Part shown: positions 1 through 64,000 of the stretch, piece after piece | Layout: each line of letters starts with the position of its first letter | Numbering within the stretch: position 1 is the first letter of the stretch | NCBI RefSeq assembly: GCF_900109285.1 | Contig: NZ_FNZQ01000008.1 | Span: 1-64,000 of the forward strand | Source of the DNA: Jannaschia helgolandensis | Lineage (GTDB): Bacteria; Pseudomonadota; Alphaproteobacteria; Rhodobacterales; Rhodobacteraceae | Length of the DNA stretch: 64,000 nucleotides | Reading direction: 5' to 3' | Position numbers and translations under genes: made by a program | The notes under the pieces: generated by a model | Told to the model about the DNA's origin: nothing | Database searches by the model: none | What the model saw: the letters and a program-made list of their open reading frames with translations, nothing else

Positions 1-242
1 AGGCTCACTGGCGGCAAATCCACTCAACCAATCCGCTTGAGCGCCTGAACAAAGAAATCAAGCGTCGCACCAATGTCGTCGGTATTTTCCCCAACGAGCC
101 AGCCATCAAACGTCTCGTCGGTGCCCTGATGCTGGAGCAAAATGACGAATGGGCGGTCACGCGCCGTTACATGACGCTGGAAACCGTCGCCACCGTCTGC
201 GAGGATAACACCATGGACCTGGCGAAAATCGCCGCCCTGTAA
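1..242 (+). CDS. IS256-family (mutator type) transposase, 3' end only
   Basis: The window opens inside a reading frame (first full codon at position 3) that runs to TAA at 240-242. About 79 C-terminal residues are visible. The block [18 protein letters not shown] followed by FPN, a conserved RLVGALM-type stretch and the closing RRYMTLE segment is the recognisable C-terminal signature of IS256/mutator DDE transposases. The N-terminal part with the first two catalytic acidic residues lies outside the window, so whether the element is intact cannot be judged. The frame shows no stop or shift. It points toward a short non-coding tail and then an SDR gene, so it probably marks an insertion at the edge of an accessory segment. 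Confidence 0.88.
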
Positions 243-779
243 ACCGGCTCAGCACCCAGCCGGAGAACAAATTACACCACGTCCGTGGACGCTACCTGTC
301 ATGGTGAAGTTCTCCCTGTGATCTTGTTTTGACGCTCAATGGTCAAATTGAAGTCCCGGCACATATGGTCGATATTTATTGATATGCTCCGGTCGAAATA
401 CTTAGTCTTGTCACACCTTATTCTTTGAATTTTTTCAGCACCCTGCAGTGTGCTCTGCCTGCAGTGGCTGTGATCGGCCCCTTACCTCCCACCGATCTCC
501 TCCGTCGCTGCCGCGCGACATCTGCACCCGCAATCGTCAAACTGGGCGCGCCGCCAAACCCGTGCCTGATGCAGCGTGAATGAGTTCAAGGCAGACGCCA
601 TCACTCGCCATTGGAAGATGAAAGCGTTGTTAACTGCCAATTGTCAACATTTTTCTACTGATTGACATACCTCCTTGACCAGTCAATCTGGTCTTTCCTG
701 GCAAACCCTGCCGCGCCAAGCAACTTGGTGCGCGTGTTTCGTTGCCCGGCAAACAGGGCGGAATGAAGGGGAGCAGATC
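243..779. other. Intergenic region with probable IS right end
   Basis: No convincing gene is seen in this 537-base stretch. The first 60 bases after the transposase stop probably hold the right end of the insertion sequence, because IS256-family ends lie within tens of bases of the transposase stop. The left end is outside the window, so the inverted repeat cannot be confirmed. The rest (about 360-680) is more AT-rich and presumably carries the promoter of the downstream SDR. A frame open from 675 into the SDR is treated as upstream read-through, because the ribosome binding site fits the ATG at 780. Confidence 0.5.
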
Positions 780-1520
780 ATGAACAATCGGGCGTTAGAG
801 GGCAAAACAGCTTTTGTATCAGGCTCCGGGCAGAATATCGGACGCGCAACTGCGGTGCAGTTGGCCCGGATGGGCTGCAACGTGGTCGTGAATGGCTCTT
901 CCAACTTTGCCGCCGTTGAAGAAACGGTTGCGGCGGTTGAAGCCGAAGGTGTGGCATCGCTGATCGCCATGGGGGACATGGGCGAAGAAGACGCAATCCG
1001 CACTATCGCTGACGCGGCGCTGTCTCGGTTTGGTCGTGTTGATATCGTAGTGAATAACGCCACACGTCGACCACACAAACCCTTCCTCGAAATGACCGAA
1101 GACGACTGGCACGGCGTCATGGACGTGGCCCTGACTGCGGTGTTCCGCACCAGTCAGGCGTTTTTGCCGGGGATGGTGGAGGCGGGCTGGGGCCGCATCA
1201 TCAACTTTGCCGGCATGAAAGCCATCAAAGGTTATAACGAAGGCGCACCGATCTCGGCCGCGAAACATGGCGTCTGGGGCCTTACCAAAGCGCTGTCGAC
1301 CGAGTTTGCGTCAAAGGGCATCACAATAAACACCGTATCCCCCGGCCAGATCCGCAAAGACAATAAAACTGAAGATGACCCGGCGCGCGCAGCGCGAATC
1401 CCGGCAGGAGTCATGGGACAATCGCAAGACATCGCGTCGATGGTGGGGTATCTTGCGTCACACGAAGCCCACTTTGTTACCGGTCAGATGATCGCGGTGA
1501 ACGGCGGCGAAACAACCTGA
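780..1520 (+). CDS. SDR-family oxidoreductase-like protein, catalytic Ser and Tyr replaced
   Basis: A 246-residue Rossmann-fold protein of the short-chain dehydrogenase/reductase (FabG-like) family. The start is ATG 780, preceded by AAGGGGAG at good spacing; an in-frame upstream start at 675 has no such site. The nucleotide-binding glycine motif (SGSGQNIG, residues about 10-17) and VNNA (about 89-92) are present, as is the C-terminal GQMIAVNGG block. At the active site the usual INISS reads INFAG, and the YxxxK motif reads PISAAK. The catalytic Ser and Tyr are therefore absent while the Lys remains. The frame is otherwise intact, so it is either a noncanonical subfamily or a protein that has lost dehydrogenase chemistry. 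Its neighbours, an IS remnant and a tRNA, give no functional context. Confidence 0.8.
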   Translation: MNNRALEGKTAFVSGSGQNIGRATAVQLARMGCNVVVNGSSNFAAVEETVAAVEAEGVASLIAMGDMGEEDAIRTIADAALSRFGRVDIVVNNATRRPHKPFLEMTEDDWHGVMDVALTAVFRTSQAFLPGMVEAGWGRIINFAGMKAIKGYNEGAPISAAKHGVWGLTKALSTEFASKGITINTVSPGQIRKDNKTEDDPARAARIPAGVMGQSQDIASMVGYLASHEAHFVTGQMIAVNGGETT

Positions 1521-1995
1521 TCGAGGTACAACGCTGAGCAACAAGGACAGTACGTTGCGACGGGCAATCAACCGCTGGCTCTCAAACTGCACGTCGTGCC
1601 AATGGGGCTCACTATCATCTTTGCTCAGCCCATGAGCGGCAAATCCTGCATTCCTTTTTTATCTCTTCGCATCTTGCAGCGTTACGTCTGCCAATAAGCG
1701 CATTATGGCGAAATACTCTGACTATACGGTAAGAAAGCCACGAGCTTTCCCGCATCTGGTTTGACCCTCCCCGTGCTTTCTGCGCCATGAAAATCGCCAG
1801 CCCGGTCAGGACATTTCGTTCTGTGAGACATTCAGACTGTTGTGCATCTGGTGTTATCAGCCTGAGGAAGGCGAGGCGGAAATGGTAAACACCGTGTCTT
1901 GAAGTGGAAAAATAAGCCGACAGCGTCATGGGCTTGTGCTCCACATTGTATCGCACTTGTCTTCCCAACCTCTAAGTCATTGAACTAGAAGGCTC
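1521..1995. other. Intergenic region, no recognisable gene
   Basis: A 475-base stretch between the SDR and tRNA-Ser. A 117-codon leftward frame at 1615-1968 exists but has no clear ribosome binding site and matches nothing I recognise, so it is not called. No terminator-like hairpin with a T tract was seen. Because the segment lies on the 3' side of the tRNA, it is a plausible place for an integration scar. I could not find a second copy of the tRNA 3' end in it. Confidence 0.4.
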
Positions 1996-2085
1996 TGGCG
2001 GAGACGAAGGGATTCGAACCCTCGAGACCCTTCCGGGCCTACTCCCTTAGCAGGGGAGCGCCTTCGACCACTCGGCCACGTCTCC
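1996..2085 (-). tRNA. tRNA-Ser(GCU), CCA encoded
   Basis: Read on the minus strand, this is a class II tRNA. The acceptor stem GGAGACG pairs with CGTCTCC. The anticodon stem-loop CTCCC-CTGCTAA-GGGAG gives anticodon GCT (reads AGC/AGU). There is a long variable arm, a T loop containing GTTCGAATC, discriminator G and an encoded CCA. The long variable arm and the anticodon together identify serine. The 3' end faces the IS remnant and atypical SDR at 1-1520, a common arrangement for island insertion, though no duplicated attachment sequence was found. Confidence 0.96.
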
Positions 2086-2338
2086 GCCGACCCGTCTATT
2101 TGCGCCGAACATGGGGGGCAAGGACAAATTCGGAAACTTTTATCCAGACGTAGCGGGACATAGGCCCGACGAAACCTGTCATCGCCGATCAGTCTTCGAA
2201 AGCAACCAGGCATCCGACACGTTCGCCTCCGGTTCCGAAGGTTGCTGACAATAGTCAGCTGGCTCAGCTTCCGCTCTGTGAACAGTCCAGCGCTCGTTTT
2301 TTGCAGCGTCTGACATTGGAGCTTGTAGCAACTCGCTT

Positions 2339-3022
2339 TCACCTGTCTTCGGAGCTGATGACATTGCGGACGCGGTCCCAGGTGTTCTTCAGGTGCCGTT
2401 CCATTGTCTCGGCGAGCCGACTGCCATCTCTTGCGCGCAGTGCCTCGGCCATCTCTGCATGCTCGTGCACTGCGGCAGACCAAAAGTCCGGCCGACGATT
2501 GCCGATGAAGCGGATACGTTTGAGTCGTGCCTGCAGGCTCCGTTGCGTTTCCGCCAGCACACTGTTGCCGGCGGCTTCGGCGAGGCGTGTATGAAACTCC
2601 TGGTTCAACTTATAGTACGGGAGCCGGTCACGGGCCTCGTAGAGGACGATCATCCGATCATGCAGGTCGAGCAGTCCGGCAATCTCCGCATCCGTAGCGC
2701 GCTCGCATGCGAGGCGACCAGCCAGGCTTTCCAGATGGGCTTGCAGTTCGAGCAGACCATGGACTTCCTCGGTGGAAAGCTTCCTTACCCGGCTGCCCCG
2801 TGAGGGACGGATCTCGATCAATCCTTCCGCTGCAAGAGTTCGCAGAGCTTCGCGGAACGGAGTGCGGGAGATGCCGAGTTCGGTCGTAAGTGCAGCTTCG
2901 TCAATACGGTGTCCAGGCTCCAGGTGACCCTCGATAATCAGATCACGGATCTGCTCCACGGCCTGATCATGCAAGCTCCGCTTCTGAATGGTCTGGATCG
3001 GGGTTCGATGATTGTCGGGCAA
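2339..3022 (-). CDS. GntR-family regulator, FadR/FCD subfamily
   Basis: A 227-residue transcription factor. Residues about 15-80 form the winged helix-turn-helix, with the GISRTPFREALRTLAAEGL recognition segment typical of GntR proteins. Residues about 88-215 form the all-helical FCD ligand-binding domain with its expected His-containing blocks (EFHTRLAEAAGN, HAEMAEAL, MERHL). The start codon is TTG at 3020-3022, chosen because AGGAG lies six bases upstream. The gene is divergent from the pdxA2-TRAP-SDR unit, and the intervening region holds a perfect 12-bp palindrome of the type bound by FCD regulators. It is therefore inferred to control that catabolic operon, probably as a repressor released by the imported acid or an intermediate. 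Confidence 0.92.
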   Translation of the reverse strand: MPDNHRTPIQTIQKRSLHDQAVEQIRDLIIEGHLEPGHRIDEAALTTELGISRTPFREALRTLAAEGLIEIRPSRGSRVRKLSTEEVHGLLELQAHLESLAGRLACERATDAEIAGLLDLHDRMIVLYEARDRLPYYKLNQEFHTRLAEAAGNSVLAETQRSLQARLKRIRFIGNRRPDFWSAAVHEHAEMAEALRARDGSRLAETMERHLKNTWDRVRNVISSEDR

Positions 3023-3088
3023 TGTAATCTCCTGATCCTATCCTGCCCTTATCAGCATCCCACTTGTCATTCGAGATCATTTATGTAT

Positions 3089-3100
3089 TTTGTATACAAA
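3089..3100. promoter_or_regulatory. Probable operator of the divergent GntR regulator
   Basis: TTTGTATACAAA is a perfect 12-bp palindrome lying 11 bases before the ATG at 3112 and about 67 bases from the regulator start. Its core GTATAC, flanked by TTT/AAA, resembles known FadR/FCD-type operators. The location close to the start codon fits repression. Assignment to this regulator is inferred from position. Confidence 0.65.
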
Positions 3101-3111
3101 CGGAGCGACCT

Positions 3112-4212
3112 ATGACTGACAGCCGACGAATTGCGATGGCGCTTGGCGATGCGGGCGGCATCGGTCTGGAACTGGCGGCCCGCGTTCTGTCCGACGCCCG
3201 CGAGGGAACGGACATCCTTGTTTTCGGCGATCGGCGCGCCTTGGAACTGGGTGCACGCCAAGCAGGTGTAACGCTTGACCTGCCGGTCATTGGCCTCGAT
3301 GCCCTGGGCGGCCCCATCGAGGGTAACGCATTGATTGATCTGAGCACCTTCGATCCCAACGATGCAATGATCGGCACAGCTACCGCGTCGTCCGGGACCG
3401 CCGCCCTCGAGAATTTCCGCGCGGCCCTTCTGACGGCGAAAGCGGGACTGGCGGATGCCGTTGCATTCACTCCCTTCAACAAGGCCGCGATGCGCATGGC
3501 CAAGTCAGACTACGTCGACGAAATCGGCTTCGTCGACGCGGTGCTGGACGCGCCCCGGTCGGGGCGGGAATTCAACGTGCTGGAGGAGGTCTGGAATGCC
3601 CGCGTGACGTCGCATATCCCTCTGCGTGACGTGGCCGGGATATTGAACGCGGACCGTATCTTCGACAGCCTGCAACTGACCGTGGAGGTGATGCAGGATG
3701 CAGGCTTCGAACGGCCACGCATCGGTGTCGCAGCCCTTAACCCCCATGCGGGCGACGGGCGCAACTTCGGGACGGAGGACGAAGACATCATCCTCCCGGC
3801 CGTCGAGCGCGCAAGGGCGCATCAGATGGCGGTAACTGGCCCCGTGCCATCGGACACCGTGTTCGTGCGCGCGCTGAAGGGCGAATTCGATGCGGTGCTG
3901 ACGATGTTCCACGATCAGGGCCAGATCGCGATGAAGCTGATCGGTTTCGACCGCGGAGTAACGCTGATAGCGGGTTATGGCTTTCCCATCGTCACGCCGG
4001 CGCATGGCACGGCCTATGATATCGCCGGACAGGGCATCGCCGATACGGGTGCGACACTTGCAGCGCTGTCGCTTGGCCGACGTCTTGCGGGGCGCACCAC
4101 GCAGAGGGGCACCGACGACGCGGCGCGCGCAGATTTGCGGGCGGCGCTGACGAAGCGGCCAGACTGGGCCGCTGGGAAGACCGGCACCACCAAAGCCATT
4201 GCCGGGAGCTAG
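3112..4212 (+). CDS. PdxA2-like 4-phospho-threonate/erythronate dehydrogenase
   Basis: A 366-residue member of the PdxA family (NAD-dependent oxidation and decarboxylation of 4-phosphorylated hydroxy acids). ATG 3112 is preferred over the in-frame start at 3064 because GGAG lies six bases upstream and the operator would otherwise fall inside the coding sequence. The three metal-ligand histidines are visible in SHIPL, FHDQG and PAHGTA, and the phosphate-binding GPVPSDTVF block is present. The N-terminal GDPAGIGPE motif is altered to GDAGGIGLE, and HDQGH to HDQGQ, so this is a divergent branch. It leads an operon with a TRAP transporter and an SDR. PdxA2 enzymes usually need a DUF1537 kinase partner, and none is present here. 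The exact substrate is unknown. Confidence 0.85.
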   Translation: MTDSRRIAMALGDAGGIGLELAARVLSDAREGTDILVFGDRRALELGARQAGVTLDLPVIGLDALGGPIEGNALIDLSTFDPNDAMIGTATASSGTAALENFRAALLTAKAGLADAVAFTPFNKAAMRMAKSDYVDEIGFVDAVLDAPRSGREFNVLEEVWNARVTSHIPLRDVAGILNADRIFDSLQLTVEVMQDAGFERPRIGVAALNPHAGDGRNFGTEDEDIILPAVERARAHQMAVTGPVPSDTVFVRALKGEFDAVLTMFHDQGQIAMKLIGFDRGVTLIAGYGFPIVTPAHGTAYDIAGQGIADTGATLAALSLGRRLAGRTTQRGTDDAARADLRAALTKRPDWAAGKTGTTKAIAGS

Positions 4213-4259
4213 GACTGTCGGCGAACGCCGACCACAATGGATCATTCAGGGAGGATGAA

Positions 4260-5240
4260 ATGAAAACGATGAACCTGAGCGCGCTGGTCGCGCTGGCAAT
4301 CGCATGGGGCGGCGCGGCAGCGGCGCAGCAGGAGATCATCTTCGGCATCTCCGCCACGCCAAACTCTTTGCAAGGGCAATCGGCCTACGAATTTCAGCGC
4401 CGCGCCAACGAGAAGCTGGGCGATCTGGGGGAGGTCAAGGTCTTCGACAGTTCGCAGCTGGGCAAGGACAAGGACATGCTCCAGAAAATTCGACTGGGAA
4501 CGATGCATCTGACCTTGCCGTCTTCCATCATGCCGGAAATCGCGCCGGAATATGCCATTTTCGATCTGCCGTTTCTTGTGGCCGACCGGGAGCATCTGGC
4601 GCGGATGGATGAGACGCTGTTCAGCGATACCCTCGTCCCTGCGGCCGAGGCCAAGGGATACCGCCCGCTCGCCGTGTGGGAAAACGGGTTTCGCCAGATC
4701 ACCAACAACGAGCGCCCGATCAATGTGCCCGCCGATCTGGAGGGTTTGAAGATCCGGACGCCCAACTCCTCTTGGCGCGTTTCCATGTTCGAGGCCTGGG
4801 GGGCCAACCCGACGCCAATGGCATTCTCCGAGGTATTCGTGGCCTTGCAAACCGGTGTCATCGATGGACAGGAAAATCCGTTGACCAACATTGCGGGTGC
4901 CAAGTTCGAAGAGGTGCAGGAGTACCTTTCGATGACCGGCCACGTGTATTCGCCCGCCTATCCTACCGTTGGCGTAGAGACATTCGCCAAGCTGGACCCG
5001 GAGATCCAGTCGATCCTGACCGAAACGGCGCAGGAAGTCGCCGTTTGGGCGCGCGAACAGGGTGCGAGCCAGGACGAAGAGCTTCTGACAAAACTCAAGG
5101 ATGCAGGGATGGTGGTGAACGTTGCTGATCGCGCTGCCTTCGTCGATGCCTCCAAGCCGATCTATGAGAAGTTCGCGACCGAGGTCGAGAACGGGCAAGC
5201 CATGATCGACGAGGCTTTGGCACTCGCTGACGGGTCCTGA
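4260..5240 (+). CDS. TRAP transporter substrate-binding protein, DctP family
   Basis: A 326-residue periplasmic solute receptor. An N-terminal signal peptide ends near residue 22 (hydrophobic core then AAAA-QQ). The fold markers are GLKIRTPNS (about 161-170), whose Arg contacts the substrate carboxylate in this family, and VIDGQENPL further on. A strong ribosome binding site (GGGAGG) precedes ATG 4260. It lies 47 bases after pdxA2 and is followed by a stable hairpin and then the two membrane subunits. The likely ligand is a small hydroxy acid (sugar acid) feeding the PdxA2-like enzyme; this is inferred from the operon. Confidence 0.95.
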   Translation: MKTMNLSALVALAIAWGGAAAAQQEIIFGISATPNSLQGQSAYEFQRRANEKLGDLGEVKVFDSSQLGKDKDMLQKIRLGTMHLTLPSSIMPEIAPEYAIFDLPFLVADREHLARMDETLFSDTLVPAAEAKGYRPLAVWENGFRQITNNERPINVPADLEGLKIRTPNSSWRVSMFEAWGANPTPMAFSEVFVALQTGVIDGQENPLTNIAGAKFEEVQEYLSMTGHVYSPAYPTVGVETFAKLDPEIQSILTETAQEVAVWAREQGASQDEELLTKLKDAGMVVNVADRAAFVDASKPIYEKFATEVENGQAMIDEALALADGS

Positions 5241-5258
5241 CCCGGATCTGACGAAATC

Positions 5259-5287
5259 GGGCGGCGCGACGTATCTGCGCGCCGCCC
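5259..5287 (+). promoter_or_regulatory. GC-rich intercistronic hairpin between dctP and dctQ
   Basis: GGGCGGCGCG (5259-5268) pairs perfectly with CGCGCCGCCC (5278-5287) across a 9-base loop, followed by a C-rich run rather than a T tract. It sits in the 71-base gap between the binding protein and the membrane subunits. Such a structure could stabilise the upstream message or partly terminate transcription so that the receptor is made in excess. The role is inferred. Confidence 0.6.
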
Positions 5288-5311
5288 CCTTCCCGCACTG
5301 GAGCGTCCCAC

Positions 5312-5866
5312 ATGCGCAATCTGGCCATCCGAACGCTCGATCTCGGGTTGCAGGCAACGACGTTGGCGATGATCGTCACGCTGGCCTGCATCGTCCTGTT
5401 AGGTGTCGGCTTCCGCTATTCAGGATCGTCGCTGATCTGGTACGATGAAGTCTCTTCCGTTCTACTGGCCTGGATCACCTTCACGGGTGCGGCGCTGGCC
5501 GTCCTGCGCAATGCGCACCTGGGCTTCAACGGCCTGCTGTTCGGACTTCCGGGACCGTTCCGCATGGGTCTTTTCTGGCTGGTCGAGGTGATCTTCCTCA
5601 CCACCTTCGGTATCGTTGCCTGGGGAGGATGGGCAATTCTGGACTTCTTTGGATCCGAGACGATGACCACTCTTCGATTCGTGCCGCGCACCTTGGTGCA
5701 GGGAATCCTGCCGGTCGCGGCGGTGCTTATGCTGCTGGCCCGCCTCCTGACACTGCCGGAACGCCTGATATCCGTGCGCGCGGGCGCAGATCCCGAGAGT
5801 GAGGAGATCGCGCTGGAAATCGCGCGGGCCGAGGCAGAGCTATCGCGCGCGGGGCGCGGATCGTGA
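5312..5866 (+). CDS. TRAP transporter small permease, DctQ family
   Basis: A 184-residue inner-membrane protein with four hydrophobic segments (about residues 15-38, 48-70, 85-107 and 125-145), the standard topology of DctQ subunits. The WYDEVSSVLLAWITFTGAA block in the second helix region is characteristic. It overlaps the next gene by four bases, which suggests translational coupling. It works with DctM to import the ligand presented by DctP. Confidence 0.93.
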   Translation: MRNLAIRTLDLGLQATTLAMIVTLACIVLLGVGFRYSGSSLIWYDEVSSVLLAWITFTGAALAVLRNAHLGFNGLLFGLPGPFRMGLFWLVEVIFLTTFGIVAWGGWAILDFFGSETMTTLRFVPRTLVQGILPVAAVLMLLARLLTLPERLISVRAGADPESEEIALEIARAEAELSRAGRGS

Positions 5867-7143
5867 CCGAAGCCTTCGTACTCCTGTCGATGTTCGTAAT
5901 GATCGCCATCGGCCTGCCCATCGCGGTATCCATCCTTGCCAGCGCTCTGATCGGCGTCTGGCTTCTGAACGGAACACCGGGGTTCCTGAATGCCGCCCTG
6001 TCTCTGTTCGACGGCGCGACGAGCTTTCCATTGATCGCGATTCCGTTGTTCATTCTGGCAGGCGCGTTGATGAATACTGGCGGCATCTCGACCAGGCTCA
6101 TTGCCTTCGTATCGGCTCTGATCGGGTTCGTGCGCGGTGGACTGGCGATGGTGAACGTCGGAGTATCGCTCTTCTTCGCCGAAATTTCGGGATCGGCCGT
6201 AGCCGATGTGGCGGCGACCGGGTCGGTGCTGATCCCGGCGATGAAGCGCAAGGGCTATTCTCCACGCTTCGCTGCGGCGCTCACCTCCTCTTCCGCGTCG
6301 CTGGCGATCATCATCCCACCGTCGATTCCGATGATCCTCTATGGCGCGCTGTCGAACACTTCGATCGTGCAGCTATTCGTGGCGGGCATCGTGCCCGGCC
6401 TGATGGGGGCCTCGCTGCTGATGGGAATGTGCTATTACTTCGCGGTCCGCTATGATCTTCCGCGCGAAGAGAGCTTCTCGCTGTCCCGCCTTGGCCGCGC
6501 CACGCGCGAGGCTGTCTGGGCGCTGATGCTTCCCGTTATCATCCTTGGAGGCATCTTTGGTGGTGTCGTCACCGCAACCGAGGGCGCGGGACTCGCCGTG
6601 CTGGCGGCGCTTGTCATCGGCCTGCTGGTCTATCGCGAGCTGAACCTGCGCAAGCTCTACAACGCGCTGGTCGACGGGGTGCTTCAGACGTCGGTGGTGA
6701 TGCTGCTTGTGGCATCTTCCGCCGTTCTAGGCCTCTACCTGACCGAGACACAGATGCCACAGAAACTGGCGGCATCCATCACGACGCTGACCGACAATCC
6801 GTTCCTCGTTCTGATGATAATCAATGTTTTCCTGCTTTTCGTGGGTATGGTGCTGCACGGTGCGGCTGCGATCATCCTGACGGTCCCGATCTTCATGCCG
6901 CTGGTCAATCAACTCGGCATCGACCCCGTCCATTTCGGTATCCTGCTCACGCTGAACATCGCGCTGGGCCAGCAGACGCCGCCGGTGGCGAGCGTGCTGG
7001 TCACCGCCTGCTCCATCGCCAGGACCGACGTTTGGGCTACGACGAAGACCAACCTTCCATTCATCGCGGTGCTCGTGTTTGTCCTGCTGATCGTCACTTA
7101 TATACCCGCCGTACCGTTATGGCTGGTCGGCGTGTTCTACTGA
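5863..7143 (+). CDS. TRAP transporter large permease, DctM family
   Basis: A 426-residue polytopic membrane protein with about 12 hydrophobic segments, matching the DctM length. GTG 5863 overlaps the dctQ stop (GTGA). Family features include the SGSAVADVAATGSVLIPAM segment (about 105-125), SSASLAIIIPPSIPMI and the C-terminal QQTPPVASVL block. It forms the sodium-coupled channel of the tripartite transporter. The downstream SDR follows after 33 bases, so all five genes 3112-7914 read as one operon. Confidence 0.95.
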   Translation: MTEAFVLLSMFVMIAIGLPIAVSILASALIGVWLLNGTPGFLNAALSLFDGATSFPLIAIPLFILAGALMNTGGISTRLIAFVSALIGFVRGGLAMVNVGVSLFFAEISGSAVADVAATGSVLIPAMKRKGYSPRFAAALTSSSASLAIIIPPSIPMILYGALSNTSIVQLFVAGIVPGLMGASLLMGMCYYFAVRYDLPREESFSLSRLGRATREAVWALMLPVIILGGIFGGVVTATEGAGLAVLAALVIGLLVYRELNLRKLYNALVDGVLQTSVVMLLVASSAVLGLYLTETQMPQKLAASITTLTDNPFLVLMIINVFLLFVGMVLHGAAAIILTVPIFMPLVNQLGIDPVHFGILLTLNIALGQQTPPVASVLVTACSIARTDVWATTKTNLPFIAVLVFVLLIVTYIPAVPLWLVGVFY

Positions 7144-7176
7144 CCCTTACACCGCCCTTCATTCAAGCGAGATACC

Positions 7177-7914
7177 ATGACCCAGACCATCCTTGTCACC
7201 GGCGCCGGAAGCGGCATCGGCCGCGCGACCGCACGCCTCTTTCTGGACCGGGGCTGGCGCACGGCGCTCATGGGCCGACGGGCCGATGTTCTGCACGAAA
7301 CCGCAGGCGATGCGGACGATGCACTGGTCTTGCCCTGCGACGTGACCGATCCGGACGCGCTCGACGCCGCCTTCGCGCGTATTGAATCGGAATGGGGCCA
7401 CCTCGATGTCCTTTTCAACAATGCGGGCACAAACGTGGCCTCTCGTCCCATCGACGAAATTTCCGTAGCTGAATGGCGTCAGGTTCTCGACGTCAATGTC
7501 GGTGGCACGTTCCTCGCCGCGCGCGCGGCCTTCGGCCTGATGCGCCGACAATCGCCGCAGGGCGGCCGCATCATCAACAACGGCTCGGTCTCGGCGCATG
7601 TACCCCGCCCCGGCTCCGCGCCCTATACCCTGTCCAAACACGCTGTGACGGGCCTTACCCGGACGTTATCGCTCGACGGCCGCCGCTTCGGCATCGCCTG
7701 CGGGCAGATCGACATCGGCAACGCATTGACCGACATGGCCGAGAAGATGACCCGCGGCGTGCCGCAGGCCGACGGGACGGAAAAGGTCGAGCCTGTGATG
7801 GATGCGCGACACGTCGCAGAAGCCGTCCTGCACATGGCGTCACTTCCGCTCGATGTGAACGTACCCTTTATGACCGTGATGGCATCGGCCATGCCGTATA
7901 TCGGTCGGGGCTAG
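7177..7914 (+). CDS. SDR-family oxidoreductase, canonical active site
   Basis: A 245-residue short-chain dehydrogenase. The cofactor motif TGAGSGIG (residues 8-15), NNAG (about 85-88), active-site Ser in NNGSVSAH and the YTLSK pair (about 150-154) are all in place, unlike the SDR at 780. No Asp follows the second beta strand (MGRRAD), which hints at NADP preference, though that is weak evidence. As the last gene of the pdxA2-TRAP operon it probably oxidises or reduces a hydroxyl of the imported acid. The substrate cannot be named from sequence. Confidence 0.9.
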   Translation: MTQTILVTGAGSGIGRATARLFLDRGWRTALMGRRADVLHETAGDADDALVLPCDVTDPDALDAAFARIESEWGHLDVLFNNAGTNVASRPIDEISVAEWRQVLDVNVGGTFLAARAAFGLMRRQSPQGGRIINNGSVSAHVPRPGSAPYTLSKHAVTGLTRTLSLDGRRFGIACGQIDIGNALTDMAEKMTRGVPQADGTEKVEPVMDARHVAEAVLHMASLPLDVNVPFMTVMASAMPYIGRG

Positions 7915-8188
7915 GCAATACGTGCCTCTTGATCGGCTGGGGGCCAGAACGTGAAAGATGCCGGCGTCGACGATACAGTTCGTAAATGAATGGCAACCGA
8001 GGCGTGCCGTGGTGACACCTACCTGGCTTTACCGCCAATCTTGAGCATAAGTGCGCGGTTGCGAATTGCCCGGCGACCTTGTTCGCGTGGCGGCGAACTT
8101 CCGCTGGAAATCCGCAGGGGCGTGGCGGGCCGGGGATGGAGGTGTGTAATGACACGGCGCAGATGCACGTGCCTGCAAGGACCAACCG

Positions 8189-9331
8189 TTGACCGAAATC
8201 TTCGTCTTTGCCTTCGACCTGACGGAATCGTCACAGATCAGGCGTCTGAAAAGTTTCAGGGCGTTGGGGTATCGTGTTCGCTCTGCTTCCTTCCGACGGG
8301 AAAATATGAACACTGCGTTCGTCCCGGATTGGCCCAACATCGACCTGGGTCTTATGCAGAACGAGCGTTATGGCAGACGGATGATCGGCATCCTGCGCGG
8401 CATCTACCGGGTCATGAAACGTCGCGACGCGTTATCTACAGCCGACGTTATCATCGCTCGCAACTTCGACCTGCTGATCATTGCCTGGATCACCCGTTGG
8501 ATGACCGGGCAGAGTCATGTGCCTTTGGTTTACGAATGCCTGGATATCCACGGCCTGTTCACGCGCCCAGACGCCGTCGGTGCCGCGATGAGATGGTGCG
8601 AACGACGATTGTTGACGCGTGTGCAACTTCTACTGGTATCGTCGCCGGGGTTCATGAGACATTATTTCGAGGCGATACAGGGCTACCAAGGGCAATATGC
8701 GATTCTGGAAAACAAGCTCTGGTTCGATGAAGATCCGATTCCCCGCCCGCCGATGCGGCGCAGCAGATCGTCCGATACGCCCCTGACGATCGGTTGGGTC
8801 GGATCGATCCGCTGCGCACCAAGCCTGAACCTCCTGATGGAAACCGCCGATCATTTCGGAGATCGGGTCGCCATAGAAATCCATGGCAATATCCATCGCC
8901 ACACTTTGCCGGACTTTGACGAACAAATCGACCGGCGCGACAACGTCAGTTACTTTGGCCCGTACGAGTATCCAGATGGTTTGGCCGAGGTTTATGGCCG
9001 GTGCGATCTGGTCTGGGCGCAGGACCTCTGGCAGCGGGGTGCAAATTCCGATTGGCTTCTGCCCAACCGAATTTATGAAGCAAGCTGGTTCGGTTGCCCT
9101 TCCATTGCGGTGGCCGGGACCGAGACCGCACGCAAGGTCGCACGGAATTCCCTGGGGTTCGTGGTGGATGAACCGTCCGCCAAGGCGCTGATCAGTCTTT
9201 TGGACGGCTTGGATCGCGGCGCAGTTAGGGCGATGTCCGACAGTATCCTCTCTATGGAGGATACCGAGTTCCGGCTTACCCCTGACGCAATCAGAGTGGC
9301 GCTCCAGCCTGCTTTGTCGGCGAGCAGCTAA
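8189..9331 (+). CDS. GT-B fold glycosyltransferase (GT4-like) of the exopolysaccharide locus
   Basis: A 380-residue cytoplasmic protein with no membrane helix or signal. The N-terminal half contains FAFDLTESSQIRRLKSFRALG, like other GT4 donor/acceptor domains, and a YECLDIHG segment. The C-terminal half has the Rossmann-type IGWVGSIR block (about 200) and the LPNRIYEASWFGCPSIA segment (about 290) that binds the nucleotide sugar in GT4 enzymes. The start is TTG 8189 with AAGGA upstream; no ATG fits as well. It is the first gene of the exo locus but is separated from exoY by 533 bases, so it is probably transcribed on its own. The sugar transferred is unknown. Confidence 0.8.
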   Translation: MTEIFVFAFDLTESSQIRRLKSFRALGYRVRSASFRRENMNTAFVPDWPNIDLGLMQNERYGRRMIGILRGIYRVMKRRDALSTADVIIARNFDLLIIAWITRWMTGQSHVPLVYECLDIHGLFTRPDAVGAAMRWCERRLLTRVQLLLVSSPGFMRHYFEAIQGYQGQYAILENKLWFDEDPIPRPPMRRSRSSDTPLTIGWVGSIRCAPSLNLLMETADHFGDRVAIEIHGNIHRHTLPDFDEQIDRRDNVSYFGPYEYPDGLAEVYGRCDLVWAQDLWQRGANSDWLLPNRIYEASWFGCPSIAVAGTETARKVARNSLGFVVDEPSAKALISLLDGLDRGAVRAMSDSILSMEDTEFRLTPDAIRVALQPALSASS

Positions 9332-9864
9332 GGCTCTGCTTTGGCGTAGTACCGTTTCGCCACGTTCAGGTGTGGTCGGCGCAGTGCGGAAGCTGTGCCG
9401 CCCTGACCTACACGGTATTGCCCGACCCATGGAAACCGTTGCAGAGTTTTGCGTTGTTTACCCGTCCGCGTCACATGCTCGACGCTAAAACTGTCAGTAT
9501 TGTCCCATAATGCGACCAAGGCAAAACGCTCTTTGCAGGGATCGGAATGCTGCGGTGCAGATTCAAGCGTAACTCTGCCTAAACGGTAAGTAAAAAGTTT
9601 CGAAGTGTCGGCGGGTTTCCGTCACTTCAGCGCCTACAAGGCATACGTGACGTTAACCCTTTGATTTATATAAAAAAACATTCTTTATGCATGTGCAATT
9701 TGACTGCCAAGCGCATGAATTATGAGCAATTCAGAATCACGCCCGCACATTCAATGGCCGTTTTTCGCCAATTTATAAAAAATCATAGATGAAATGCTGC
9801 ACCTGCAAAATTGTCGGTAGAGCATGGAAAAGCGAATGTCGATTCTGAATACAGGAGTTAGGTC
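9332..9864. promoter_or_regulatory. AT-rich upstream region of the exoY-exoF operon
   Basis: A 533-base stretch without a gene. Positions about 9590-9860 are clearly richer in A and T than the surroundings (runs such as ATATAAAAAAA near 9668 and TTTATAAAAAA near 9771), typical of a regulated promoter region. No unambiguous -35/-10 pair or palindromic operator could be fixed by eye. It probably drives exoY, exoF, the flippase and the pyruvyl transferase. Confidence 0.5.
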
Positions 9865-10566
9865 ATGCCATCCACTAGTTTGAGAAACCTCGTCAAAGAG
9901 GGTCTGTCTGAATCAACGTCGATCGCAACCGGAATCACACGCGCGGACACAGTGCTTGGTGGCCCTGCAAAGCGAGGTCTCGACCTGGCTGTCGCGCTGA
10001 TTGCACTGGTCCTCCTGGCACCTTTGTTTCTCTGGGCCGCACTTGCCGTGAAACTAACGTCACGGGGACCGATCTTATATGGGCATTCGCGCGTCGGTCA
10101 TGGCGGACGGGTATTCAAATGCTGGAAATTCCGGTCCATGGTAATAAACGGTGATGACGTTCTCGGTGAATATCTGGCCACCCACCAGGATGAGCGAAAC
10201 GAGTGGCTGCGCAGCCGTAAACTTCGCAACGACCCCCGTGTCACCCGTATCGGAGCCGTGCTGCGCGCTTACAGTATCGACGAGCTTCCACAGATCATCA
10301 ATGTGCTGATGGGCGACATGAGCCTTGTTGGCCCTCGCCCCGTGGTCCGGGACGAACTGGCGATGTATGGGGCGGCAGCCAATCTCTATCTTCAGACACG
10401 ACCAGGCATCACTGGTCTCTGGCAGGTCAGCGGGCGCAGTGACGCGACTTATGAACAGCGCGTTTCCTACGATACGCTATATGTTCAGCAGTGGTCCATG
10501 CGTCAGGATGTTGCAATTCTGGCGAAAACGGTTCCCGCAGTTATCTCGTCCAAAGGGTCTTACTGA
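9865..10566 (+). CDS. exoY: Undecaprenyl-phosphate sugar-1-phosphate transferase (priming enzyme), ExoY-like
   Basis: A 233-residue bacterial sugar transferase (polyprenyl-phosphate hexose-1-phosphate transferase family). One membrane segment (about residues 35-58) is followed by the cytosolic catalytic domain, with KFRSMV, the SIDELPQIINVL block, GDMSLVGPRP and GITGLWQVSGRS, all hallmarks of the family. It loads the first sugar of the repeat unit on the lipid carrier at the inner membrane. The ATG follows AGGAG. In succinoglycan systems ExoY transfers galactose; that specificity is an extrapolation here. exoF follows after 26 bases. Confidence 0.93.
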   Translation: MPSTSLRNLVKEGLSESTSIATGITRADTVLGGPAKRGLDLAVALIALVLLAPLFLWAALAVKLTSRGPILYGHSRVGHGGRVFKCWKFRSMVINGDDVLGEYLATHQDERNEWLRSRKLRNDPRVTRIGAVLRAYSIDELPQIINVLMGDMSLVGPRPVVRDELAMYGAAANLYLQTRPGITGLWQVSGRSDATYEQRVSYDTLYVQQWSMRQDVAILAKTVPAVISSKGSY

Positions 10567-10592
10567 TCCTGGACTGTAATTCTGGATAAATC

Positions 10593-11825
10593 ATGCCCTT
10601 GAAAAACCGCATCCGCTGCTCCGCCATTTTCATCGTTGCGCAGTTTCTGGCAACTGTGGGCTGGGCCCAAGTCTATCGTGTCGGCATTAATGACACCCTG
10701 AATATCCAGATTGCCGTCTGGGATGCCGGGAAGACCGAAGTCGTGGATACCTACGAGTTTTCGGACAGCTATCCGGTCGGGGCTGACGGAGATATTGCAG
10801 TGACCCTCGTCGGTTCGTTGGTGGTTGAAGGTATGACGACCACCGAAGTGGCGAAGGCGCTGCAAGAGGCCATGAAACCTTTCACCGGAATTGGCCAGAC
10901 CCCTCATGCCGCAGTCAGTGTCGAGCGCTATGCGCCGATCTATGTCGATGGAGACGTACAACAGCCCGGCGTCTATGACTACGCGCCCGGCCTTACGGTG
11001 CAAAAGGCCGTGACACTGGCCAGTGGACTTTCTGGCGTCAAAGCGCTCGACGGCGAGGAACGGAACTACCTGAATGCACGCGGCACCATCCGTGTCCTTC
11101 AGAGAGAACTGACATTCCTGACGGCAAAACGCGACAGGCTGATGGCGGAAATTAACGGAGACGCCGATTTCGGGACCCCTGATTCCGATCTCGATCCGGT
11201 CGCACAAGCCGCGGAATCCATTATCCTGCAAGCCAGAAATACCCGGTACGATCACGAAGTGACGTCGTTGGCACGGTCGCGAGCGGCGCTTGAAGGTGCG
11301 TTACAGGTCCTGGAGGACAAGCTTACGACCAATCGCGAACAACTCGAAGCTGGACAGGCCGAATTGCAACGCGAGGAACAGCTGGCCGAACGTGGCCTGG
11401 TCGCATCGACACGGGTCTTTGAACGGGCATCCTATGTGAACGAGCTGGAAAGTCGCTTGCTCGATATCGAACGATCGATCCTTTCAGCGCGACAGGAAAT
11501 GCAGGGATACGAGCGCAACGAGGGTCTGCTAATGGCTGTTCGCAACGAGGAGAACGCGATGACCTTGCAGCAGGTCAACACCAGCATTGCCGGGGTCGAG
11601 GCGAAGCTTGACGGTCAATACGACCTTTTGGCAGCGGCTGCGGGCCAGCAAATCGGCCAGGTTCCTGCGCTCGACCCCTCAACGGCCACGATCAGCTATA
11701 CGATCACCCGCGTGCGCGGGGACGATCCGGCACCTTTCGTGGGTGACCCCAGCGATGTGCTCATGCCCGGCGATGTTGTCGAGGTGGACCTGGACTCCTA
11801 CGCCGAAGCCCCGCCGTCCAATTGA
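10593..11825 (+). CDS. exoF: Polysaccharide export protein, ExoF-like
   Basis: A 410-residue exported protein. A signal peptide (about 1-25, ending near WAQ) is followed by the polysaccharide-export (poly_export) domain (about 27-115) and a second ligand-binding (SLBB-like) segment with VDGDVQQPGVYDY (about 117-130). A long charged, probably coiled-coil stretch (about 165-330) follows, and the protein closes with a short beta-rich tail. This long helical insert distinguishes ExoF-type proteins from Wza. It probably connects the inner-membrane ExoP complex to the outer membrane for chain export. It is co-transcribed with exoY and the flippase, which begins 10 bases downstream. Confidence 0.9.
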   Translation: MPLKNRIRCSAIFIVAQFLATVGWAQVYRVGINDTLNIQIAVWDAGKTEVVDTYEFSDSYPVGADGDIAVTLVGSLVVEGMTTTEVAKALQEAMKPFTGIGQTPHAAVSVERYAPIYVDGDVQQPGVYDYAPGLTVQKAVTLASGLSGVKALDGEERNYLNARGTIRVLQRELTFLTAKRDRLMAEINGDADFGTPDSDLDPVAQAAESIILQARNTRYDHEVTSLARSRAALEGALQVLEDKLTTNREQLEAGQAELQREEQLAERGLVASTRVFERASYVNELESRLLDIERSILSARQEMQGYERNEGLLMAVRNEENAMTLQQVNTSIAGVEAKLDGQYDLLAAAAGQQIGQVPALDPSTATISYTITRVRGDDPAPFVGDPSDVLMPGDVVEVDLDSYAEAPPSN

Positions 11826-11835
11826 TGGTGCGGGT

Positions 11836-13350
11836 ATGAGCACTCCGGCTGACATCGCAAAACCATCGACACTCGGCCCTGCGGACGATTACCACCCGCA
11901 TCTGACCACGGGACGTTCTGCTTCGGCCATTGTCGGCGTGCTGTGGTCGTCCTTGCAGACGCTTATTCCGACCGTAAGTTCCGCTGTGGTGTTCTTTGTC
12001 AGCGCGATGTTTCTGTCGCCTGCGGATTTCGGACTGGTCGGATTGGCCAGCAGCATCGTGATTTCGGTCGTGGCGTTTTCTCCACTGGCCTTCGGCGAAG
12101 CTCTGATTCAGCGCCGGACGTTGCTGAAATCCCATGCCGACAGCGTTTTCTGGCTGACGGCGGGATTTGGAGTGCTGGCATTCATTCCATTCGTCTTCGG
12201 CGCAGACTTGATTTCAAAGCTGATCGGCGACCCTGCGATTGCGATCATTTTGCCCGTTCTGGCACTTCGCATTCCGCTGGATCTCGCCTCGGCCGTGCCA
12301 AACGCGATGATCGTCCGGTCGATGAAATTCAAGCTGATCGCGATGCGCACTGCTGTGGCGACCATGGTAAGCGTTGTCATCTGTTTGACGATGCTGGTCG
12401 CGGGCTTTGGATACTGGGCGCTGGTCGGCAGTCAGGTCACGGCCAGTCTTGTAACCTGCGCGATGGCTTATTGGGTGTCCGGCTGGAAGCCCGGACTGTC
12501 CGTTACCTGGACTGCCCTTCGGGATGTGTTCGGTAATGGCGCATTCCTGTCCGGAGACCGGATGTTGTCGACGATCAAACTCGACCACCTGGTGCTGGGC
12601 ATGTTTGGCGGCACGGTGATCCTCGGCCTGTTCCTCTTCGCGCAGCGGATTTTCAGCATGCTGACGCAACTGATCGGCGGGGCATTGTCGTCCGTCACTT
12701 TTGCCTTGTTGTCGGCGTTGCAAGACGATGCCGACAAGAGCACCCAGGCGTTCGAAATCGCATCCTTCGTATCGGCTGCTGTCAGCCTGCCGATGTTCGT
12801 TGCCCTTGCCATCGTGGCGCAGGACCTGCTTGCTGTGATGCTCGACGAGAAATGGGCGGGCGCGGCCTTCGCGGTGCAGGCATTCAGCGTGGTCGGCGTG
12901 CTGGCGGGCATCGGTGTAGTACAGGCCGCGCTGATCAAGAGCCAAGGTAAGCCTCAGTGGTGGTTCTATTATCAGCTTGTTCAACAAACCACGTCAGTCG
13001 CCGTCATTTTGCTGACTTACAGGTTTGGCCTGCCGACGCTGATGATTGTGCTTGTGGCAAAGACCGTCCTTTTCTGGCCGGTGTCTGTGGCCATGACCGC
13101 ACGCCTTCTGAAGCGGAGCGCCTGGAGCTATCTGGCCAGTTTTCAAAATCCCATGGTGGCGACTGCTCTGATGGCGTCCGCCATGATTGCCGTCCCTTCC
13201 GTCTTTCCCGATCTGGGGCAGGCTACAAGACTTGGCCTCCAGTTGGCCCTGGCCGTCGTCATCTACTGTCCAGCGATCCTGCTTCTATCGCGCGCCCGGA
13301 TGCGCGAACTCCGCAGTTTTCTACCCACCAAAGGGAACACCACCGCATGA
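11836..13350 (+). CDS. Lipid-linked repeat-unit flippase, Wzx/ExoT family
   Basis: A 504-residue polytopic membrane protein of the MATE-like polysaccharide transporter group, with about 12-14 hydrophobic segments. The N-terminal FLSPADFGLVGLASS block and the following GFGEAL-type segment are typical of the WzxC/ExoT branch. ATG 11836 is used; the much longer frame from 11587 would overlap exoF and lacks a start signal. Its stop overlaps the next ATG by four bases. It is expected to move undecaprenyl-linked repeat units across the inner membrane. Confidence 0.9.
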   Translation: MSTPADIAKPSTLGPADDYHPHLTTGRSASAIVGVLWSSLQTLIPTVSSAVVFFVSAMFLSPADFGLVGLASSIVISVVAFSPLAFGEALIQRRTLLKSHADSVFWLTAGFGVLAFIPFVFGADLISKLIGDPAIAIILPVLALRIPLDLASAVPNAMIVRSMKFKLIAMRTAVATMVSVVICLTMLVAGFGYWALVGSQVTASLVTCAMAYWVSGWKPGLSVTWTALRDVFGNGAFLSGDRMLSTIKLDHLVLGMFGGTVILGLFLFAQRIFSMLTQLIGGALSSVTFALLSALQDDADKSTQAFEIASFVSAAVSLPMFVALAIVAQDLLAVMLDEKWAGAAFAVQAFSVVGVLAGIGVVQAALIKSQGKPQWWFYYQLVQQTTSVAVILLTYRFGLPTLMIVLVAKTVLFWPVSVAMTARLLKRSAWSYLASFQNPMVATALMASAMIAVPSVFPDLGQATRLGLQLALAVVIYCPAILLLSRARMRELRSFLPTKGNTTA

Positions 13351-14249
13351 AACTGACATATTTTCAGGGCGATCCGCCCAACTTTGGGGACGAACTGAAC
13401 GCGACCATGTGGTCACACCTTCTGCCCGCCGGTTTCTTTGACGACGACGCATCCAAACTGTTCATTGGAATCGGTTCGATTATCCAGCACGGCTATCCGA
13501 AGGACGCGCGAAAAATTGTCGTCGGCTCCGGCTATGGTGGCTATACCATTAAGCCGGATGTTCACGACGGCAGTTGGGACTTTCACTTCGTGCGTGGCCC
13601 CCAGACGACCGAGGCCTTGGGCCTGAACCCTGATCTGGCCATCGCCGATTCTGCAATTCTGTTGCGCCAGACGCCCTTGCCCGCGCCAGCGACTGACATC
13701 AAGATCGGCTTCATCCCGCACTACGAAAGTATCGAGCGGGGCAACTGGAAGGTCGCCTGCGATCTGGCGGGCATCAGTTTCATCGACCCGACAGACCCGC
13801 CCGAGCGCATCATTCAGCAGATTCTGGGTGCCAAACTCGTCATCACAGAAGCGATGCACGGTGCGATCGTGGCCGATGCTCTGCGCACCCCGTGGATCGC
13901 CGTCCGGACCATGCATCACATCCATCGGTTCAAGTGGTACGATTGGGTCAAGTCCCTGGACATCGACTACCAGCCTGCCTTCCTGTTTCCGTCGAACCTG
14001 CGCGAAAGCTGGGCCGTCACCACCGGGCGGTCCGGGTCGGGACCGCGCGCCAAGGCGGCTTGCACCAGCAAACTGGCGCAGCCTTTGAATAACGCCTGTC
14101 ACCACATGGCAGCGCGCAGCCTGCAAAAGCTGGCGCAGATGAGGCCAAGCCTTTCGACGGACGCCAATATCGAACGGGCCACGGATCAGGCCATGTCGGC
14201 CATCGACGGTCTGATCGCCAAATATGGGCGCAAGGTCGCGTTTGCCTAG
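13347..14249 (+). CDS. Polysaccharide pyruvyl transferase, ExoV-like
   Basis: A 300-residue protein beginning MKLTYFQGDPPNFGDELN, the typical N terminus of ExoV-type polysaccharide pyruvyl transferases. It also carries FIGIGSI, the HFVRGPQT block and the central ITEAMHGAIVADAL motif with its conserved Glu and His. It would add a pyruvate ketal to a sugar of the repeat unit, using phosphoenolpyruvate. It is translationally coupled to the flippase (ATGA overlap). Its 3' end overlaps the convergent polymerase gene by four bases. Confidence 0.9.
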   Translation: MKLTYFQGDPPNFGDELNATMWSHLLPAGFFDDDASKLFIGIGSIIQHGYPKDARKIVVGSGYGGYTIKPDVHDGSWDFHFVRGPQTTEALGLNPDLAIADSAILLRQTPLPAPATDIKIGFIPHYESIERGNWKVACDLAGISFIDPTDPPERIIQQILGAKLVITEAMHGAIVADALRTPWIAVRTMHHIHRFKWYDWVKSLDIDYQPAFLFPSNLRESWAVTTGRSGSGPRAKAACTSKLAQPLNNACHHMAARSLQKLAQMRPSLSTDANIERATDQAMSAIDGLIAKYGRKVAFA

Positions 14250-15475
14250 GTGCCGCGCCGATGGGCATCCAGCCCGCGCGTGGCATAGACAAACGCGCAT
14301 ATCACGATGACAGTCCGCAGCGAAAACTGAAAGAAAACATTAACTTCCACAAAGCTCAACATGACGATCATCGCGACCAGAACGAACAGTAACGACGCCT
14401 CGGCAAGGCGGGTGCGCAAGGCCCAGAGACCAGTTGCCAGAGCAGCCCCATAAAGCACGACAACCTGTAGAAAGACGCCGAGTACCCCGATCTCCACTGC
14501 ATTGGACAAATAGGTGTTGTGAAAATTGAAGCCGCTTCGACTTTCGATCGCGAAATTGTACCACAAGACCTCGGCCGGGGCGTAACCCTTGACCCAGAAT
14601 GCCTGGTATCCGATGCCAAAAAACGGACGTTCCGCGATCAGTTCTCTGGCAATCCGCCAAAGATCGGTTCGGCCCGTCAAGGTCACATCCTTGCCAGTCG
14701 TCTCCAGCAACAGGTCTAAAAGCGCATCGGCGTAGATCGTCACGAGTAGAGCCATCATCGCCGCCAACAATACAGCGAATGTCATCGCAACAAGGCGTTG
14801 AACGACAGACAGCCGATAGATGAGCAGAAGCGAAAACAGCAGGAAAAGCGCAGGCGGCACCACGATCAGCGCGCCTGTCGACTGAGCAAGTAAAAGCAGC
14901 ATGGCGCCGATCATCAACCCGAGAACTGCCATCAGCCGATGACCATTGGAGGCCGTGCGGTCCAATATCTGAGAGGTACAGACAATCACATAGGTCGCAG
15001 CCTCGCCTGCCAGTGCATTCTTGCTGCCGTAGATTCCCAACCAGGCCCCTGTGTCGCTGCGTACATCGCCGAACAGGATGCTGGTCAGCATCGCAAGAGA
15101 GAACACTCCGAACAATGCGCGGCTGAACGCACGCGCCGACGTGGTCGAAGCCATTGCAATCGCGATCAGCACAGTCGCCGTCAGTTGGACACCGAAGCGG
15201 AAGGAGATTGCAGGATATTGTGACCAGACCGCCGACAGCAGGCAGAATATCGGCAATGCCATCAGATACCAGTATCTGATGCAAAGGTTCAGCACGATCT
15301 GGATGCGACGAACCAGCAGCGCGCATCCTCCGGTCAGAAAAATCAACGCACCGTAAGTTTCCAGGGCGGGAATGAAAACGAGGCCAAAAAGGGCGATCAC
15401 CAGAAGAACCACATCCGGTTCGACCGTGATTACGTCAATGCCGGTGCCCGGCCGATCTGCGCGGATGCTACTCAT
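14246..15475 (-). CDS. Exopolysaccharide polymerase, Wzy/ExoQ family (O-antigen ligase-like)
   Basis: A 409-residue membrane protein with about 10-11 hydrophobic segments and one large extracytoplasmic loop (about residues 245-305) containing TLTGRTDLWRIA and FGIGYQAFW, the signature of the Wzy_C/O-antigen ligase superfamily. GIYGSKNALAGE (about 165) is also typical of ExoQ proteins. The start is placed at 15473-15475, where ATG overlaps the end of the GH16 gene (ATGAGTAG); a longer frame from 15532 lies inside that gene. It probably joins repeat units into chains in the periplasm. Confidence 0.87.
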   Translation of the reverse strand: MSSIRADRPGTGIDVITVEPDVVLLVIALFGLVFIPALETYGALIFLTGGCALLVRRIQIVLNLCIRYWYLMALPIFCLLSAVWSQYPAISFRFGVQLTATVLIAIAMASTTSARAFSRALFGVFSLAMLTSILFGDVRSDTGAWLGIYGSKNALAGEAATYVIVCTSQILDRTASNGHRLMAVLGLMIGAMLLLLAQSTGALIVVPPALFLLFSLLLIYRLSVVQRLVAMTFAVLLAAMMALLVTIYADALLDLLLETTGKDVTLTGRTDLWRIARELIAERPFFGIGYQAFWVKGYAPAEVLWYNFAIESRSGFNFHNTYLSNAVEIGVLGVFLQVVVLYGAALATGLWALRTRLAEASLLFVLVAMIVMLSFVEVNVFFQFSLRTVIVICAFVYATRGLDAHRRGT

Positions 15476-16274
15476 TCTTGCAGACGACCGAGGACGGAAA
15501 TTGGCAGGCGTCCCCCTGCGCAGTGAATGCAATCCAGTCGACTTCCATCTTCAGATCGGTTTCCGGCTCCACGAACCGGCCCATCCAGTCCGGAAAACTG
15601 TCGCTTCCCCAGAAGCTGGCGTAGATCTTCTGCCCGTTCGTGGGCAGTACGGCTTCGGGTGGCGTCTGATGCACCAGCTCACCGTCTACATACCATTTTA
15701 TCCCGGTCGGCTGCCACACAAACGAATAGGTCAGGAACGCATCATCGGCAGGCATGGGCAACGCCACCTGTTTGCCGTTCATGGGGGTTCCGTCGACATA
15801 GGTATTCAAACTGACTGAACTCGTATCGCGGGCCAGGACCTCGAAATCGATCTCGTCATGCGGCTTGCCATGGTATGGACCAATATAGGTGAAGAAAGCC
15901 GCATTCAGGCCCGACCCGGCCGCGGTTCGGTATCGCGCCTCGTATGTACCATATCCATAGACATTCAGTGATTGAATCTCGCCGCAGCTATAGTCGCGCT
16001 GATCACCCGTCCACCCTGAGAAAGCCAACGTCAGCATCCCTTCTTTGACGGCAACGTTGTCGCCAGACCAGACGCAGTTTTGCCAATCACCATTGGCCCA
16101 CCCGTCAGAAATCCCCCAGAGCGACTTATCCAATGTTTCGAAATCGTCGAAGAAACTGGCACCTTGCGGTGTTTCCTGTGAAAATACCGGCAAGGGAAGC
16201 AAAAAAACAAAGCTAATCACGCATTGCTTTGACGACTTTATCACCCTGCCGACATTTTTTGACGCCTGAATCAT
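15468..16274 (-). CDS. exoK: Secreted family 16 glycoside hydrolase, ExoK-like endo-beta-glycanase
   Basis: A 268-residue exported enzyme. ATG at 16272-16274 is chosen because GGAGG sits six bases upstream. The signal peptide ends near residue 33 (PVFSQ). The catalytic GH16 motif EIDFE is at residues 141-145, with the two Glu as nucleophile and acid/base. Flanking Trp-rich segments (NGDWQN, FWGSDSFPDWMG) line the sugar cleft. In succinoglycan systems ExoK cuts nascent polymer to adjust chain length. Here it is coupled to the polymerase gene (8-base overlap), which fits that role. Confidence 0.92.
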   Translation of the reverse strand: MIQASKNVGRVIKSSKQCVISFVFLLPLPVFSQETPQGASFFDDFETLDKSLWGISDGWANGDWQNCVWSGDNVAVKEGMLTLAFSGWTGDQRDYSCGEIQSLNVYGYGTYEARYRTAAGSGLNAAFFTYIGPYHGKPHDEIDFEVLARDTSSVSLNTYVDGTPMNGKQVALPMPADDAFLTYSFVWQPTGIKWYVDGELVHQTPPEAVLPTNGQKIYASFWGSDSFPDWMGRFVEPETDLKMEVDWIAFTAQGDACQFPSSVVCKNE

Positions 16275-16451
16275 TCCGGTCCTCCGAATACAATTATTCA
16301 GCAATGTCTATACAGCCGAAATACGCTCCGCAAAGCTGGACGGCTTGCTCCGGCGCGTGCCCGCCGAAAGCCCCCGGATATGGGCAGGCCTATGGGAGTT
16401 CGGCTGCGAGAGTCTATCCTTTGAGTCAAACCGATATCCGAAAGTGCTGAT
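16275..16451. promoter_or_regulatory. Divergent promoter region between exoK and a glycosyltransferase
   Basis: A 177-base gap between two divergent exo genes, so it must hold promoters for both. No clear operator palindrome was seen. Confidence 0.4.
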
Positions 16452-17477
16452 TTGAAAAACCTTGCCGAACCGCCTCTGGTTTCCGTCATCATGGCGAATT
16501 ACAATGGTGCGGACCACCTTGCCATGGCGCTCCGGTCTGTGCTGGCTCAATCGGTCGGGCATATCGAAATTCTGCTGCTGGATGATGCTTCGAGCGACGA
16601 TAGCATCAAGGTTGCGCGTGGGGTCGCGGACACCGATCCCCGCGTCCGCATTTTTGAAACGTCCCGGAATGCCGGACCCGGTGCTGCGCGAAATCGTGGC
16701 TTTGAAATGGCTACTGGCAGATGGATTGCCATTGTCGACAGTGACGACATCATTCATCCATGTCGGCTTGAACGGATGACGACCGCCGGTGATGCGCTGG
16801 AAACCGACGCCGTGGCGGACGATCTGACCTATTTCCACGACGCCAGCATTCGGCCAGCAGGCACCCTTATGGGCACGAACCGTCCGGAAAAGCCCGCTGG
16901 ATTGTCAGCAACCTGTTTCGTATCGGCCGATCCGAACGCGCCGCAACTGGGTTATCTCAAACCTCTGATCCGTCGTACTGCGTTATCGGGGTTGCGCTAC
17001 CGCGAAGATATCAAAATCGGCGAAGATCATGATTTATATATGCGTTTTCTCTTGAATGGTGGGCGAATGCACCTACTGCCGCAGTCCTATTACCTGTATC
17101 GTAGGCATAACAGTTCCTTGTCGTACCGAATGCATCCCGACGACGTTGCCGCAATAATCTCTGCGCAGGACGATCTGTTGAGGGATTATCCGGATCTGTC
17201 CGATGGAATGCTTGATCACATGGCGCTTCGCCGCGCCGCGTTACAACGCCCGCTGGCCTTCGAAACACTGGTGCAAGAAATTCGCGGTCGCCATTTCGGT
17301 CGCGCAATGGGGCAATTGGTCCACCGACCTTCTTTGCTGCCCCAACTTGTCAAAGTTGGCAAATCCCGTCTGGCACGCGCGCTTGTGCGGCCCAGAAATG
17401 CGTCTGCAGTCATTGCCCGCGACCCATCGGAATGGACGCTGCAAGACTGGTCTGTAATGTTGGAGAAAACGATGTGA
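16452..17477 (+). CDS. Family 2 glycosyltransferase (ExoO-like)
   Basis: A 341-residue GT-A enzyme. SVIMANYNGA (about 11-20), DDASSDDS (about 44-51) and the metal-binding VDSDD (about 96-100) are the nucleotide-sugar motifs. GEDHDLYMRFL (about 190) is the acceptor-side ED motif. The start is TTG 16452; no better codon lies nearby. It stands alone between exoK and the small repressor-like gene, in the opposite direction. It resembles succinoglycan transferases such as ExoO, but the linkage formed is not predictable. Confidence 0.85.
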   Translation: MKNLAEPPLVSVIMANYNGADHLAMALRSVLAQSVGHIEILLLDDASSDDSIKVARGVADTDPRVRIFETSRNAGPGAARNRGFEMATGRWIAIVDSDDIIHPCRLERMTTAGDALETDAVADDLTYFHDASIRPAGTLMGTNRPEKPAGLSATCFVSADPNAPQLGYLKPLIRRTALSGLRYREDIKIGEDHDLYMRFLLNGGRMHLLPQSYYLYRRHNSSLSYRMHPDDVAAIISAQDDLLRDYPDLSDGMLDHMALRRAALQRPLAFETLVQEIRGRHFGRAMGQLVHRPSLLPQLVKVGKSRLARALVRPRNASAVIARDPSEWTLQDWSVMLEKTM

Positions 17478-17512
17478 TTGTTTGTGCTGCCCACACTAAG
17501 CAACATGGCTGA

Positions 17513-17764
17513 TCATTGTTTCTGTCTTCCTACCAAGGGATCGTTGCCCTTGGTCTTCGTTCTCGCATCGGACGGCTTCGGTTTCCGAGGCCGAACGAGC
17601 CCGCTGACAAGTGCCAGCAGAAAGTACGCGGTCTGCAGAACCACCAATACTGCGACAACACGCAGCACGATGACCCAAAATCCGGACCCAGCAAAATATG
17701 ACCCGATCGCCGTCACGATGGCGGCAATCAGCATGAAACATATGAACACAGACAAACGCACCAA
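17513..17764 (-). CDS. Small membrane protein, exopolysaccharide production repressor (ExoX/SyrA-like)
   Basis: An 83-residue protein with two closely spaced hydrophobic segments (about residues 5-24 and 29-54) and a basic, hydrophilic tail. The spacing, the LLQ-x-YF-like sequence at the end of the second helix (here VLQTAYFLLAL) and the genomic position recall the small inner-membrane exopolysaccharide regulators ExoX and SyrA. In rhizobia ExoX acts post-translationally on the ExoY step. It lies 72 bases upstream-side of exoP's 3' end. The assignment rests on topology and context, so it is moderate. Confidence 0.65.
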   Translation of the reverse strand: MVRLSVFICFMLIAAIVTAIGSYFAGSGFWVIVLRVVAVLVVLQTAYFLLALVSGLVRPRKPKPSDARTKTKGNDPLVGRQKQ

Positions 17765-17836
17765 CCTAATCCCCCAATAAGGCTGGCTCAGTCTACGCTA
17801 TGTCAGGCTATCGTGCCATCGTTACGCGGTAACGCG

Positions 17837-19804
17837 TCAAACGAGTGTCGAATCTGCTTCGGTATAACTTTCGGGCCATCCAGGACGGGCGTATTTCGAC
17901 AACTTCTGAATATCCACTCTGTTCAGAGCTACCCCGATGATTTTCTTTGCGATCTCAGACTCATGGGCAAGATACTGCGTCACGAGAGACCGGGGGGTCC
18001 TGCCCCAGTCACACACCAGAACGATCTGGTCGATATGTGCGATCATGGCCTTGGCCTCGGCCGATTTTCCCAAGGGCGGCATATCCAGAACGATACAATC
18101 GTAATGATTTCGCAGTTCCGCCATCAAAGCCCGCGCGTTCTGCTGATAGAGAATGTCCCCCGCGACCGATTGCTCGCGGTCGGGACCGGGCAACAGAATG
18201 TGCAGGTTTGTGAACGGCAGCACATGGATTGCGTCAGGCAGCGGAGCCCGGCCGCGAAGCACGTCCACAACGCCAGGACTCTCTGGAAGCCGAAGCGACG
18301 TGCTCAGGCCGGAACCCCTGATGTCCGCATCCATCAGCAAGACGCGCGCCCCCGACTTCGCCAGCATGTTGGCGTAATTCATAGCCACAGTCGTCTTGCC
18401 TTCGTCCGGCAACATCGACGTGAACGCGACGACGTTGCAAAGGCTGTCCCCAGATTCCAGTCCGATTGTGGAATGGATATTTCTCAGCGTGCCGCTGAAC
18501 GTCGACTGCGGCATCAGCACGGACCAGAACAGTTCCGGCGACAGGGTCTTCGCCTCTTGCCATTCCGCCTCCATCGACGATGCGTCGGACGGAGCCGCAT
18601 CGTCACCCTCTGGCGAACCGCCAGAATGGGTCTGTTCGTTCAGAACGATCGCACTGGTTTCGGGCGGCGGCCTGTCGGAAAGATTTTTCAGATCGATCCG
18701 GGGCAAATGTCCCAGAAACGACTTTCCGGTGTGGTTGTAGACCTCGGTGCTGACGCGGAAGGCCTGTTCTCGCATTTCACGCAGAACGGCGATGGCGAAT
18801 CCCAGCATGAGACTAAGCAATATCGCGACCGCCAGCGTCCGGGACAGCTTGGGTAGGGCCGGGTTCTTGGGCACCGGCGACCGTGTCAGGATACGACCGT
18901 TGGTGACCGGAAACGACCCTTGGATGGACACTTCCTGATACCGGGCCGCGATCGTTTGATAGAGCGAATTCAAGGTCGATTCCCGCTGCGCCAACTGGCG
19001 CAGCTGCGCAACCTGGGTCGGGTCGCTCTGACGCAGGGCCGCGGCCTCGGCCTGAATTTCGGCGGCACGCTGTTCAAGTTCGGCCAGGCGCCGGACCATC
19101 CACTCCGCCGTCTGTTCGGTCGACTCGACGTTGGCGTTCAGGTGGTCTGCAAGATAGGCTTCTGCGTAGGTATTCACGATCTGCGACGCCAGTTCCGGAT
19201 CATGGCCGATGTAGGCGATGTTGATCGAAAAACTCAGCCCGATCCGTTCGATAATGATATTGCCCTGAAGTTTCGACGCCGCGCCAAGAATGCGCGCCTC
19301 CTGCTGTTGCTCCGCAGTCAGGGTGGGCACCGGGTCTTCCGACCTGACAAGTCCCATGATTCCCGAAACGATGTTGCGCGCCAGAGAAGACGGCGGAAAA
19401 AGGAACAGATCACTGTTCTGCAAATCCGTGCGGCGCACGACCTCGGTGGCAAGCTGCAGGGATTTCAAAACCTGAATCTCATTCAGGAACGAAGTATCAT
19501 TGCGCGCGAAAGGAATGCTGGCTGTGACCTGTTGATCAATCTCACTGCGCCGGTCGTCGACCAAAACGGTGGCCGAAGCATAATACTGCTTGGGCGTCGT
19601 CGCATAATGAACGAGCCCAATCAACAATCCGATCAGGACACTCACGAATAAGGGGACGGCCTGGCGCCGCGCGGAAGCCAGCACATCGCCAAGGGTCGTC
19701 GCCTCGCCTGCCGCCCGTTGCTGCAGACGTTCCGCCTCCAGATCGGCATCGCGGATTCTCAAACCGATTTCCTTCATGGCATCAAAACCGATCCGCTCAT
19801 TCAT
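17837..19804 (-). CDS. exoP: Polysaccharide co-polymerase with ATPase domain, ExoP/Wzc-like
   Basis: A 655-residue inner-membrane protein. A short cytoplasmic N terminus is followed by membrane segment 1 (about 40-60), a large periplasmic Wzz-type domain with coiled coil (about 70-390), and membrane segment 2 (about 395-415, after a PxxP-type stretch). A cytosolic BY-kinase-type ATPase follows: Walker A LPDEGKTT (about 465-472), Walker A' VLLMDADIRG (about 488-497) and Walker B IVLDMPP. The C terminus has only two Tyr (SKY and ESY), not the Tyr cluster of Wzc. The start at 19804 overlaps the upstream gene's stop (ATGAATGA). It sets chain length and couples polymerisation to export through ExoF. 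Confidence 0.92.
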   Translation of the reverse strand: MNERIGFDAMKEIGLRIRDADLEAERLQQRAAGEATTLGDVLASARRQAVPLFVSVLIGLLIGLVHYATTPKQYYASATVLVDDRRSEIDQQVTASIPFARNDTSFLNEIQVLKSLQLATEVVRRTDLQNSDLFLFPPSSLARNIVSGIMGLVRSEDPVPTLTAEQQQEARILGAASKLQGNIIIERIGLSFSINIAYIGHDPELASQIVNTYAEAYLADHLNANVESTEQTAEWMVRRLAELEQRAAEIQAEAAALRQSDPTQVAQLRQLAQRESTLNSLYQTIAARYQEVSIQGSFPVTNGRILTRSPVPKNPALPKLSRTLAVAILLSLMLGFAIAVLREMREQAFRVSTEVYNHTGKSFLGHLPRIDLKNLSDRPPPETSAIVLNEQTHSGGSPEGDDAAPSDASSMEAEWQEAKTLSPELFWSVLMPQSTFSGTLRNIHSTIGLESGDSLCNVVAFTSMLPDEGKTTVAMNYANMLAKSGARVLLMDADIRGSGLSTSLRLPESPGVVDVLRGRAPLPDAIHVLPFTNLHILLPGPDREQSVAGDILYQQNARALMAELRNHYDCIVLDMPPLGKSAEAKAMIAHIDQIVLVCDWGRTPRSLVTQYLAHESEIAKKIIGVALNRVDIQKLSKYARPGWPESYTEADSTLV

Positions 19805-20720
19805 GGGTCCTGGAGGTGAATTGCGGGGCATACAGTCGCAGCGGGCGGCCACCAGCCAAACCCGCAAGTGCACCGACGTGTAGCGCTCCGCGCAGGATCG
19901 CCTGATTGCGCCGATCGACGCTGAAGACCTGAACCGCAGCCGCGCCCGCACAATATAGCGCCTTTGCCGTCGTCACCGGAATCTGCCGCACTGCGCGTCG
20001 CGTTCCCGAGATCGACCAGACATGCGTCTGCCCCATTCTGAAACGGCGGCGCAGCAGCCAACCCAAGGTCGCGCGGTCCTCGGGGACGTCTTCGCGCACG
20101 ACGGCCTCGGGCGCGAACGCGATCCGACCCCCATCGGCCACGACACCGGCGAAGAATGTCGAGTCCTCTCCGCCCGTCTGCCCGAGCTCAAGGTCAAACA
20201 CCCGATTTTGCAGGGCAGCACCCTGTCGATCGATCAGCACGTTGCCGGTATAGCCTGTGAGGATCACACCTTCGATCCAGACGGGTGTTGTGCCGTGGAT
20301 TTCCGTTCGGCGCATCCAGGCGGGTGCGGCCTTGGAATAGACCGCCTCAATCGGCCCAAGGACGACATCGACATCGTCCCGCTCCATAGCTCCCACAAGA
20401 TGTACCAGCCATTCCGGCGAAGCGACCTCGTCGTCGTCTATAAACGCCAGATATCGCGCGGCACTGTGGGACAAGGCCCCGTTCCGCGCGATCGAGATGT
20501 TGCCCTGCGGACAATGCACATGACGCAGCGGGAACGGTGCGCTCTCAGCCATTGCTTCGACGTCGGCCCGCGCACTGGGCGTGTCGTCGTTGTCGATCAC
20601 CAGAACCGATACCGCGAACCCCGGCGGCGGGGTCAGAGCGAAGAGCGACGCAAGGGTATTCGACACCTGCGGGCGGCGATAGGTGCAGACGCAGATCTCC
20701 AGCTGCCTGTCCCCGGTCAT
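19797..20720 (-). CDS. Family 2 glycosyltransferase (ExoM-like)
   Basis: A 307-residue GT-A transferase. ICVCTYRRP (about 9-17), VIDNDDTP and the metal-binding FIDDDEVAS (about 92-100) identify the donor site; GGEDSTFF (about 205) is the ED-type acceptor motif. The start is ATG 20718-20720, overlapping the stop of the upstream exoA-like gene (ATGA). The longer open frame runs back inside exoA and is not used. It resembles ExoM, which adds glucose in succinoglycan assembly; the sugar here is uncertain. Confidence 0.85.
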   Translation of the reverse strand: MTGDRQLEICVCTYRRPQVSNTLASLFALTPPPGFAVSVLVIDNDDTPSARADVEAMAESAPFPLRHVHCPQGNISIARNGALSHSAARYLAFIDDDEVASPEWLVHLVGAMERDDVDVVLGPIEAVYSKAAPAWMRRTEIHGTTPVWIEGVILTGYTGNVLIDRQGAALQNRVFDLELGQTGGEDSTFFAGVVADGGRIAFAPEAVVREDVPEDRATLGWLLRRRFRMGQTHVWSISGTRRAVRQIPVTTAKALYCAGAAAVQVFSVDRRNQAILRGALHVGALAGLAGGRPLRLYAPQFTSRTHE

Positions 20721-21730
20721 CGGGCCACCCGGCGAGTCTGCGGGATCAATTCGCGGATGACTTGCTGCCAGAAGCCGACCGACCATGACAAATGCATGAT
20801 TATGGCAGAAACGCCGCACAGGATCAGGGTCGGGTCGCCGTCGCGGCGCGCCATGCGGATCCCCGCTGACAGGCAATAGATGACCCAGATCAGGGCCGGG
20901 ATCGCAAATATCCAGTGAACCGGCGACAAAAGAGCCAGCAGTACCGCAGGAAAAACCATCATCACCTTGGTCTGACGCAAACGCGGCAGAACGCTGTGCT
21001 TCAGAAGATTTCGGGCCCGACCAGTGCCGTAGTTGAAATACTGACGACCCACCCCCCACCAAGACCGACGCGGATAATAGGTGATCGTTGTCGCGGAGGT
21101 CAGCCAGATGCGGTAGCCAGCCTGTCGCAACCGATAATCAAGTTCCGCATCCTCGTTGTGTGTGAACGTCGGATCGTATCCACCGACATCCGAAAACGCC
21201 GCGACCTTAATCAGGGCATGATGACCGTGGTCCACATAGGTGCCGGACGGCACCGACCGATGCGCAGACCCGCCATTTCCAAAGCTTGCATTCTGGGTCG
21301 CGGCATTGATCCGCTGAACCGTCTGGTCCCCTTCGGCAATCATGCTGACGACGATGCTGTCCGCGTGAACCGACCGGGCCTGCCGCATGAGAACATCGCA
21401 GAAATCGTCGGGATAGGCGCAATGCGCGTCGATCCGGATCAGGTATTCCGCCCGCCCGGCATCCTGCGCGACGGCCATATTGACTGCCACGCTCTGAATT
21501 TTCTGGGGATTGTGCATAAGCGTGACGTGGTCGTCGGAAGCCGCAATCTCTTGGACGATCTGCACCGTGCCATCCGTACTGCCACCGTCAGCGACGACAA
21601 CCCGGCCGTCCAGCCGCTGCATTGCAGGTTTCAACTGACGCAACAGACGACCGATGTGCCCCGCTTCGTTCAGACAGGGGATCACAACCAAAAGGTTACC
21701 AGTGCGGTCAGATCGCGGGTCTTTCTGCAT
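20717..21730 (-). CDS. exoA: Family 2 glycosyltransferase with C-terminal membrane helices, ExoA-like
   Basis: A 337-residue protein. The N-terminal GT2 domain shows VVIPCLNEAGHIG, VADGGSTDGT and the metal-site RIDAHCAYP, then NEDAELDYRLRQAGYRIW. About three C-terminal hydrophobic segments (residues about 245-305) anchor it. This domain order, including DAH in place of DxD, matches succinoglycan ExoA. ATG at 21728-21730 is preferred because GAAGG lies at proper spacing; earlier in-frame starts (21748, 21862) lack one. It heads the leftward exoA-exoM-exoP operon. Confidence 0.88.
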   Translation of the reverse strand: MQKDPRSDRTGNLLVVIPCLNEAGHIGRLLRQLKPAMQRLDGRVVVADGGSTDGTVQIVQEIAASDDHVTLMHNPQKIQSVAVNMAVAQDAGRAEYLIRIDAHCAYPDDFCDVLMRQARSVHADSIVVSMIAEGDQTVQRINAATQNASFGNGGSAHRSVPSGTYVDHGHHALIKVAAFSDVGGYDPTFTHNEDAELDYRLRQAGYRIWLTSATTITYYPRRSWWGVGRQYFNYGTGRARNLLKHSVLPRLRQTKVMMVFPAVLLALLSPVHWIFAIPALIWVIYCLSAGIRMARRDGDPTLILCGVSAIIMHLSWSVGFWQQVIRELIPQTRRVAR

Positions 21731-22070
21731 CTTGATACCTTCGGGCATGTTGAACGGGGCGAAATCAACAAGAAGCGGGACGCAAATTCGCGGGACATAT
21801 TCACCTCCGGTTCTAGAACGCCAATGGGTCAGGCGCACGTCAGCTTCGAAACAGTCGGCCATTACTTGCCAAGCCAGGAGCGGATTTTGGTCATGCTTTC
21901 TCTTGTTGCCCGGAAACGCGGCAAATTGGGATGACTGGTTCGGAACATGGCTGATATTGCAGTGGGAAGATGGCGCAAGCGGGTAGCGCCAGATCCGCTA
22001 GCGAAGGCATAGATCAGCTTATCCGAATAAAATCCGCAATGTATTGCCAGTAAATTGGGGTCCAAAGGCC
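21731..22070. promoter_or_regulatory. Divergent promoter region, exoA versus rightward glycosyltransferase
   Basis: A 340-base stretch with no gene, between divergent starts. It holds one short inverted repeat, TGGCGC (21971-21976) with GCGCCA (21986-21991), spaced nine bases. This could be an operator or a weak RNA hairpin; nothing ties it to a named regulator. Confidence 0.4.
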
Positions 22071-23066
22071 ATGTATTATGCCTGCCTTGTCATCCAAAAA
22101 GTTAGTTTCGATCATATCACACACGTCGCACGGTTCGTTCATGCCACTCTGACGGCTAATTTCGGGGCCGACACAGCCCTCTATGTCTGCGATGAAATCG
22201 ACCAGGCGGACCACCCGGACAATGCTATTGTCTTCGTGATCGGAGAAGGCTTCGCCCGACACCGTCGGCGACGTGGATGTCTCTATGTCTATCTGAACTT
22301 TTCGGTTGTCGCCGTCATGGGGAACCCCCTGCGCGTCAGCAAGGAGGGGTGGAGCGCGATCCGGCGCAAACGCCGGATGCTCATGGACAAGCTGGTCGGC
22401 TACGATCTTCTGCTCGACTATTTCGCGCCGCAGACCAGGGTTTTGCAACGACATCTGAGACTACCCGTCCTGGGTTTTGGCATCGGTGTCTCTCCGAATG
22501 TCACCGGCCCGGCGATCGCCCTGGCGGACAGACCCTACAATGTGTGTTTTGTCGGTCAGATGACGCCGCGACGATTGCGGATCATCGAGGATCTACGCCG
22601 ACGGGGACTGCGCATGTCTCCGCATTCCGGCATTTCCCTTGAAGAGGTCGCGGCCCAGTCGCAGTGTTGCATCAATATCCACGCCCATCGATCGAACCAT
22701 CTGGAAACGCCGCGCATCATCGGTGCACTGGCCGTCGGTACGCCTGTGGTGACCGAAAAGTGTTACGGATTGCAGGGTCTCCTCCCGTCCGATCTGGTGA
22801 AGACTGCCAAATTGATGCGGTTCGCGGAGATCACTCAGGATATCTGCTCCAACCTTGATGAATTGCAGGCGCAGCAGGCGCTTGCGCAACACTGGTACAG
22901 GCAAACTTATCTGCCGCAATGTCGACGGAACTGGTCCGATATCTGCGATCACGTAAAGTCATTGATCCCCGGAACCGCTTTGCCCCCCGTCCTTCCGGAA
23001 ATTGCAGAAAAAATACCCGGTGCCACCGCAACACAAGCCGCGCCGATGTTTCTGGATCAATTGTAA
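22071..23066 (+). CDS. Putative glycosyltransferase of the exopolysaccharide locus
   Basis: A 331-residue soluble protein that I recognise only partly. The middle has YNVCFVGQMTPRRLRIIEDL (about 165-185), resembling the start of a GT-B C-terminal Rossmann domain. It is followed by ISLEEVAAQSQCCINIHAHRS and ETPRIIGALAVGTPVVTE (about 220-235), the E-x-x-R-x-x-x-A-LA-x-G-x-P pattern of sugar-nucleotide binding in GT1/GT4-like enzymes. The N-terminal half is not recognisable. ATG 22071 is chosen over the TTG at 22044. The 3' end overlaps the convergent isomerase gene by ten bases. Function as a transferase is inferred from the locus and the C-terminal pattern. Confidence 0.6.
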   Translation: MYYACLVIQKVSFDHITHVARFVHATLTANFGADTALYVCDEIDQADHPDNAIVFVIGEGFARHRRRRGCLYVYLNFSVVAVMGNPLRVSKEGWSAIRRKRRMLMDKLVGYDLLLDYFAPQTRVLQRHLRLPVLGFGIGVSPNVTGPAIALADRPYNVCFVGQMTPRRLRIIEDLRRRGLRMSPHSGISLEEVAAQSQCCINIHAHRSNHLETPRIIGALAVGTPVVTEKCYGLQGLLPSDLVKTAKLMRFAEITQDICSNLDELQAQQALAQHWYRQTYLPQCRRNWSDICDHVKSLIPGTALPPVLPEIAEKIPGATATQAAPMFLDQL

Positions 23067-23725
23067 TCCGAGACCAGCAGATACATCGGTGCCTCATCTT
23101 CTTCTATCCGGGAGAACCGCCCGATGGGCTGCTCGAAGACATTGTCTGTCCTGTCATCGTTGACGGTGGAGACCTCTCCCACCAGACAATCGCCCCCTTC
23201 GGCCCAGAACGCGTGCCATATGCCTGGCATCAAGGTCACGCTTTCTCCAGGCTTCAGGCGCAGGTGTCCACCTGCCGATAGTGTGACAGGCATGCCGTCG
23301 CTTGGCACGGTAATATCCGAAGACCGGTCAATACCGCCGTCGGCGTCCGGGGCGAACAGTTCGATCACAAGATCGCCACCGCCGCGGTTGATGATATCCT
23401 CGGCTTTCACATTGTGCCGATGCATCGGCGACAACTGCCGGTCGCGGGTGATCATGATCTTCTCGGCATAAAGCATGCCCTTGCCGTTGTTCAGGTGCTC
23501 GACCTGTCCGTTGCGCGTTGTAAACAGGAACAGGCCCATTTCGTCGAAGCGGCCCTCGCCGTAATCGGTAATATCCCACCCCAGGCCCCGTGCATGGATG
23601 TCGGTGCCGCTGGCCGCACGCATCTTTTCGGCAGACCAGTAGGCGAAGGGCGGCAGAACAAAACCAAAGCTGCGGATAAAGGCATCACCTTCGGTCAGGA
23701 TGGAATTAACGGCGGATCGTTTCAT
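23057..23725 (-). CDS. D-lyxose/D-mannose ketol-isomerase-like cupin
   Basis: A 222-residue cupin resembling the YdaE-type D-lyxose isomerases. SPMHRHNVKAEDIINRGGGD (about 100-119) carries the His, His and Glu metal ligands of the first cupin motif. LMPGIWHAFWAEGG (about 168-181) carries the second His. The family interconverts D-lyxose with D-xylulose and D-mannose with D-fructose. At the end of the exo locus it could supply mannose or fructose units, or it may belong to the nearby sugar-catabolic region. It is convergent with the preceding transferase gene. Confidence 0.82.
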   Translation of the reverse strand: MKRSAVNSILTEGDAFIRSFGFVLPPFAYWSAEKMRAASGTDIHARGLGWDITDYGEGRFDEMGLFLFTTRNGQVEHLNNGKGMLYAEKIMITRDRQLSPMHRHNVKAEDIINRGGGDLVIELFAPDADGGIDRSSDITVPSDGMPVTLSAGGHLRLKPGESVTLMPGIWHAFWAEGGDCLVGEVSTVNDDRTDNVFEQPIGRFSRIEEDEAPMYLLVSDYN

Positions 23726-23939
23726 GAGAATTTCCTCGGGCTAGCGCAATTCGGCGTGCAAAATCATGGCGGGCCTATGAAAGCCTGTTGGATGCATTTG
23801 AGTGGAAAAATCATGTTGGTCCAGCCAGTGATGTCTAGTCCGACGCACAAAATTGTACCGGAACGGCAGGGACCTCACGGTGTTCCGGCGATCCGACCCT
23901 GATGATCCTGGGGCACGACCGAAGCACCCCAGATGCTTT

Positions 23940-24647
23940 TCAGATCATCCTGTTCATAACGGCTTTGGCCACCGCCTGATCGCGAGTTTTCGCATCCAGC
24001 CGGATGCGGGCGTTACGCAGATGCATCTCGACCGTTACTTCCGCAATTCCAAGCCGCGCGGCAATTTCCGCTACGCGCAGGCCATCCGCGACATGCGCCA
24101 GGCAATCGCGTTCCCGAACAGACAACGCGGACGGCTTCCGAACACCGGACATAAACCACAGGCTGGCGAAGGTCAGTTGCGACCAGGCCCGCCATTCGGC
24201 TTCCCGATCGGCATACAACTCACTGAACTCGCGCGCCGACAGTCGGGTCATCAGATTCCATCCGGCGCCTGCACCGTCAATGCCGGGGATCGACGTTATG
24301 GACACGCCAGTAGAAATTCCAAGAGCGGCGCTTCCAATTGCGATCTCTTCCTGCTCCGGAAGGGTCAGGTAATCGTGCGCCGCCAGATGTCCAACTCCGG
24401 TAAGCACCGCTTCGACACGGGACAGGCAGACGCGTGCAAAGGGATCACGTCCGCATTGAACAGAAGATTGGTACGTGCGTGTCCAGTGATCGTCGGCTGT
24501 GCTGCGGACGCGGACCGCATTCGGATTGGTAGCATCGACGAAGATCGCTGCATCGATGTCCAGATCGGGCAGGACCGACACGGCGACATCCCACACCTGA
24601 TCCGCACCGATACAACCCTGAAGCCGATCCGCCATTTGCCGTAACAT
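23940..24647 (-). CDS. LuxR-family regulator with autoinducer-binding domain (LuxR solo)
   Basis: A 235-residue regulator. Residues about 15-160 resemble the N-acyl-homoserine-lactone-binding domain: WTRTYQS followed by GRDPFAR supplies the conserved Trp, Tyr, Asp and Pro of the ligand pocket. The second pocket Trp is missing (HL/LTGV region). Residues about 172-232 are the GerE/LuxR helix-turn-helix (LSVRERDCLAHVADGL, then EIAARLGIAEVTVEMHLRNA). No luxI gene occurs in the window, so it is a solo. Placed between the exo locus and the hexuronate divergon, it may regulate either; that is inference. Confidence 0.88.
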   Translation of the reverse strand: MLRQMADRLQGCIGADQVWDVAVSVLPDLDIDAAIFVDATNPNAVRVRSTADDHWTRTYQSSVQCGRDPFARVCLSRVEAVLTGVGHLAAHDYLTLPEQEEIAIGSAALGISTGVSITSIPGIDGAGAGWNLMTRLSAREFSELYADREAEWRAWSQLTFASLWFMSGVRKPSALSVRERDCLAHVADGLRVAEIAARLGIAEVTVEMHLRNARIRLDAKTRDQAVAKAVMNRMI

Positions 24648-24937
24648 GAAACGTCCCCAATACAGTCAAACCCGAACGACGTTCGCCGCCTCGGATGGTG
24701 ACAGATAATTTAAGTTGTCCGATTGAAACGTCAAACTTATGTATTTTATATTAATTTTCGGTTTTATGATCCGATGGCCGTCTGGGTGGCGGGCAAGCCA
24801 CAAGGATCGATATCGTACGATCGGCGACGGCCTCTGCGACCTCGCACCGCTGACTTTTTTGCCGTCGATATTGCTCATCTGCTTGATGATGATCCAGGTT
24901 TATGACGACGCTGTAACCCATCGGCATGTCTTGACGC
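24648..24937. promoter_or_regulatory. Promoter region of the LuxR solo
   Basis: About 290 bases upstream of the LuxR gene and downstream of the enolase-family gene. The part at 24700-24770 is distinctly AT-rich (TATTTTATATTAATTTT near 24738) and probably contains the promoter. A 70-codon leftward frame at 24666-24878 has no support. Confidence 0.4.
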
Positions 24938-26035
24938 CTAACGACCGAGAATATTCGCCGCGTCCAGTTTCGCCCAGTCGAAGGCCACACCGATGCCCGG
25001 TGTATCCGGGGCGATGGCACGCGCGTTTTCGACCACAAGGGGGCGCATCGTATATGTGTCGATCGGAAAGGAATGCACTTCGATCCAGCCCGCATTGGAA
25101 CGCGCCGAGACCAGCGATACATGCAACTCCTGCATGCCGTGGCTGCACGCCGGGATGCTGTGCGCCTGTGACAGTTCGGCGACTTGAAGCCAGCCCGTTA
25201 TACCACCGCAATTCGACGCGTCGGGCTGGATATACGACAGCTTGGCCTGATCGAAAGCGTAGCCGAATTCGTGAATCGTGTGCAGGTTCTCACCCATCGC
25301 CAGCGGCATTCCCGTTGCCTCCGCGATGCGGGCGTATCCGGCGTAGTCGTCGGGAATTGTCGGCTCCTCGAACCAAAGCAAGTCATATGGCGCGAAAGCC
25401 TGCGCCGCTGCGATCGCCTCGTCGACTGTCATCGAATAATTCGCATCGACCATGAATGCCACGTCCGGACCGATCAGGTCGCGGACGGCGGCGATACGCT
25501 CGACATCTTCAGCAAGCGTCGGTTGCCCGATCTTGATCTTAACTCCGTCGAAACCGCGTGACAGATAGCCTCGCACACTGTCCAGCAGCTTGGGCAGTGA
25601 AAAGCCCAGGTCTATTCCGCCGCAATAGGCGCGACAGGTCCGCCCCGCCCCGCCCGCCATCTGCCACAGCGGCTGACCCGTCCGCTTGCCGCGCAGATCC
25701 CACAGCGCGATATCGACCGCCGAAATCGCGAACGACGCAATGCCACCGCGTCCGACATAATGCACATGCCACTGCATCGCATCATACAGATCCTCGACAT
25801 CCGCCGGGTTCTTGCCGGTCAGAAAGGGCGCCAGATCATGTTCGATCATCGCGGCAATCGCATGCCCCCCCTTGCCGCCGGTATAGGTATATCCCGTGCC
25901 TTCCGATCCGTCCGTCAGCCGCACGGTAGCGGTGACAAGCTCGAAGAAATGATGATCGCCATGCTTGGCATCCACCAGCACTTCGGCCAGCGGAATATGG
26001 AAAAGGCGCACTTCGATGGAGTCGATGGTTGTCAT
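24938..26035 (-). CDS. Enolase-superfamily sugar acid dehydratase (mandelate racemase/muconate lactonising type)
   Basis: A 365-residue protein with the MR/MLE capping domain (about 1-125) and TIM barrel. Visible active-site residues are the K-x-K pair K166/K168 in VKIKIG; metal ligands D197 (VDANY), E223 (WFEEP) and E249 (MGEN); and the D272/H299 dyad (PDASN, CSHGM). That set is typical of acid-sugar dehydratases in this superfamily. ATG 26033-26035 overlaps the uxuB stop (ATGA), so the longer open frame upstream is rejected. As the last gene of the gntR-uxaC-uxuB unit it probably handles an alternative aldonate or uronate-derived acid feeding the same keto-deoxy intermediate. Exact substrate unknown. 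Confidence 0.88.
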
Positions 26036-27342
26036 ATGGCCGTTCCCTTTATGTCTTGATCCGTTGTTCCTCGCAGCGAAGCACGAACAAGTTCCATTTC
26101 TACCTCGGGCAAACCTATCCCTATCACGTTCAGCAACGCCGAAACGGGGTCGCCCTCGCCTGCCGCCTTGGCCAAACGCTCCGCCATCGGATCGTCCAAT
26201 ACAGTGCCGTCCTGCCCGATCACGAAGCGGCACCATTCTGCCAGGGCAAAGACATGCGGGCCGGTATCGCCACCTGTCGCCGCCAGTTCGGACAGCACAG
26301 CTCCGATCCGCACCGGCATCTTCTGCGAACCGTCCATCGCGATCTGCGCCAGCGCGTGCTGCAATGCCGGGTTGTCGAAGCGCACAATCAATGCCTCGCC
26401 ATAGATGCGCAACTCATCCTCGCCGACACCCTGCAACGTGCCTGCTGCTGCCTGCATCAATGCCCGACACCGCCTTCGCAGGTCGGGGTCCGCAACCGCC
26501 TCGTGGACATGCACGAAACCACGGTTCAGCCCGGCATAGGCCAGCATCGAATGCGCCCCGTTCAACATCCGCAGCTTGCGCGCCTCGAACGGGGCGACGT
26601 CCGCGACCAGCCGTGCACCCGCAGTCTCCCAGGCCGGGCGCGGCCCTGCAAAATCATCGGCGATCACCCATTCCGAAAAGCCTTCGGTGACAACCGGCGC
26701 GGCGTACGGCAAATCTATCGCGGCAACACGATCCGAAAGGTCGTCCGGCGCGCGCGGCGTGATCCGGTCGACCATCGTATCGGGGAATGTGGCCTCTGAC
26801 AGGGTCAGACCCAGCCCCGCCGCCTGCGCGAAATCCATCACGGCGGTTCGCAGCTTGGCGCCGTTGCCGCTCAGATTATCGCAACTTATCACGCTGATCG
26901 GTCCGGCCATATCGATTTGCCGTCGCATCAGACCCCGCGCCAGATACCCGACGAGTGTTCGTGGCAGGTCGGTGTCCAGATCCGCAGCCACCTCTGGATC
27001 CGACAGATTCAACCGCCCGTTCGCATTCAGATGATAGCCCTTCTCGGTCACCGTCACGGTGACCACCTGCACCGATCCGTCGGCAAGTGTATCGAGCACT
27101 GCATCGGGGTTCTCCGGCGCGACCAGAATGTCGTCCAGCACAGTCATCCGCTCCATCCGCTCCCCATCGGCATCGCGAATGACCAGCGTATAATCGAACG
27201 CCTGTCCCGCCAGCGCATCCCGTGTTTCGGCACTTTTCAACGACACACCCGTTATCGTCCAACCGCCCGCCTGCTGGGTAAAGATTGCCTGGTGCGCCCG
27301 ATGAAAATTACCTGGCCCGAAATGCAGGATGCGACCTGTCAC
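26032..27342 (-). CDS. uxuB: Fructuronate reductase (mannonate oxidoreductase), UxuB
   Basis: A 436-residue polyol-specific long-chain dehydrogenase. The N terminus [17 protein letters not shown] is the nucleotide-binding region typical of the mannitol dehydrogenase family. [14 protein letters not shown] (about 255-268) carries the catalytic Lys, Asn and His. It reduces D-fructuronate to D-mannonate with NADH. Its context between uxaC and the enolase-family gene, with uxuA on the other arm, supports the hexuronate assignment over mannitol. It is coupled to both neighbours by short overlaps. Confidence 0.92.
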
Positions 27343-28724
27343 GCCGCGTCCAACCGATAGGCATCGACCGCCGCATCATGGGCCAGCCAACGCCCGATCC
27401 GCGCGGCATCGTCCCGACCCATAAGACCGCGATCGCATTGTTCGGCCAGGTGCAGCGCGACACCCCGCCGCCACAGGTCATGTCGTGCCGGGATCGACAG
27501 GAATGCCCGAGTATCGTCATTGAACCCTGCCAGGTTCCAATATCCCGCCGTTTCCACGACTTGATCCAGATAACGGGCAATGCCGTTGGCGCTGTCGTGG
27601 AACCACCATGGCGGGCCCAACCGCAACGCAGGCCAGTGCCCGGCCATCGGGGCCAGTTCGCGCGCATATGTCGTCTCGTCCAGTGTAAAGGCCAGCAGGC
27701 GCATCCGACTGTCGTTCCCGACCCGGTTCAGCAGTGCGTCCAATCCCCCGACCCAATCGGTCCGACGCGGAATGTCGGCGCCCATGTCCTTGCCGAAGCC
27801 GTCGAGCAACGCCTGATTGGTCGACCGCTGAGACCCGGCGTGTATCTGCATCACCAATCCGTCGTCACACGACATCTGCGCCATCTCGATCAGCATGTGA
27901 CCGTGCAGGCGGTCCTGTTCCCGTGCCGTCAGCGACCCCTTGATGGCTCCCGCAAATAATCGCCCGGCGGTCGCATGATCCAGCCATTCGGTCCTGAGTT
28001 CCGTCACCGCGTGATCGGTTGCCGTCGCGCCCAACTTGCGAAACATCTCGCGCCGCACCCGCAGCGCATCAAGGTATCCGGCAAAACTTTCGCTATCCTG
28101 ACCCGTAAGTTCGCCCAGCCGCTCAATGTCACGGGCATAATCCGGGGCCGCCGGGTCCAGCACGGCGTCCGGTCTGAACGTCGGAATCACCCGTCCGGTC
28201 CAGCCGCTTCCTGCAATGGCCCGATGCGCCCGGAGGTCGTCCAAAGCGCCGTCCGTCGTCGCCAGCGTCGAGATGCCAAACCGCTCGAACAAGGCGCGCG
28301 GGCGAAACTCAGGGGTCTGGAGCGCCGCGTCTATATGGTCGTAGATGGCGGATGCGGTTTCGGGCGTCAGAGGCATGTCGATGCCGAAGACGTCGCGAAA
28401 CGTCGCATCCAGCCACAGGTGCGAGGGCGTGCCGAGAAACTTGTGCCAATGCGCCGCCAGGATGTCGAAGACCGCGCGTGGATCCCGGCCTGCACCAGCC
28501 CCCAGCCCCAGATCCTCCAGCGCAACGCCCTGGCTGTAGAGCATCCGAAAAACATAATGATCCGGCTTGATCAGCAAAGCGGCGGGATCGGGAAAGGCCG
28601 CGTTTTCGGCAAACCAGACCGGATCGGTGTGCCCGTGCGGCGAAACGATGGGCAGGTCTGCCATCTGTGCATGCAAGTCTTTGGCCAGGCCCTTCAGGCG
28701 CAGCTCTGCCATGGTCCCGGTCAT
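27339..28724 (-). CDS. uxaC: Glucuronate isomerase, UxaC
   Basis: A 461-residue amidohydrolase-like isomerase converting D-glucuronate to D-fructuronate (and galacturonate to tagaturonate). The metal-binding SPHGHTDP (about 28-35) and the C-terminal WNLAGFNDDTRAFLSIPARHD block are diagnostic. ATG 28722-28724 overlaps the gntR stop; the longer upstream frame is inside gntR and is not used. It is the first enzyme of the Ashwell pathway encoded here. Confidence 0.95.
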   Translation of the reverse strand: MTGTMAELRLKGLAKDLHAQMADLPIVSPHGHTDPVWFAENAAFPDPAALLIKPDHYVFRMLYSQGVALEDLGLGAGAGRDPRAVFDILAAHWHKFLGTPSHLWLDATFRDVFGIDMPLTPETASAIYDHIDAALQTPEFRPRALFERFGISTLATTDGALDDLRAHRAIAGSGWTGRVIPTFRPDAVLDPAAPDYARDIERLGELTGQDSESFAGYLDALRVRREMFRKLGATATDHAVTELRTEWLDHATAGRLFAGAIKGSLTAREQDRLHGHMLIEMAQMSCDDGLVMQIHAGSQRSTNQALLDGFGKDMGADIPRRTDWVGGLDALLNRVGNDSRMRLLAFTLDETTYARELAPMAGHWPALRLGPPWWFHDSANGIARYLDQVVETAGYWNLAGFNDDTRAFLSIPARHDLWRRGVALHLAEQCDRGLMGRDDAARIGRWLAHDAAVDAYRLDAA

Positions 28725-29419
28725 CGCCGTCTCCCCCTGGTGAAATAATCGGAATGCCGTGCGGCAAGATCGTCCAGCACATCCAGAACCGACCTCAGGT
28801 GCGCACGCATCGTGGCCTCGGCTGTTCTTGCGTCGCCAGAGCGGATGGCCTGCGTGATGGCACGATGCTCGTCCAGAAGTACGCCCAATCGCCTGCCATC
28901 GCGCAGGGACAAAACGCGTAGCCGGTCCAGTTGGGCCTTTTCCTGCATCAGCACGACGGCAGGTCGTTTCAGTCCCGTTGCCTCGGCCAGCAAACGATGA
29001 AACGCATCGTCCAGCGCCTGAAATGTCATATCGTCGGCGCATGCGATGGCATCAGCCTGCGCCTGAAGATTGGCATCGACCGTATCCGGCAGATCGGCTT
29101 GTGTCAGTCGCATGACATTCGCCACTTCCAGCGCTTCGCGCAGAAACTGCGCCTCGCGAATACGTGCGGCGTCCAAAGGCGTGACATAGGTGCCGCGACT
29201 GGGCCGTGTCTCGACCAGCCCCAATTCACGCAGACGCATCAAAGCCTCCCGCACCGGGGTTCGGCTGGCCCCTAGCACCGTGCCCAGGTCCGCTTCTGAC
29301 AACACCTGTCCCGGTACGAAATCCATCCGCAGGATCGCGCCGCGCAACGCATCGAAGATTTGCGGGCCGGCGGGACGGGCCGGGTCGATCGGGCGCAGGA
29401 TAAGGGGGGCGGACAGCAT
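28721..29419 (-). CDS. GntR-family regulator, FCD type, of the hexuronate genes
   Basis: A 232-residue repressor-type protein. Residues about 18-80 form the winged helix-turn-helix with GASRTPVREALMRLRELGLVETRPSRGTYV-type recognition and wing (GTYVTPL). The FCD domain follows (about 85-215), with the FHRLLAEATG and EHRAITQAIRSGD blocks. ATG 29417-29419 is preferred over an upstream ATG at 29440 because the GTATAC-centred operator lies between them. It heads the leftward operon and is divergent from the Gfo/Idh-uxuA arm, so it probably controls both in response to a uronate or mannonate-type ligand. Confidence 0.9.
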   Translation of the reverse strand: MLSAPLILRPIDPARPAGPQIFDALRGAILRMDFVPGQVLSEADLGTVLGASRTPVREALMRLRELGLVETRPSRGTYVTPLDAARIREAQFLREALEVANVMRLTQADLPDTVDANLQAQADAIACADDMTFQALDDAFHRLLAEATGLKRPAVVLMQEKAQLDRLRVLSLRDGRRLGVLLDEHRAITQAIRSGDARTAEATMRAHLRSVLDVLDDLAARHSDYFTRGRRR

Positions 29420-29425
29420 TATTAA

Positions 29426-29437
29426 CCTGTATACCGG
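29426..29437. promoter_or_regulatory. Probable GntR operator in the hexuronate divergon
   Basis: CCTGTATACCGG is a near-perfect palindrome with the same GTATAC core as the site at 3089-3100, here flanked by CC/GG. It sits directly upstream of the gntR start at 29419 and 61 bases before the rightward gene at 29498, well placed to govern both arms. Confidence 0.55.
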
Positions 29438-29497
29438 CATCCCGATCCTTTACAACCTCCCGATCCGGTCCTACCCACGACGCCGGAGGAGACTAAG

Positions 29498-30526
29498 ATG
29501 AAAGCAGCCCTGATCGGCCTCGGCATGGTCGCTGAAACCCATGTCCGCGCCATCGCCGATGCGGCGGGCGTCACACTGGCGGGCGTGATGTCCCGCGATG
29601 CGACCCGCGCTCAGGCCTTCGCCAACCGCATGGCCTCTGTCATTGGAACCGCGCCGCATGTCTTCCCCGATCTTGCCGCCATTGCTGCGTCTGACGTCGA
29701 TTTCGTCATTCTCTGCACGCCGCCCGACTCCCGCGCCGATATCGTCGCCACGCTGGTCGCTGCGGGAAAACCCATCTTGATGGAAAAACCTGTCGAGCGG
29801 ACGGCGAAAGCGGCCCGCGCCATCGTCGATATCTGCGCGGCGGCAGGTGTGCCTCTGGGCGTCGTGTTCCAGCACCGGTTCCGACCCGACGCGATGGCCC
29901 TGCACGACCTGCTTGCGTCGGATGGCCTTGGCACGCTCGCTGCGGTGCAGATCGACCTGCCGTGGTGGAGGCCACAATCTTATTACGACGAGCCGGGACG
30001 CGGCACCTATGCTCGCGACGGCGGCGGCGTGTTGATCACCCAGGCGATCCACATCCTGGATCTGGCGTTGACCTTCACTGGTCCGGTATCGCGCGTGCAG
30101 GCGATGGCCCGCACGACAGCCCTGCACCGGATGGAGGGGGAAGATTTCGTGACCGCCGGTCTGGACTATGCTTCGGGCGCGGTCGGGTCGCTGGTCGCAA
30201 CCACGGCCAGCCGTCCGGGCGGCGGCGATTGCATCACCCTGCATTGCGCGAACGGCAGTGCGCGCCTGGTTCACGGGCGGCTGACGATCGACTGGGCCGA
30301 CGGCACGACCGAGAATATCGGCCTTTCGTCCGAGACCGGTGGCGGTGCTGATCCGATGGCGTTCGGCCACGCCTGGCATCAGGCTGCGATCGAGGATTTC
30401 GCCGCCGCCCTGCGCGACGGTCGCAACCCAACCAGCACCGGTGCGGAAGCCCTGCGCATCCATGTCCTGATCGAAGCGATCATCCGGTCCTCGACCGAAG
30501 GTCGCGCCGTGGAGATTGCCCCATGA
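29498..30526 (+). CDS. Gfo/Idh/MocA-family oxidoreductase (first of two)
   Basis: A 342-residue NAD(P)-dependent sugar oxidoreductase. The N-terminal Rossmann domain opens with ALIGLGMVAETH; MEKPVE (about 91-96) is the family's EKP motif with the catalytic Lys. ITQAIHILDLALTF (about 181-194) carries the His of the C-terminal domain (IHxxD). It is followed by a four-base overlap with a second paralogous gene and then uxuA. It probably oxidises or epimerises a uronate or aldonate that enters the mannonate route. Substrate unknown. Confidence 0.88.
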   Translation: MKAALIGLGMVAETHVRAIADAAGVTLAGVMSRDATRAQAFANRMASVIGTAPHVFPDLAAIAASDVDFVILCTPPDSRADIVATLVAAGKPILMEKPVERTAKAARAIVDICAAAGVPLGVVFQHRFRPDAMALHDLLASDGLGTLAAVQIDLPWWRPQSYYDEPGRGTYARDGGGVLITQAIHILDLALTFTGPVSRVQAMARTTALHRMEGEDFVTAGLDYASGAVGSLVATTASRPGGGDCITLHCANGSARLVHGRLTIDWADGTTENIGLSSETGGGADPMAFGHAWHQAAIEDFAAALRDGRNPTSTGAEALRIHVLIEAIIRSSTEGRAVEIAP

Positions 30527-31524
30527 TCCGCTTCGCCGCACTTGGCATCGACCATCGGCACATCTTCGGAATGGCCGCCAACCTGCTGGCGGAGGGTGCT
30601 GATTTCGCGGGCTACTGGACCGATGGCACGCCGGAGACGCTGGCCGGATTCACCAAACGTTTTCCAAATGTCTCCCGCTGCGACAAAGCCGCCCTGCTGG
30701 CCGACCCTGATATCGACCTGATCCTGATCTCCGCCGTTCCCGCCGACCGCGCCGATCTGGCCATCGCGGCGATGCGCTCGGGAAAGGACGTCATGAGCGA
30801 CAAGCCGGGCTGCACCACTCTGGCACAGCTCGACGCGATCCGGGCCGCGCAGGAGGAGACCGGGCGCATCTGGTCCATCGATTTTTCCGAACGGTTCGAG
30901 GTGCCCGCCATGACCCGCGCCGCCGAACTGGTGGCCGAAGGCGCAATCGGGCGCGTCGTCCAGACCACCGGCCTCGGTCCGCATCGCCTGAATGCGGCCA
31001 CCCGACCCGACTGGTTTTTCGATCGGGCACGATACGGCGGCATCCTGACCGATATCGGCAGCCACCAGATTGACCAGTTCCTGTTCCTGACCGGCAGTAC
31101 GGACGCCACGGTCCTCCGGGCCTACGTCGCCAATTATGCCAATCCGATCCACCCCGGCTTGCAGGATTTCGGCGAAATTGTCCTGCAATCGGGTGACGCG
31201 CATGGCTATATTCGCGTCGACTGGTACACGCCCGACGCCCTGCCGACCTGGGGCGACGGGCGGCTGACGATCCTCGGGACCGAAGGATATATCGAGCTGC
31301 GAAAATATATCGACGTCGGTGGCACGAAGGGCACCGACCACCTGATCCTGGTGAATGGCGCGCGCTGCGAAAAGGTCGACGCATCAGACGCGGGCCTGCC
31401 GTATTTCGCGCGACTTATTGACGACATCCGGAACCGAACAGAGACCGCAATGCCGCAGGCCCATACCTACAAAGCGATGGAACTGGCGATTCGCGCGCAG
31501 ATGCTGGCGGAGGGCACGACATGA
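30523..31524 (+). CDS. Gfo/Idh/MocA-family oxidoreductase (second of two)
   Basis: A 333-residue member of the same superfamily but from a different branch. The start FAALGIDHRHIFGMAANLL lacks the usual GxGxxG and instead has GIDHRH. DVMSDKPG (about 87-94) replaces the EKP motif with DKP. ILTDIGSHQIDQFL (about 174-187) supplies the His-Asp pair. It overlaps both neighbours (ATGA at each end), so expression is coupled to uxuA. Two adjacent, non-identical Gfo/Idh enzymes often form an oxidation/reduction pair acting on one substrate; that is inference here. Confidence 0.85.
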   Translation: MIRFAALGIDHRHIFGMAANLLAEGADFAGYWTDGTPETLAGFTKRFPNVSRCDKAALLADPDIDLILISAVPADRADLAIAAMRSGKDVMSDKPGCTTLAQLDAIRAAQEETGRIWSIDFSERFEVPAMTRAAELVAEGAIGRVVQTTGLGPHRLNAATRPDWFFDRARYGGILTDIGSHQIDQFLFLTGSTDATVLRAYVANYANPIHPGLQDFGEIVLQSGDAHGYIRVDWYTPDALPTWGDGRLTILGTEGYIELRKYIDVGGTKGTDHLILVNGARCEKVDASDAGLPYFARLIDDIRNRTETAMPQAHTYKAMELAIRAQMLAEGTT

Positions 31525-32720
31525 AACAGACCTGGCGCTGGTTCGGCCCCCACGACGCGGTCACCACCGACGATATGTTGCAATCGGGCGTCGAGGGCGT
31601 GGTCACCGCCCTGTATCATATCCCACCGGCCACTGTTTGGTCCGTCTCCGAAATCGAGACCCGCCAAAAGGCCATCGCCACGCGCGTCGACGGCACCCCC
31701 TCCGGCCTGACATGGGATGTTGTCGAAAGCCTGCCGGTGTCCGAGGCGATCAAGACGCAAAGCGCTGACATGGCCGCGCATCTGGACGCCTATCGCATTT
31801 CCCTGCACAACATCGCGGCCTGCGGGATTGAGGTGATCTGCTACAACTTCATGCCGGTGCTCGACTGGACCCGCACCGACCTGCGCCGCCCCATGCCTCA
31901 TGGCGGCAACGCCATGTCCTTCGACCTGATTGACTTTGCCGCCTTCGATCTGGGCATTCTGGGGCGGGACGGGGCGGCGGAGGATTATTCCGAAACGCTG
32001 GTCCACGCTGCGCATGACAGGCTTTCCGGGATGGACGATGCGGCCCGTCGCACCCTGACTGACAATATCGTCGCGGGCTTGCCCGGCGCGAACGACGCCT
32101 GGACGCTGGAAGAGGTGCGGCGCCATCTGGCCACTTACGCCGACATCGACGCGGGCCGCCTGCGCGCGAACCTGATCGACTTTCTGGCCGAGGTCGCGCC
32201 CTTGGCGCAGGAATTGGGACTGCGCCTGTGCTGCCACCCGGATGACCCGCCATTTCCCCTGCTGGGCCTGCCGCGCGTCATGTCGACCCAGTCTGATTAC
32301 GCGCAGGTCACTCAGGCCGTCGACTTGGCCGCGAACGGCGTCACCTTCTGCACCGGCAGCCTTGGAGTCGACCCCGACTTCGATCCGGTCGCCTTCATCG
32401 AAACCCTTGGCCCGCGCATCCATTTCGCCCACCTGCGTAACACCACCCGCGACGGCTTCTCCGACGAGCGGCGCTGCAGTTTCCACGAGGCCCTGCATCT
32501 GGAGGGCGACACCGACATGGTCGCCACCCTGCGCAGCCTTCTGGCCGAGGAATCGTGTCGCCGCGACGCTGGACGCAACGATCATTCGATCCCGATGCGA
32601 CCCGACCATGGCCAGCAGATCCTGTCCGATCTGACCCGCGACAGCGCCCCCGGATATCCGCTGATCGGGCGGATGCGGGGCCTTGCGGAGTTGCGGGGGA
32701 TCATCGCGGCCCTGAGCTAA
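31521..32720 (+). CDS. uxuA: Mannonate dehydratase, UxuA
   Basis: A 399-residue TIM-barrel enzyme that dehydrates D-mannonate to 2-keto-3-deoxy-D-gluconate. WRWFGPHD at the N terminus, NFMPVLDWTRTDL (about 110-122), CCHPDDPPFPLLGLPR (about 235-250) and the FAHLRN and HLEGDTDM blocks near 310-335 are all characteristic. With UxaC and UxuB it completes the route from glucuronate to KDG. Its stop overlaps the convergent kinase gene by four bases. Confidence 0.95.
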   Translation: MKQTWRWFGPHDAVTTDDMLQSGVEGVVTALYHIPPATVWSVSEIETRQKAIATRVDGTPSGLTWDVVESLPVSEAIKTQSADMAAHLDAYRISLHNIAACGIEVICYNFMPVLDWTRTDLRRPMPHGGNAMSFDLIDFAAFDLGILGRDGAAEDYSETLVHAAHDRLSGMDDAARRTLTDNIVAGLPGANDAWTLEEVRRHLATYADIDAGRLRANLIDFLAEVAPLAQELGLRLCCHPDDPPFPLLGLPRVMSTQSDYAQVTQAVDLAANGVTFCTGSLGVDPDFDPVAFIETLGPRIHFAHLRNTTRDGFSDERRCSFHEALHLEGDTDMVATLRSLLAEESCRRDAGRNDHSIPMRPDHGQQILSDLTRDSAPGYPLIGRMRGLAELRGIIAALS

Positions 32721-33652
32721 GCCGAACCCATAGGCGAGAGCGCCAGCAAATCGTCGATTTCCGCCCGCGTCGGCATCGACGCCGCCGCACCGGGCCGCGT
32801 TACCGACAGCCCCGCGCAAGCGCACCCGAACCGCGCTGCATCGACCGGATCGCGCCCTTCGGCCAGGGCGGTGGCGAAGGCCCCGTTGAAGGCGTCGCCG
32901 GCACCCGTCGTCTCGACCACCGGGCCGGCAGTGACTGCCGGGATAGACACCGACCGTTCGGCGTCGTGATAGAGCACACCCTGCGCCCCCAGCGTCACGA
33001 TCACGGCGTGCGCCACGCCAAGCCTCAGCAAGGCATCCGCCGCGGCGCGGGCCGAGGATAGATCGGTGACAGCGATGCCCGACAATGCCTGCGCTTCTGT
33101 CTCGTTGGGCGTGATGTAATCGCAGAGCGCCAGCATCCCGTCGGGCAGCGTTGCCGCCGGAGCCGGGTTCAGAATGGTCGTCACATCCGCGCGCCGCGCG
33201 ATCTGCATGCCGCATATCGCGGCGTCCATCGGCTGTTCCAGCTGCGTGACGAAAACCGCGGATCCGGCGATCACATCCGCCTGCGCTTCGACGTCGGCGG
33301 GCGTGATGCCCCCGGCGGCACCGGGTGCCACGATGATGGCGTTGTCTCCGGACCCGGTCTCGATGAAAATCATCGCTGCGCCCGTCGGCTCGTCGCATTG
33401 GATGATTGCCGGCGTGACGCCCGCTTCGGACCAGACGGACAAGGCCATATCGGCGAAAGCATCGCGTCCCAGCCGTGCGATGAAATGGACGTCCGCCCCG
33501 GCGCGCCCGGCAGCGACCGCCTGATTTGACCCCTTCCCCCCCGGTCCGAGGGTAAAGGAACGGCCTAGGATCGTCTCGCCCATCTCCGGCTGGCGGTCCG
33601 CCGTAAAGGTCGTGTCGGCGACAAAAACGCCAAGGATTGCGACGCCGCTCAT
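32717..33652 (-). CDS. PfkB-family carbohydrate kinase (ribokinase-like)
   Basis: A 311-residue kinase. GPGGKGSNQAVAAGRAGA (about 36-53) is the N-terminal PfkB signature, NPAPAATLP the central block, and TTGAGDAFNGAFA (about 248-260) the C-terminal signature with the catalytic Asp. ATG 33650-33652 overlaps the mutarotase stop (ATGA). Sequence favours ribokinase, and the paired RbsD/FucU mutarotase agrees. However, KDG kinases also belong to PfkB and the hexuronate route here otherwise lacks one, so a role in phosphorylating KDG cannot be excluded. Confidence 0.88.
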   Translation of the reverse strand: MSGVAILGVFVADTTFTADRQPEMGETILGRSFTLGPGGKGSNQAVAAGRAGADVHFIARLGRDAFADMALSVWSEAGVTPAIIQCDEPTGAAMIFIETGSGDNAIIVAPGAAGGITPADVEAQADVIAGSAVFVTQLEQPMDAAICGMQIARRADVTTILNPAPAATLPDGMLALCDYITPNETEAQALSGIAVTDLSSARAAADALLRLGVAHAVIVTLGAQGVLYHDAERSVSIPAVTAGPVVETTGAGDAFNGAFATALAEGRDPVDAARFGCACAGLSVTRPGAAASMPTRAEIDDLLALSPMGSA

Positions 33653-34107
33653 GTGACGGCTCCGTCCGGTCCGACCACGCCCTTGCGCAGCATGATACAG
33701 CCATAGGGCCGCCTCTCGCCGGTCTGGATTACAGCAAAGGCGCGCGCGGCCAGATCGTAGAACGCGAACCGCTCGACGCCCACCATCTGTCGCGTCTCGC
33801 CCGTCGCGGCGATTGCCTCCTGCGCCTCTGCCTGGACGGACGGGATCGTGACCGGATCGCCCACCACTTCCATCCGGGCGGCAAAATCCTCGACAAATGT
33901 GTCCATCGGAAAGACCGACAACACCGCTTCGGCCACCTGACGGGTGTCCAGGTTCTCCATCCGCAGCATCTTGCCCCGCGTCGTCTGCCGCGCAATCGTC
34001 TCGGCCGGAAAATTCGTGTCGCACAGGATCAGCATGTCCCCGTGCCCCATCGCGCGCAGCGCATACAGGACGTCGGCATTCAAAGCCGGATGTATCCCGA
34101 TCAGCAT
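33649..34107 (-). CDS. RbsD/FucU-family sugar mutarotase
   Basis: A 152-residue protein of the RbsD/FucU fold that interconverts anomers of pyranose sugars. The start MLIGIHPALNADVLYALRAMGHGD carries the catalytic His (GHGD). The C-terminal ERFAFYDLAARAFAVIQTGERRPYGCIMLRKG is closer to FucU than to RbsD. It is coupled to the kinase downstream and to the SGNH hydrolase upstream (seven-base overlap). It presumably supplies the kinase with the right anomer. Confidence 0.88.
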   Translation of the reverse strand: MLIGIHPALNADVLYALRAMGHGDMLILCDTNFPAETIARQTTRGKMLRMENLDTRQVAEAVLSVFPMDTFVEDFAARMEVVGDPVTIPSVQAEAQEAIAATGETRQMVGVERFAFYDLAARAFAVIQTGERRPYGCIMLRKGVVGPDGAVT

Positions 34108-34748
34108 GGTGTTCCCTCCTGCAACATCGACCTGACCGCCTCGGCCAGGGCCAGGCCCAGCGCCTGTTGCGCCGCAACCCCCATATGTACACCGTCCAGC
34201 CCATCGACCTCCGCCACGCGGCCCGCGTCGAAGAACGCACAGCCCAGCCGATCCGCCTCGTCGCGCAGGGCCGGCGCGATTGCCCGCGACCGGACGCGCC
34301 CGCCCTGGAACATTTCGGCCAATATGCCCGCTTCCTCGACCGGAACCGGAGCGACGAGCATCACGCGCGGCGCCGCGCCGCCCGGTCCGGCATTCGATGC
34401 CTGAACCACCTGCGCCAGCTTGCCCACACCCGCAGCGATATCCCAGCCGCGCAGCCCAAACCGTGCCTTGCAGTCGTTCGTGCCCAGCATGACGATGACC
34501 AGATCGAGCGGACGGTGGCTTTCAAGTATTGCAGGCAGCGCCCGCATTCCGTTCTTGTGCACCCCGTCGATCGGATCGTCATGAACCGTCGTTCTCCCCG
34601 GATGGCCTTCGCTTATCACTTCGATTTCGAGCGCGCGCGCCGCCACATCGGGCCAGCGCGCCGCTTTCGGGTGCCGCGCGACCCCGCCCAGTTCGGCCAA
34701 CGGCATCGTGCCGTGACTGTTGCTGTCGCCAAACACCAATATTGCCAT
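34101..34748 (-). CDS. SGNH/GDSL-type hydrolase
   Basis: A 215-residue cytoplasmic esterase-like protein with no signal peptide. Block I FGDSNSHG (about 6-13) has the Ser nucleophile, block III MLGTNDCK (about 91-98) the Asn, and block V LDGVHM (about 184-189) the Asp-His pair. It starts the leftward unit with the mutarotase and kinase. Removing acyl or acetyl groups from sugars before catabolism would fit this place; the substrate is not shown by the sequence. Confidence 0.85.
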   Translation of the reverse strand: MAILVFGDSNSHGTMPLAELGGVARHPKAARWPDVAARALEIEVISEGHPGRTTVHDDPIDGVHKNGMRALPAILESHRPLDLVIVMLGTNDCKARFGLRGWDIAAGVGKLAQVVQASNAGPGGAAPRVMLVAPVPVEEAGILAEMFQGGRVRSRAIAPALRDEADRLGCAFFDAGRVAEVDGLDGVHMGVAAQQALGLALAEAVRSMLQEGTPC

Positions 34749-34774
34749 CGCACACGCCCCTTTGGATCGGCAGG

Positions 34775-35614
34775 CTAGCTTCCACTGTCAGCGTCTGCAA
34801 TCCACGTGGTAAGCAGGCGTGCAACCCGCCGTGCCGCAGTGGAGCCACGGCGAACGGTGACCTGCATGCCCTCGGCCATGGGGACACGCCCGCCAACCTC
34901 GACCAGTTTGCCATTGGCAAGTGCCGATCCGACAAGCGAAAGCCGCCCCATCAGAACGCCGCGCCCGGATTGGGCATCCTCGACGGCAAGGGCATAGAGC
35001 GAATGAACCGGCCCGGCCCCGCGACCGGGCAGCGCCTCACCCGGCAGCGCGCGGTGCCATGTCGTCCAGTCTCCGACCCAGGTCGCGTCCGACAGGCGTG
35101 GTCCATCGGTCCACCCGGGGCCCGCGACCGGCACCAGCCAATCGCGCCCGCCCGAACCGATGAACAGCGTCAGGTCGGTGGCGTCACGCCGGGTATCGGG
35201 CGGGGCCTCCATCGCCGTGATCGACACCGCCAGCCCCGGCATCGTCGCCTCGAGCGCGGCCAGACGCGGACGCAGCCACAGTTGCGCGATTGACGGAAGC
35301 GTTCCAATGGTCAGCGACAAGGGCGATGCTTCCTGTCGCAGTGCGGTCTGGGCGACCTCCAGCGCGTCGAAGGCTGCGGTCAGCTTCGGCAGGACGCGCA
35401 CGCCCGCTTCGGTCAGAACGACACCGCGCACTTCTCGCGAGAAAAGGGTCAGGCCAAGTCGTGCTTCCAGACCCTTGATATGGGCGGTGATGGCCGCGGG
35501 CGTCACGCCCAATTCCGCCGCGGCCGGGGCGAAACCGCCCAACCGGCCAGCCGCCTCCAACGCGCGCAAGGCCGTCATCGGCAGGTCGGGGGCGCGGGCG
35601 GGACGAAGTGCCAT
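34775..35614 (-). CDS. LysR-family transcriptional regulator
   Basis: A 279-residue regulator. The N-terminal helix-turn-helix (about residues 13-72) shows TALRALEAAGRLGGFAPAA, ELGVTPAAITAHIKGLE and LTEAGVRVLP, resembling the GcvA/AmpR branch. A periplasmic-binding-protein-like effector domain follows (about 98-275). It is divergent from the SHMT-fold gene at 35727 with two LysR-type dyads between them, so it most likely controls that gene and the downstream aldo/keto reductase. Confidence 0.9.
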   Translation of the reverse strand: MALRPARAPDLPMTALRALEAAGRLGGFAPAAAELGVTPAAITAHIKGLEARLGLTLFSREVRGVVLTEAGVRVLPKLTAAFDALEVAQTALRQEASPLSLTIGTLPSIAQLWLRPRLAALEATMPGLAVSITAMEAPPDTRRDATDLTLFIGSGGRDWLVPVAGPGWTDGPRLSDATWVGDWTTWHRALPGEALPGRGAGPVHSLYALAVEDAQSGRGVLMGRLSLVGSALANGKLVEVGGRVPMAEGMQVTVRRGSTAARRVARLLTTWIADADSGS

Positions 35615-35623
35615 GCTATGCCT

Positions 35624-35658
35624 TCAGTTTTTCTGACCCTCAGTTTCACGAAACCTGA
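35624..35658. promoter_or_regulatory. LysR-type operator dyads
   Basis: Two nested dyads lie 10-44 bases from the LysR start: TCAG-N5-CTGA (35624-35636) and TCAG-N11-CTGA (35640-35658). The second contains GTTTC-AC-GAAAC. The N11 spacing is the classical LysR-type box. They lie between the two divergent genes, as expected for autoregulation plus activation of 35727. Confidence 0.55.
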
Positions 35659-35726
35659 ATTGACCGCAACCGCCGATCCTCGCGATATGCCGTCAGCTTC
35701 GAAACGCCGTCTGATGGAGACCTCCC

Positions 35727-37037
35727 ATGACCGATCTCGCCCGCCGCCCCTGGTTGCCCGCTGCCGCGCAGAGACGGATCGATGCCCTGCCCCTGCCTGC
35801 CGATCCCGTCACCCGGATCGAGGATTTGGCCCATGCCGCCTGCACCACGCACGACCGAACCGCCTTTAACCTGAACCCCGCCACAAACGTGATGAACCCG
35901 CGCGCCGAGGCCTTGCTGTCCTCGGGCATCGGCAGCCGCCCGTCACTGGGGTATCCGGGCGATAAATACGAAATGGGCCTGAGCGAGATCGAGGAGATCG
36001 AAACGATCACCCACCGCCTCGCCTGCGCGGTCTTCGATGCGGATTATGCCGAGGCGCGGGTACCGTCGGGGGCCATCGCCAACCTGATGGTGTTCATGGC
36101 GCTGGCCAAACCGGGCGACGCGATCATCGTCCCGCCTGCCAGCATCGGCGGCCACGTCACCCACCACGGCGCCGGGTGCGCAGGGCTGTTCGGCCTGACG
36201 ATCCACGAAGCTCCGGTCGACGCCGACGGCTATACCGTAGACGTTGCCGGATTGCGCGCCCTGGCCAAACAGGTCCGCCCGCGTATCATCACGCTGGGTC
36301 AGTCGCTGAACCTGTTCCCGCATCCGGTGGCCGACGTGCGCGCCATTGCCGATGCCGTGGGCGCACATCTGATGTTCGACGCCGCCCACCAGTGCGGGAT
36401 GATCGCAGGCGGGGCCTGGCCGAACCCGATCGGACAGGGCGCGCATGTCATGACCATGAGCACCTATAAATCTCTGGGCGGGCCCGCCGGAGGTCTGATC
36501 GTGACAAACGACGCAGACGTGGCGCAACGGCTGGAGGCTGTGGCCTTTCCGGGTCTGACCGCAAATTTCGACGTCTCCAAGACCGCGGCCCTGGGTGTCA
36601 CGCTGCAGGATTGGCGCGATCACGGGGCGGAGTATGCGACGGCAATGATCGACCTGGCCCAAGCCTTGGCGCAGGCTGCCATGGCCGAAGGGCTGCCGGT
36701 CTATGCCGCCGACCGCGGTGCCACGCAAAGCCACCAGTTCGCCCTCGACGCGCGCCAGCTCGGCGGTGGCCAGACCGCCGCGCGGCGGCTGGAACGCGCG
36801 GGTTTCCTGACCTGCGGCATCGGCCTTCCTATCCAGGCAGTTCCGGGCGACATGAATGGTCTGCGCATCGGCACACCCGAACTTGCGCGGCGCGGCGTGA
36901 CATCCGCCGACGCTCCGTTGATAATGAACTTTCTGGCCCGCGCCCTGCGGGACGATCCTGATACGCTCGCTGCCGAAGTCGCCGCCTTTCGCGCGCGCTT
37001 CGACAAGATCCTGTTCTGCAACCGAGGCCCTTCATGA
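35727..37037 (+). CDS. PLP-dependent enzyme of serine hydroxymethyltransferase fold
   Basis: A 436-residue fold-type I aminotransferase-like protein related to GlyA. LGYPGDKYEMG (75-84), SGAIANLMVF (114-123), GGHVTHHG (141-148), FDAAHQCG (217-224) and the PLP lysine K248 in STYKSLGGPAGG follow the GlyA order. The GlyA block TTHKTLRGPRGG and the RYYGG block are changed, and the His before the PLP Lys is Tyr. It therefore probably does not do ordinary glycine/serine interconversion. It may act on another beta-hydroxy amino acid (for example a methylserine or threonine-like compound). It is coupled by ATGA to an aldo/keto reductase. Confidence 0.82.
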   Translation: MTDLARRPWLPAAAQRRIDALPLPADPVTRIEDLAHAACTTHDRTAFNLNPATNVMNPRAEALLSSGIGSRPSLGYPGDKYEMGLSEIEEIETITHRLACAVFDADYAEARVPSGAIANLMVFMALAKPGDAIIVPPASIGGHVTHHGAGCAGLFGLTIHEAPVDADGYTVDVAGLRALAKQVRPRIITLGQSLNLFPHPVADVRAIADAVGAHLMFDAAHQCGMIAGGAWPNPIGQGAHVMTMSTYKSLGGPAGGLIVTNDADVAQRLEAVAFPGLTANFDVSKTAALGVTLQDWRDHGAEYATAMIDLAQALAQAAMAEGLPVYAADRGATQSHQFALDARQLGGGQTAARRLERAGFLTCGIGLPIQAVPGDMNGLRIGTPELARRGVTSADAPLIMNFLARALRDDPDTLAAEVAAFRARFDKILFCNRGPS

Positions 37038-38059
37038 CCCTTCCGACACGACACTGGGACCGCCTGGACAACGGCGGCCTGACCTTTACCGAGCTGGGCT
37101 TCGGTTCCGCACCGCTGGGCAATCTGTATCGCGCGATCAGCGACGACGCGGCCCAGGCGACATTGCAGTCGGCCTGGGACGGTGGCGTGCGCTATTTCGA
37201 CACCGCGCCGCTTTATGGACTTGGGCTGTCCGAGACGCGGCTCAATCGTTTCCTGCGCGACAAGCCGCGCGACGAATACATCCTGTCGACCAAGATCGGT
37301 CGTCTTCTGAAACCCGCGACCCAGACCACCCGCGACGGCATCGGCAAATGGTTCGAAGTACCCGCGCGCAACGAGGTCTATGACTTCAGCTATGACGGCG
37401 TGATGCGGTCGGTTGAGTTTTCGCTGGAACGACTGGGCATCGACCGCATCGACATGCTGTTCGCCCATGACATCGACGTCCCGAACCAGGGCTCGCGCGC
37501 CAACGTCGACGCCAAGGTCGACCAGCTTATGGCAGGCGGATATCACGCACTGGAACGGATGCGGCTAGACGGCACCATCAAGGCCTTCGGCGCGGGCGTG
37601 AACGAATGGGAAGTCTGCGAGACGCTGCTGAAACGCGGCGACTTCGACATCTTCCTGATGGCCGGTCGCTATACCTTGCTGGAGCAGGAGGCGCTGACGT
37701 CTTTCCTGCCGCTCTGCGAGGAACGCGGTGTCGGCATCGTGACCGGCGGGCCGTATAATTCAGGCATCCTTGCCACCGGCCCGGTGCCCGGCGCGTATTA
37801 CAACTATGAGCCCGCCACTCCGGATATCCTCGACCGCGTCACCCGGATCGAAACCGTCTGCAAGGCCCATGACACCCGCCTGATCGACGCGGCTTTCCAG
37901 TTCCCGCTGCTGCATCCGTCCACGGTCTCGGTCATTCCGGGCGGTCAGGGTCTGACTGAATCCGAGGGCAACCTGCAAGCGGCCAAGGCACGGATTCCGG
38001 CTGGCCTGTGGGCCGACCTGAAGACGGAAGGCCTGATCCGGCAGGACGCCCCGGTCTGA
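37034..38059 (+). CDS. Aldo/keto reductase (D-threo-aldose or pyridoxal dehydrogenase-like)
   Basis: A 341-residue AKR. The catalytic tetrad is visible: D56 and Y61 in YFDTAPLYG, K87 in STKIGR and the His in LFAHDID (about 145). GFGSAPLGN near the N terminus and the IPGG block near 310 also fit. The proportions recall D-threo-aldose 1-dehydrogenase (L-fucose dehydrogenase) and pyridoxal 4-dehydrogenase. It overlaps the SHMT-fold gene by four bases. The pair may oxidise an aldehyde released by the PLP enzyme, which is an inference. Confidence 0.85.
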   Translation: MTLPTRHWDRLDNGGLTFTELGFGSAPLGNLYRAISDDAAQATLQSAWDGGVRYFDTAPLYGLGLSETRLNRFLRDKPRDEYILSTKIGRLLKPATQTTRDGIGKWFEVPARNEVYDFSYDGVMRSVEFSLERLGIDRIDMLFAHDIDVPNQGSRANVDAKVDQLMAGGYHALERMRLDGTIKAFGAGVNEWEVCETLLKRGDFDIFLMAGRYTLLEQEALTSFLPLCEERGVGIVTGGPYNSGILATGPVPGAYYNYEPATPDILDRVTRIETVCKAHDTRLIDAAFQFPLLHPSTVSVIPGGQGLTESEGNLQAAKARIPAGLWADLKTEGLIRQDAPV

Positions 38060-38143
38060 GTTACGGCGAACCGGCGTCCGGTTTCTGCGGTTGCGATGCC
38101 ATGCTGGCGGGGGTGACCCAGCGGGTTCTGCGAACCGTCGCGA

Positions 38144-39697
38144 TCAGGTGGACGGCCCGCGCGCCGCAATGAAGGCCTGCAACGTCGTGACCTGCGCCGC
38201 GTCCATCCGCAGCCCCAGCTTGGTGCGCCGCCACAACACGTCGTCTGCCGTCCGCGCCCACTCCCGGTCCATCTGCCAGACGACTTCCGCTTCGGTCAAA
38301 GTATGCCCGAAGTCCTGCCCCAGATCATCCGTCGTTTTCGCATCCCCCAGAACCTGCGCCGCCTGCGTCCCGTAGGCCCGCACCAGCCGCAGCGCCCAGT
38401 GATCGGTCAGGAACGGATAGAGCGCACGCAGCTTGCCAACCTGCGCCATCTGCCCGTCCACCGGAAAGTCGCCACCGGGCAGCGGCGCGTCATGGGTCCA
38501 GGGTCCGGTGACGTTCAGATGCTCGCCGATCTTCACCATCGCCGCATTGGCCAGCTTGCGGAAAGTCGTGATCTTGCCACCGAAGATGTTCAGCACCGGC
38601 GCGCCCGTCGCATCTACCTTCAAAACGTAATCCCGCGTCGCCGCCGTCGCCGAGGTCGCACCGTCGTCATACAGCGGGCGCACCCCGGAATAGGTCCAGA
38701 CCACATCGGCATCGGTCAGATCGCGTTTGAAATAGCCATTCGCGAAATCCAGCAGATAGGCCTGTTCCTCGGGCGTGCAGACGGGCTTGACGTCAGGGTC
38801 CATGTGCTCGGCATCGGTCGTGCCGATCAGCGTATAGTCATATTCATAGGGGATCGCGAAGATGATCCGCCCGTCCTTGCCTTGGAAGAAATAGCATTTG
38901 TCATGATCATAAAGCCGCTTGGTCACGATGTGCGACCCGCGCACCAGCCGCACGCCTTCTGTCGCATTCGACCGCACCACACCTGCAATCACCTCACCGA
39001 CCCAGGGCCCGGCGGCGTTCACCAGCATCCTGGCGCGCACCTTGCCCGCGCGTTCGCCGTTCAGCGTGACGACCCATTCATCGCCGTCCCGCTCAGCACG
39101 GGTGACGCGGGTGCGCACGGCGATATCGGCCCCCCGGTTGGCCGCATCGCGGGCGTTCAGAACGACCAGCCGCGAATCCTCGACCCAACCGTCGGAGTAT
39201 TCGAACGCCTTGATGAACCGATCTTCCAGCGGCGCGCCCTCGGGCGTATCGACCAGCGAAATCGTCGTCGTCCCCGGCAGAAGGCTGGACCGACCCAGAT
39301 TGTCGTACATCGCCAGCCCCGCCCGGATCAGCCAGTCCGGCCTGCGTCCGCGCAGCCACGGCATCACTATGCCCAGCAGAGTGGAGGTGGGAGTACCGCC
39401 CTCGAACCGCATGTCCGACGACAGGGGCAGCACGAACCGCAGCGGCCAACTGATATGTGGCATGTTGCGGATCAGGATATCGCGTTCGCGCAGCGCCTCG
39501 CGGACCAGCCTCATCTCCCAGTATTCGAGGTATCGCAGACCGCCGTGGAACAGCTTGGTCGAAGAACTGGACGTCGCGCCCGCAAGGTCGCCCATCTCGG
39601 CCAGACCGACCGACAACCCCCGGCCCGCCGCATCGCGCGCGATCCCGCACCCGTTGATGCCGCCGCCGATGATGAAAAGATCGTAGGACTCGCGCAT
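38144..39697 (-). CDS. glpD: Glycerol-3-phosphate dehydrogenase, FAD-dependent, GlpD
   Basis: A 517-residue membrane-associated flavoenzyme oxidising sn-glycerol 3-phosphate to dihydroxyacetone phosphate, with electrons passed to quinone. LFIIGGGINGCGIARDAAGRG (FAD dinucleotide fold, from residue 8, one motif of the Rossmann type), SSSSTKLFHGGLRYLE and the central PYEYDYTLIGTTD block are diagnostic. The C-terminal DAO_C domain (about 395-510) is present. It is transcribed alone, 18 kb from glpK, which is unlike the usual glp operon. Confidence 0.95.
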   Translation of the reverse strand: MRESYDLFIIGGGINGCGIARDAAGRGLSVGLAEMGDLAGATSSSSTKLFHGGLRYLEYWEMRLVREALRERDILIRNMPHISWPLRFVLPLSSDMRFEGGTPTSTLLGIVMPWLRGRRPDWLIRAGLAMYDNLGRSSLLPGTTTISLVDTPEGAPLEDRFIKAFEYSDGWVEDSRLVVLNARDAANRGADIAVRTRVTRAERDGDEWVVTLNGERAGKVRARMLVNAAGPWVGEVIAGVVRSNATEGVRLVRGSHIVTKRLYDHDKCYFFQGKDGRIIFAIPYEYDYTLIGTTDAEHMDPDVKPVCTPEEQAYLLDFANGYFKRDLTDADVVWTYSGVRPLYDDGATSATAATRDYVLKVDATGAPVLNIFGGKITTFRKLANAAMVKIGEHLNVTGPWTHDAPLPGGDFPVDGQMAQVGKLRALYPFLTDHWALRLVRAYGTQAAQVLGDAKTTDDLGQDFGHTLTEAEVVWQMDREWARTADDVLWRRTKLGLRMDAAQVTTLQAFIAARGPST

Positions 39698-39847
39698 GGG
39701 ATTCCTTCGAAAGCGAACTTGAACGAACGTCTAGACGGAACCAACCACGCCATCAACGCCAGCCCCGGTCGCGACCGATCATCCGTCATCTCGGACGGCT
39801 ATGCAAAGCGCTTGCACAGGCGTAGCAGACGGGCATCTATCCTGTGA

Positions 39848-40477
39848 ATGGACCCTACAGTGACCGAAACTTACAGCCAGCCCGCCAACCAAAAACGCCG
39901 CATTGCAACGCTTCGGATTTCGATGGCGCTGTGCCTTCCGGCGATCCTGTTCACACGTTCGGCCGATGTCCTGCCTGAATTGGCAATGGAGCTTATCGAA
40001 TCCACCGGCATCTTGCTGATCATTGCAGGGGTGCTGGGCCGGTTCTGGTCGATCCTGTATATCGGTGGGCACAAGAACGCCTCGATCATTCAGGACGGGC
40101 CGTATTCGATTTGCCGGCACCCGCTCTATCTGTTTTCGACGATAGCTGCGGCAGGCTTCGGCATGATGCTGGGCAGCCTTGTCCTGATGACGGTATTGAC
40201 CGGTGCGGTGCTGATTATCCTGTCGGACATTGCCGCCAAGGAGGAACGGTTTCTGCGCGACAGGTTTGGCCTTGCCTATGACGCCTATGCCGCCAAGGTT
40301 CCGCGCATCCTTCCGCGCGGGCGCGGGTTTTCAACGCCGAAACAGGTGACATTCGATGTTCATGTCCTGCGCCGAAATCTTTCCGACGCGCTTGTGTTCC
40401 TCAGCCTGATCCCGCTGGGAGAGTTGATGTCATATTTCAAGGAAGAACCCCTCTGGCCGATGATCCCGATCTACTGA
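39848..40477 (+). CDS. Isoprenylcysteine methyltransferase-like membrane protein
   Basis: A 209-residue membrane protein with about five hydrophobic segments. GPYSICRHPLYLFS (about 87-100) followed by AKEERFLRDRFGLAYDAYAAKVPRILP is the signature of the ICMT/PEMT-like methyltransferase family, where it binds S-adenosylmethionine and the acceptor. The bacterial substrates of these proteins are mostly unknown. The neighbours (glpD divergent, a decayed ior locus downstream) give no clue. Confidence 0.82.
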   Translation: MDPTVTETYSQPANQKRRIATLRISMALCLPAILFTRSADVLPELAMELIESTGILLIIAGVLGRFWSILYIGGHKNASIIQDGPYSICRHPLYLFSTIAAAGFGMMLGSLVLMTVLTGAVLIILSDIAAKEERFLRDRFGLAYDAYAAKVPRILPRGRGFSTPKQVTFDVHVLRRNLSDALVFLSLIPLGELMSYFKEEPLWPMIPIY

Positions 40478-40544
40478 CTCAGGATCAGTCCCATGGCCGA
40501 TCTGAACCGGCTGGTTCACCGTCGCGACCTGCCGTAAGCACTAT

Positions 40545-40757
40545 TCCGGCTTGAACCGGAGACCAGGCCACGCAGGTCGCGCAATGCGGCTACTGCCAGT
40601 CCGGCCAGATCATGCAGGCCGCGGCCCTACTGGCTCTGAACCGGCCCCAACGGATGACGAGATCGACGCGGCCATGTCCGACAATCTCTGCCGCTGCGCC
40701 ACCTATTCCCGTATCCGCGCCGCCATTCGCCGCGTCCTCCAGGGCGAGGGCACATAG
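40545..40757 (+). pseudogene. iorA remnant: [2Fe-2S] subunit of an isoquinoline 1-oxidoreductase-type enzyme
   Basis: Only the C-terminal half survives. One frame reads [20 protein letters not shown] (from about 40581). After a frameshift near 40645, another frame reads [18 protein letters not shown] and runs to TAG 40755-40757. The two cysteine pairs (CGYC and LCRC) are the second iron-sulfur cluster motif of this xanthine-oxidase-type small subunit. The N-terminal ferredoxin-like half with the first cluster is missing and no start is visible, so the gene is dead. Confidence 0.82.
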
Positions 40758-40776
40758 ATGGGTCGCGCCATTCCGG

Positions 40777-41906
40777 GGGCGTGGCCTTCGGGGTCCATGC
40801 CTATCGCAAGCCGGTCGAAAACCCGATTCTGGCAGACCTGCCCCCCGGTGCATCGTCTCTGAATCCCTTCGTGCTGATCGACGCGACGGGCATCACGCTG
40901 ATCACACCGCGCGCCGACGTCGGGCAGGGCGCGGTCTCGATCCAGACCCATCTTCTGGCCGAGGAACTGGACGTCGACCCAAGACCGTTCGCACCGGTTT
41001 CGGGCCGGTGTCGGGGGCCTACTACAACTCCAGAGTCGCGGCCGAAAGCATTCCGCTGGCCGCATGGGACAAAGGATTTGCGGCGCGTAGCGGACGGGTG
41101 GCCGGGGCCGTCGCCACCAAGTTCCTGGGCCTGAACATTCCCCGCGGGTCGACGACAGTGCCGGATTCCCACGACAGGCTGCGGGCCGCCGGTGCCTCGG
41201 CCCGCGAAACGCTGAAACAGGCTGCCGCCGACCGGCTTGGTCTGGGCCGCGCCCCGAAATCCGTTCGGCTGGCGCTGGCCGGGCAAACCGTTCCTGCGGA
41301 CGGACATGGTGGCGAACTCCACCGGCACCTTCCGGTATGGCGGCGATCTGGTGCAGGACCGGATGATCCATGCGACCGTCGTGACCATCCCGGCGATGGG
41401 CGACGGCGTGCTGTCCGTCGATGATCGGCAGGATGGCCGTGACGCCGCCCATTCCGTGGCCGAGAGCCAGATCTGACGCACGGGCCTTCCCGCCATCGGA
41501 CACGACGTTGCCATCGTCGCTACCGCCTGGGACGCGCCCTCTGTGCTCCCGGATCGGCGGGTAACGGGCTACCGCGTCCCGGCAGGTGTCAGTATTTAAT
41601 CCTGGCGGTCGGTCGGCGCATCGCACAACGGCTTTTTCATCGAACCTTCATGGACGAACCGATCCAGGAGGCCGGGGTGGACCCGATCGCCGAACACCTC
41701 CGCCTGATCCATCACGAGCTGTCGCGCAGGGTCGTCGAAGCGGTCGCCGAGATGACGTCCTGGGACGGGGCAACGCCCGCGCCGGGGGTCGGACGCGGCA
41801 TGGCATTTACCTTCGCCTTCGGGGTGCCCTGCGCCCGGATCATCGAGGTTTCAGACACGCCCTACGGCATCCGCCTCGACAAATTATGGCTGGCCTCCAA
41901 TGTCGG
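40777..41906 (+). pseudogene. iorB remnant: molybdopterin subunit of an isoquinoline 1-oxidoreductase-type enzyme
   Basis: Pieces of the large molybdenum-binding subunit occur in order but in shifting frames. AFGVHAYRKPVENP and LITPRADVGQGAVSIQTHLL are near 40785-40970, GFGPVSGAYYNSRVAAES near 40990, RTDMVANSTGTFRYGGD near 41300 and NGFFIE near 41630. LRLIHHELSRRVVEAVAEM to RLDKLWLASNVG follow at 41700-41906. At least three frameshifts and several internal deletions are needed to explain it, and the total is far shorter than the roughly 700-residue family length. It follows the iorA remnant in the normal ior order. Confidence 0.85.
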
Positions 41907-42129
41907 TTGCAAGCCGGACCCTGCACCGCTGCTTCGGGTCATTTCCGATCTGGATACCGATCCCGGCAACACGGTTTGTGTCGGCGACTCGGTGACCGAT
42001 TGGCAGACGGCCCTTGCGGCAGGTGTCGCCTATGCCCATCTTGCCGGAGGGTATCAGCGCACGCCGATCCCCGGCCTCGCACCCTGGCTTAATCTTGCCG
42101 ATCTGCGGGACCTGAAAAGCGCCTTTTGA
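41907..42129 (+). pseudogene. HAD-family phosphatase tail fused in frame to the iorB remnant
   Basis: From about 41907 the open frame (41650-42129) stops resembling iorB and becomes CKPDPAPLLRVISDL then VCVGDSVTDWQTALAAGV. These are motifs III and IV of phosphoglycolate-phosphatase-like HAD hydrolases (Lys, then GDSxxD), followed by a typical C-terminal tail. The HAD nucleophile DxD and cap domain are missing. A deletion has therefore joined the middle of iorB to the end of a HAD gene without breaking the frame. The chimera overlaps the next open frame by four bases. Whether it is still expressed is unknown. Confidence 0.75.
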
Positions 42130-42212
42130 CGGCTGCTGAAATCCGGCATTTGCATGCGAATCACCTGTATGGCATGATCGGAACCGGCGCGTTGCGCCCA
42201 AGGAGCCAATCG

Positions 42213-42677
42213 GTGAAGAAGCCCAGAGAGCAGATAGCGGCCCTCCCGCTGCGATGGAAAGACGATGAAACGGTTGAAGTCCTGATGATCACGTCCCGTG
42301 ATACGGGTCGATGGATCGTGCCGAAGGGATGGACCATGAAGGACGTCAAACCTTGGGCCGCCGCCGCGATCGAGGCCCTGGAGGAGGCCGGGGCCGAAGG
42401 GCACATAGCGCGCGAGGTATTCGGCACCTACGGATACGACAAGATCCTGGATGACGGGACAGCGCTGCCATGCCGCGTGCGCGTCTACCCGATGATCGTC
42501 GATAATCTGAAAACCGACTGGAAGGAAAAGGGCGAGCGCACCCGCAAATGGTTTCCGCTGTCCGAAGCCGTCAAGCTGGTGGATGAGCCGGAACTGGCGG
42601 ACATGCTGGCCCGTCTGACGGTCAAGCCCAAGAAGGTTCCGGTCGCCGGACCCATGCTGCGCCGGGCCGCATCCTGA
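42213..42677 (+). CDS. NUDIX hydrolase, DIPP-like
   Basis: A 154-residue phosphohydrolase. The GTG at 42213 follows AAGGAG by seven bases and is preferred over the in-frame start at 42126, which lies in the HAD remnant. The NUDIX box reads PKGWTMKDVKPWAAAAIEAL followed by EEAG; the core EALEEAG glutamates are kept, while the upstream Glu of the box is Val and the Arg is Ile. The PKGW opening resembles diphosphoinositol-polyphosphate-type NUDIX proteins. Probable metal-dependent hydrolase of nucleoside or polyphosphate diphosphate linkages; substrate unknown. Confidence 0.87.
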   Translation: MKKPREQIAALPLRWKDDETVEVLMITSRDTGRWIVPKGWTMKDVKPWAAAAIEALEEAGAEGHIAREVFGTYGYDKILDDGTALPCRVRVYPMIVDNLKTDWKEKGERTRKWFPLSEAVKLVDEPELADMLARLTVKPKKVPVAGPMLRRAAS

Positions 42678-42754
42678 ACTTCACCTGGCGCGAGACAGTA
42701 TAAATGTCGCGTAGGACCGGTTGAGCTGATTGGTAAGGTCGTCGCCTGCCTGAC

Positions 42755-42892
42755 CTAGCGCGGGCGGCGCTTATCGGTGCGAACCGGAATCGGAACAGCC
42801 TCCGGTTGAGGGACGAGCCCGTCGAGAAGGTCCGAAAGACGGTCAGTCACCGCATCGATCAGTTTTCCGAAGCTACCTTGTTTCACAGCCAT
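42755..42892 (-). CDS. Small hypothetical protein, 45 residues
   Basis: A short leftward gene whose ATG (42890-42892) is preceded by GAAGGGAG at ideal spacing, and which ends at TAG 42755-42757. The product begins MAVKQGSFGKLIDAVTD, continues with an amphipathic LSDLLDGL stretch, and ends in a basic tail (RTDKRRPR). It has no hydrophobic segment and no motif I know. It sits between NUDIX and the DsbD-N gene on the same strand as the latter. The ribosome binding site and frame make it a likely real gene; the function is unknown. Confidence 0.6.
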   Translation of the reverse strand: MAVKQGSFGKLIDAVTDRLSDLLDGLVPQPEAVPIPVRTDKRRPR

Positions 42893-43010
42893 CGTAGTCT
42901 CCCTTCTCATACATTAGATGGAGCGGTCGCGGCCCCGCTTCAAGTCGGGCCCGGCCGATTTGCGGAAATTCGCCGCCCGTGCCGGTGACATTCCTGCCGG
43001 TTGCCATGCC

Positions 43011-43829
43011 TCAGCCTGTGCAGCCCATCACCTCGACCGCGCCCCGGTCGCCGATGACGGTGATCAGGATGTCGCTGCGGTCGACCGACAATTCGCCCTC
43101 GCCCATGACCAGCATCTCCGCGACCCCCGTGATCCGGTCGCCCTGTCGTACGGTATCCGCATCCGTGACCCAGATCGTCGGGTCAGGCACCTCGAATACG
43201 ACCGTCTCGGAGGTGCCCTGACGCGGCACGTCGATCTGGCCGGTCACGGACATTCCGTCCTCGATGGGCCGCAACTGACACCGCGCGGCGGCGCGGAGGC
43301 GGCGGGGCCGGTCGGCCAGCGCCGCCTCGATTCTTCTGTCGACGCTGGACAACGGCTCCAGCACGGCGGCGACCGACAGTCGGGCGGGCAGGCAGATATC
43401 CGCGCAGACCCCGACGTCCAGAACGCCATTCAGCCGGATCGGCCCGGCATCACGGGGCGCGATCAGCAACGGCAGGATGAAGTCACGGTCAAAGCCGATC
43501 GAAAGACTGCCACCCTGACGGAACACCTGCGGCGTAGGCCACATCGGCGTGACCGAATGCATGTTATCCGACCCGCGCCAGTTCATCTGAGGCGAGATAC
43601 CCGCCGCACCGGCGGCGCGCCAATACGTCTTCCATCCCGGTTTCAGCGTGATCCGGAGACCCGCAACATGCACACCGTCGGCGCGCCGCCAGCCGGGCAG
43701 AACTTCGAGCTCCATGACCTGGGATACATCGGTGATCTGCGCGGTGGCGGGCCGGGGGATACCCGCTCCGAACGCCAGCAAAGCGGCGGTCAGGGCAGCA
43801 AAAGCGAAACGCGGGTAAATTCTGGCCAT
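43011..43829 (-). CDS. Exported DsbD N-terminal-domain-like protein
   Basis: A 272-residue protein with a signal peptide (about 1-30, ending TAQ). The rest resembles the immunoglobulin-like N-terminal domain of DsbD/ScsB-type thiol reductases. GWRRADGVHVAGLRITLKPGW, TYWRAAGAAG and the redox pair C-x3-C in VGVCADICLP (about 140-149) are visible, with two further Cys later. The transmembrane and thioredoxin domains of DsbD are absent, so it must receive electrons from another protein. It probably acts in periplasmic thiol reduction, for example cytochrome c or sulfur-protein maturation. Confidence 0.85.
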   Translation of the reverse strand: MARIYPRFAFAALTAALLAFGAGIPRPATAQITDVSQVMELEVLPGWRRADGVHVAGLRITLKPGWKTYWRAAGAAGISPQMNWRGSDNMHSVTPMWPTPQVFRQGGSLSIGFDRDFILPLLIAPRDAGPIRLNGVLDVGVCADICLPARLSVAAVLEPLSSVDRRIEAALADRPRRLRAAARCQLRPIEDGMSVTGQIDVPRQGTSETVVFEVPDPTIWVTDADTVRQGDRITGVAEMLVMGEGELSVDRSDILITVIGDRGAVEVMGCTG

Positions 43830-43966
43830 GCGCCCATCTATGCCCGAAGCGACGCCGGGGGGAAATCACGGCTTTGCCAGTGCGGATCTCCGGGATGCGC
43901 GGGATGCAATCAATTCGATACTCAGCATCGTTGATTGAAATCGCGAATGATCGTATCCGTCCCCGC

Positions 43967-44539
43967 ATGCTGATCCAAAATCTGCCCGGATGTCTGACCG
44001 GCACCTTGCTGGTTGCCTCTCCCGCCCTCACCGAAGCCGGGTTCCGTCGATCCGTGGTCTTTCTGTTCGCACATTCCCCGGACGGGGCGATGGGGCTGAT
44101 CGTGAACCGCGCGCTTCGGACGGGTTCGGCACTTCGACACCTGCGGGACAGTGGCGTTGCGGGTGAATCAACCGACCCGCGCCCCCTGCATATCGGTGGC
44201 CCGCTGGACCGGGCGCGATGCCTGCTGCTTCATTCCGATGACTACCACGCCGTCGAAAATACGGTGCGAACGCCTGTCGGTCTGGGTGTGACCGCGTCGG
44301 ATGATGCCCTGCATGCGGTGGCCAACGGGCGCGGCCCGGAAAATTGGCTTCTGGCGCGGGGTCATGCCGCCTGGGCACCCGGCCAGCTGGAACAGGAACT
44401 GAACGAGGGGGCCTGGCTGACGGCCCCGGCCCTGGACTGGACGATTTTTCGGTGTGACGACAACCTGAAATGGCCCGCCGCCCTGCGCGGCCTTGGCATC
44501 GCGCCCGAAGGGTTGTCGGCCCAGATGGGCCGCGCCTGA
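43967..44539 (+). CDS. YqgE/AlgH family protein
   Basis: A 190-residue protein of the UPF0301 family. LTGTLLVASPALTEAGFRRSVVFLFAHSPDGAMGLIVNR is compressed here into residues about 9-48 (two adjoining motifs). GGPLDRARCLLLHS, NWLLARGHAAWAPGQLEQEL and the C-terminal DDNLKWPAALRGLGI also match the family. ATG 43967 gives the normal length; the earlier frame is too long. Molecular function is not settled for the family. It ends two bases before the convergent tsaC. Confidence 0.93.
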   Translation: MLIQNLPGCLTGTLLVASPALTEAGFRRSVVFLFAHSPDGAMGLIVNRALRTGSALRHLRDSGVAGESTDPRPLHIGGPLDRARCLLLHSDDYHAVENTVRTPVGLGVTASDDALHAVANGRGPENWLLARGHAAWAPGQLEQELNEGAWLTAPALDWTIFRCDDNLKWPAALRGLGIAPEGLSAQMGRA

Positions 44540-44541
44540 AA

Positions 44542-45513
44542 TTACCGTGGCGATGCGGCGCGGCGCAGCCGGTCGTTGATCGCGCGGCCCAGCCCCGCCT
44601 CCGGCACCGGGGCAATGTCGATCCACAACGCCTCTTGCGCACGCGCCAGCCTATCGGCCCGGTGCAGCATATCGAACAGGTTTGCCGCCGCCTCGACAAC
44701 ATCGCCCTCCGCCGACAGGGTCAGGTCGCCCGCGACGGCCCCGAACCCGATCAGCACGGCGTCCGGCGTCGGCTCCGTCACGTCCAGATGAACGGGCCGC
44801 GCCGGGGCATAGTGCGACGACAACTGCCCCGGCGCCTGCACCTTGCCCGGCGTGGTATCGCGCGACAGCGGCTGCCCCACCGCCGCCTCGATGGCTTCGG
44901 CGGACAGCCCACCCTCGCGCAACAAGGCCAATGGCGCAGTCCTCAGGATCGTCGACTCCAAACCGACCGCGCAGGCCCCGCCATCCAGAACGCCGTCGAT
45001 CAGATCGCCAAGACCGTCCCGCACATGCTCCGCCCGCGTCGGTGACACACGCCCGGACGGATTGGCCGAGGGCGCGGCCACCGGACGTCCGACCGCCACC
45101 AGCAAACGACGCGCAAGCGGTGCGGACGGCACACGGATCGCCACGCTCTCCAGCCCGGCGGTCACTAATGGCGACAGACCATGGCCTTCGCGCAGCGGCA
45201 GAACCAGCGACAGCGGACCGGGCCAGAACCGCGCCGCCAGATCGCGGGCAAGATCGTCGAATACCGCCAGACGTTCCGCTGCCGCCAGATCGACCACATG
45301 CACGATCAGCGGGTTGAACACGGGCCGCCCCTTGGCCGCAAAGATACGCGCGACCGCCTGCCCGTTGGTGGCGTCGGCACCCAGTCCATAGACCGTCTCG
45401 GTCGGAAAGGCCAAAAGCCCCCCGTCCCGCAGGATCTGTGCCGCCAAAGGCACCTGATCCGGTGTCAGGCGACCCTGCTTTTGAGTGTGACGTTGTGTTT
45501 TGGTTGATGCCAT
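44542..45513 (-). CDS. tsaC: L-threonylcarbamoyladenylate synthase, TsaC/Sua5
   Basis: A 323-residue enzyme making threonylcarbamoyl-AMP for tRNA t6A modification. The YrdC domain (about 18-205) shows LLAFPTETVYGLGADA, the FNPLIVHV block and APSANPSGRVSPT. The C-terminal Sua5 domain (about 225-320) starts after the PGQLSSHYAP linker, so this is the long Sua5-type form. ATG at 45511-45513 is used; an ATG four codons upstream is also possible. Confidence 0.93.
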   Translation of the reverse strand: MASTKTQRHTQKQGRLTPDQVPLAAQILRDGGLLAFPTETVYGLGADATNGQAVARIFAAKGRPVFNPLIVHVVDLAAAERLAVFDDLARDLAARFWPGPLSLVLPLREGHGLSPLVTAGLESVAIRVPSAPLARRLLVAVGRPVAAPSANPSGRVSPTRAEHVRDGLGDLIDGVLDGGACAVGLESTILRTAPLALLREGGLSAEAIEAAVGQPLSRDTTPGKVQAPGQLSSHYAPARPVHLDVTEPTPDAVLIGFGAVAGDLTLSAEGDVVEAAANLFDMLHRADRLARAQEALWIDIAPVPEAGLGRAINDRLRRAASPR

Positions 45514-45587
45514 GCGCGGGCGCACCCTAGGTTGCAGCTAAGTCAGTGCCCTATACTGCCCTTTTTTCCCGAGTGGGAGGTTTCTGA

Positions 45588-47270
45588 ATGCCCTATCGCG
45601 CCCCTGTCTCCGAGTTGAAGTTCGTCCTCGACAAGGTAGTCGGTTTCGACCGCGTCGCCGCCACAGACAGGTTTGCCGAGGCGACGCCCGAAACCGTCGA
45701 CGCGATCCTGACCGAAGCGGGCCGTATGTGCGAAGAGGTCCTGGCCCCCCTGAACCCCGCCGGTGACCTGCATCCCGCGCATCTGGAAAACGGCGTCGTC
45801 CGCACGTCGCCCGGTTTTGCCGAAGGCTTCGCCGCGATTGCCGAAGGCGGTTGGCTGGGCATGTCCGCCGACCCGGACTACGGCGGCATGGGCCTGCCCA
45901 TCGCGCTGACCATGGCGGTGAACGAGATGATGGGGTCGGCCTGCCTGTCGTTGCAACTGAACCCGTTGATGACCCAGGGCCAGATCGAGGCTCTGGAGGC
46001 CCATGCCTCGCCCGAAATTCAGGCCCTGTATATTCCCAAGCTGATCTCCGGCGAATGGTGCGGCACGATGAACCTGACCGAACCGCAGGCCGGGTCGGAT
46101 GTCGGCGCGCTGCGCTCCAGGGCGGAACCCAACGGCGACGGCACCTATGCCGTAACGGGCCAGAAGATCTACATCAGCTGGGGCGACAACGATTTTTCCG
46201 GTAACATCTGCCACCTCGTTCTGGCGCGGCTGCCCGATGGGGCCGAGGGAACCAAGGGCATCAGCCTGTTCATGGTGCCCAAGCGCATCCCCGATGCAGA
46301 CGGCAATCCGGGCGTGGCCAACGCGCTGAATGTCGTCTCGCTGGAGCATAAGCTTGGCCTGCACGGCAGCCCGACTGCCGTGATGCAATACGACGGCGCC
46401 ACCGGCTGGCTGGTGGGCGAGCCGCACAAGGGCATGGCCGCGATGTTCACGATGATGAACAATGCTCGTCTGGGTGTCGGCGTCCAGGGCCTGTCGATCG
46501 CCGAGGCAGCCATGCAGCACGCCGTCGGTTATGCGCTGGAACGCCGTCAGGGCCGCACGCCTGACGGCCCAGAAGATAATGGCGGCACGATCCTGCAACA
46601 CGCCGACGTGCGCCGCATGGTTCTTTCGATGAAGGCCGATACGTTTGCGGCGCGCGCGCTGGCGCTGGATTGCGCCGTTGCGCTGGATATGGCCAAGGCG
46701 ACCGGCGATGCCGACTGGCAAGTCCGTGGCGCATTCCTGACGCCCATCGCCAAATCCTTCGGCACCGATACCGGCATCAAGGTCGCGGGCGACGGCATTC
46801 AGGTGCATGGCGGAATGGGCTTCATCGAGGAAACCGGTGCCGCGCAATACCTGCGCGATGTACGCGTTACCGCGATCTACGAAGGCACCAACGGCATTCA
46901 GGCGATGGATCTGGTCGGTCGCAAGCTGATGGACGGGGGGGCCGCCGCGTTTGCTGTTCTGGACCGGATCGAGACGACGAAGAACGATGCCCTGCGCGAC
47001 GCTGTCTCCGACCTGCGCAAGCTGACCGAATGGATGGTCGGGCAGGACATGCAGGACCGCTTCGCCGGATCGGTATCCTATCTGAACGCCTTCGCCCGTG
47101 TTCTGGGGGTCCATTATCACCTGAAGGCTGCCGAATCCGACGACGCCCGTGCGCCGCTGGCCCGGTTCGCTGCCGGTCGCATGCTGCCCGAAGCGCTGGC
47201 CGAAATGGCCAAGGCCCGCACCGGTGCCGGAGAGCTTTATGCGGTGTCCAACGAGGTGATCGCAGCCTAG
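45588..47270 (+). CDS. Long-form acyl-CoA dehydrogenase
   Basis: A 560-residue flavoprotein. Beyond the standard ACAD core it has the extra C-terminal domain of FadE/DmdC-like enzymes. MNLTEPQAGSDVGALR (about 153-168) and the YISWGDND segment line the FAD and substrate site. HGGMGFIEET and YEGTNGIQAMDLVGRK (about 425-440) include the catalytic Glu region. It starts after a good GGGAGG site and is followed after nine bases by an MBL-fold hydrolase, so the two are co-transcribed. Roseobacters use relatives of this type on methylmercaptopropionyl-CoA, but residues seen here do not prove that substrate. Confidence 0.92.
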   Translation: MPYRAPVSELKFVLDKVVGFDRVAATDRFAEATPETVDAILTEAGRMCEEVLAPLNPAGDLHPAHLENGVVRTSPGFAEGFAAIAEGGWLGMSADPDYGGMGLPIALTMAVNEMMGSACLSLQLNPLMTQGQIEALEAHASPEIQALYIPKLISGEWCGTMNLTEPQAGSDVGALRSRAEPNGDGTYAVTGQKIYISWGDNDFSGNICHLVLARLPDGAEGTKGISLFMVPKRIPDADGNPGVANALNVVSLEHKLGLHGSPTAVMQYDGATGWLVGEPHKGMAAMFTMMNNARLGVGVQGLSIAEAAMQHAVGYALERRQGRTPDGPEDNGGTILQHADVRRMVLSMKADTFAARALALDCAVALDMAKATGDADWQVRGAFLTPIAKSFGTDTGIKVAGDGIQVHGGMGFIEETGAAQYLRDVRVTAIYEGTNGIQAMDLVGRKLMDGGAAAFAVLDRIETTKNDALRDAVSDLRKLTEWMVGQDMQDRFAGSVSYLNAFARVLGVHYHLKAAESDDARAPLARFAAGRMLPEALAEMAKARTGAGELYAVSNEVIAA

Positions 47271-47279
47271 AGCGATACC

Positions 47280-48332
47280 ATGAATGATCTGACCCTGCCC
47301 GACGGCTATGCCGGACTGAACTTCCCGTGGGACACGCCCCCTTCGGAAGGCGAAGTGATTGAAGTCGCCGATGGCGTCCTCTGGGCACGGCTGCCGCTGC
47401 CGATGGCGCTGGATCACGTCAACGTCTTCTTCCTGCGCGAACCCGATGGCTGGGCGATGGTCGACACCGGCTTCGACACCCGACGCACCCGTGCCATCCT
47501 GCAAACCCTGCGCGACGGGCCGCTGAGCGGCGATCCGATCACCCGCCTGCTGGTCACGCACCACCATCCCGACCATGTCGGACTGGCCGGATTTCTGCAA
47601 TCGCAGGGTGCTGAGCTTCTGATGACGCGCACGGCATGGTTGATGGCGCGGATGCTGACACTGGACGATCAACCCCTGCCGACGCCCGAAACGCTGGACT
47701 TCTGCCGCAAATGGGGGATGGACACCGATGTTCTGGCCAGGCGTGCAACGGAACGCCCCTTCAATTTCGCCGACATCGTCGCGCCCCTGCCCGTCGGCTA
47801 TACACGGATCGCAGACGGCGACACGCTGTCCTTCGGCGGCCGGCGCTGGCATGTGGCGCGTGGCGACGGCCATGCGGCGGAACACGCCGTGCTCTATGAA
47901 ATCGGCGGCGACCTCGTGCTGGGCGGCGATCAGCTTCTGCCCGGCATCTCGCCGAACCTCGGCCTTTATCCGTCCGAGAACAACGCCGATCCGATTGGCG
48001 ACTGGCTGACGGCCTGCGACCGCCTGACCCTTTTGGCGCGCGACGGCCACCTTGTCCTGCCGGGTCACAAGACGCCGTATCACGGTCTGCCGACCCGGAT
48101 GGCTTCGCTCCGGCAGAACCATATTGCCGCGCTGAACCGTCTGCATGCGCATCTGGCAACACCGCGCGTAGGAGGCGAATGCTTCGCTCCCCTGTTCAAG
48201 CGCAAGGTCGAAGGCGATATCTATGGCCTCGCCTTTTTCGAGACGATCGCCCATTTGCAACACCTCTACCTGACGGGTCGCGCCACCCGCACCACCCGCG
48301 ACGACGGGGTCTGGCTCTGGCAGGCTGCCTGA
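47280..48332 (+). CDS. Metallo-beta-lactamase fold hydrolase
   Basis: A 350-residue protein. The metal site is clear: THHHPDHVG (about 93-101), the His in ARGDGHAAEH, the Asp in LGGDQLLPG and the His in LPGHKTPYHG. A C-terminal winged-helix-like region follows, as in LACTB2-type enzymes. It is co-transcribed with the acyl-CoA dehydrogenase and may hydrolyse a thioester or other acyl product. Substrate unknown. Confidence 0.9.
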   Translation: MNDLTLPDGYAGLNFPWDTPPSEGEVIEVADGVLWARLPLPMALDHVNVFFLREPDGWAMVDTGFDTRRTRAILQTLRDGPLSGDPITRLLVTHHHPDHVGLAGFLQSQGAELLMTRTAWLMARMLTLDDQPLPTPETLDFCRKWGMDTDVLARRATERPFNFADIVAPLPVGYTRIADGDTLSFGGRRWHVARGDGHAAEHAVLYEIGGDLVLGGDQLLPGISPNLGLYPSENNADPIGDWLTACDRLTLLARDGHLVLPGHKTPYHGLPTRMASLRQNHIAALNRLHAHLATPRVGGECFAPLFKRKVEGDIYGLAFFETIAHLQHLYLTGRATRTTRDDGVWLWQAA

Positions 48333-48378
48333 TGACGGATGAGTTGCGCCGCCTTGGCCCATTGGCCAAGGTGTGTAT

Positions 48379-48876
48379 ATGACTGACCCCAAGACCACGG
48401 TCGAAGCCATGGAATCTGACGCCTTGCAGCGCTGCGCCGAGTTGCGGGCCGATGGCATTAACCATGCTGTGCCGGTGCCCGCCAACTTGAAGAACAGTCC
48501 AGGCAAAAGCCCGGCAGAATGGGCCTACCAGCGTATCATACTGTATATGAAGGCTTTCGAGGAGGCCCTGAACGACGCGGAGGTTATGGCCATGGGCTTC
48601 ACGGGCGGCCCGTCCGGTATTCTGCGGATACAGGGTGTAGGGTTTCATGCCCCCGATCTGGTGACATTTTCGGGTGTGAACGAGGCAGGAGAAATGATGC
48701 AGGCGATTCAGCACATCAGTCAACTGAATGTGATGTTGCGCGCCATGCCCCGTCCTGTCGATCAGCCCACGCCCGAAAGGATCGGTTTTCAACTGGCGCG
48801 CGCGTTGGAACAAGCGGAAGAACAGACAGATGAAATAGGGGATGCCGCGCAAGCTGACGCACCCGCGACATCGTGA
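48379..48876 (+). CDS. Conserved hypothetical protein (possibly DUF6173)
   Basis: A 165-residue soluble protein with no signal peptide. The start MTDPKTTVEAMESDALQRC, a SPAEWAYQRIILYMKAFEEAL helix and a central FTGGPSGILRIQGVGFHAPDLVTFSG segment are distinctive and recall a small family common in Rhodobacterales. I believe it is DUF6173, but I cannot confirm it. ATG 48379 has AAGG upstream. The last 20 residues are acidic and probably disordered. Confidence 0.7.
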   Translation: MTDPKTTVEAMESDALQRCAELRADGINHAVPVPANLKNSPGKSPAEWAYQRIILYMKAFEEALNDAEVMAMGFTGGPSGILRIQGVGFHAPDLVTFSGVNEAGEMMQAIQHISQLNVMLRAMPRPVDQPTPERIGFQLARALEQAEEQTDEIGDAAQADAPATS

Positions 48877-48939
48877 CAGGGGCTACCACATCGGCTAAAC
48901 GACTGCGCAACAGAACAATCTTGGGACAAGGAAAAACGC

Positions 48940-49077
48940 ATGACCGAGGAACATAAACCCGGAAGCATGGACATTACCGAACAGGAAAAAACCTTCGCAG
49001 GCTTCATGACCACGGTAAAATGGACCGTGATCGCGATTATCGCCCTGCTTGTCTTCCTCGCGATCTTCCGGACGTAA
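48940..49077 (+). CDS. aa3-type cytochrome c oxidase subunit IV
   Basis: A 45-residue protein. After a hydrophilic, acidic N terminus (MTEEHKPGSMDITEQEKTF), a single membrane helix (about 24-43) ends at the basic residue near the C terminus. This is the pattern of the short bacterial aa3 oxidase subunit IV (COX4_pro_2). AAGG precedes the ATG. It is unlinked to other oxidase genes and sits between a hypothetical gene and a lipoprotein gene that begins six bases downstream. Confidence 0.85.
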   Translation: MTEEHKPGSMDITEQEKTFAGFMTTVKWTVIAIIALLVFLAIFRT

Positions 49078-49082
49078 TCGCT

Positions 49083-49706
49083 ATGATACGTATTTTTGCA
49101 CTGCTCCTGCTGTTTCCGATCCTGTCCGCTTGCGGCGCTGATAACGTCTACGCTCCGATGACAGAAGTGAACAACCGCGCCTACAAAGCGTCCGGCCCGA
49201 CCACGCTGACGCTGATGACGGCCATCAACAATCGCAGCGGGGCAGGCGGTCATTCCGCCCTGCTGATTTCCGGCAGTCAGCGGGTGATCTTCGATCCCGC
49301 CGGAACCTGGCGTCACCCGAACGCTCCCGAACGGGGTGACGTGCTGTTCGGCATCACGCCGACGATGCTGGATTTCTATATCGATTATCACGCCCGACCG
49401 ACCTATCGGATGGTCCTGCAAGAGATCGTCATACCGCCAGAAATGGCGGAACGCGCGTTGCAGCTGGTTCAGGCCGTCGGCCCCTCCAACAAGGCCACAT
49501 GCGGGCAGGCGGTGACGGGCGTATTGCAGGAACTTGGCTTCACCCAGATCAAACGGCGCTGGTTTCCCGACCGGATCATGCGCGATTTCGCCACCATTCC
49601 GGGGGTGACGGAACGGGTCGTAACCGACGATACAATCGATCCGTATTCGCCTGAGAAAAAGGGCGTGCGCGCGATCACCGACGACGGGATCATCCTCGAG
49701 GGATGA
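49083..49706 (+). CDS. Predicted outer-membrane or periplasmic lipoprotein
   Basis: A 207-residue protein with a lipoprotein signal: a hydrophobic stretch of about 12 residues then the lipobox LSAC (C17). The mature part contains GGHSALLISGSQRVIFDPAGTW and a later NKATCGQAVTGVL block. These resemble the His and Cys regions of NlpC/P60-like peptidase folds (DUF4105-like), but I cannot make a firm family call. It is probably co-transcribed with the COX IV gene six bases upstream. A hairpin terminator follows. Confidence 0.8.
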   Translation: MIRIFALLLLFPILSACGADNVYAPMTEVNNRAYKASGPTTLTLMTAINNRSGAGGHSALLISGSQRVIFDPAGTWRHPNAPERGDVLFGITPTMLDFYIDYHARPTYRMVLQEIVIPPEMAERALQLVQAVGPSNKATCGQAVTGVLQELGFTQIKRRWFPDRIMRDFATIPGVTERVVTDDTIDPYSPEKKGVRAITDDGIILEG

Positions 49707-49738
49707 CGGTTTGCCCTGACTGATTGCAAAGACAGGTT

Positions 49739-49759
49739 CGGCCCCGTAATGCGGGGCCG
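49739..49759 (+). terminator. Hairpin terminator after the lipoprotein gene
   Basis: CGGCCCCG (49739-49746) pairs with CGGGGCCG (49752-49759) across a five-base loop. The following bases ATTTGCATT give only a weak T tract, so termination may be partial. Confidence 0.6.
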
Positions 49760-49823
49760 ATTTGCATTGGGGCAAACGCCCGGCACCTGACAGATCACGC
49801 GAAATCTGCCAGTCTTCCACCCG

Positions 49824-51242
49824 ATGACCAACGCCCTTCCCCTTCCCTGCACTCCCGTTCCCGCGGTCGCTGCTGCCCCGCAGGGCGCGCGTGGCACCTT
49901 GATCGCGGCCACCGTCGCCTCCAGTCTGGCCTTCGTTCTGGGCTCCATCGTGAACGTCGCGCTGCCACAGATGCAGGCCGATTTCGGCACCGGGCCGTCG
50001 GGGGCGCAGTGGATCGTCAACGCCTACCTTTTGCCACTGGGCGCATTGGTGCTGATGGGCGGTGCGCTGGGCGATCATTTCGGGCGCAAGCGTGTGTTCC
50101 AAACGGGTTTGGGGGTCTTCGCCGCGTCCTGCCTGCTGGCGGCGGGCGCATGGTCCTTCCCGGTCCTGCTGATCGCCCGCGTACTGGAGGGTCTGGGCGC
50201 GGCGATGATTGCCCCCACGTCGCTGGCAATTCTGGCCGAGGCGTTTTCCGGCTCCGACCGCGGGCGCGCGGTCGGCACATGGGCCGGGGCCGGGGCGGCA
50301 GCGGGCGCAGTGGCCCCGGTTGCCGGCGGCTGGATCGTGGACGTCGCGGGCTGGCGCTGGGCCTTCATCGCCGTCCTGCCGTTTGCGGCGTCGGCCTACG
50401 TCATCGCCAGACACAGCATCCGCGAAAGCATCGCTGATGTGAACGCACGCGCGCCACTCGACTGGCTGGGCGCGGCACTTGTTTCGGTTGGATTGCTGGC
50501 CGCCGTCTGGGGACTGATCGCTCTGCCAGACACAGGCACCAGCGGCACGACGATCCCGGCCCTGATCCTGGGCGCGGCGCTGCTGACCGGATTCGTGGTG
50601 GTCGAGGGACGCAAGGGCGATGCCGCCATGATCCCCCTGGTCCTGTTCCGCGATTCCGGGTTCTCCGGTCTGACGTTGTTCACGTTCTTTCTCTATGCCG
50701 CACTGGGCGGCCTGATGCTTCTGCTGCCCTACACGCTGATCTCCGGTCTGGGCTACGCTGCGTCCGCCGCCGGGCTGGCGATCCTGCCGATGCCGCTGAT
50801 TATCGGGGCGATGTCGCGGTTTTCAGGCGGCGCGCTGGTCGACCGCTTCGGCACCAGCAATCTGCTGGCAGGCGGCGCGGCCTTGGTGACAGTGGGCTTT
50901 CTGCTGCTCGCGCAATTGCCTGCGGATGCGACATATCTGCCGGACATCCTGCCCGGATTGCTGTCTTTGTCGGTCGGCATGGCGCTGGCCGTCGCGCCCC
51001 TGACATCGGCGGTGCTCTCGTCTGCGGGTGCCGCGCGGTCCGGCACGGCCTCGGGCGTGAACAACGCCGTCAGCCGTATCGGCGGTCTGGTCGCCACCGC
51101 GCTTCTGGGTCTGGTGCTGTCGGGCGATCTGCTGGCCGGATTCGCCGTCGCGGCCTGGGCCGGGGCCGCGTTGGCCGGGCTGTCGGTCGCCGTCGCGCTG
51201 CGCCTGCCGGACGGGGGAAATGAAAAACCCCCGGACACCTGA
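49824..51242 (+). CDS. MFS transporter, DHA2 (14-helix drug:H+ antiporter) family
   Basis: A 472-residue permease with about 14 hydrophobic segments. IVNVALPQMQADFG and the WIVNAYLL segment in the first helices are classic DHA2 markers, and GGALGDHFGRKRVF (about 75-88) is MFS motif A. It is expected to export drugs or metabolites by proton exchange. The last codons lie inside the terminator hairpin of the convergent rpsU gene. Confidence 0.92.
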   Translation: MTNALPLPCTPVPAVAAAPQGARGTLIAATVASSLAFVLGSIVNVALPQMQADFGTGPSGAQWIVNAYLLPLGALVLMGGALGDHFGRKRVFQTGLGVFAASCLLAAGAWSFPVLLIARVLEGLGAAMIAPTSLAILAEAFSGSDRGRAVGTWAGAGAAAGAVAPVAGGWIVDVAGWRWAFIAVLPFAASAYVIARHSIRESIADVNARAPLDWLGAALVSVGLLAAVWGLIALPDTGTSGTTIPALILGAALLTGFVVVEGRKGDAAMIPLVLFRDSGFSGLTLFTFFLYAALGGLMLLLPYTLISGLGYAASAAGLAILPMPLIIGAMSRFSGGALVDRFGTSNLLAGGAALVTVGFLLLAQLPADATYLPDILPGLLSLSVGMALAVAPLTSAVLSSAGAARSGTASGVNNAVSRIGGLVATALLGLVLSGDLLAGFAVAAWAGAALAGLSVAVALRLPDGGNEKPPDT

Positions 51243-51257
51243 ACGGCCTCCGGGGGG
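51227..51257 (-). terminator. Rho-independent terminator of rpsU, overlapping the MFS 3' end
   Basis: CCCCCGGA (51228-51235) pairs with TCCGGGGG (51249-51256). Read leftward, the stem is followed by TTTTTC, a proper T tract, so it serves the leftward rpsU transcript. It lies across the last five codons and stop of the MFS gene. Confidence 0.72.
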
Positions 51258-51290
51258 TCAATTCTCAAACTCTGGCAATCACAGGACGAC

Positions 51291-51497
51291 TTACATCATC
51301 CCTTCGCGCTGGAGCTTCTTGCGAGCGAGCTTACGGGCACGACGAATGGCCTCGGCCTTCTGGCGTGCTTTCTTCTCGGAGGGCTTCTCGAAATGTTGCT
51401 TGAGCTTCATTTCACGAAAGACACCCTCACGCTGCAACTTCTTCTTCAGGGCACGAAGCGCCTGATCGACGTTGTTATCGCGAACGCTGACCTGCAT
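51291..51497 (-). CDS. rpsU: 30S ribosomal protein S21
   Basis: A 68-residue, very basic protein. [21 protein letters not shown] opens with the S21 pattern and continues with a [20 protein letters not shown]-type helix and an Arg/Lys-rich tail. Length and composition match alphaproteobacterial S21. It is a monocistronic leftward gene with its own terminator. Confidence 0.97.
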
Positions 51498-51617
51498 GTG
51501 GTTTTCACCACCTTTCTAGGTTTGAGTGGGTCGGATAAATCCGTGCAGGAAGTGGCCATATAGGCGCGGGCCCCTATCTTGTCCAGTGAGTCGCAGCAAA
51601 CCCAACCGGAGGCCGCC

Positions 51618-52304
51618 ATGCCCAATCTCAAGGACCGCCTGATCGACGCCGCCCTGCCCCACGTCGCCTTCGACGGCTGGTCGGCGGCCACGTTCCGCAA
51701 TGCCATCCGCGATGCCAAAGTCACGCCGGCACAGGGCCGCGCCGCCTTCCCGCGCGGCTCCGTCGATCTCGCCATGGCCTTCCACCGACGCGGCGACGAC
51801 CAGATGATCGCCAGACTCCGCGCTCAGGACCTGACCGAAATGCGGTTCCGCGACCGCGTGGCCCACGCCGTCCGCACCCGTCTCCAAATCGCCGAACAAC
51901 ACCGCGAGGCCGTGCGCCGCGGCATGACCCTGTTCGCCCTGCCGATCCACGCCGCCGACGGATTGCGCGCGGTCTGGGGCACGGCGGACGCCATCTGGGA
52001 CGTTCTGGGCGACAAGAGCACCGACGTGAACTGGTACACCAAACGCGCGACCCTCTCGGGCGTCTATTCCGCCACCGTCCTCTATTGGCTGGGCGACCAA
52101 TCCGACGGCTACCGCGAGACATGGGGGTTCCTGGACCGCCGCATCGACGATGTGATGCAAATCGAAAAAGCCAAGGGACAGGTCCGCAAATCGCCCCTGC
52201 TCTCGCGCCTGATGGCCGGGCCGAACCTGATTCTCGACCGCATCAAGGCCCCGGCCCGCCCCCCGCGCGGCGACATGCCGGGCATGTGGCGCGACCCGTC
52301 CTGA
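51618..52304 (+). CDS. COQ9-family protein (ubiquinone biosynthesis)
   Basis: A 228-residue protein of TetR-like fold. LIDAALPHVAFDGWSAATFRNAI (split here as ALPHVAFDGW and ATFRNAI, residues about 9-30), a central WGTADAIWDVLGDKSTDVNWYTKRA (two adjoining parts) and LSGVYSATVLYWLGD are diagnostic of COQ9. It binds lipids and assists the hydroxylation steps of ubiquinone synthesis. ATG 51618 with GGAGG upstream is used; an ATG at 51579 lacks one. Confidence 0.93.
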   Translation: MPNLKDRLIDAALPHVAFDGWSAATFRNAIRDAKVTPAQGRAAFPRGSVDLAMAFHRRGDDQMIARLRAQDLTEMRFRDRVAHAVRTRLQIAEQHREAVRRGMTLFALPIHAADGLRAVWGTADAIWDVLGDKSTDVNWYTKRATLSGVYSATVLYWLGDQSDGYRETWGFLDRRIDDVMQIEKAKGQVRKSPLLSRLMAGPNLILDRIKAPARPPRGDMPGMWRDPS

Positions 52305-52349
52305 CGCCTCCGCCCGACACACATTGCTCCTTTGCGGCAGACCCCCTAA

Positions 52350-53054
<705 letters not shown>

Positions 53055-53060
53055 AGGTCG

Positions 53061-53088
53061 GCTTCGAGCCCGAAGCTGCAAATTTTTT
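53061..53088 (+). terminator. Rho-independent terminator of bluB
   Basis: GCTTCG (53061-53066) pairs with CGAAGC (53071-53076) over the loop AGCC, followed by a six-T run at 53083-53088. It marks the boundary between the core bluB gene and the AT-richer islet. Confidence 0.75.
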
Positions 53089-53210
53089 GAGGCGGCAGGT
53101 ATCATCAATCACCGGTCCGAGGGCACCTTTTCAGGCAGCCACCAACTGGCCTGCGACTTCGCTCGAACTTAAGGTTGGCGAAATTCCGAGTCTTTGACGG
53201 GTTTCTGTGT

Positions 53211-55049
53211 CTAGCTCGCCAAAAGCGTCAGCGCGCCAACCAAGAAAGTGGCAAGTCCAAAGCCGATTAACTTCTGGAAATGGAACCAGCTTTCTACCAA
53301 CCAGCTCCCGTGGTCGATAGCTTTGTGCTTCTCGCTGAACTCGACTAGCGGCAAAGCGGTTTCGAGCGAGTACCAGAATTTCAGATGGAGCGGCCTGAGA
53401 AGCTCCGCGCTGCTGAACAAAGCAATCATGAAGCCAATGACGACGAGCGTGAAATACCAGTACACAGCGAAGAACGGGTAGACGCCATAGCCAACGACCC
53501 AACGCGATGAAGCGCGGGCTAGGGCGACCATAAAAAATTCGCTGTCTTGTGACAGATCGCGATGGCGGAACTTAGCATAGCGAATAGCTTTAGCCTTGCT
53601 CACTTGGCCGTTCTCACCCAGCACATCGGCTAGCTGCTCGTAAGGCTGTGGATCATAGCGATCGTCGCCCAGTCTGATGCCTACGAGCCAGTTCACAAGC
53701 CCCGCGGCGGTTTCGTCGCTCAGCGTATTGGCTACTCCGCCGAGCAGTCCCGCGAGGCGATCGTATGTGAAGCCGGAGAGGTCGGCTGAGATCCAACCGC
53801 CTTCCTTGTTCCGCCAAGAGGAAGTCCGAGACTGTAATACCACGACCGCGGTGTTGCGCAGATTAAGCCGCGCATTGACGCTCCAGATCGGATCATCAGT
53901 GTGATAGCGCCCTTCGCTGACCATGTTGGGCTGAAAAAGTACAATCTCATTAGCCGAACTTGCGGAAAAATCGAAATCGCCGTCGAACTTGCTTCCGGCC
54001 AGCAGCAGTGCTCCGGAGATGGATGCGCGAGAGATGTTCACCCTTTGAAAAGACGAGCCGCCTCGGAGAAATAGGTCGCGACCGACCGAAAGTCCTTCCG
54101 CGATGAACGAGCCCTCGAAGGTGGAGCCCATGGCATCCACCTGACCACCCACCTGAGCCCCATGAAGGGACACATCTTTGCTGGCTACAACCCCACTTAG
54201 CCCAATGCCACCTCCGACCGAAAGGTTGTCAGCACGGAGTGAGCCCTCGAAGTTCGAGCCGTTCGCGATCACCGAATTCCCCACATGCGCACCGCTAAGA
54301 TCGACGTCTTGAAATGACAGAACTTCTGTAAGATCTAAAGTGCCACCAACCGAAAGGCGTACCGCTCGGAACAACCCCTCGAAGGTCGAACCGCTAGCAT
54401 TTAACGAACCCCCTACTTTCGCGCTGTTTATGTCAACATCTCGAAAAGAAGCGCCGCCAAGATAAAGGTCGCCGCCGACCGAAAGCCCTTGCGCTGAGAA
54501 ACCGTATTGGAAGGCTGTGAAAGAAGAGGATGAAGGTCCAAAGGACGAGCCTATGAAACTCAAATCGCGATCAAAGTTAGCTCTAGTAAATGTGGCACCG
54601 CGGGGCATGTGGCTTTGTATCAGCGCAAATGATGGGGAGACTTTGACGTTATCCAGCTCGAGCGGTCCCCCCAACTTGGCGCACTGGATGAGCACCTGGG
54701 GCTTGGCAAGAGCCTCTACCCAGTGGGCGCGGGTAAGAATGAGGCGCAGGAATTCGGGACTGAGTACCCGGTGCTTAGGCACCTCCCCCTCAATCTCCGC
54801 AGGATTACAAGGCAGTTTATCAAAGCCGTCGGGCCCAGCCAACGCCATGCTTGCGATGCGGCCTCGACAGACTTGTTCCCATGCCCATTTCTCACCCTCA
54901 GTCCAACCTCCTGCAGGGCCGGGTTGGACTAAGTCGATTGGGCAAGCGTCGTCCCCAGGCATTGAGAAGGCACGCTCGAGAGTTTGTGCAATAGAGGGTG
55001 GAGCAAGAGTTACCGTTGTCAAAAGCAAACTCGCAATGAAAGTACGCAT
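53211..55049 (-). CDS. Exported repeat (beta-solenoid-like) protein with C-terminal membrane segments
   Basis: A 612-residue protein not matched to a named function. A signal peptide (about 1-21) precedes an extracytoplasmic region with four Cys (36, 61, 81, 123). Residues about 188-357 hold four 44-residue repeats with the pattern LSVGG, then V(D/S)(I/L), then a STFEG-like end, resembling a translocated pentapeptide-type solenoid. Next is DLSGFTYDRL (about 423-432), then DPQPYEQLADVLGENG (about 466-481), then two hydrophobic segments (about 520-545 and 593-612). The block order recalls proteins annotated as membrane-associated or pentapeptide-repeat proteins in other phyla; this is from memory. 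Base composition is visibly more AT-rich than both neighbours, suggesting transfer. It is alone, bounded by the bluB terminator and a quinone reductase gene. Confidence 0.8.
   Translation of the reverse strand: MRTFIASLLLTTVTLAPPSIAQTLERAFSMPGDDACPIDLVQPGPAGGWTEGEKWAWEQVCRGRIASMALAGPDGFDKLPCNPAEIEGEVPKHRVLSPEFLRLILTRAHWVEALAKPQVLIQCAKLGGPLELDNVKVSPSFALIQSHMPRGATFTRANFDRDLSFIGSSFGPSSSSFTAFQYGFSAQGLSVGGDLYLGGASFRDVDINSAKVGGSLNASGSTFEGLFRAVRLSVGGTLDLTEVLSFQDVDLSGAHVGNSVIANGSNFEGSLRADNLSVGGGIGLSGVVASKDVSLHGAQVGGQVDAMGSTFEGSFIAEGLSVGRDLFLRGGSSFQRVNISRASISGALLLAGSKFDGDFDFSASSANEIVLFQPNMVSEGRYHTDDPIWSVNARLNLRNTAVVVLQSRTSSWRNKEGGWISADLSGFTYDRLAGLLGGVANTLSDETAAGLVNWLVGIRLGDDRYDPQPYEQLADVLGENGQVSKAKAIRYAKFRHRDLSQDSEFFMVALARASSRWVVGYGVYPFFAVYWYFTLVVIGFMIALFSSAELLRPLHLKFWYSLETALPLVEFSEKHKAIDHGSWLVESWFHFQKLIGFGLATFLVGALTLLAS
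53979..54488 (-). repeat. Four tandem 132-bp coding repeats in the solenoid gene
   Basis: The 44-residue protein repeat is visible in DNA as a 132-bp period. On the plus strand the conserved block GAGCCCTCGAAG starts at 54109 and 54241, and its variant AACCCCTCGAAG starts at 54373. LSVGG starts at residues 189, 232, 276 and 320 and the FEG/FDG ends at 223, 267, 311 and 355. Copies have diverged in the centre. Confidence 0.75.
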
Positions 55050-55267
55050 CGGTCTTTTTCTTTCTTCCCGTTACCCCTCATTAGAGGGTTGGCACGGGTG
55101 CGCGCTCATGCATAGGGAAGAATAGTGCAGGCCTTGGTGTTGCGGCCGTAAGCCAGCCTTGGTGCAATAGCCGCCCAGTCCCGCAGAGCCGCCATATATC
55201 CCCACCCCCTACCCAACCCCCGCCCCCACCTGCTACCCCTGCCGCAACCCGAGCAGGAGCCACGCCG

Positions 55268-56254
55268 ATGACCCTCCCCACCACCATGCGCGCCGTCGAG
55301 ATCACCGCTCCCGGTGGCCCCGACGTCCTCCAGATCACCACCCGCCCGGTGCCGACCCCCGGCCCCGGCGACATCCTGATCGCCGTTGACCATGCAGGTG
55401 TGAACCGGCCCGATGCCCTGCAACGCGCCGGGGCCTATGACCCGCCGAAAGGTGCCAGCGACCTGCCCGGTCTGGAATGTTCCGGCACCGTCGTCGCCAC
55501 CGGTCCGAACGTCAGCCGCTGGCACGCGGGCGACAAGGTCTGCGCCCTGTTGCCCGGAGGCGGATACGCCGAATATGTCACCACCCCCGCAGACCACGCG
55601 CTGCGCATCCCCGAGGGGATGAGCATGGCGCAGGCCGCCGCCCTGCCCGAGACCTATTTCACCGTCTGGACCAATGTCTTCGACCGGGGCGGCCTGCACG
55701 GCGGCGAGCGCTTCCTCGTCCACGGCGGCACGTCGGGCATCGGCACGACCGCGATCCAGCTGGCCCGCAGCTTCGGCGCGCGGGTCTTCTCCACCGCCGG
55801 AAGCGATGAAAAGGTCGCCGTCTGCGCCGACCTCGGGGCCGAGGCCATCAACTACAAGGACGTCGATTTCGTCGATGTCCTGCGCGAGGCGGGCGGCGCG
55901 AACCTGATCCTCGACATGGTCGGCGGCGATTACATCAACCGCAACATCAGGGCGCTGGCCGATGACGGACGGCTGGTGCAGATCGCCTTCCTGACCGGCC
56001 CCAGGGCCGAGGTAAACTTCGCCCAGATCATGGTCCGCCGCCTGACCGTCACCGGCTCCACCCTGCGCCCGCAATCCAGCCTGGCCAAGGCCCGCATCGC
56101 CGACAGTCTGCGCGACAAGGTCTGGCCCCTGCTGGATGCCGGAAGCGTCGCGCCGGTGATGGACCAGACCTTCGATCTGGCGGACGCCGCCAAGGCCCAC
56201 GCAAGGATGGAAGCCGGCGATCATATCGGCAAGATCACCCTCAAGGTGCGCTGA
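55268..56254 (+). CDS. Quinone oxidoreductase, zeta-crystallin type (MDR family)
   Basis: A 328-residue medium-chain reductase lacking zinc ligands. AGVNRPDALQRAGAYDPP (about 43-60) and GLECSGTV are the substrate-domain blocks. HGGTSGIGTTAIQLA (about 152-166) is the NADPH-binding motif AxxGGxG-like of the QOR branch. It probably reduces quinones or enones with NADPH. It stands alone, followed after 112 bases by the alpha-hydroxy-acid oxidase gene on the same strand. Confidence 0.92.
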   Translation: MTLPTTMRAVEITAPGGPDVLQITTRPVPTPGPGDILIAVDHAGVNRPDALQRAGAYDPPKGASDLPGLECSGTVVATGPNVSRWHAGDKVCALLPGGGYAEYVTTPADHALRIPEGMSMAQAAALPETYFTVWTNVFDRGGLHGGERFLVHGGTSGIGTTAIQLARSFGARVFSTAGSDEKVAVCADLGAEAINYKDVDFVDVLREAGGANLILDMVGGDYINRNIRALADDGRLVQIAFLTGPRAEVNFAQIMVRRLTVTGSTLRPQSSLAKARIADSLRDKVWPLLDAGSVAPVMDQTFDLADAAKAHARMEAGDHIGKITLKVR

Positions 56255-56366
56255 ACGTCCCCCGGAACGTCCGACGTGGATCACCCGCGGATCACCCACC
56301 GTTTCGACAGCCCATTTCGCATCCGCCCACTGGCATCGCCGCCCGCTCCGTGGCAGGAACACAGGC

Positions 56367-57509
56367 ATGGATCTAGACGTCACCCACCCCGCCCTCTCCG
56401 ACCTGCGAACCCGCGCCAGACGCCGCATGCCGCATTTCGCCTTCGAGTACCTCGACAGCGGCACAGGCCGTGAAATGGGCCTGCGCCAGAACCGACAAGC
56501 CTTTGATAAGGTGAAATTCCGGCCTGCCATCCTGCAAGGCGAAATTGCTCCGGACCTGCAGTGCACCACGCTGGGTCATAGCCACTCCGCCCCCTTCGGC
56601 ATCGCGCCCGTCGGGTTGGCCGGAGTCCTTTGGCCCGACGCCGAACGCCACATGGCCGAAGCCGCCTGCCGCCTCCGCATCCCTTACGGCCAGAGCACCG
56701 TCGCCGCAGCTTCCCCCGAAGACACAGGCCCCATCATAGGCGACCTCGGATGGTTCCAGCACTACCCCGTCAACGACCCCGAAATTCGCCGCGACATGCT
56801 GGCTCGCATCAAGGCGTCCGGCTGGCGCGTGTTGACCGTCACCGTCGACGTTCCGGGCGAAAGCCGTCGCGAACGCCAACGCCGTGCTCATGTATCGATG
56901 CCGCCGGTAATGACGCCCCGGATCGTCGCATCAATCATGGCATGCCCTGCATGGGCCTTGGGAATGGCGCGCAAGGGCAAGCCTGAAATGGTCTTCCCCG
57001 GCAGTTACACCAAAGGCGAAAAGGGGGCCGACAGTTTCACCCACGCGGGCCGACTCATCCGCGCCTTCCCCGACTGGTCGTATATCGAGGCAATCCGCGC
57101 CGAATGGGATGGGCCGCTGGTCGTCAAGGGTGTTCAGGACCCGGACGATGCGGCGCGCCTGATCGACATGGGGGTCGACGCGATCTGGGTGTCGAACCAC
57201 TCGGGCCGCCAGTTCGAAGGTGGCCCCGCCGCACTGGATGCCTTGCCTCCGGTGGTTGAGCGGGTCGCAGGACGGGTGCCGGTTTATTATTGTTCAGGTG
57301 TTGAAAACGGACTGGATATCCTCCGCGCGATCGCCTTGGGCGCAGATTTCGTGTTTCTGGGCAAGGCCTGGTATTTTGCGCTCGCCGCTTTCGGGCCCCG
57401 TGGCATCGACCATCTGCACCATATCCTGACGGCAGACATGGTGGCGAACATGACGCAGATCGGAGCGCGGTCGCTCGCCGATCTGAAGGGTCGGCTGGTG
57501 ACAGGCTAA
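56367..57509 (+). CDS. FMN-dependent alpha-hydroxy-acid dehydrogenase (L-lactate dehydrogenase-like)
   Basis: A 380-residue flavoenzyme. [12 protein letters not shown] near the N terminus, [10 protein letters not shown] (about 73-82), [17 protein letters not shown] (FMN-site Lys) and [18 protein letters not shown] (catalytic His, about 275-292) define the LldD/glycolate oxidase family. The usual HGGRQ reads HSGRQ. It is expected to oxidise L-lactate or a related 2-hydroxy acid to the keto acid, passing electrons to the quinone pool or oxygen. Its 3' end overlaps convergent glpK by four bases. Confidence 0.9.
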
Positions 57510-58990
57510 CGCGTCAAGGTGCGGGCGACGGCATCCTGCCAGCCCGCATATTTTTCGGCGCGGTCGGCTTCGTCCATCTTCGCCTCGAACCGTTCGTCCA
57601 GCGCCCAGGTCTCGGCGAAGCCAGCCTGATCCGGATAGACGCCCGCGCGCATCCCAGCCAGCCATGCAGCCCCCAGCGCAGTCGTTTCCAATACTTTCGG
57701 ACGGTCGACCGGCGCGCCCAGGATGTCGGACAGGAATTGCATCGACCAGTCCGACGCGCTCATCCCGCCATCGACCCGCAATACGGTATTACCCAGGTCG
57801 CCGCCGACGGTGGCGTAATCCGCTTTCATCGCCTCCAGCAGATCGCGGGTCTGATACCCCACGGATTCGAGCGCGGCACGGGCGAATTCCGCAGGACCGG
57901 ACCCGCGCGTCAGGCCGAAGATCGCGCCGCGGGCGTCCGGGTCCCAATGCGGGGCGCCAAGACCGGTGAAGGCAGGCACAAGATACAACCGCTGTTGCGG
58001 ATCGGCCTTGTCGGCAAGCGGTTGTGTGTCTGACGCCTGCCCGATGATGCCCAATCCGTCGCGCAGCCATTGTACGACCGCGCCCGCCACGAAGATCGAA
58101 CCTTCCAGGGCATAAGTCGGTTTGCCATCCAGTTGATAGGCAATCGTTCCCAGCAGGCGGTTGGTCGAGGTCACCGCAGTTTGACCCGTATTCAGAAGGG
58201 CAAAACAGCCCGTGCCATAAGTTGATTTCAGCATTCCCTTGTCGAAACAGGCCTGCCCGACAGTCGCCGCCTGCTGATCGCCCGCGACACCCAGAACCGG
58301 GATCGTGGGACCCAGCAGATCGGTTGTGCCGAAGTCGGCGGCGCAATCCTTGACCTCGGGCAGCATGTCCATGGGAATATCCAGAAGTTTGCAGATTTCG
58401 GCGTCCCAGCGACCTTCGTGGATATTGTAGAGCATGGTGCGCGCCGCGTTGGTCGCGTCGGTAACATGCGCACGGCCCTCGGTCAGCTTCCAGATCAGAT
58501 AACTGTCGACGGTACCGAACAGCAGTTTGCCTGCCGCGGCCTTCGCGCGTGCGCCCTCCACATTCTCCAGGATCCAACGCAACTTCGTACCCGAGAAGTA
58601 CGGGTCCATCAGCAGGCCGGTGCGCGCCGTCACCATCGGCTCGTGGTCTTTCATGTCACGGCAAAAGGCGGCAGTGCGGCGATCCTGCCAGACGATGGCG
58701 CGATAGACCGCCTCGCCGGTATCGCGATCCCAGACAACGGTCGTCTCGCGTTGGTTGGTGATCCCGATGGCCGCGATGCTGTCCGCATCGATATCGGCTT
58801 TGGCCACGACATCGCGACAGGTCTCGACCACCGTTCGCCATAGATCGGAGACGTCGTGCTCGACCCATCCGCTGTCTGGGAAATGTTGTGGGAATTCCTG
58901 TTGAGCGGTCGCGGTAATTTTCATCTGTGCATCGAAAAGTATGGCCCGACTCGATGTTGTGCCTTGGTCGATGGCAAGAATGTGGGTCAT
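57506..58990 (-). CDS. glpK: Glycerol kinase, GlpK
   Basis: A 494-residue FGGY-family kinase phosphorylating glycerol with [18 protein letters not shown] (about 5-19), the central [12 protein letters not shown] and [14 protein letters not shown] (about 405-418) are diagnostic, and the length is exact for GlpK. It supplies glycerol 3-phosphate to GlpD (38144-39697), though the two genes are far apart. It is transcribed alone from the region at 58991-59326. Confidence 0.96.
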
Positions 58991-59326
58991 GTCGCGGCCT
59001 CCCTCTTTGCCAGTTGTTTGGCCGAGGTGGCGACGCGGAGCAAGGCAATCACCGCAGGTGGCACCTCCCGCCCTGTCAGATCGTTACCAAAATCCGGAAA
59101 TTCTCACAGACCGGAGAGCCAGAAACCCCGTTTCGTGAACCCGGTGCGCAAAGACAATATGATTGTGCACATATGCACCATTACCAGCAAATTATCACGC
59201 TTCTGTTCATTGAAAATGAGCATGGCACCCCGCATTTTACCCTCACCAGCAGGGCAGTATCGCCCTTCATCACCACCAGGGCCCGCCGCAATTCACAGGG
59301 TCCGCACCATGAATAGGACATTCGTC
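58991..59326. promoter_or_regulatory. Divergent region between glpK and a small secreted-protein gene
   Basis: A 336-base gap that must hold the promoters for both flanking genes. The clearest element is the inverted repeat GTGCA-CATA-TGCAC at 59165-59178, a plausible operator 175 bases from glpK and 149 bases from the rightward start. An AT-richer part at about 59150-59235 follows. No regulator can be named. Confidence 0.45.
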
Positions 59327-59662
59327 ATGAAAACCGTTTTCGCCTCCGCCCTGATCGCCGTCGCTGCGCTTGCTGTTCCGGCGACCGCAGAAGTTGCTTC
59401 CGGCTCAGCCGCCGCCGTCGCGCATTTCAATCAGGATTACGACAGCCAGGACAATCGCCGCACCCTGCGCAATGTCGACAACTCCACGTTTGTCTCGACC
59501 CGTTCGGGCAACCTCGATGTGGTCTATGGTAAGTTCAACGCCGACTATGACGGTCAGGATAACGTTCGCGGCCAGAACGGCGTGACCGTGATTTCGAACC
59601 AGCCGTCATACGGTGCCGGTATCTTCGCCGATATCCAACGCGCCAACGCGGAAGACGAATAA
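59327..59662 (+). CDS. Small secreted protein with a duplicated FNxDYDxQDN motif
   Basis: A 111-residue exported protein. A signal peptide (about 1-21, MKTVFASALIA then a PATAE cleavage region) is followed by a short acidic mature part. HFNQDYDSQDNRR (about 32-44) and KFNADYDGQDNVR (about 68-80) are two copies of one motif, 36 residues apart. The Asp-rich DYDxQDN pattern could bind a divalent cation. ATG 59327 has AGGA upstream; ATG 59309 is an alternative. I do not recognise the family. A strong terminator follows, so it is monocistronic. Confidence 0.75.
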   Translation: MKTVFASALIAVAALAVPATAEVASGSAAAVAHFNQDYDSQDNRRTLRNVDNSTFVSTRSGNLDVVYGKFNADYDGQDNVRGQNGVTVISNQPSYGAGIFADIQRANAEDE

Positions 59663-59713
59663 TCCAGAGACCGGGCGTGTCTCTCCTCCCAGGTCGCCCG
59701 GTCTGGATTGAAC

Positions 59714-59743
59714 CGCCCCCGTCAGAAATTACTGACGGGGGCG
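59714..59743 (+). terminator. Strong rho-independent terminator
   Basis: CGCCCCCGTCAG (59714-59725) pairs perfectly with CTGACGGGGGCG (59732-59743) over a six-base loop, followed by TTTT. It ends the small secreted-protein transcript and lies four bases from the stop of the convergent esterase gene. Confidence 0.9.
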
Positions 59744-59746
59744 TTT

Positions 59747-60397
59747 TCAATTCTGCGCTGTCGCCTGCGCCGCAAGTTCCACGACGCGCGGTCCGAATGC
59801 CGCAACGATCAGGCCCACGCCTTCACGATTCGGATGAATCCCGTCGGCCTGCAGATACCGTTTCCGCGCCGTCGCAAGATCGACTTCGGCAACGAGGGGC
59901 GACAGGAAGCTCCGCTCCAGCAAAACGCCGTATTTCCTGGCCAGGTCAGGATACATCGCATTGAAATCAGATTGATAATCCGGGCCGTAATTTCCCGGTG
60001 CCTCCAATCCGATCAGCAGTACTGGCAGATTGGCGTCACCGGCAATTCGGCTCAGGATGGCGTCAAGATTTTTGCGAGAAGACGCGACCGGCAATCCGCG
60101 CAACAGATCGTTGCCGCCCAGCGCCACGATCATCGCGTCCGTATCGTCCGACAGTGACCAGTCCAGCCGCGCCAGGCCGCCCGCCGTGGTATCGCCCGAT
60201 ACGCCTGCGTTCACGATTTCGACATCCGCGCCCGCGTCATCCAGCCACGCTTGCAGTTGCGGCACGAAACCCTGACCGTCCGGAAGGCCGTATCCAGCGG
60301 TCAGACTGTCGCCCAGAGCCACCACCTGAACCGGCTGGGCCATCGCGGATGTGCCTAAAATCAAGGCAGCGAATGAAAACTGAACCGACTTGTTCAT
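59747..60397 (-). CDS. tesA: Exported SGNH esterase/thioesterase, TesA-like
   Basis: A 216-residue periplasmic hydrolase. A signal peptide (about 1-19, ending AMA) precedes ALGDSLTAGYG (nucleophile Ser), the Gly in NAGVSGDTT, ALGGNDLLRG (Asn) and DGIHPN (Asp, His), which are SGNH blocks I, II, III and V. The start at 60397 gives the signal peptide; a further ATG at 60448 would overlap the divergent ABC gene start. It is divergent from the ybbA-ybbP pair, the same association as E. coli tesA-ybbA-ybbP. Confidence 0.9.
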   Translation of the reverse strand: MNKSVQFSFAALILGTSAMAQPVQVVALGDSLTAGYGLPDGQGFVPQLQAWLDDAGADVEIVNAGVSGDTTAGGLARLDWSLSDDTDAMIVALGGNDLLRGLPVASSRKNLDAILSRIAGDANLPVLLIGLEAPGNYGPDYQSDFNAMYPDLARKYGVLLERSFLSPLVAEVDLATARKRYLQADGIHPNREGVGLIVAAFGPRVVELAAQATAQN

Positions 60398-60446
60398 CCG
60401 GGTGAATACCCCATATGCCAAGGCACCCAACCGAAGGAGTTTCCCC

Positions 60447-61136
60447 ATGGTCCTGTCACTGCGCGACGTCTCGCTGTCGCTGCAAGGTAACGCCGGTATG
60501 GTGGATATCCTGCACAGCATCTCGCTTGAGGTCGCACGCGGTGACACGCTGGGGCTGGTGGGTCCGTCGGGGTCGGGCAAGTCGTCTCTCCTGATGCTGA
60601 TGGGCGGGCTGGAAAAGGCCACCGGCGGCGAGGTCATGGCACTTGGCAATGACCTGACCGAAATGGACGAAGACCAGCTGGCCCGCTTTCGCCGGTCACA
60701 TATGGGGGTGGTTTTCCAATCCTTCCACCTGATCCCGACGATGACGGCGCTGGAAAACGTCGCCACGCCGCTGGAACTGGCCGGGGTGGTGGATGCGTTC
60801 GACCGTGCGCAGGCCGAATTGCAGGCCGTGGGCCTAGGCCATCGCACCGATCACTATCCCGCGCAATTGTCGGGTGGCGAGCAACAGCGCGTCGCACTGG
60901 CCCGTGCCGCCGCACCACGTCCCGATATTCTGTTGGCAGACGAACCGACGGGCAATCTGGATCAGGCGACGGGAGAGGCGATCATGGATCTGCTGTTCGG
61001 CCTGCGCGACCGGTATGGTGCCACGCTGGTTCTGGTGACGCATTCGACGGAACTGGCAGCGCGGTGCGACCGCACGATCCGGCTGGTCGATGGACGTCTT
61101 GATACAGAAACCGTGAACGCAAAGGCCGCAGAATGA
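60447..61136 (+). CDS. ybbA: ABC transporter ATPase, YbbA/LolD type
   Basis: A 229-residue ATPase. Walker A GPSGSGKSS (about 38-46), Q-loop VVFQSFHLIPTMTALEN, signature LSGGEQQR (about 143-150) and Walker B ILLADEPTGNLD (about 163-174) are complete. ATG 60447 follows AAGGAG. It overlaps the permease gene by four bases. The MacB/LolD-type pair with TesA next door suggests a role in moving or releasing lipids or peptides at the envelope. Confidence 0.93.
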   Translation: MVLSLRDVSLSLQGNAGMVDILHSISLEVARGDTLGLVGPSGSGKSSLLMLMGGLEKATGGEVMALGNDLTEMDEDQLARFRRSHMGVVFQSFHLIPTMTALENVATPLELAGVVDAFDRAQAELQAVGLGHRTDHYPAQLSGGEQQRVALARAAAPRPDILLADEPTGNLDQATGEAIMDLLFGLRDRYGATLVLVTHSTELAARCDRTIRLVDGRLDTETVNAKAAE

Positions 61137-63655
61137 ACTGGCTGCGACAGGCCGCGACTATTGCACGGCGGGAATTGCGCGGCGGGCTATCGGGGTTTCG
61201 CGTCTTTCTGGCCTGCCTGGCGCTTGGCGTCGCGGCCATTGCCGCCGTCGGGTCTGTCCGGGTGTCAATTACCGACGGGCTGGCGCGCGAAGGCAGCGTC
61301 ATCCTGGGTGGCGATGCAGAGTTGCAGTTCCACTATCGCCGCGCCAGCGACGAAGAACGTGCCGTTCTGGAGGGTCTGGGATCGGTGTCCGAAATCCTCG
61401 ATTTCCGATCGATGGCCGCGACGGGCGACGGGCCCGATGCCGACCGCGCACTGACGCAGGTCAAGGCGGTGGATGACCTGTATCCGCTGGTCGGTCGGGT
61501 TGAGTTGTCCCCCGACATACCTTTGTCCGATGCGTTGGCCGACAACGGCATTGTGGCCCATCCGGTGCTGATGGATCGGTTGGGCATGGCTATCGGCGAC
61601 GCGCTTTACCTTGGCACCAAGCGTTTCACCCTGCGCGCCGCGCTGACCCGCGAACCGGATGCTGGCGGTGCGGGCTTTGGCCTCGGGCCGCGCACCCTCG
61701 TGTCGCTGGCGGCATTAGACGGGTCCGGTCTGGTCTCCGAAGGCAGCCTGTTCGAAGCGCAATATCGCATCGACATGGGCGACGTGTCGGACGAGGTGCT
61801 GGATGCGACCGAAGTTCAGGTTGGAACCGCTTTCGCCGATGCAGGCGCGCGCTGGCGCGACAGGCGCAATGCCGCGCCGCAGGTGGAACGCTTCGTCGAC
61901 CGCATCGGCAGCTTTCTGGTGCTGGTCGGGCTGGCCGGGCTGGCCGTCGGCGGCGTCGGTGTATCGGCGGCTGTCCGCAGCTACCTGGAGCGCAAGACCG
62001 GCGTGATCGCAACGCTCAAGACGCTGGGTGCCGAAGGGCGCGTGATCTTTGCGGCCTACATGATGCAGATCGGCGTACTGGCCGTGCTCGGCATCGCCAT
62101 CGGTCTGGCACTTGGCGCCGCGATTCCCCTGGCCATCGGCCCGCTGATCAAGGCGCAGCTGCCGGTCCCGGTGGCCCTGGGCGTGCATCTTGGTCCGTTG
62201 CTGGAAGCGGCTCTCTATGGTGCGCTGACGGCTCTGGTCTTCACGCTCTGGCCGCTGGCCCGAACCGAACAGGTGCGCGCGGCGTCGCTGTTCCGCGATG
62301 TGTCCGGCGCGGTCCGCATCTGGCCGCGCAAACGGTATATCGCCGCTTTGACGCTGGCCGTAGTGGTGTTGATCGCGTCGTCGGCCATCCTGTCGGGCAT
62401 TCCGACGCTGGCGCTTTATTCCGCGGGCGGAATTATCGTCGCATTGGCCCTGCTGATCGGCGCGGCCTGGGGGGTTCGGCGGCTGTCACGGGCCCTGGCC
62501 GGAACGCGCGCGGTGCGCGGGCATCCGGCGCTGCGCCTCGCACTCGGCTCCGTCGGCGGACCGGGGGGCGAGGCGACGGCAGTCGTTCTCTCGCTGGGCC
62601 TTGGCCTGACGGTTCTGGCCGCAGTCGGTCAGATCGACGCCAATATGCGCGCCGCCATCGACCGCGACCTGCCGGAAATCGCGCCGAGTTATTTCTTCGT
62701 GGACATCCAGCCGGACCAACTGCCCGTCTTTCTGGATCGGGTCGAGAACGATCCTGCCGTCAGCCGCGTCGATACCGCGCCGATGCTGGGCGGCGTTGTG
62801 CGGTCGATCGCCGGGAAACCTGCGTCCGAAATCGACCATTGGGTCACGCGTGGCGACCGTCGTATCAGTTTTGCGGACACCCCCGGTGAGGGCACCCGCG
62901 TTGTCGAGGGAGAGTTCTGGCCCGAGGGTTACACCGGTCCTCCGCAGATCAGCTTCGCCCGCGAAGAAGCGCAGGAGTTGGGCATCAAGCTGGGTGACGA
63001 GATCGTCATGAACGTGCTGGGCCGCGACATTACCGGCACAGTCACCAACTTCCGCGAGGTCGATTTCTCCTCGGGCGGGATTGGCTTTGTCATTATCTTC
63101 AATACGGCTGCCTTGCAGGGCGCGCCGCATACCTGGCTGTCGACCGTCTATGCCGAAGAAAGCGCCGAAGCTGCGATCCTGCGCGACGTGGCGGGCGACG
63201 CGCCCAATATCACGGCCATCCGTGTGCGTGACGCCATCGCCCTGGTGACCGAAGTCCTGGGTGCGCTGGCCGCGGCGACAAGCTGGGGCGCGGGGGCGAC
63301 CCTGCTGACCGGCTTCATCGTCCTGATCGGTGCGGCAGCGGCGGGCGAGCGCAGCCGCACCTTCGAGGCCTCGGTCCTCAAGACGCTGGGCGCGACCCGC
63401 GCGACGATCCTGACCAGTTTCGCCATCCGGTCCGCTTTGCTGGGGGCAGCGGCGGGGACCGTCGCGATTATCGGCGGTGCGCTGGCCGGCTGGGGCATCC
63501 TGACTTTCGTGATGGAAGCGCCTTTTACCTTCGAATGGCGCTCGGCCCTGGCTATCGTGCTGGGCGGGTCCTTGGCCACGCTGCTGGCGGGGCTGGCGTT
63601 TGCCTGGCGGCCCTTGGCGGCGCGGCCGGCCGGCGTGCTTCGGGCGCAGGACTGA
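61133..63655 (+). CDS. ybbP: FtsX-like ABC permease, YbbP type
   Basis: An 840-residue membrane protein with one N-terminal helix (about 22-42), a large periplasmic domain, and FtsX-type four-helix bundles at about 257-380 and 420-480 and at the C terminus (about 700-830). AVRSYLERKTGVIATLKTLGA near 285 and the matching RSRTFEASVLKTLGATRATIL near 745 are the duplicated cytoplasmic elbow motifs. This is the domain order of YbbP. It forms the ABC complex with the preceding ATPase. Confidence 0.93.
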   Translation: MNWLRQAATIARRELRGGLSGFRVFLACLALGVAAIAAVGSVRVSITDGLAREGSVILGGDAELQFHYRRASDEERAVLEGLGSVSEILDFRSMAATGDGPDADRALTQVKAVDDLYPLVGRVELSPDIPLSDALADNGIVAHPVLMDRLGMAIGDALYLGTKRFTLRAALTREPDAGGAGFGLGPRTLVSLAALDGSGLVSEGSLFEAQYRIDMGDVSDEVLDATEVQVGTAFADAGARWRDRRNAAPQVERFVDRIGSFLVLVGLAGLAVGGVGVSAAVRSYLERKTGVIATLKTLGAEGRVIFAAYMMQIGVLAVLGIAIGLALGAAIPLAIGPLIKAQLPVPVALGVHLGPLLEAALYGALTALVFTLWPLARTEQVRAASLFRDVSGAVRIWPRKRYIAALTLAVVVLIASSAILSGIPTLALYSAGGIIVALALLIGAAWGVRRLSRALAGTRAVRGHPALRLALGSVGGPGGEATAVVLSLGLGLTVLAAVGQIDANMRAAIDRDLPEIAPSYFFVDIQPDQLPVFLDRVENDPAVSRVDTAPMLGGVVRSIAGKPASEIDHWVTRGDRRISFADTPGEGTRVVEGEFWPEGYTGPPQISFAREEAQELGIKLGDEIVMNVLGRDITGTVTNFREVDFSSGGIGFVIIFNTAALQGAPHTWLSTVYAEESAEAAILRDVAGDAPNITAIRVRDAIALVTEVLGALAAATSWGAGATLLTGFIVLIGAAAAGERSRTFEASVLKTLGATRATILTSFAIRSALLGAAAGTVAIIGGALAGWGILTFVMEAPFTFEWRSALAIVLGGSLATLLAGLAFAWRPLAARPAGVLRAQD

Positions 63656-63877
63656 CCGACGCACAATTATCGTGCAAATGCGCGATGGCCGATCTCGGTT
63701 GACGGGCACCCCAATTGCGGCGCCTCTCTGATCTGGACGGGGTGTGACGATATGGCATGGCCGCCGAGCAAATCGGCGTCGACGCGGCCAAGGCTTCGGC
63801 CTTCCGCTGGATTATGACACTGCCTAACCACCATGACGCTCTTTCCAGCGCCTGCCCGCACGTCTAGCGTCGCGGCG

Positions 63878-64000
63878 ATGATGCACATGATCCTGCTCCG
63901 GCTGCTGTCCATGACCCTCTCGCTTCTGGTGGCGAGCGTGGTGATCTTCGTCATGCTGCAGGCCGTGCCGGGTGACCCCGCGGCCTTCATGCTGGGTCTG
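63878..64000 (+). CDS. ABC transporter permease, peptide/nickel type (DppB-like), 5' end only
   Basis: Forty-one codons are visible before the window ends. The sequence has a first membrane helix (LLSMTLSLLVASVVIFVML) and then QAVPGDPAAFMLG, the standard N-terminal motif of DppB/OppB permeases. The start could be ATG 63878 or the next ATG at 63881. The 222 bases between ybbP and this start hold no recognisable gene. Confidence 0.85.
   Translation, partial: MMHMILLRLLSMTLSLLVASVVIFVMLQAVPGDPAAFMLGL

Follow-up and report, generated by a model that had tools for sequence, protein, structure and literature searches.

Analysis of a 64,000-nucleotide stretch of the Jannaschia helgolandensis genome (contig NZ_FNZQ01000008.1; hereafter the window, meaning this stretch at its full length) points to a gene that may encode an exported, self-contained, receptor-channel-like protein, in which a solenoid would gate an inverted pore with an altered filter, and which sits in the genome as a one-gene islet. 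We regard the chances of this reading as evenly balanced.

The gene is an open reading frame of 612 amino acids with zero internal stops (Table 1), and a search of the organism's own genome found one copy. A first-pass annotation of the sequence had described a signal peptide, four cysteines, four 44-residue repeats, and a DPQPYEQL-type block, all of which hold, the first of them as a signal-like start. This signal-peptide-like start is present by eye and by hydropathy, and cysteines occur at positions 36, 61, 81, and 123 and nowhere else. The repeats are evident from autocorrelation: when residues 140-375 are compared with themselves 44 positions along, the identity is 0.32, whereas the highest value reached in 500 shuffles was 0.179. 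The units begin at residues 186, 230, 274, and 318, and repeats at the DNA level are spaced 129-132 nt apart or double that, in agreement with a 44-residue unit. The block reads PQPYEQL at residues 467-473. PF13576 (Pentapeptide_3) matches the protein with an E-value of 1.8e-10 and 41.3 bits against a cut-off of 27, by which, at the sequence level, it is a pentapeptide-repeat protein in the Pfam sense; PF00805 reaches 15.7 bits, under its cut-off of 20.2. PF13576 was also matched in 36 of 47 family members at E 1, and an NCBIfam search of the window protein returned nothing at E 1.

Table 1. Coordinates in the window of the gene, the parts of its product, and its immediate surroundings.
Feature	Position	Strand	Basis
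bluB, left neighbor	52359..53054	+	TIGR02476, E 3.1e-86
Terminator-like hairpin 3' of bluB	53059..53078	+	
Gene for solenoid and P-loop-channel-like membrane protein, 612 aa	53211..55049	-	ORF, relatives, AlphaFold2
Signal-peptide-like N-terminus, ~residues 1-21	54987..55049	-	Hydrophobic 12-mer score 2.13 after positive start
Predicted N-cap domain, ~residues 30-117, E.W.W motif, Cys36, 61, 81	54699..54962	-	AlphaFold2
Predicted beta-solenoid, ~residues 118-432, Pentapeptide_3	53754..54698	-	AlphaFold2, PF13576
Four 44-residue repeats, residues 186-361	53967..54494	-	Autocorrelation and unit list
Predicted TPR-like helices, residues 448-500, PQPYEQLA block at 467-474	53550..53708	-	AlphaFold2
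Predicted slide-type amphipathic helix with GYG at its end, residues 506-522	53484..53534	-	AlphaFold2
Predicted M1, residues 526-543	53421..53474	-	Both AlphaFold2 models
Predicted pore helix, residues 554-565, and altered filter stretch, 566-572	53334..53390	-	Both AlphaFold2 models
Predicted M2, residues 583-611	53217..53303	-	Both AlphaFold2 models
qor, PIG3-type quinone oxidoreductase, right neighbor	55268..56254	+	TIGR02824, E 7e-141

The gene stands alone between the terminator-like hairpin of bluB and qor, as the first-pass annotation had it; the hairpin search gives 5 such sites in the region against 3.1 expected. When the interval is compared across the genus, qor is found in 20/20 genomes, and the window gene lies within 1.5 kb either side of it in none of the 19 congeners. 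Two of these (L010 and L016) have an empty site in which bluB is followed directly by qor, and a gene that in the window comes before bluB (putatively TetR/Coq9-like, in our own labeling) occurs at most 1.5 kb from qor in 13 of the 19, L010 and L016 included. The 1.5 kb upstream of qor in the 19 congeners (L009-L027) contains bluB in 2, the bluB-preceding gene without bluB in 11, and neither in 6. The gene is also more AT-rich than its neighbors, as had been claimed, with a GC content of 55.5% against 67.1% for bluB and 68.9% for qor. Among 40 window ORFs of at least 250 aa (its own included; the set was chosen greedily by length and some ORFs are antisense) it has the second lowest GC and the fourth lowest GC3, yet the first 28 kb of the window are also at 53-63% GC, so its composition is low locally rather than unique. 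Because the gene is missing beside qor in all 19 congeners, the site is empty in two of them, and GC is low relative to the neighbors, these sequence comparisons make it likely that the islet gene was acquired rather than ancestral; loss from the other congeners may be the alternative. The description of the gene as transferred fits its presence and absence and its local composition, although a donor was not found and the islet shows no convincing flanking direct repeats or other mobility marks. Elsewhere in the window, among 10 ORFs scanned from the first 23 kb, an exopolysaccharide-type gene run at 8189-19951 encodes glycosyl transferases, Poly_export/SLBB, a polysaccharide synthase, a Wzy_C ligase, and a Wzz/AAA kinase, with a GC content of 53-60% (1-kb steps) that is below that of the right half of the window.

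The AlphaFold2 model of the full chain, built with 47 aligned sequences, has a pLDDT of 90.3 and a pTM of 0.85, and places along the chain a signal helix, the N-cap, the solenoid, a TPR-like hairpin, an amphipathic helix, M1, a pore helix, and M2. The beta-solenoid that had been suspected of the ectodomain is therefore present in the prediction. It is preceded by N-cap helices at residues 51-61, 98-106, and 108-111, with Cys123 just after the N-cap, and followed by the TPR-like helices 448-457, 468-479, and 483-500. The two membrane helices of the first-pass annotation correspond to the long helices M1 and M2; what it had overlooked is the short helix between them, which in the models we read as a pore helix, and with it the P-loop-channel-like predicted fold. 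G596 in M2 lies at what we take to be a gating-hinge-like place. When residues 497-612 are folded alone the pLDDT is 89.3 and the pTM 0.72, and of the 50 matches listed for this module by Foldseek (from 476 in the PDB), 48 are potassium or NaK channels, comprising Kir, KATP, Kv, KCNQ, KirBac, and NaK, and the last two are separate chains from a single entry whose title says no more than 'transmembrane protein'. The listed matches have E-values of 0.06-0.58 and probabilities of 0.47-0.97. With the full chain, also at weak E-values, the most probable listed matches are KvAP (0.96), the LRR protein LRIM1 (0.93), and KCNQ2 chains (0.54-0.80), and in a viral library searched with the module, 7 of 30 matches bear the name of a potassium channel and a further 2 are ion channels, the top match having no name. 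No match reached E 0.001 with the full chain, with the module alone, or in the viral library. The end module is thus predicted to fold like a potassium-channel pore, M1 - pore helix - M2.

Direct homology to ordinary potassium channels was considered and rejected, the hhalign result being not significant against shuffles. Comparison of the module with 21 ordinary channels (from 30 PF07885 loci) gave probabilities of 0.2-3.7 across settings, with a spurious GYG before M1 as the best local match; as controls, 10 CorA proteins taken from 30 loci reached 0.4-0.9. The part from M1 onward scored 14.5 against the 21 channels, where 150 shuffles averaged 11.1 and went up to 18.0. PF07885 (Ion_trans_2) gives no match at E 1 in the window protein, and the 25 families listed for 47 members do not include it. 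A PDB search with the single sequence found nothing; with a profile, the best match, CydC (E 0.043), was set aside as chance together with MthK (E 3.7-9.7, wrong register). A protein that is CydC-like by eye (L209), a weak match of the module profile, was set aside in the same way.

A possible link to potassium channels runs through an intermediate group. The module profile finds two pentapeptide proteins, L211 (E 2.9e-4) and L212 (E 8.5e-4), which carry PF07885 at E 4.6e-14 and 2.7e-10 as well as PF00805, and which are laid out as pentapeptide repeats, TPR-like helices, FCGYGxxP, M1, a canonical TTLGYGD pore, and M2. Two further bridging channels (L215 and L216) came to light when 299 genomes were searched. 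Such pentapeptide-repeat potassium channels with a canonical filter occur in few genomes of other classes; L211 was matched in 5 of the 299 at E 1e-10, in two of them only distantly or in part. In openly licensed PMC papers we found nothing on the four bridging channels, on the family of the window protein, or on bacterial pentapeptide-potassium-channel fusions; papers on KCTD9 deal with a tetramerisation-domain protein, which is cytosolic, and passages of PMC11237479 deal with other proteins. Alignment of 88 family C-termini with the four bridging channels by hhalign gave a probability of 89% and a score of 41.7 with 138 columns in register, whereas 200 column shuffles averaged 11.9 and did not exceed 28.3, and the reversed control scored 14.6; a shorter module alignment (A4) reached only 39% and 28.4. 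The exported branch alone gave 69% and the rest alone 76%, and each of them beat 60 shuffles (34.2 against at most 17.9, and 36.9 against at most 18.6). Masking the GYGxxP stretch left a score of 28.8, where 60 shuffles stayed at or below 16.8; the part from M1 onward by itself scored 13.6, a level that shuffles also attained (up to 15.4). Common descent with the bridging channels is therefore well supported by sequence over the linker and the start of M1. Since the score lies there, the proposed kinship of the pore itself rests on the predicted fold and the shared order of parts, not on a sequence score.

The family is patchy in its occurrence. A profile search for relatives, as had been advised, found it in 6 of 60 relatives, 12 of 289 genomes in the class, and 15 of 398 in the phylum (the last with the module profile), with the window's own genome included in all three counts; in the phylum count four genomes have weak matches only (E 1e-4 to 1e-3), two of them to bridging channels and one to L209. 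Across species genomes, scanning turned up 181 stretches that encode such proteins, of which the best 80 were kept. One congener (G003) holds a distant, signal-less member elsewhere in its genome. In a quick tree of 86 C-termini the window protein falls in a branch of 21 (SH-aLRT 98), nearest to L037, L118, and L038 (SH-aLRT 99), which are all alphaproteobacterial and all have signal-like starts. Fifteen relatives from the same branch, one of them incomplete at its start, aligned to the window protein at 26-37% identity. Signal-less members also occur as tandem pairs on one strand in five alphaproteobacterial genomes (L053, L066, L068, L078, and L104), a protein of 575-742 aa followed by one of 641 aa, which suggests a hetero-oligomer.

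A partner gene was sought among 20 neighbors of branch members, picked for nearness and strand from 154 ORFs (one of the 154 being L045's own family gene). No Pfam family occurred in two loci, and 7 of the 20 had no Pfam family at all. Because the neighbors differ from genome to genome in the sampled loci, the window-type gene seems to act alone. A member from Dadabacteria lies directly downstream of a 427-aa pentapeptide-repeat gene (L044:1507-2787; PF00805, E 1.3e-43). On two rhizobial plasmids, one family gene follows the gene for a trypsin-like plus endonuclease/phosphatase-fold protein (L031:2206-5217), and another comes after papain-like and GDSL plus caspase proteins, with small ORFs between (L032:348-4394). 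These peptidase-domain neighbors had suggested a conflict system, which we rejected as 12 other loci, with 1-4 neighbors each, show no such genes; the neighbors there serve common metabolism, transport, or the cell wall, include one pentapeptide gene, or belong to no family. The first-pass speculation about phage, contact, or stress functions gains no support from these data, which also bear on a reading in that spirit, that this is a surface adhesion, contact, or phage-related protein whose solenoid binds a partner while the helices only tether it. The patchy single-gene occurrence and the two plasmid members would suit such a role, but the neighbors at the 12 other loci speak against it, viral contigs gave no relative (searched with one protein and six patterns), and it leaves the conserved pore-helix region described below unexplained; we consider it most improbable.

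In the window family the potassium filter is replaced by [DE]xxxP[IVL][IVL]x[LF]. The GYG-type and other tested G-x-G motifs are absent after the pore helix in the window protein and in 86 of 88 rows of the alignment, and the two remaining rows read PIGGLG, not TxGYG. We know of no conducting precedent for this altered filter. Within the replacement, P567 is found in 88/88 rows and D or E at 563 in 86/88 (E563 in the window protein); outside it, Y560 is found in 79 rows, G522 in 88/88, G596 of M2 in all 86 ungapped rows, and the P, Q, and P of the PQPYEQL block in 87/88 with Y in 82/88. Average conservation is 2.02 bits in the pore helix, 2.31 in the stretch that follows, 1.39 in M1, 1.83 in M2, and 2.45 in the TPR-like part. 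Because the pore helix and the next stretch are better conserved than M1 or M2, the pattern in the alignment favors a working pore over a relic. The main competitor is a protein derived from a potassium channel that has become a non-conducting tetrameric anchor, clustering four solenoids whose binding surface does the work. The loss of the GYG-type filter would be natural for such an anchor, as would the missing PF07885 match and the lack of a recurrent family among the 20 neighbors; it should, however, drift in the pore helix and filter place as it does in M1, and P567 is invariant. The TPR-like part, still more conserved, fits either view. On balance we think the anchor rather unlikely, although it deserves to be taken seriously.

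Which way up the working pore would sit depends on the N-terminus. With a true signal peptide at the start, the solenoid would be periplasmic, and M1 - pore - M2 would lie opposite to its orientation in potassium channels. Of the 23 members that contain the E.W.W motif, 17 have a hydrophobic start scoring at least 2 (calls by eye and hydropathy, with the threshold set after the values were seen and the cleavage site placed by eye), and L056 and L096, outside this group, also have a signal-like start. Upstream frames of the six E.W.W members without the stretch show no clear hidden signal by eye, although for the signal-less L069 a different frame does contain a hydrophobic stretch. On the tree the signal label changes at least four times, with two changes forced by well-supported branches. 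The cysteines of the N-cap region are also paired in their occurrence: in the 23 members Cys81 and Cys123 are both present in 7, single in 1, and both missing in 15 (Fisher p 3e-5), and Cys36 and Cys61 are both present in 17, single in 3, and both missing in 3 (Fisher p 0.02), counts that were hand-read from an alignment whose rows are not independent, with p-values that ignore kinship. L031 and L119 have no cysteine at any of the four positions of the window protein, and in the N-cap region both have two at other, mutually matching places, perhaps an alternative disulfide.

The charge around the membrane helices differs in parallel. Flanks-minus-loops charge is 1.29 in 17 signal rows (L096 included), 6.25 in 4 same-branch rows without a signal, and 8.62 in the 65 remaining rows, of which seven have uncertain starts, one of these (L050) in the same branch. 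If loop residues are counted only where they are near the membrane, the three means become 0.88, 6.25, and 4.38, respectively. Mann-Whitney p-values are 1.3e-9 and 1.2e-5 over all rows; restricted to the branch, with 16 rows set against 4, they are 0.011 and 0.015, the rows being related rather than independent in both cases; a kinship-aware comparison leaves only 2-4 independent pairs and has no power. In the signal rows the ordinary bias is lost or neutralized, not reversed, and L046 and L048 are exceptions to the trend. This bears on the alternative that the N-terminal stretch is no functional export signal, so that the solenoid would stay in the cytosol, with the pore helix turned toward the periplasm as it is in potassium channels. 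Such a channel would agree with the charge before M1, which in signal rows is net positive on average (1.59), with the six E.W.W members that lack a hydrophobic stretch, and with the four bridging channels, which show none by eye. It is harder to square with the signal-like stretch in the other 17, with the co-occurrence of Cys81 and Cys123, and with a charge bias that is much weaker where the stretch is present, and we judge it distinctly unlikely. A broader proposal, which we offer tentatively and at less than an even chance, is that one family holds two orientations, ordinary in signal-less and inverted in signal-bearing members, with a new filter and a beta-solenoid as the sensor that controls the gate, and that it would be a second, independent line of upside-down P-loop channels alongside the glutamate receptors.

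We return to the proposed exported receptor-channel, for which the following mechanism can be envisaged. A periplasmic beta-solenoid, predicted by the model, would carry an N-cap braced by putative disulfides, and a predicted TPR-like hairpin and amphipathic linker helix would join it to the 2TM pore module, a predicted potassium-channel fold in which TxGYG is replaced by [DE]-x-x-x-P-[IVL]-[IVL]-x-[LF]. Four subunits would surround one pore. A change in the solenoid, caused by a ligand, envelope strain, or damage, might pull on the hairpin and linker helix, and this pull could open M2 near G596 to give a leak that is not potassium-selective. With the solenoid placed outside by the signal peptide, the pore helix would dip into the membrane from the cytoplasm, giving an inverted pore, while relatives without a signal peptide would have the same module the ordinary way up. 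The gene would travel as a one-gene islet.

Comparison with known systems helps to place the protein. Actinobacterial members (L034, L105, L111, and L113), of a kind often annotated 'membrane-associated oxidoreductase', belong to the same family by sequence and share the C-terminal module, but show no signal peptide; L034, the only annotated one of the four, is called hypothetical. Because the 25 families listed for 47 members (L105, L111, and L113 included, L034 not) contain no oxidoreductase domain, the name looks misleading, and if our reading is right it can go. The four bridging channels resemble the window protein in having a pentapeptide solenoid, TPR-like helices, a GYGxxP linker helix, M1, a pore helix, and M2, and differ in keeping TTLGYGD, in having no signal peptide by eye, and in their shorter, canonical pentapeptide stretch. 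Inward-rectifier, Kv, and NaK structures have the M1 - pore helix - M2 fold in common with the predicted module (Foldseek), but differ in filter sequence and give no significant direct sequence match. If true, the proposal would supply a mechanism, that of a solenoid-gated, filter-altered channel, for a family that is widespread in bacteria and has no described role, and a family in which both pore orientations might be compared between relatives would bear on the pore flipping proposed for glutamate receptors.

In ionotropic glutamate receptors and GluR0, an exported sensor is combined with an inverted pore of the potassium-channel fold (PMC6385376), and prokaryotic relatives of these receptors have been described (PMC2950845). 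The window protein would likewise place an exported sensor on an inverted potassium-channel-fold pore, export and inversion here being putative readings of the signal-like start. In glutamate receptors, however, a substrate-binding-protein domain is split by the pore, whereas in the window protein a beta-solenoid stands in front of it, with neither a potassium filter nor a substrate-binding domain. It is thus neither a PF07885 channel, given its filter and the missing Pfam match, nor a glutamate receptor, which would have a substrate-binding domain. By analogy, its nearest working model would be a receptor-channel such as GluR0.
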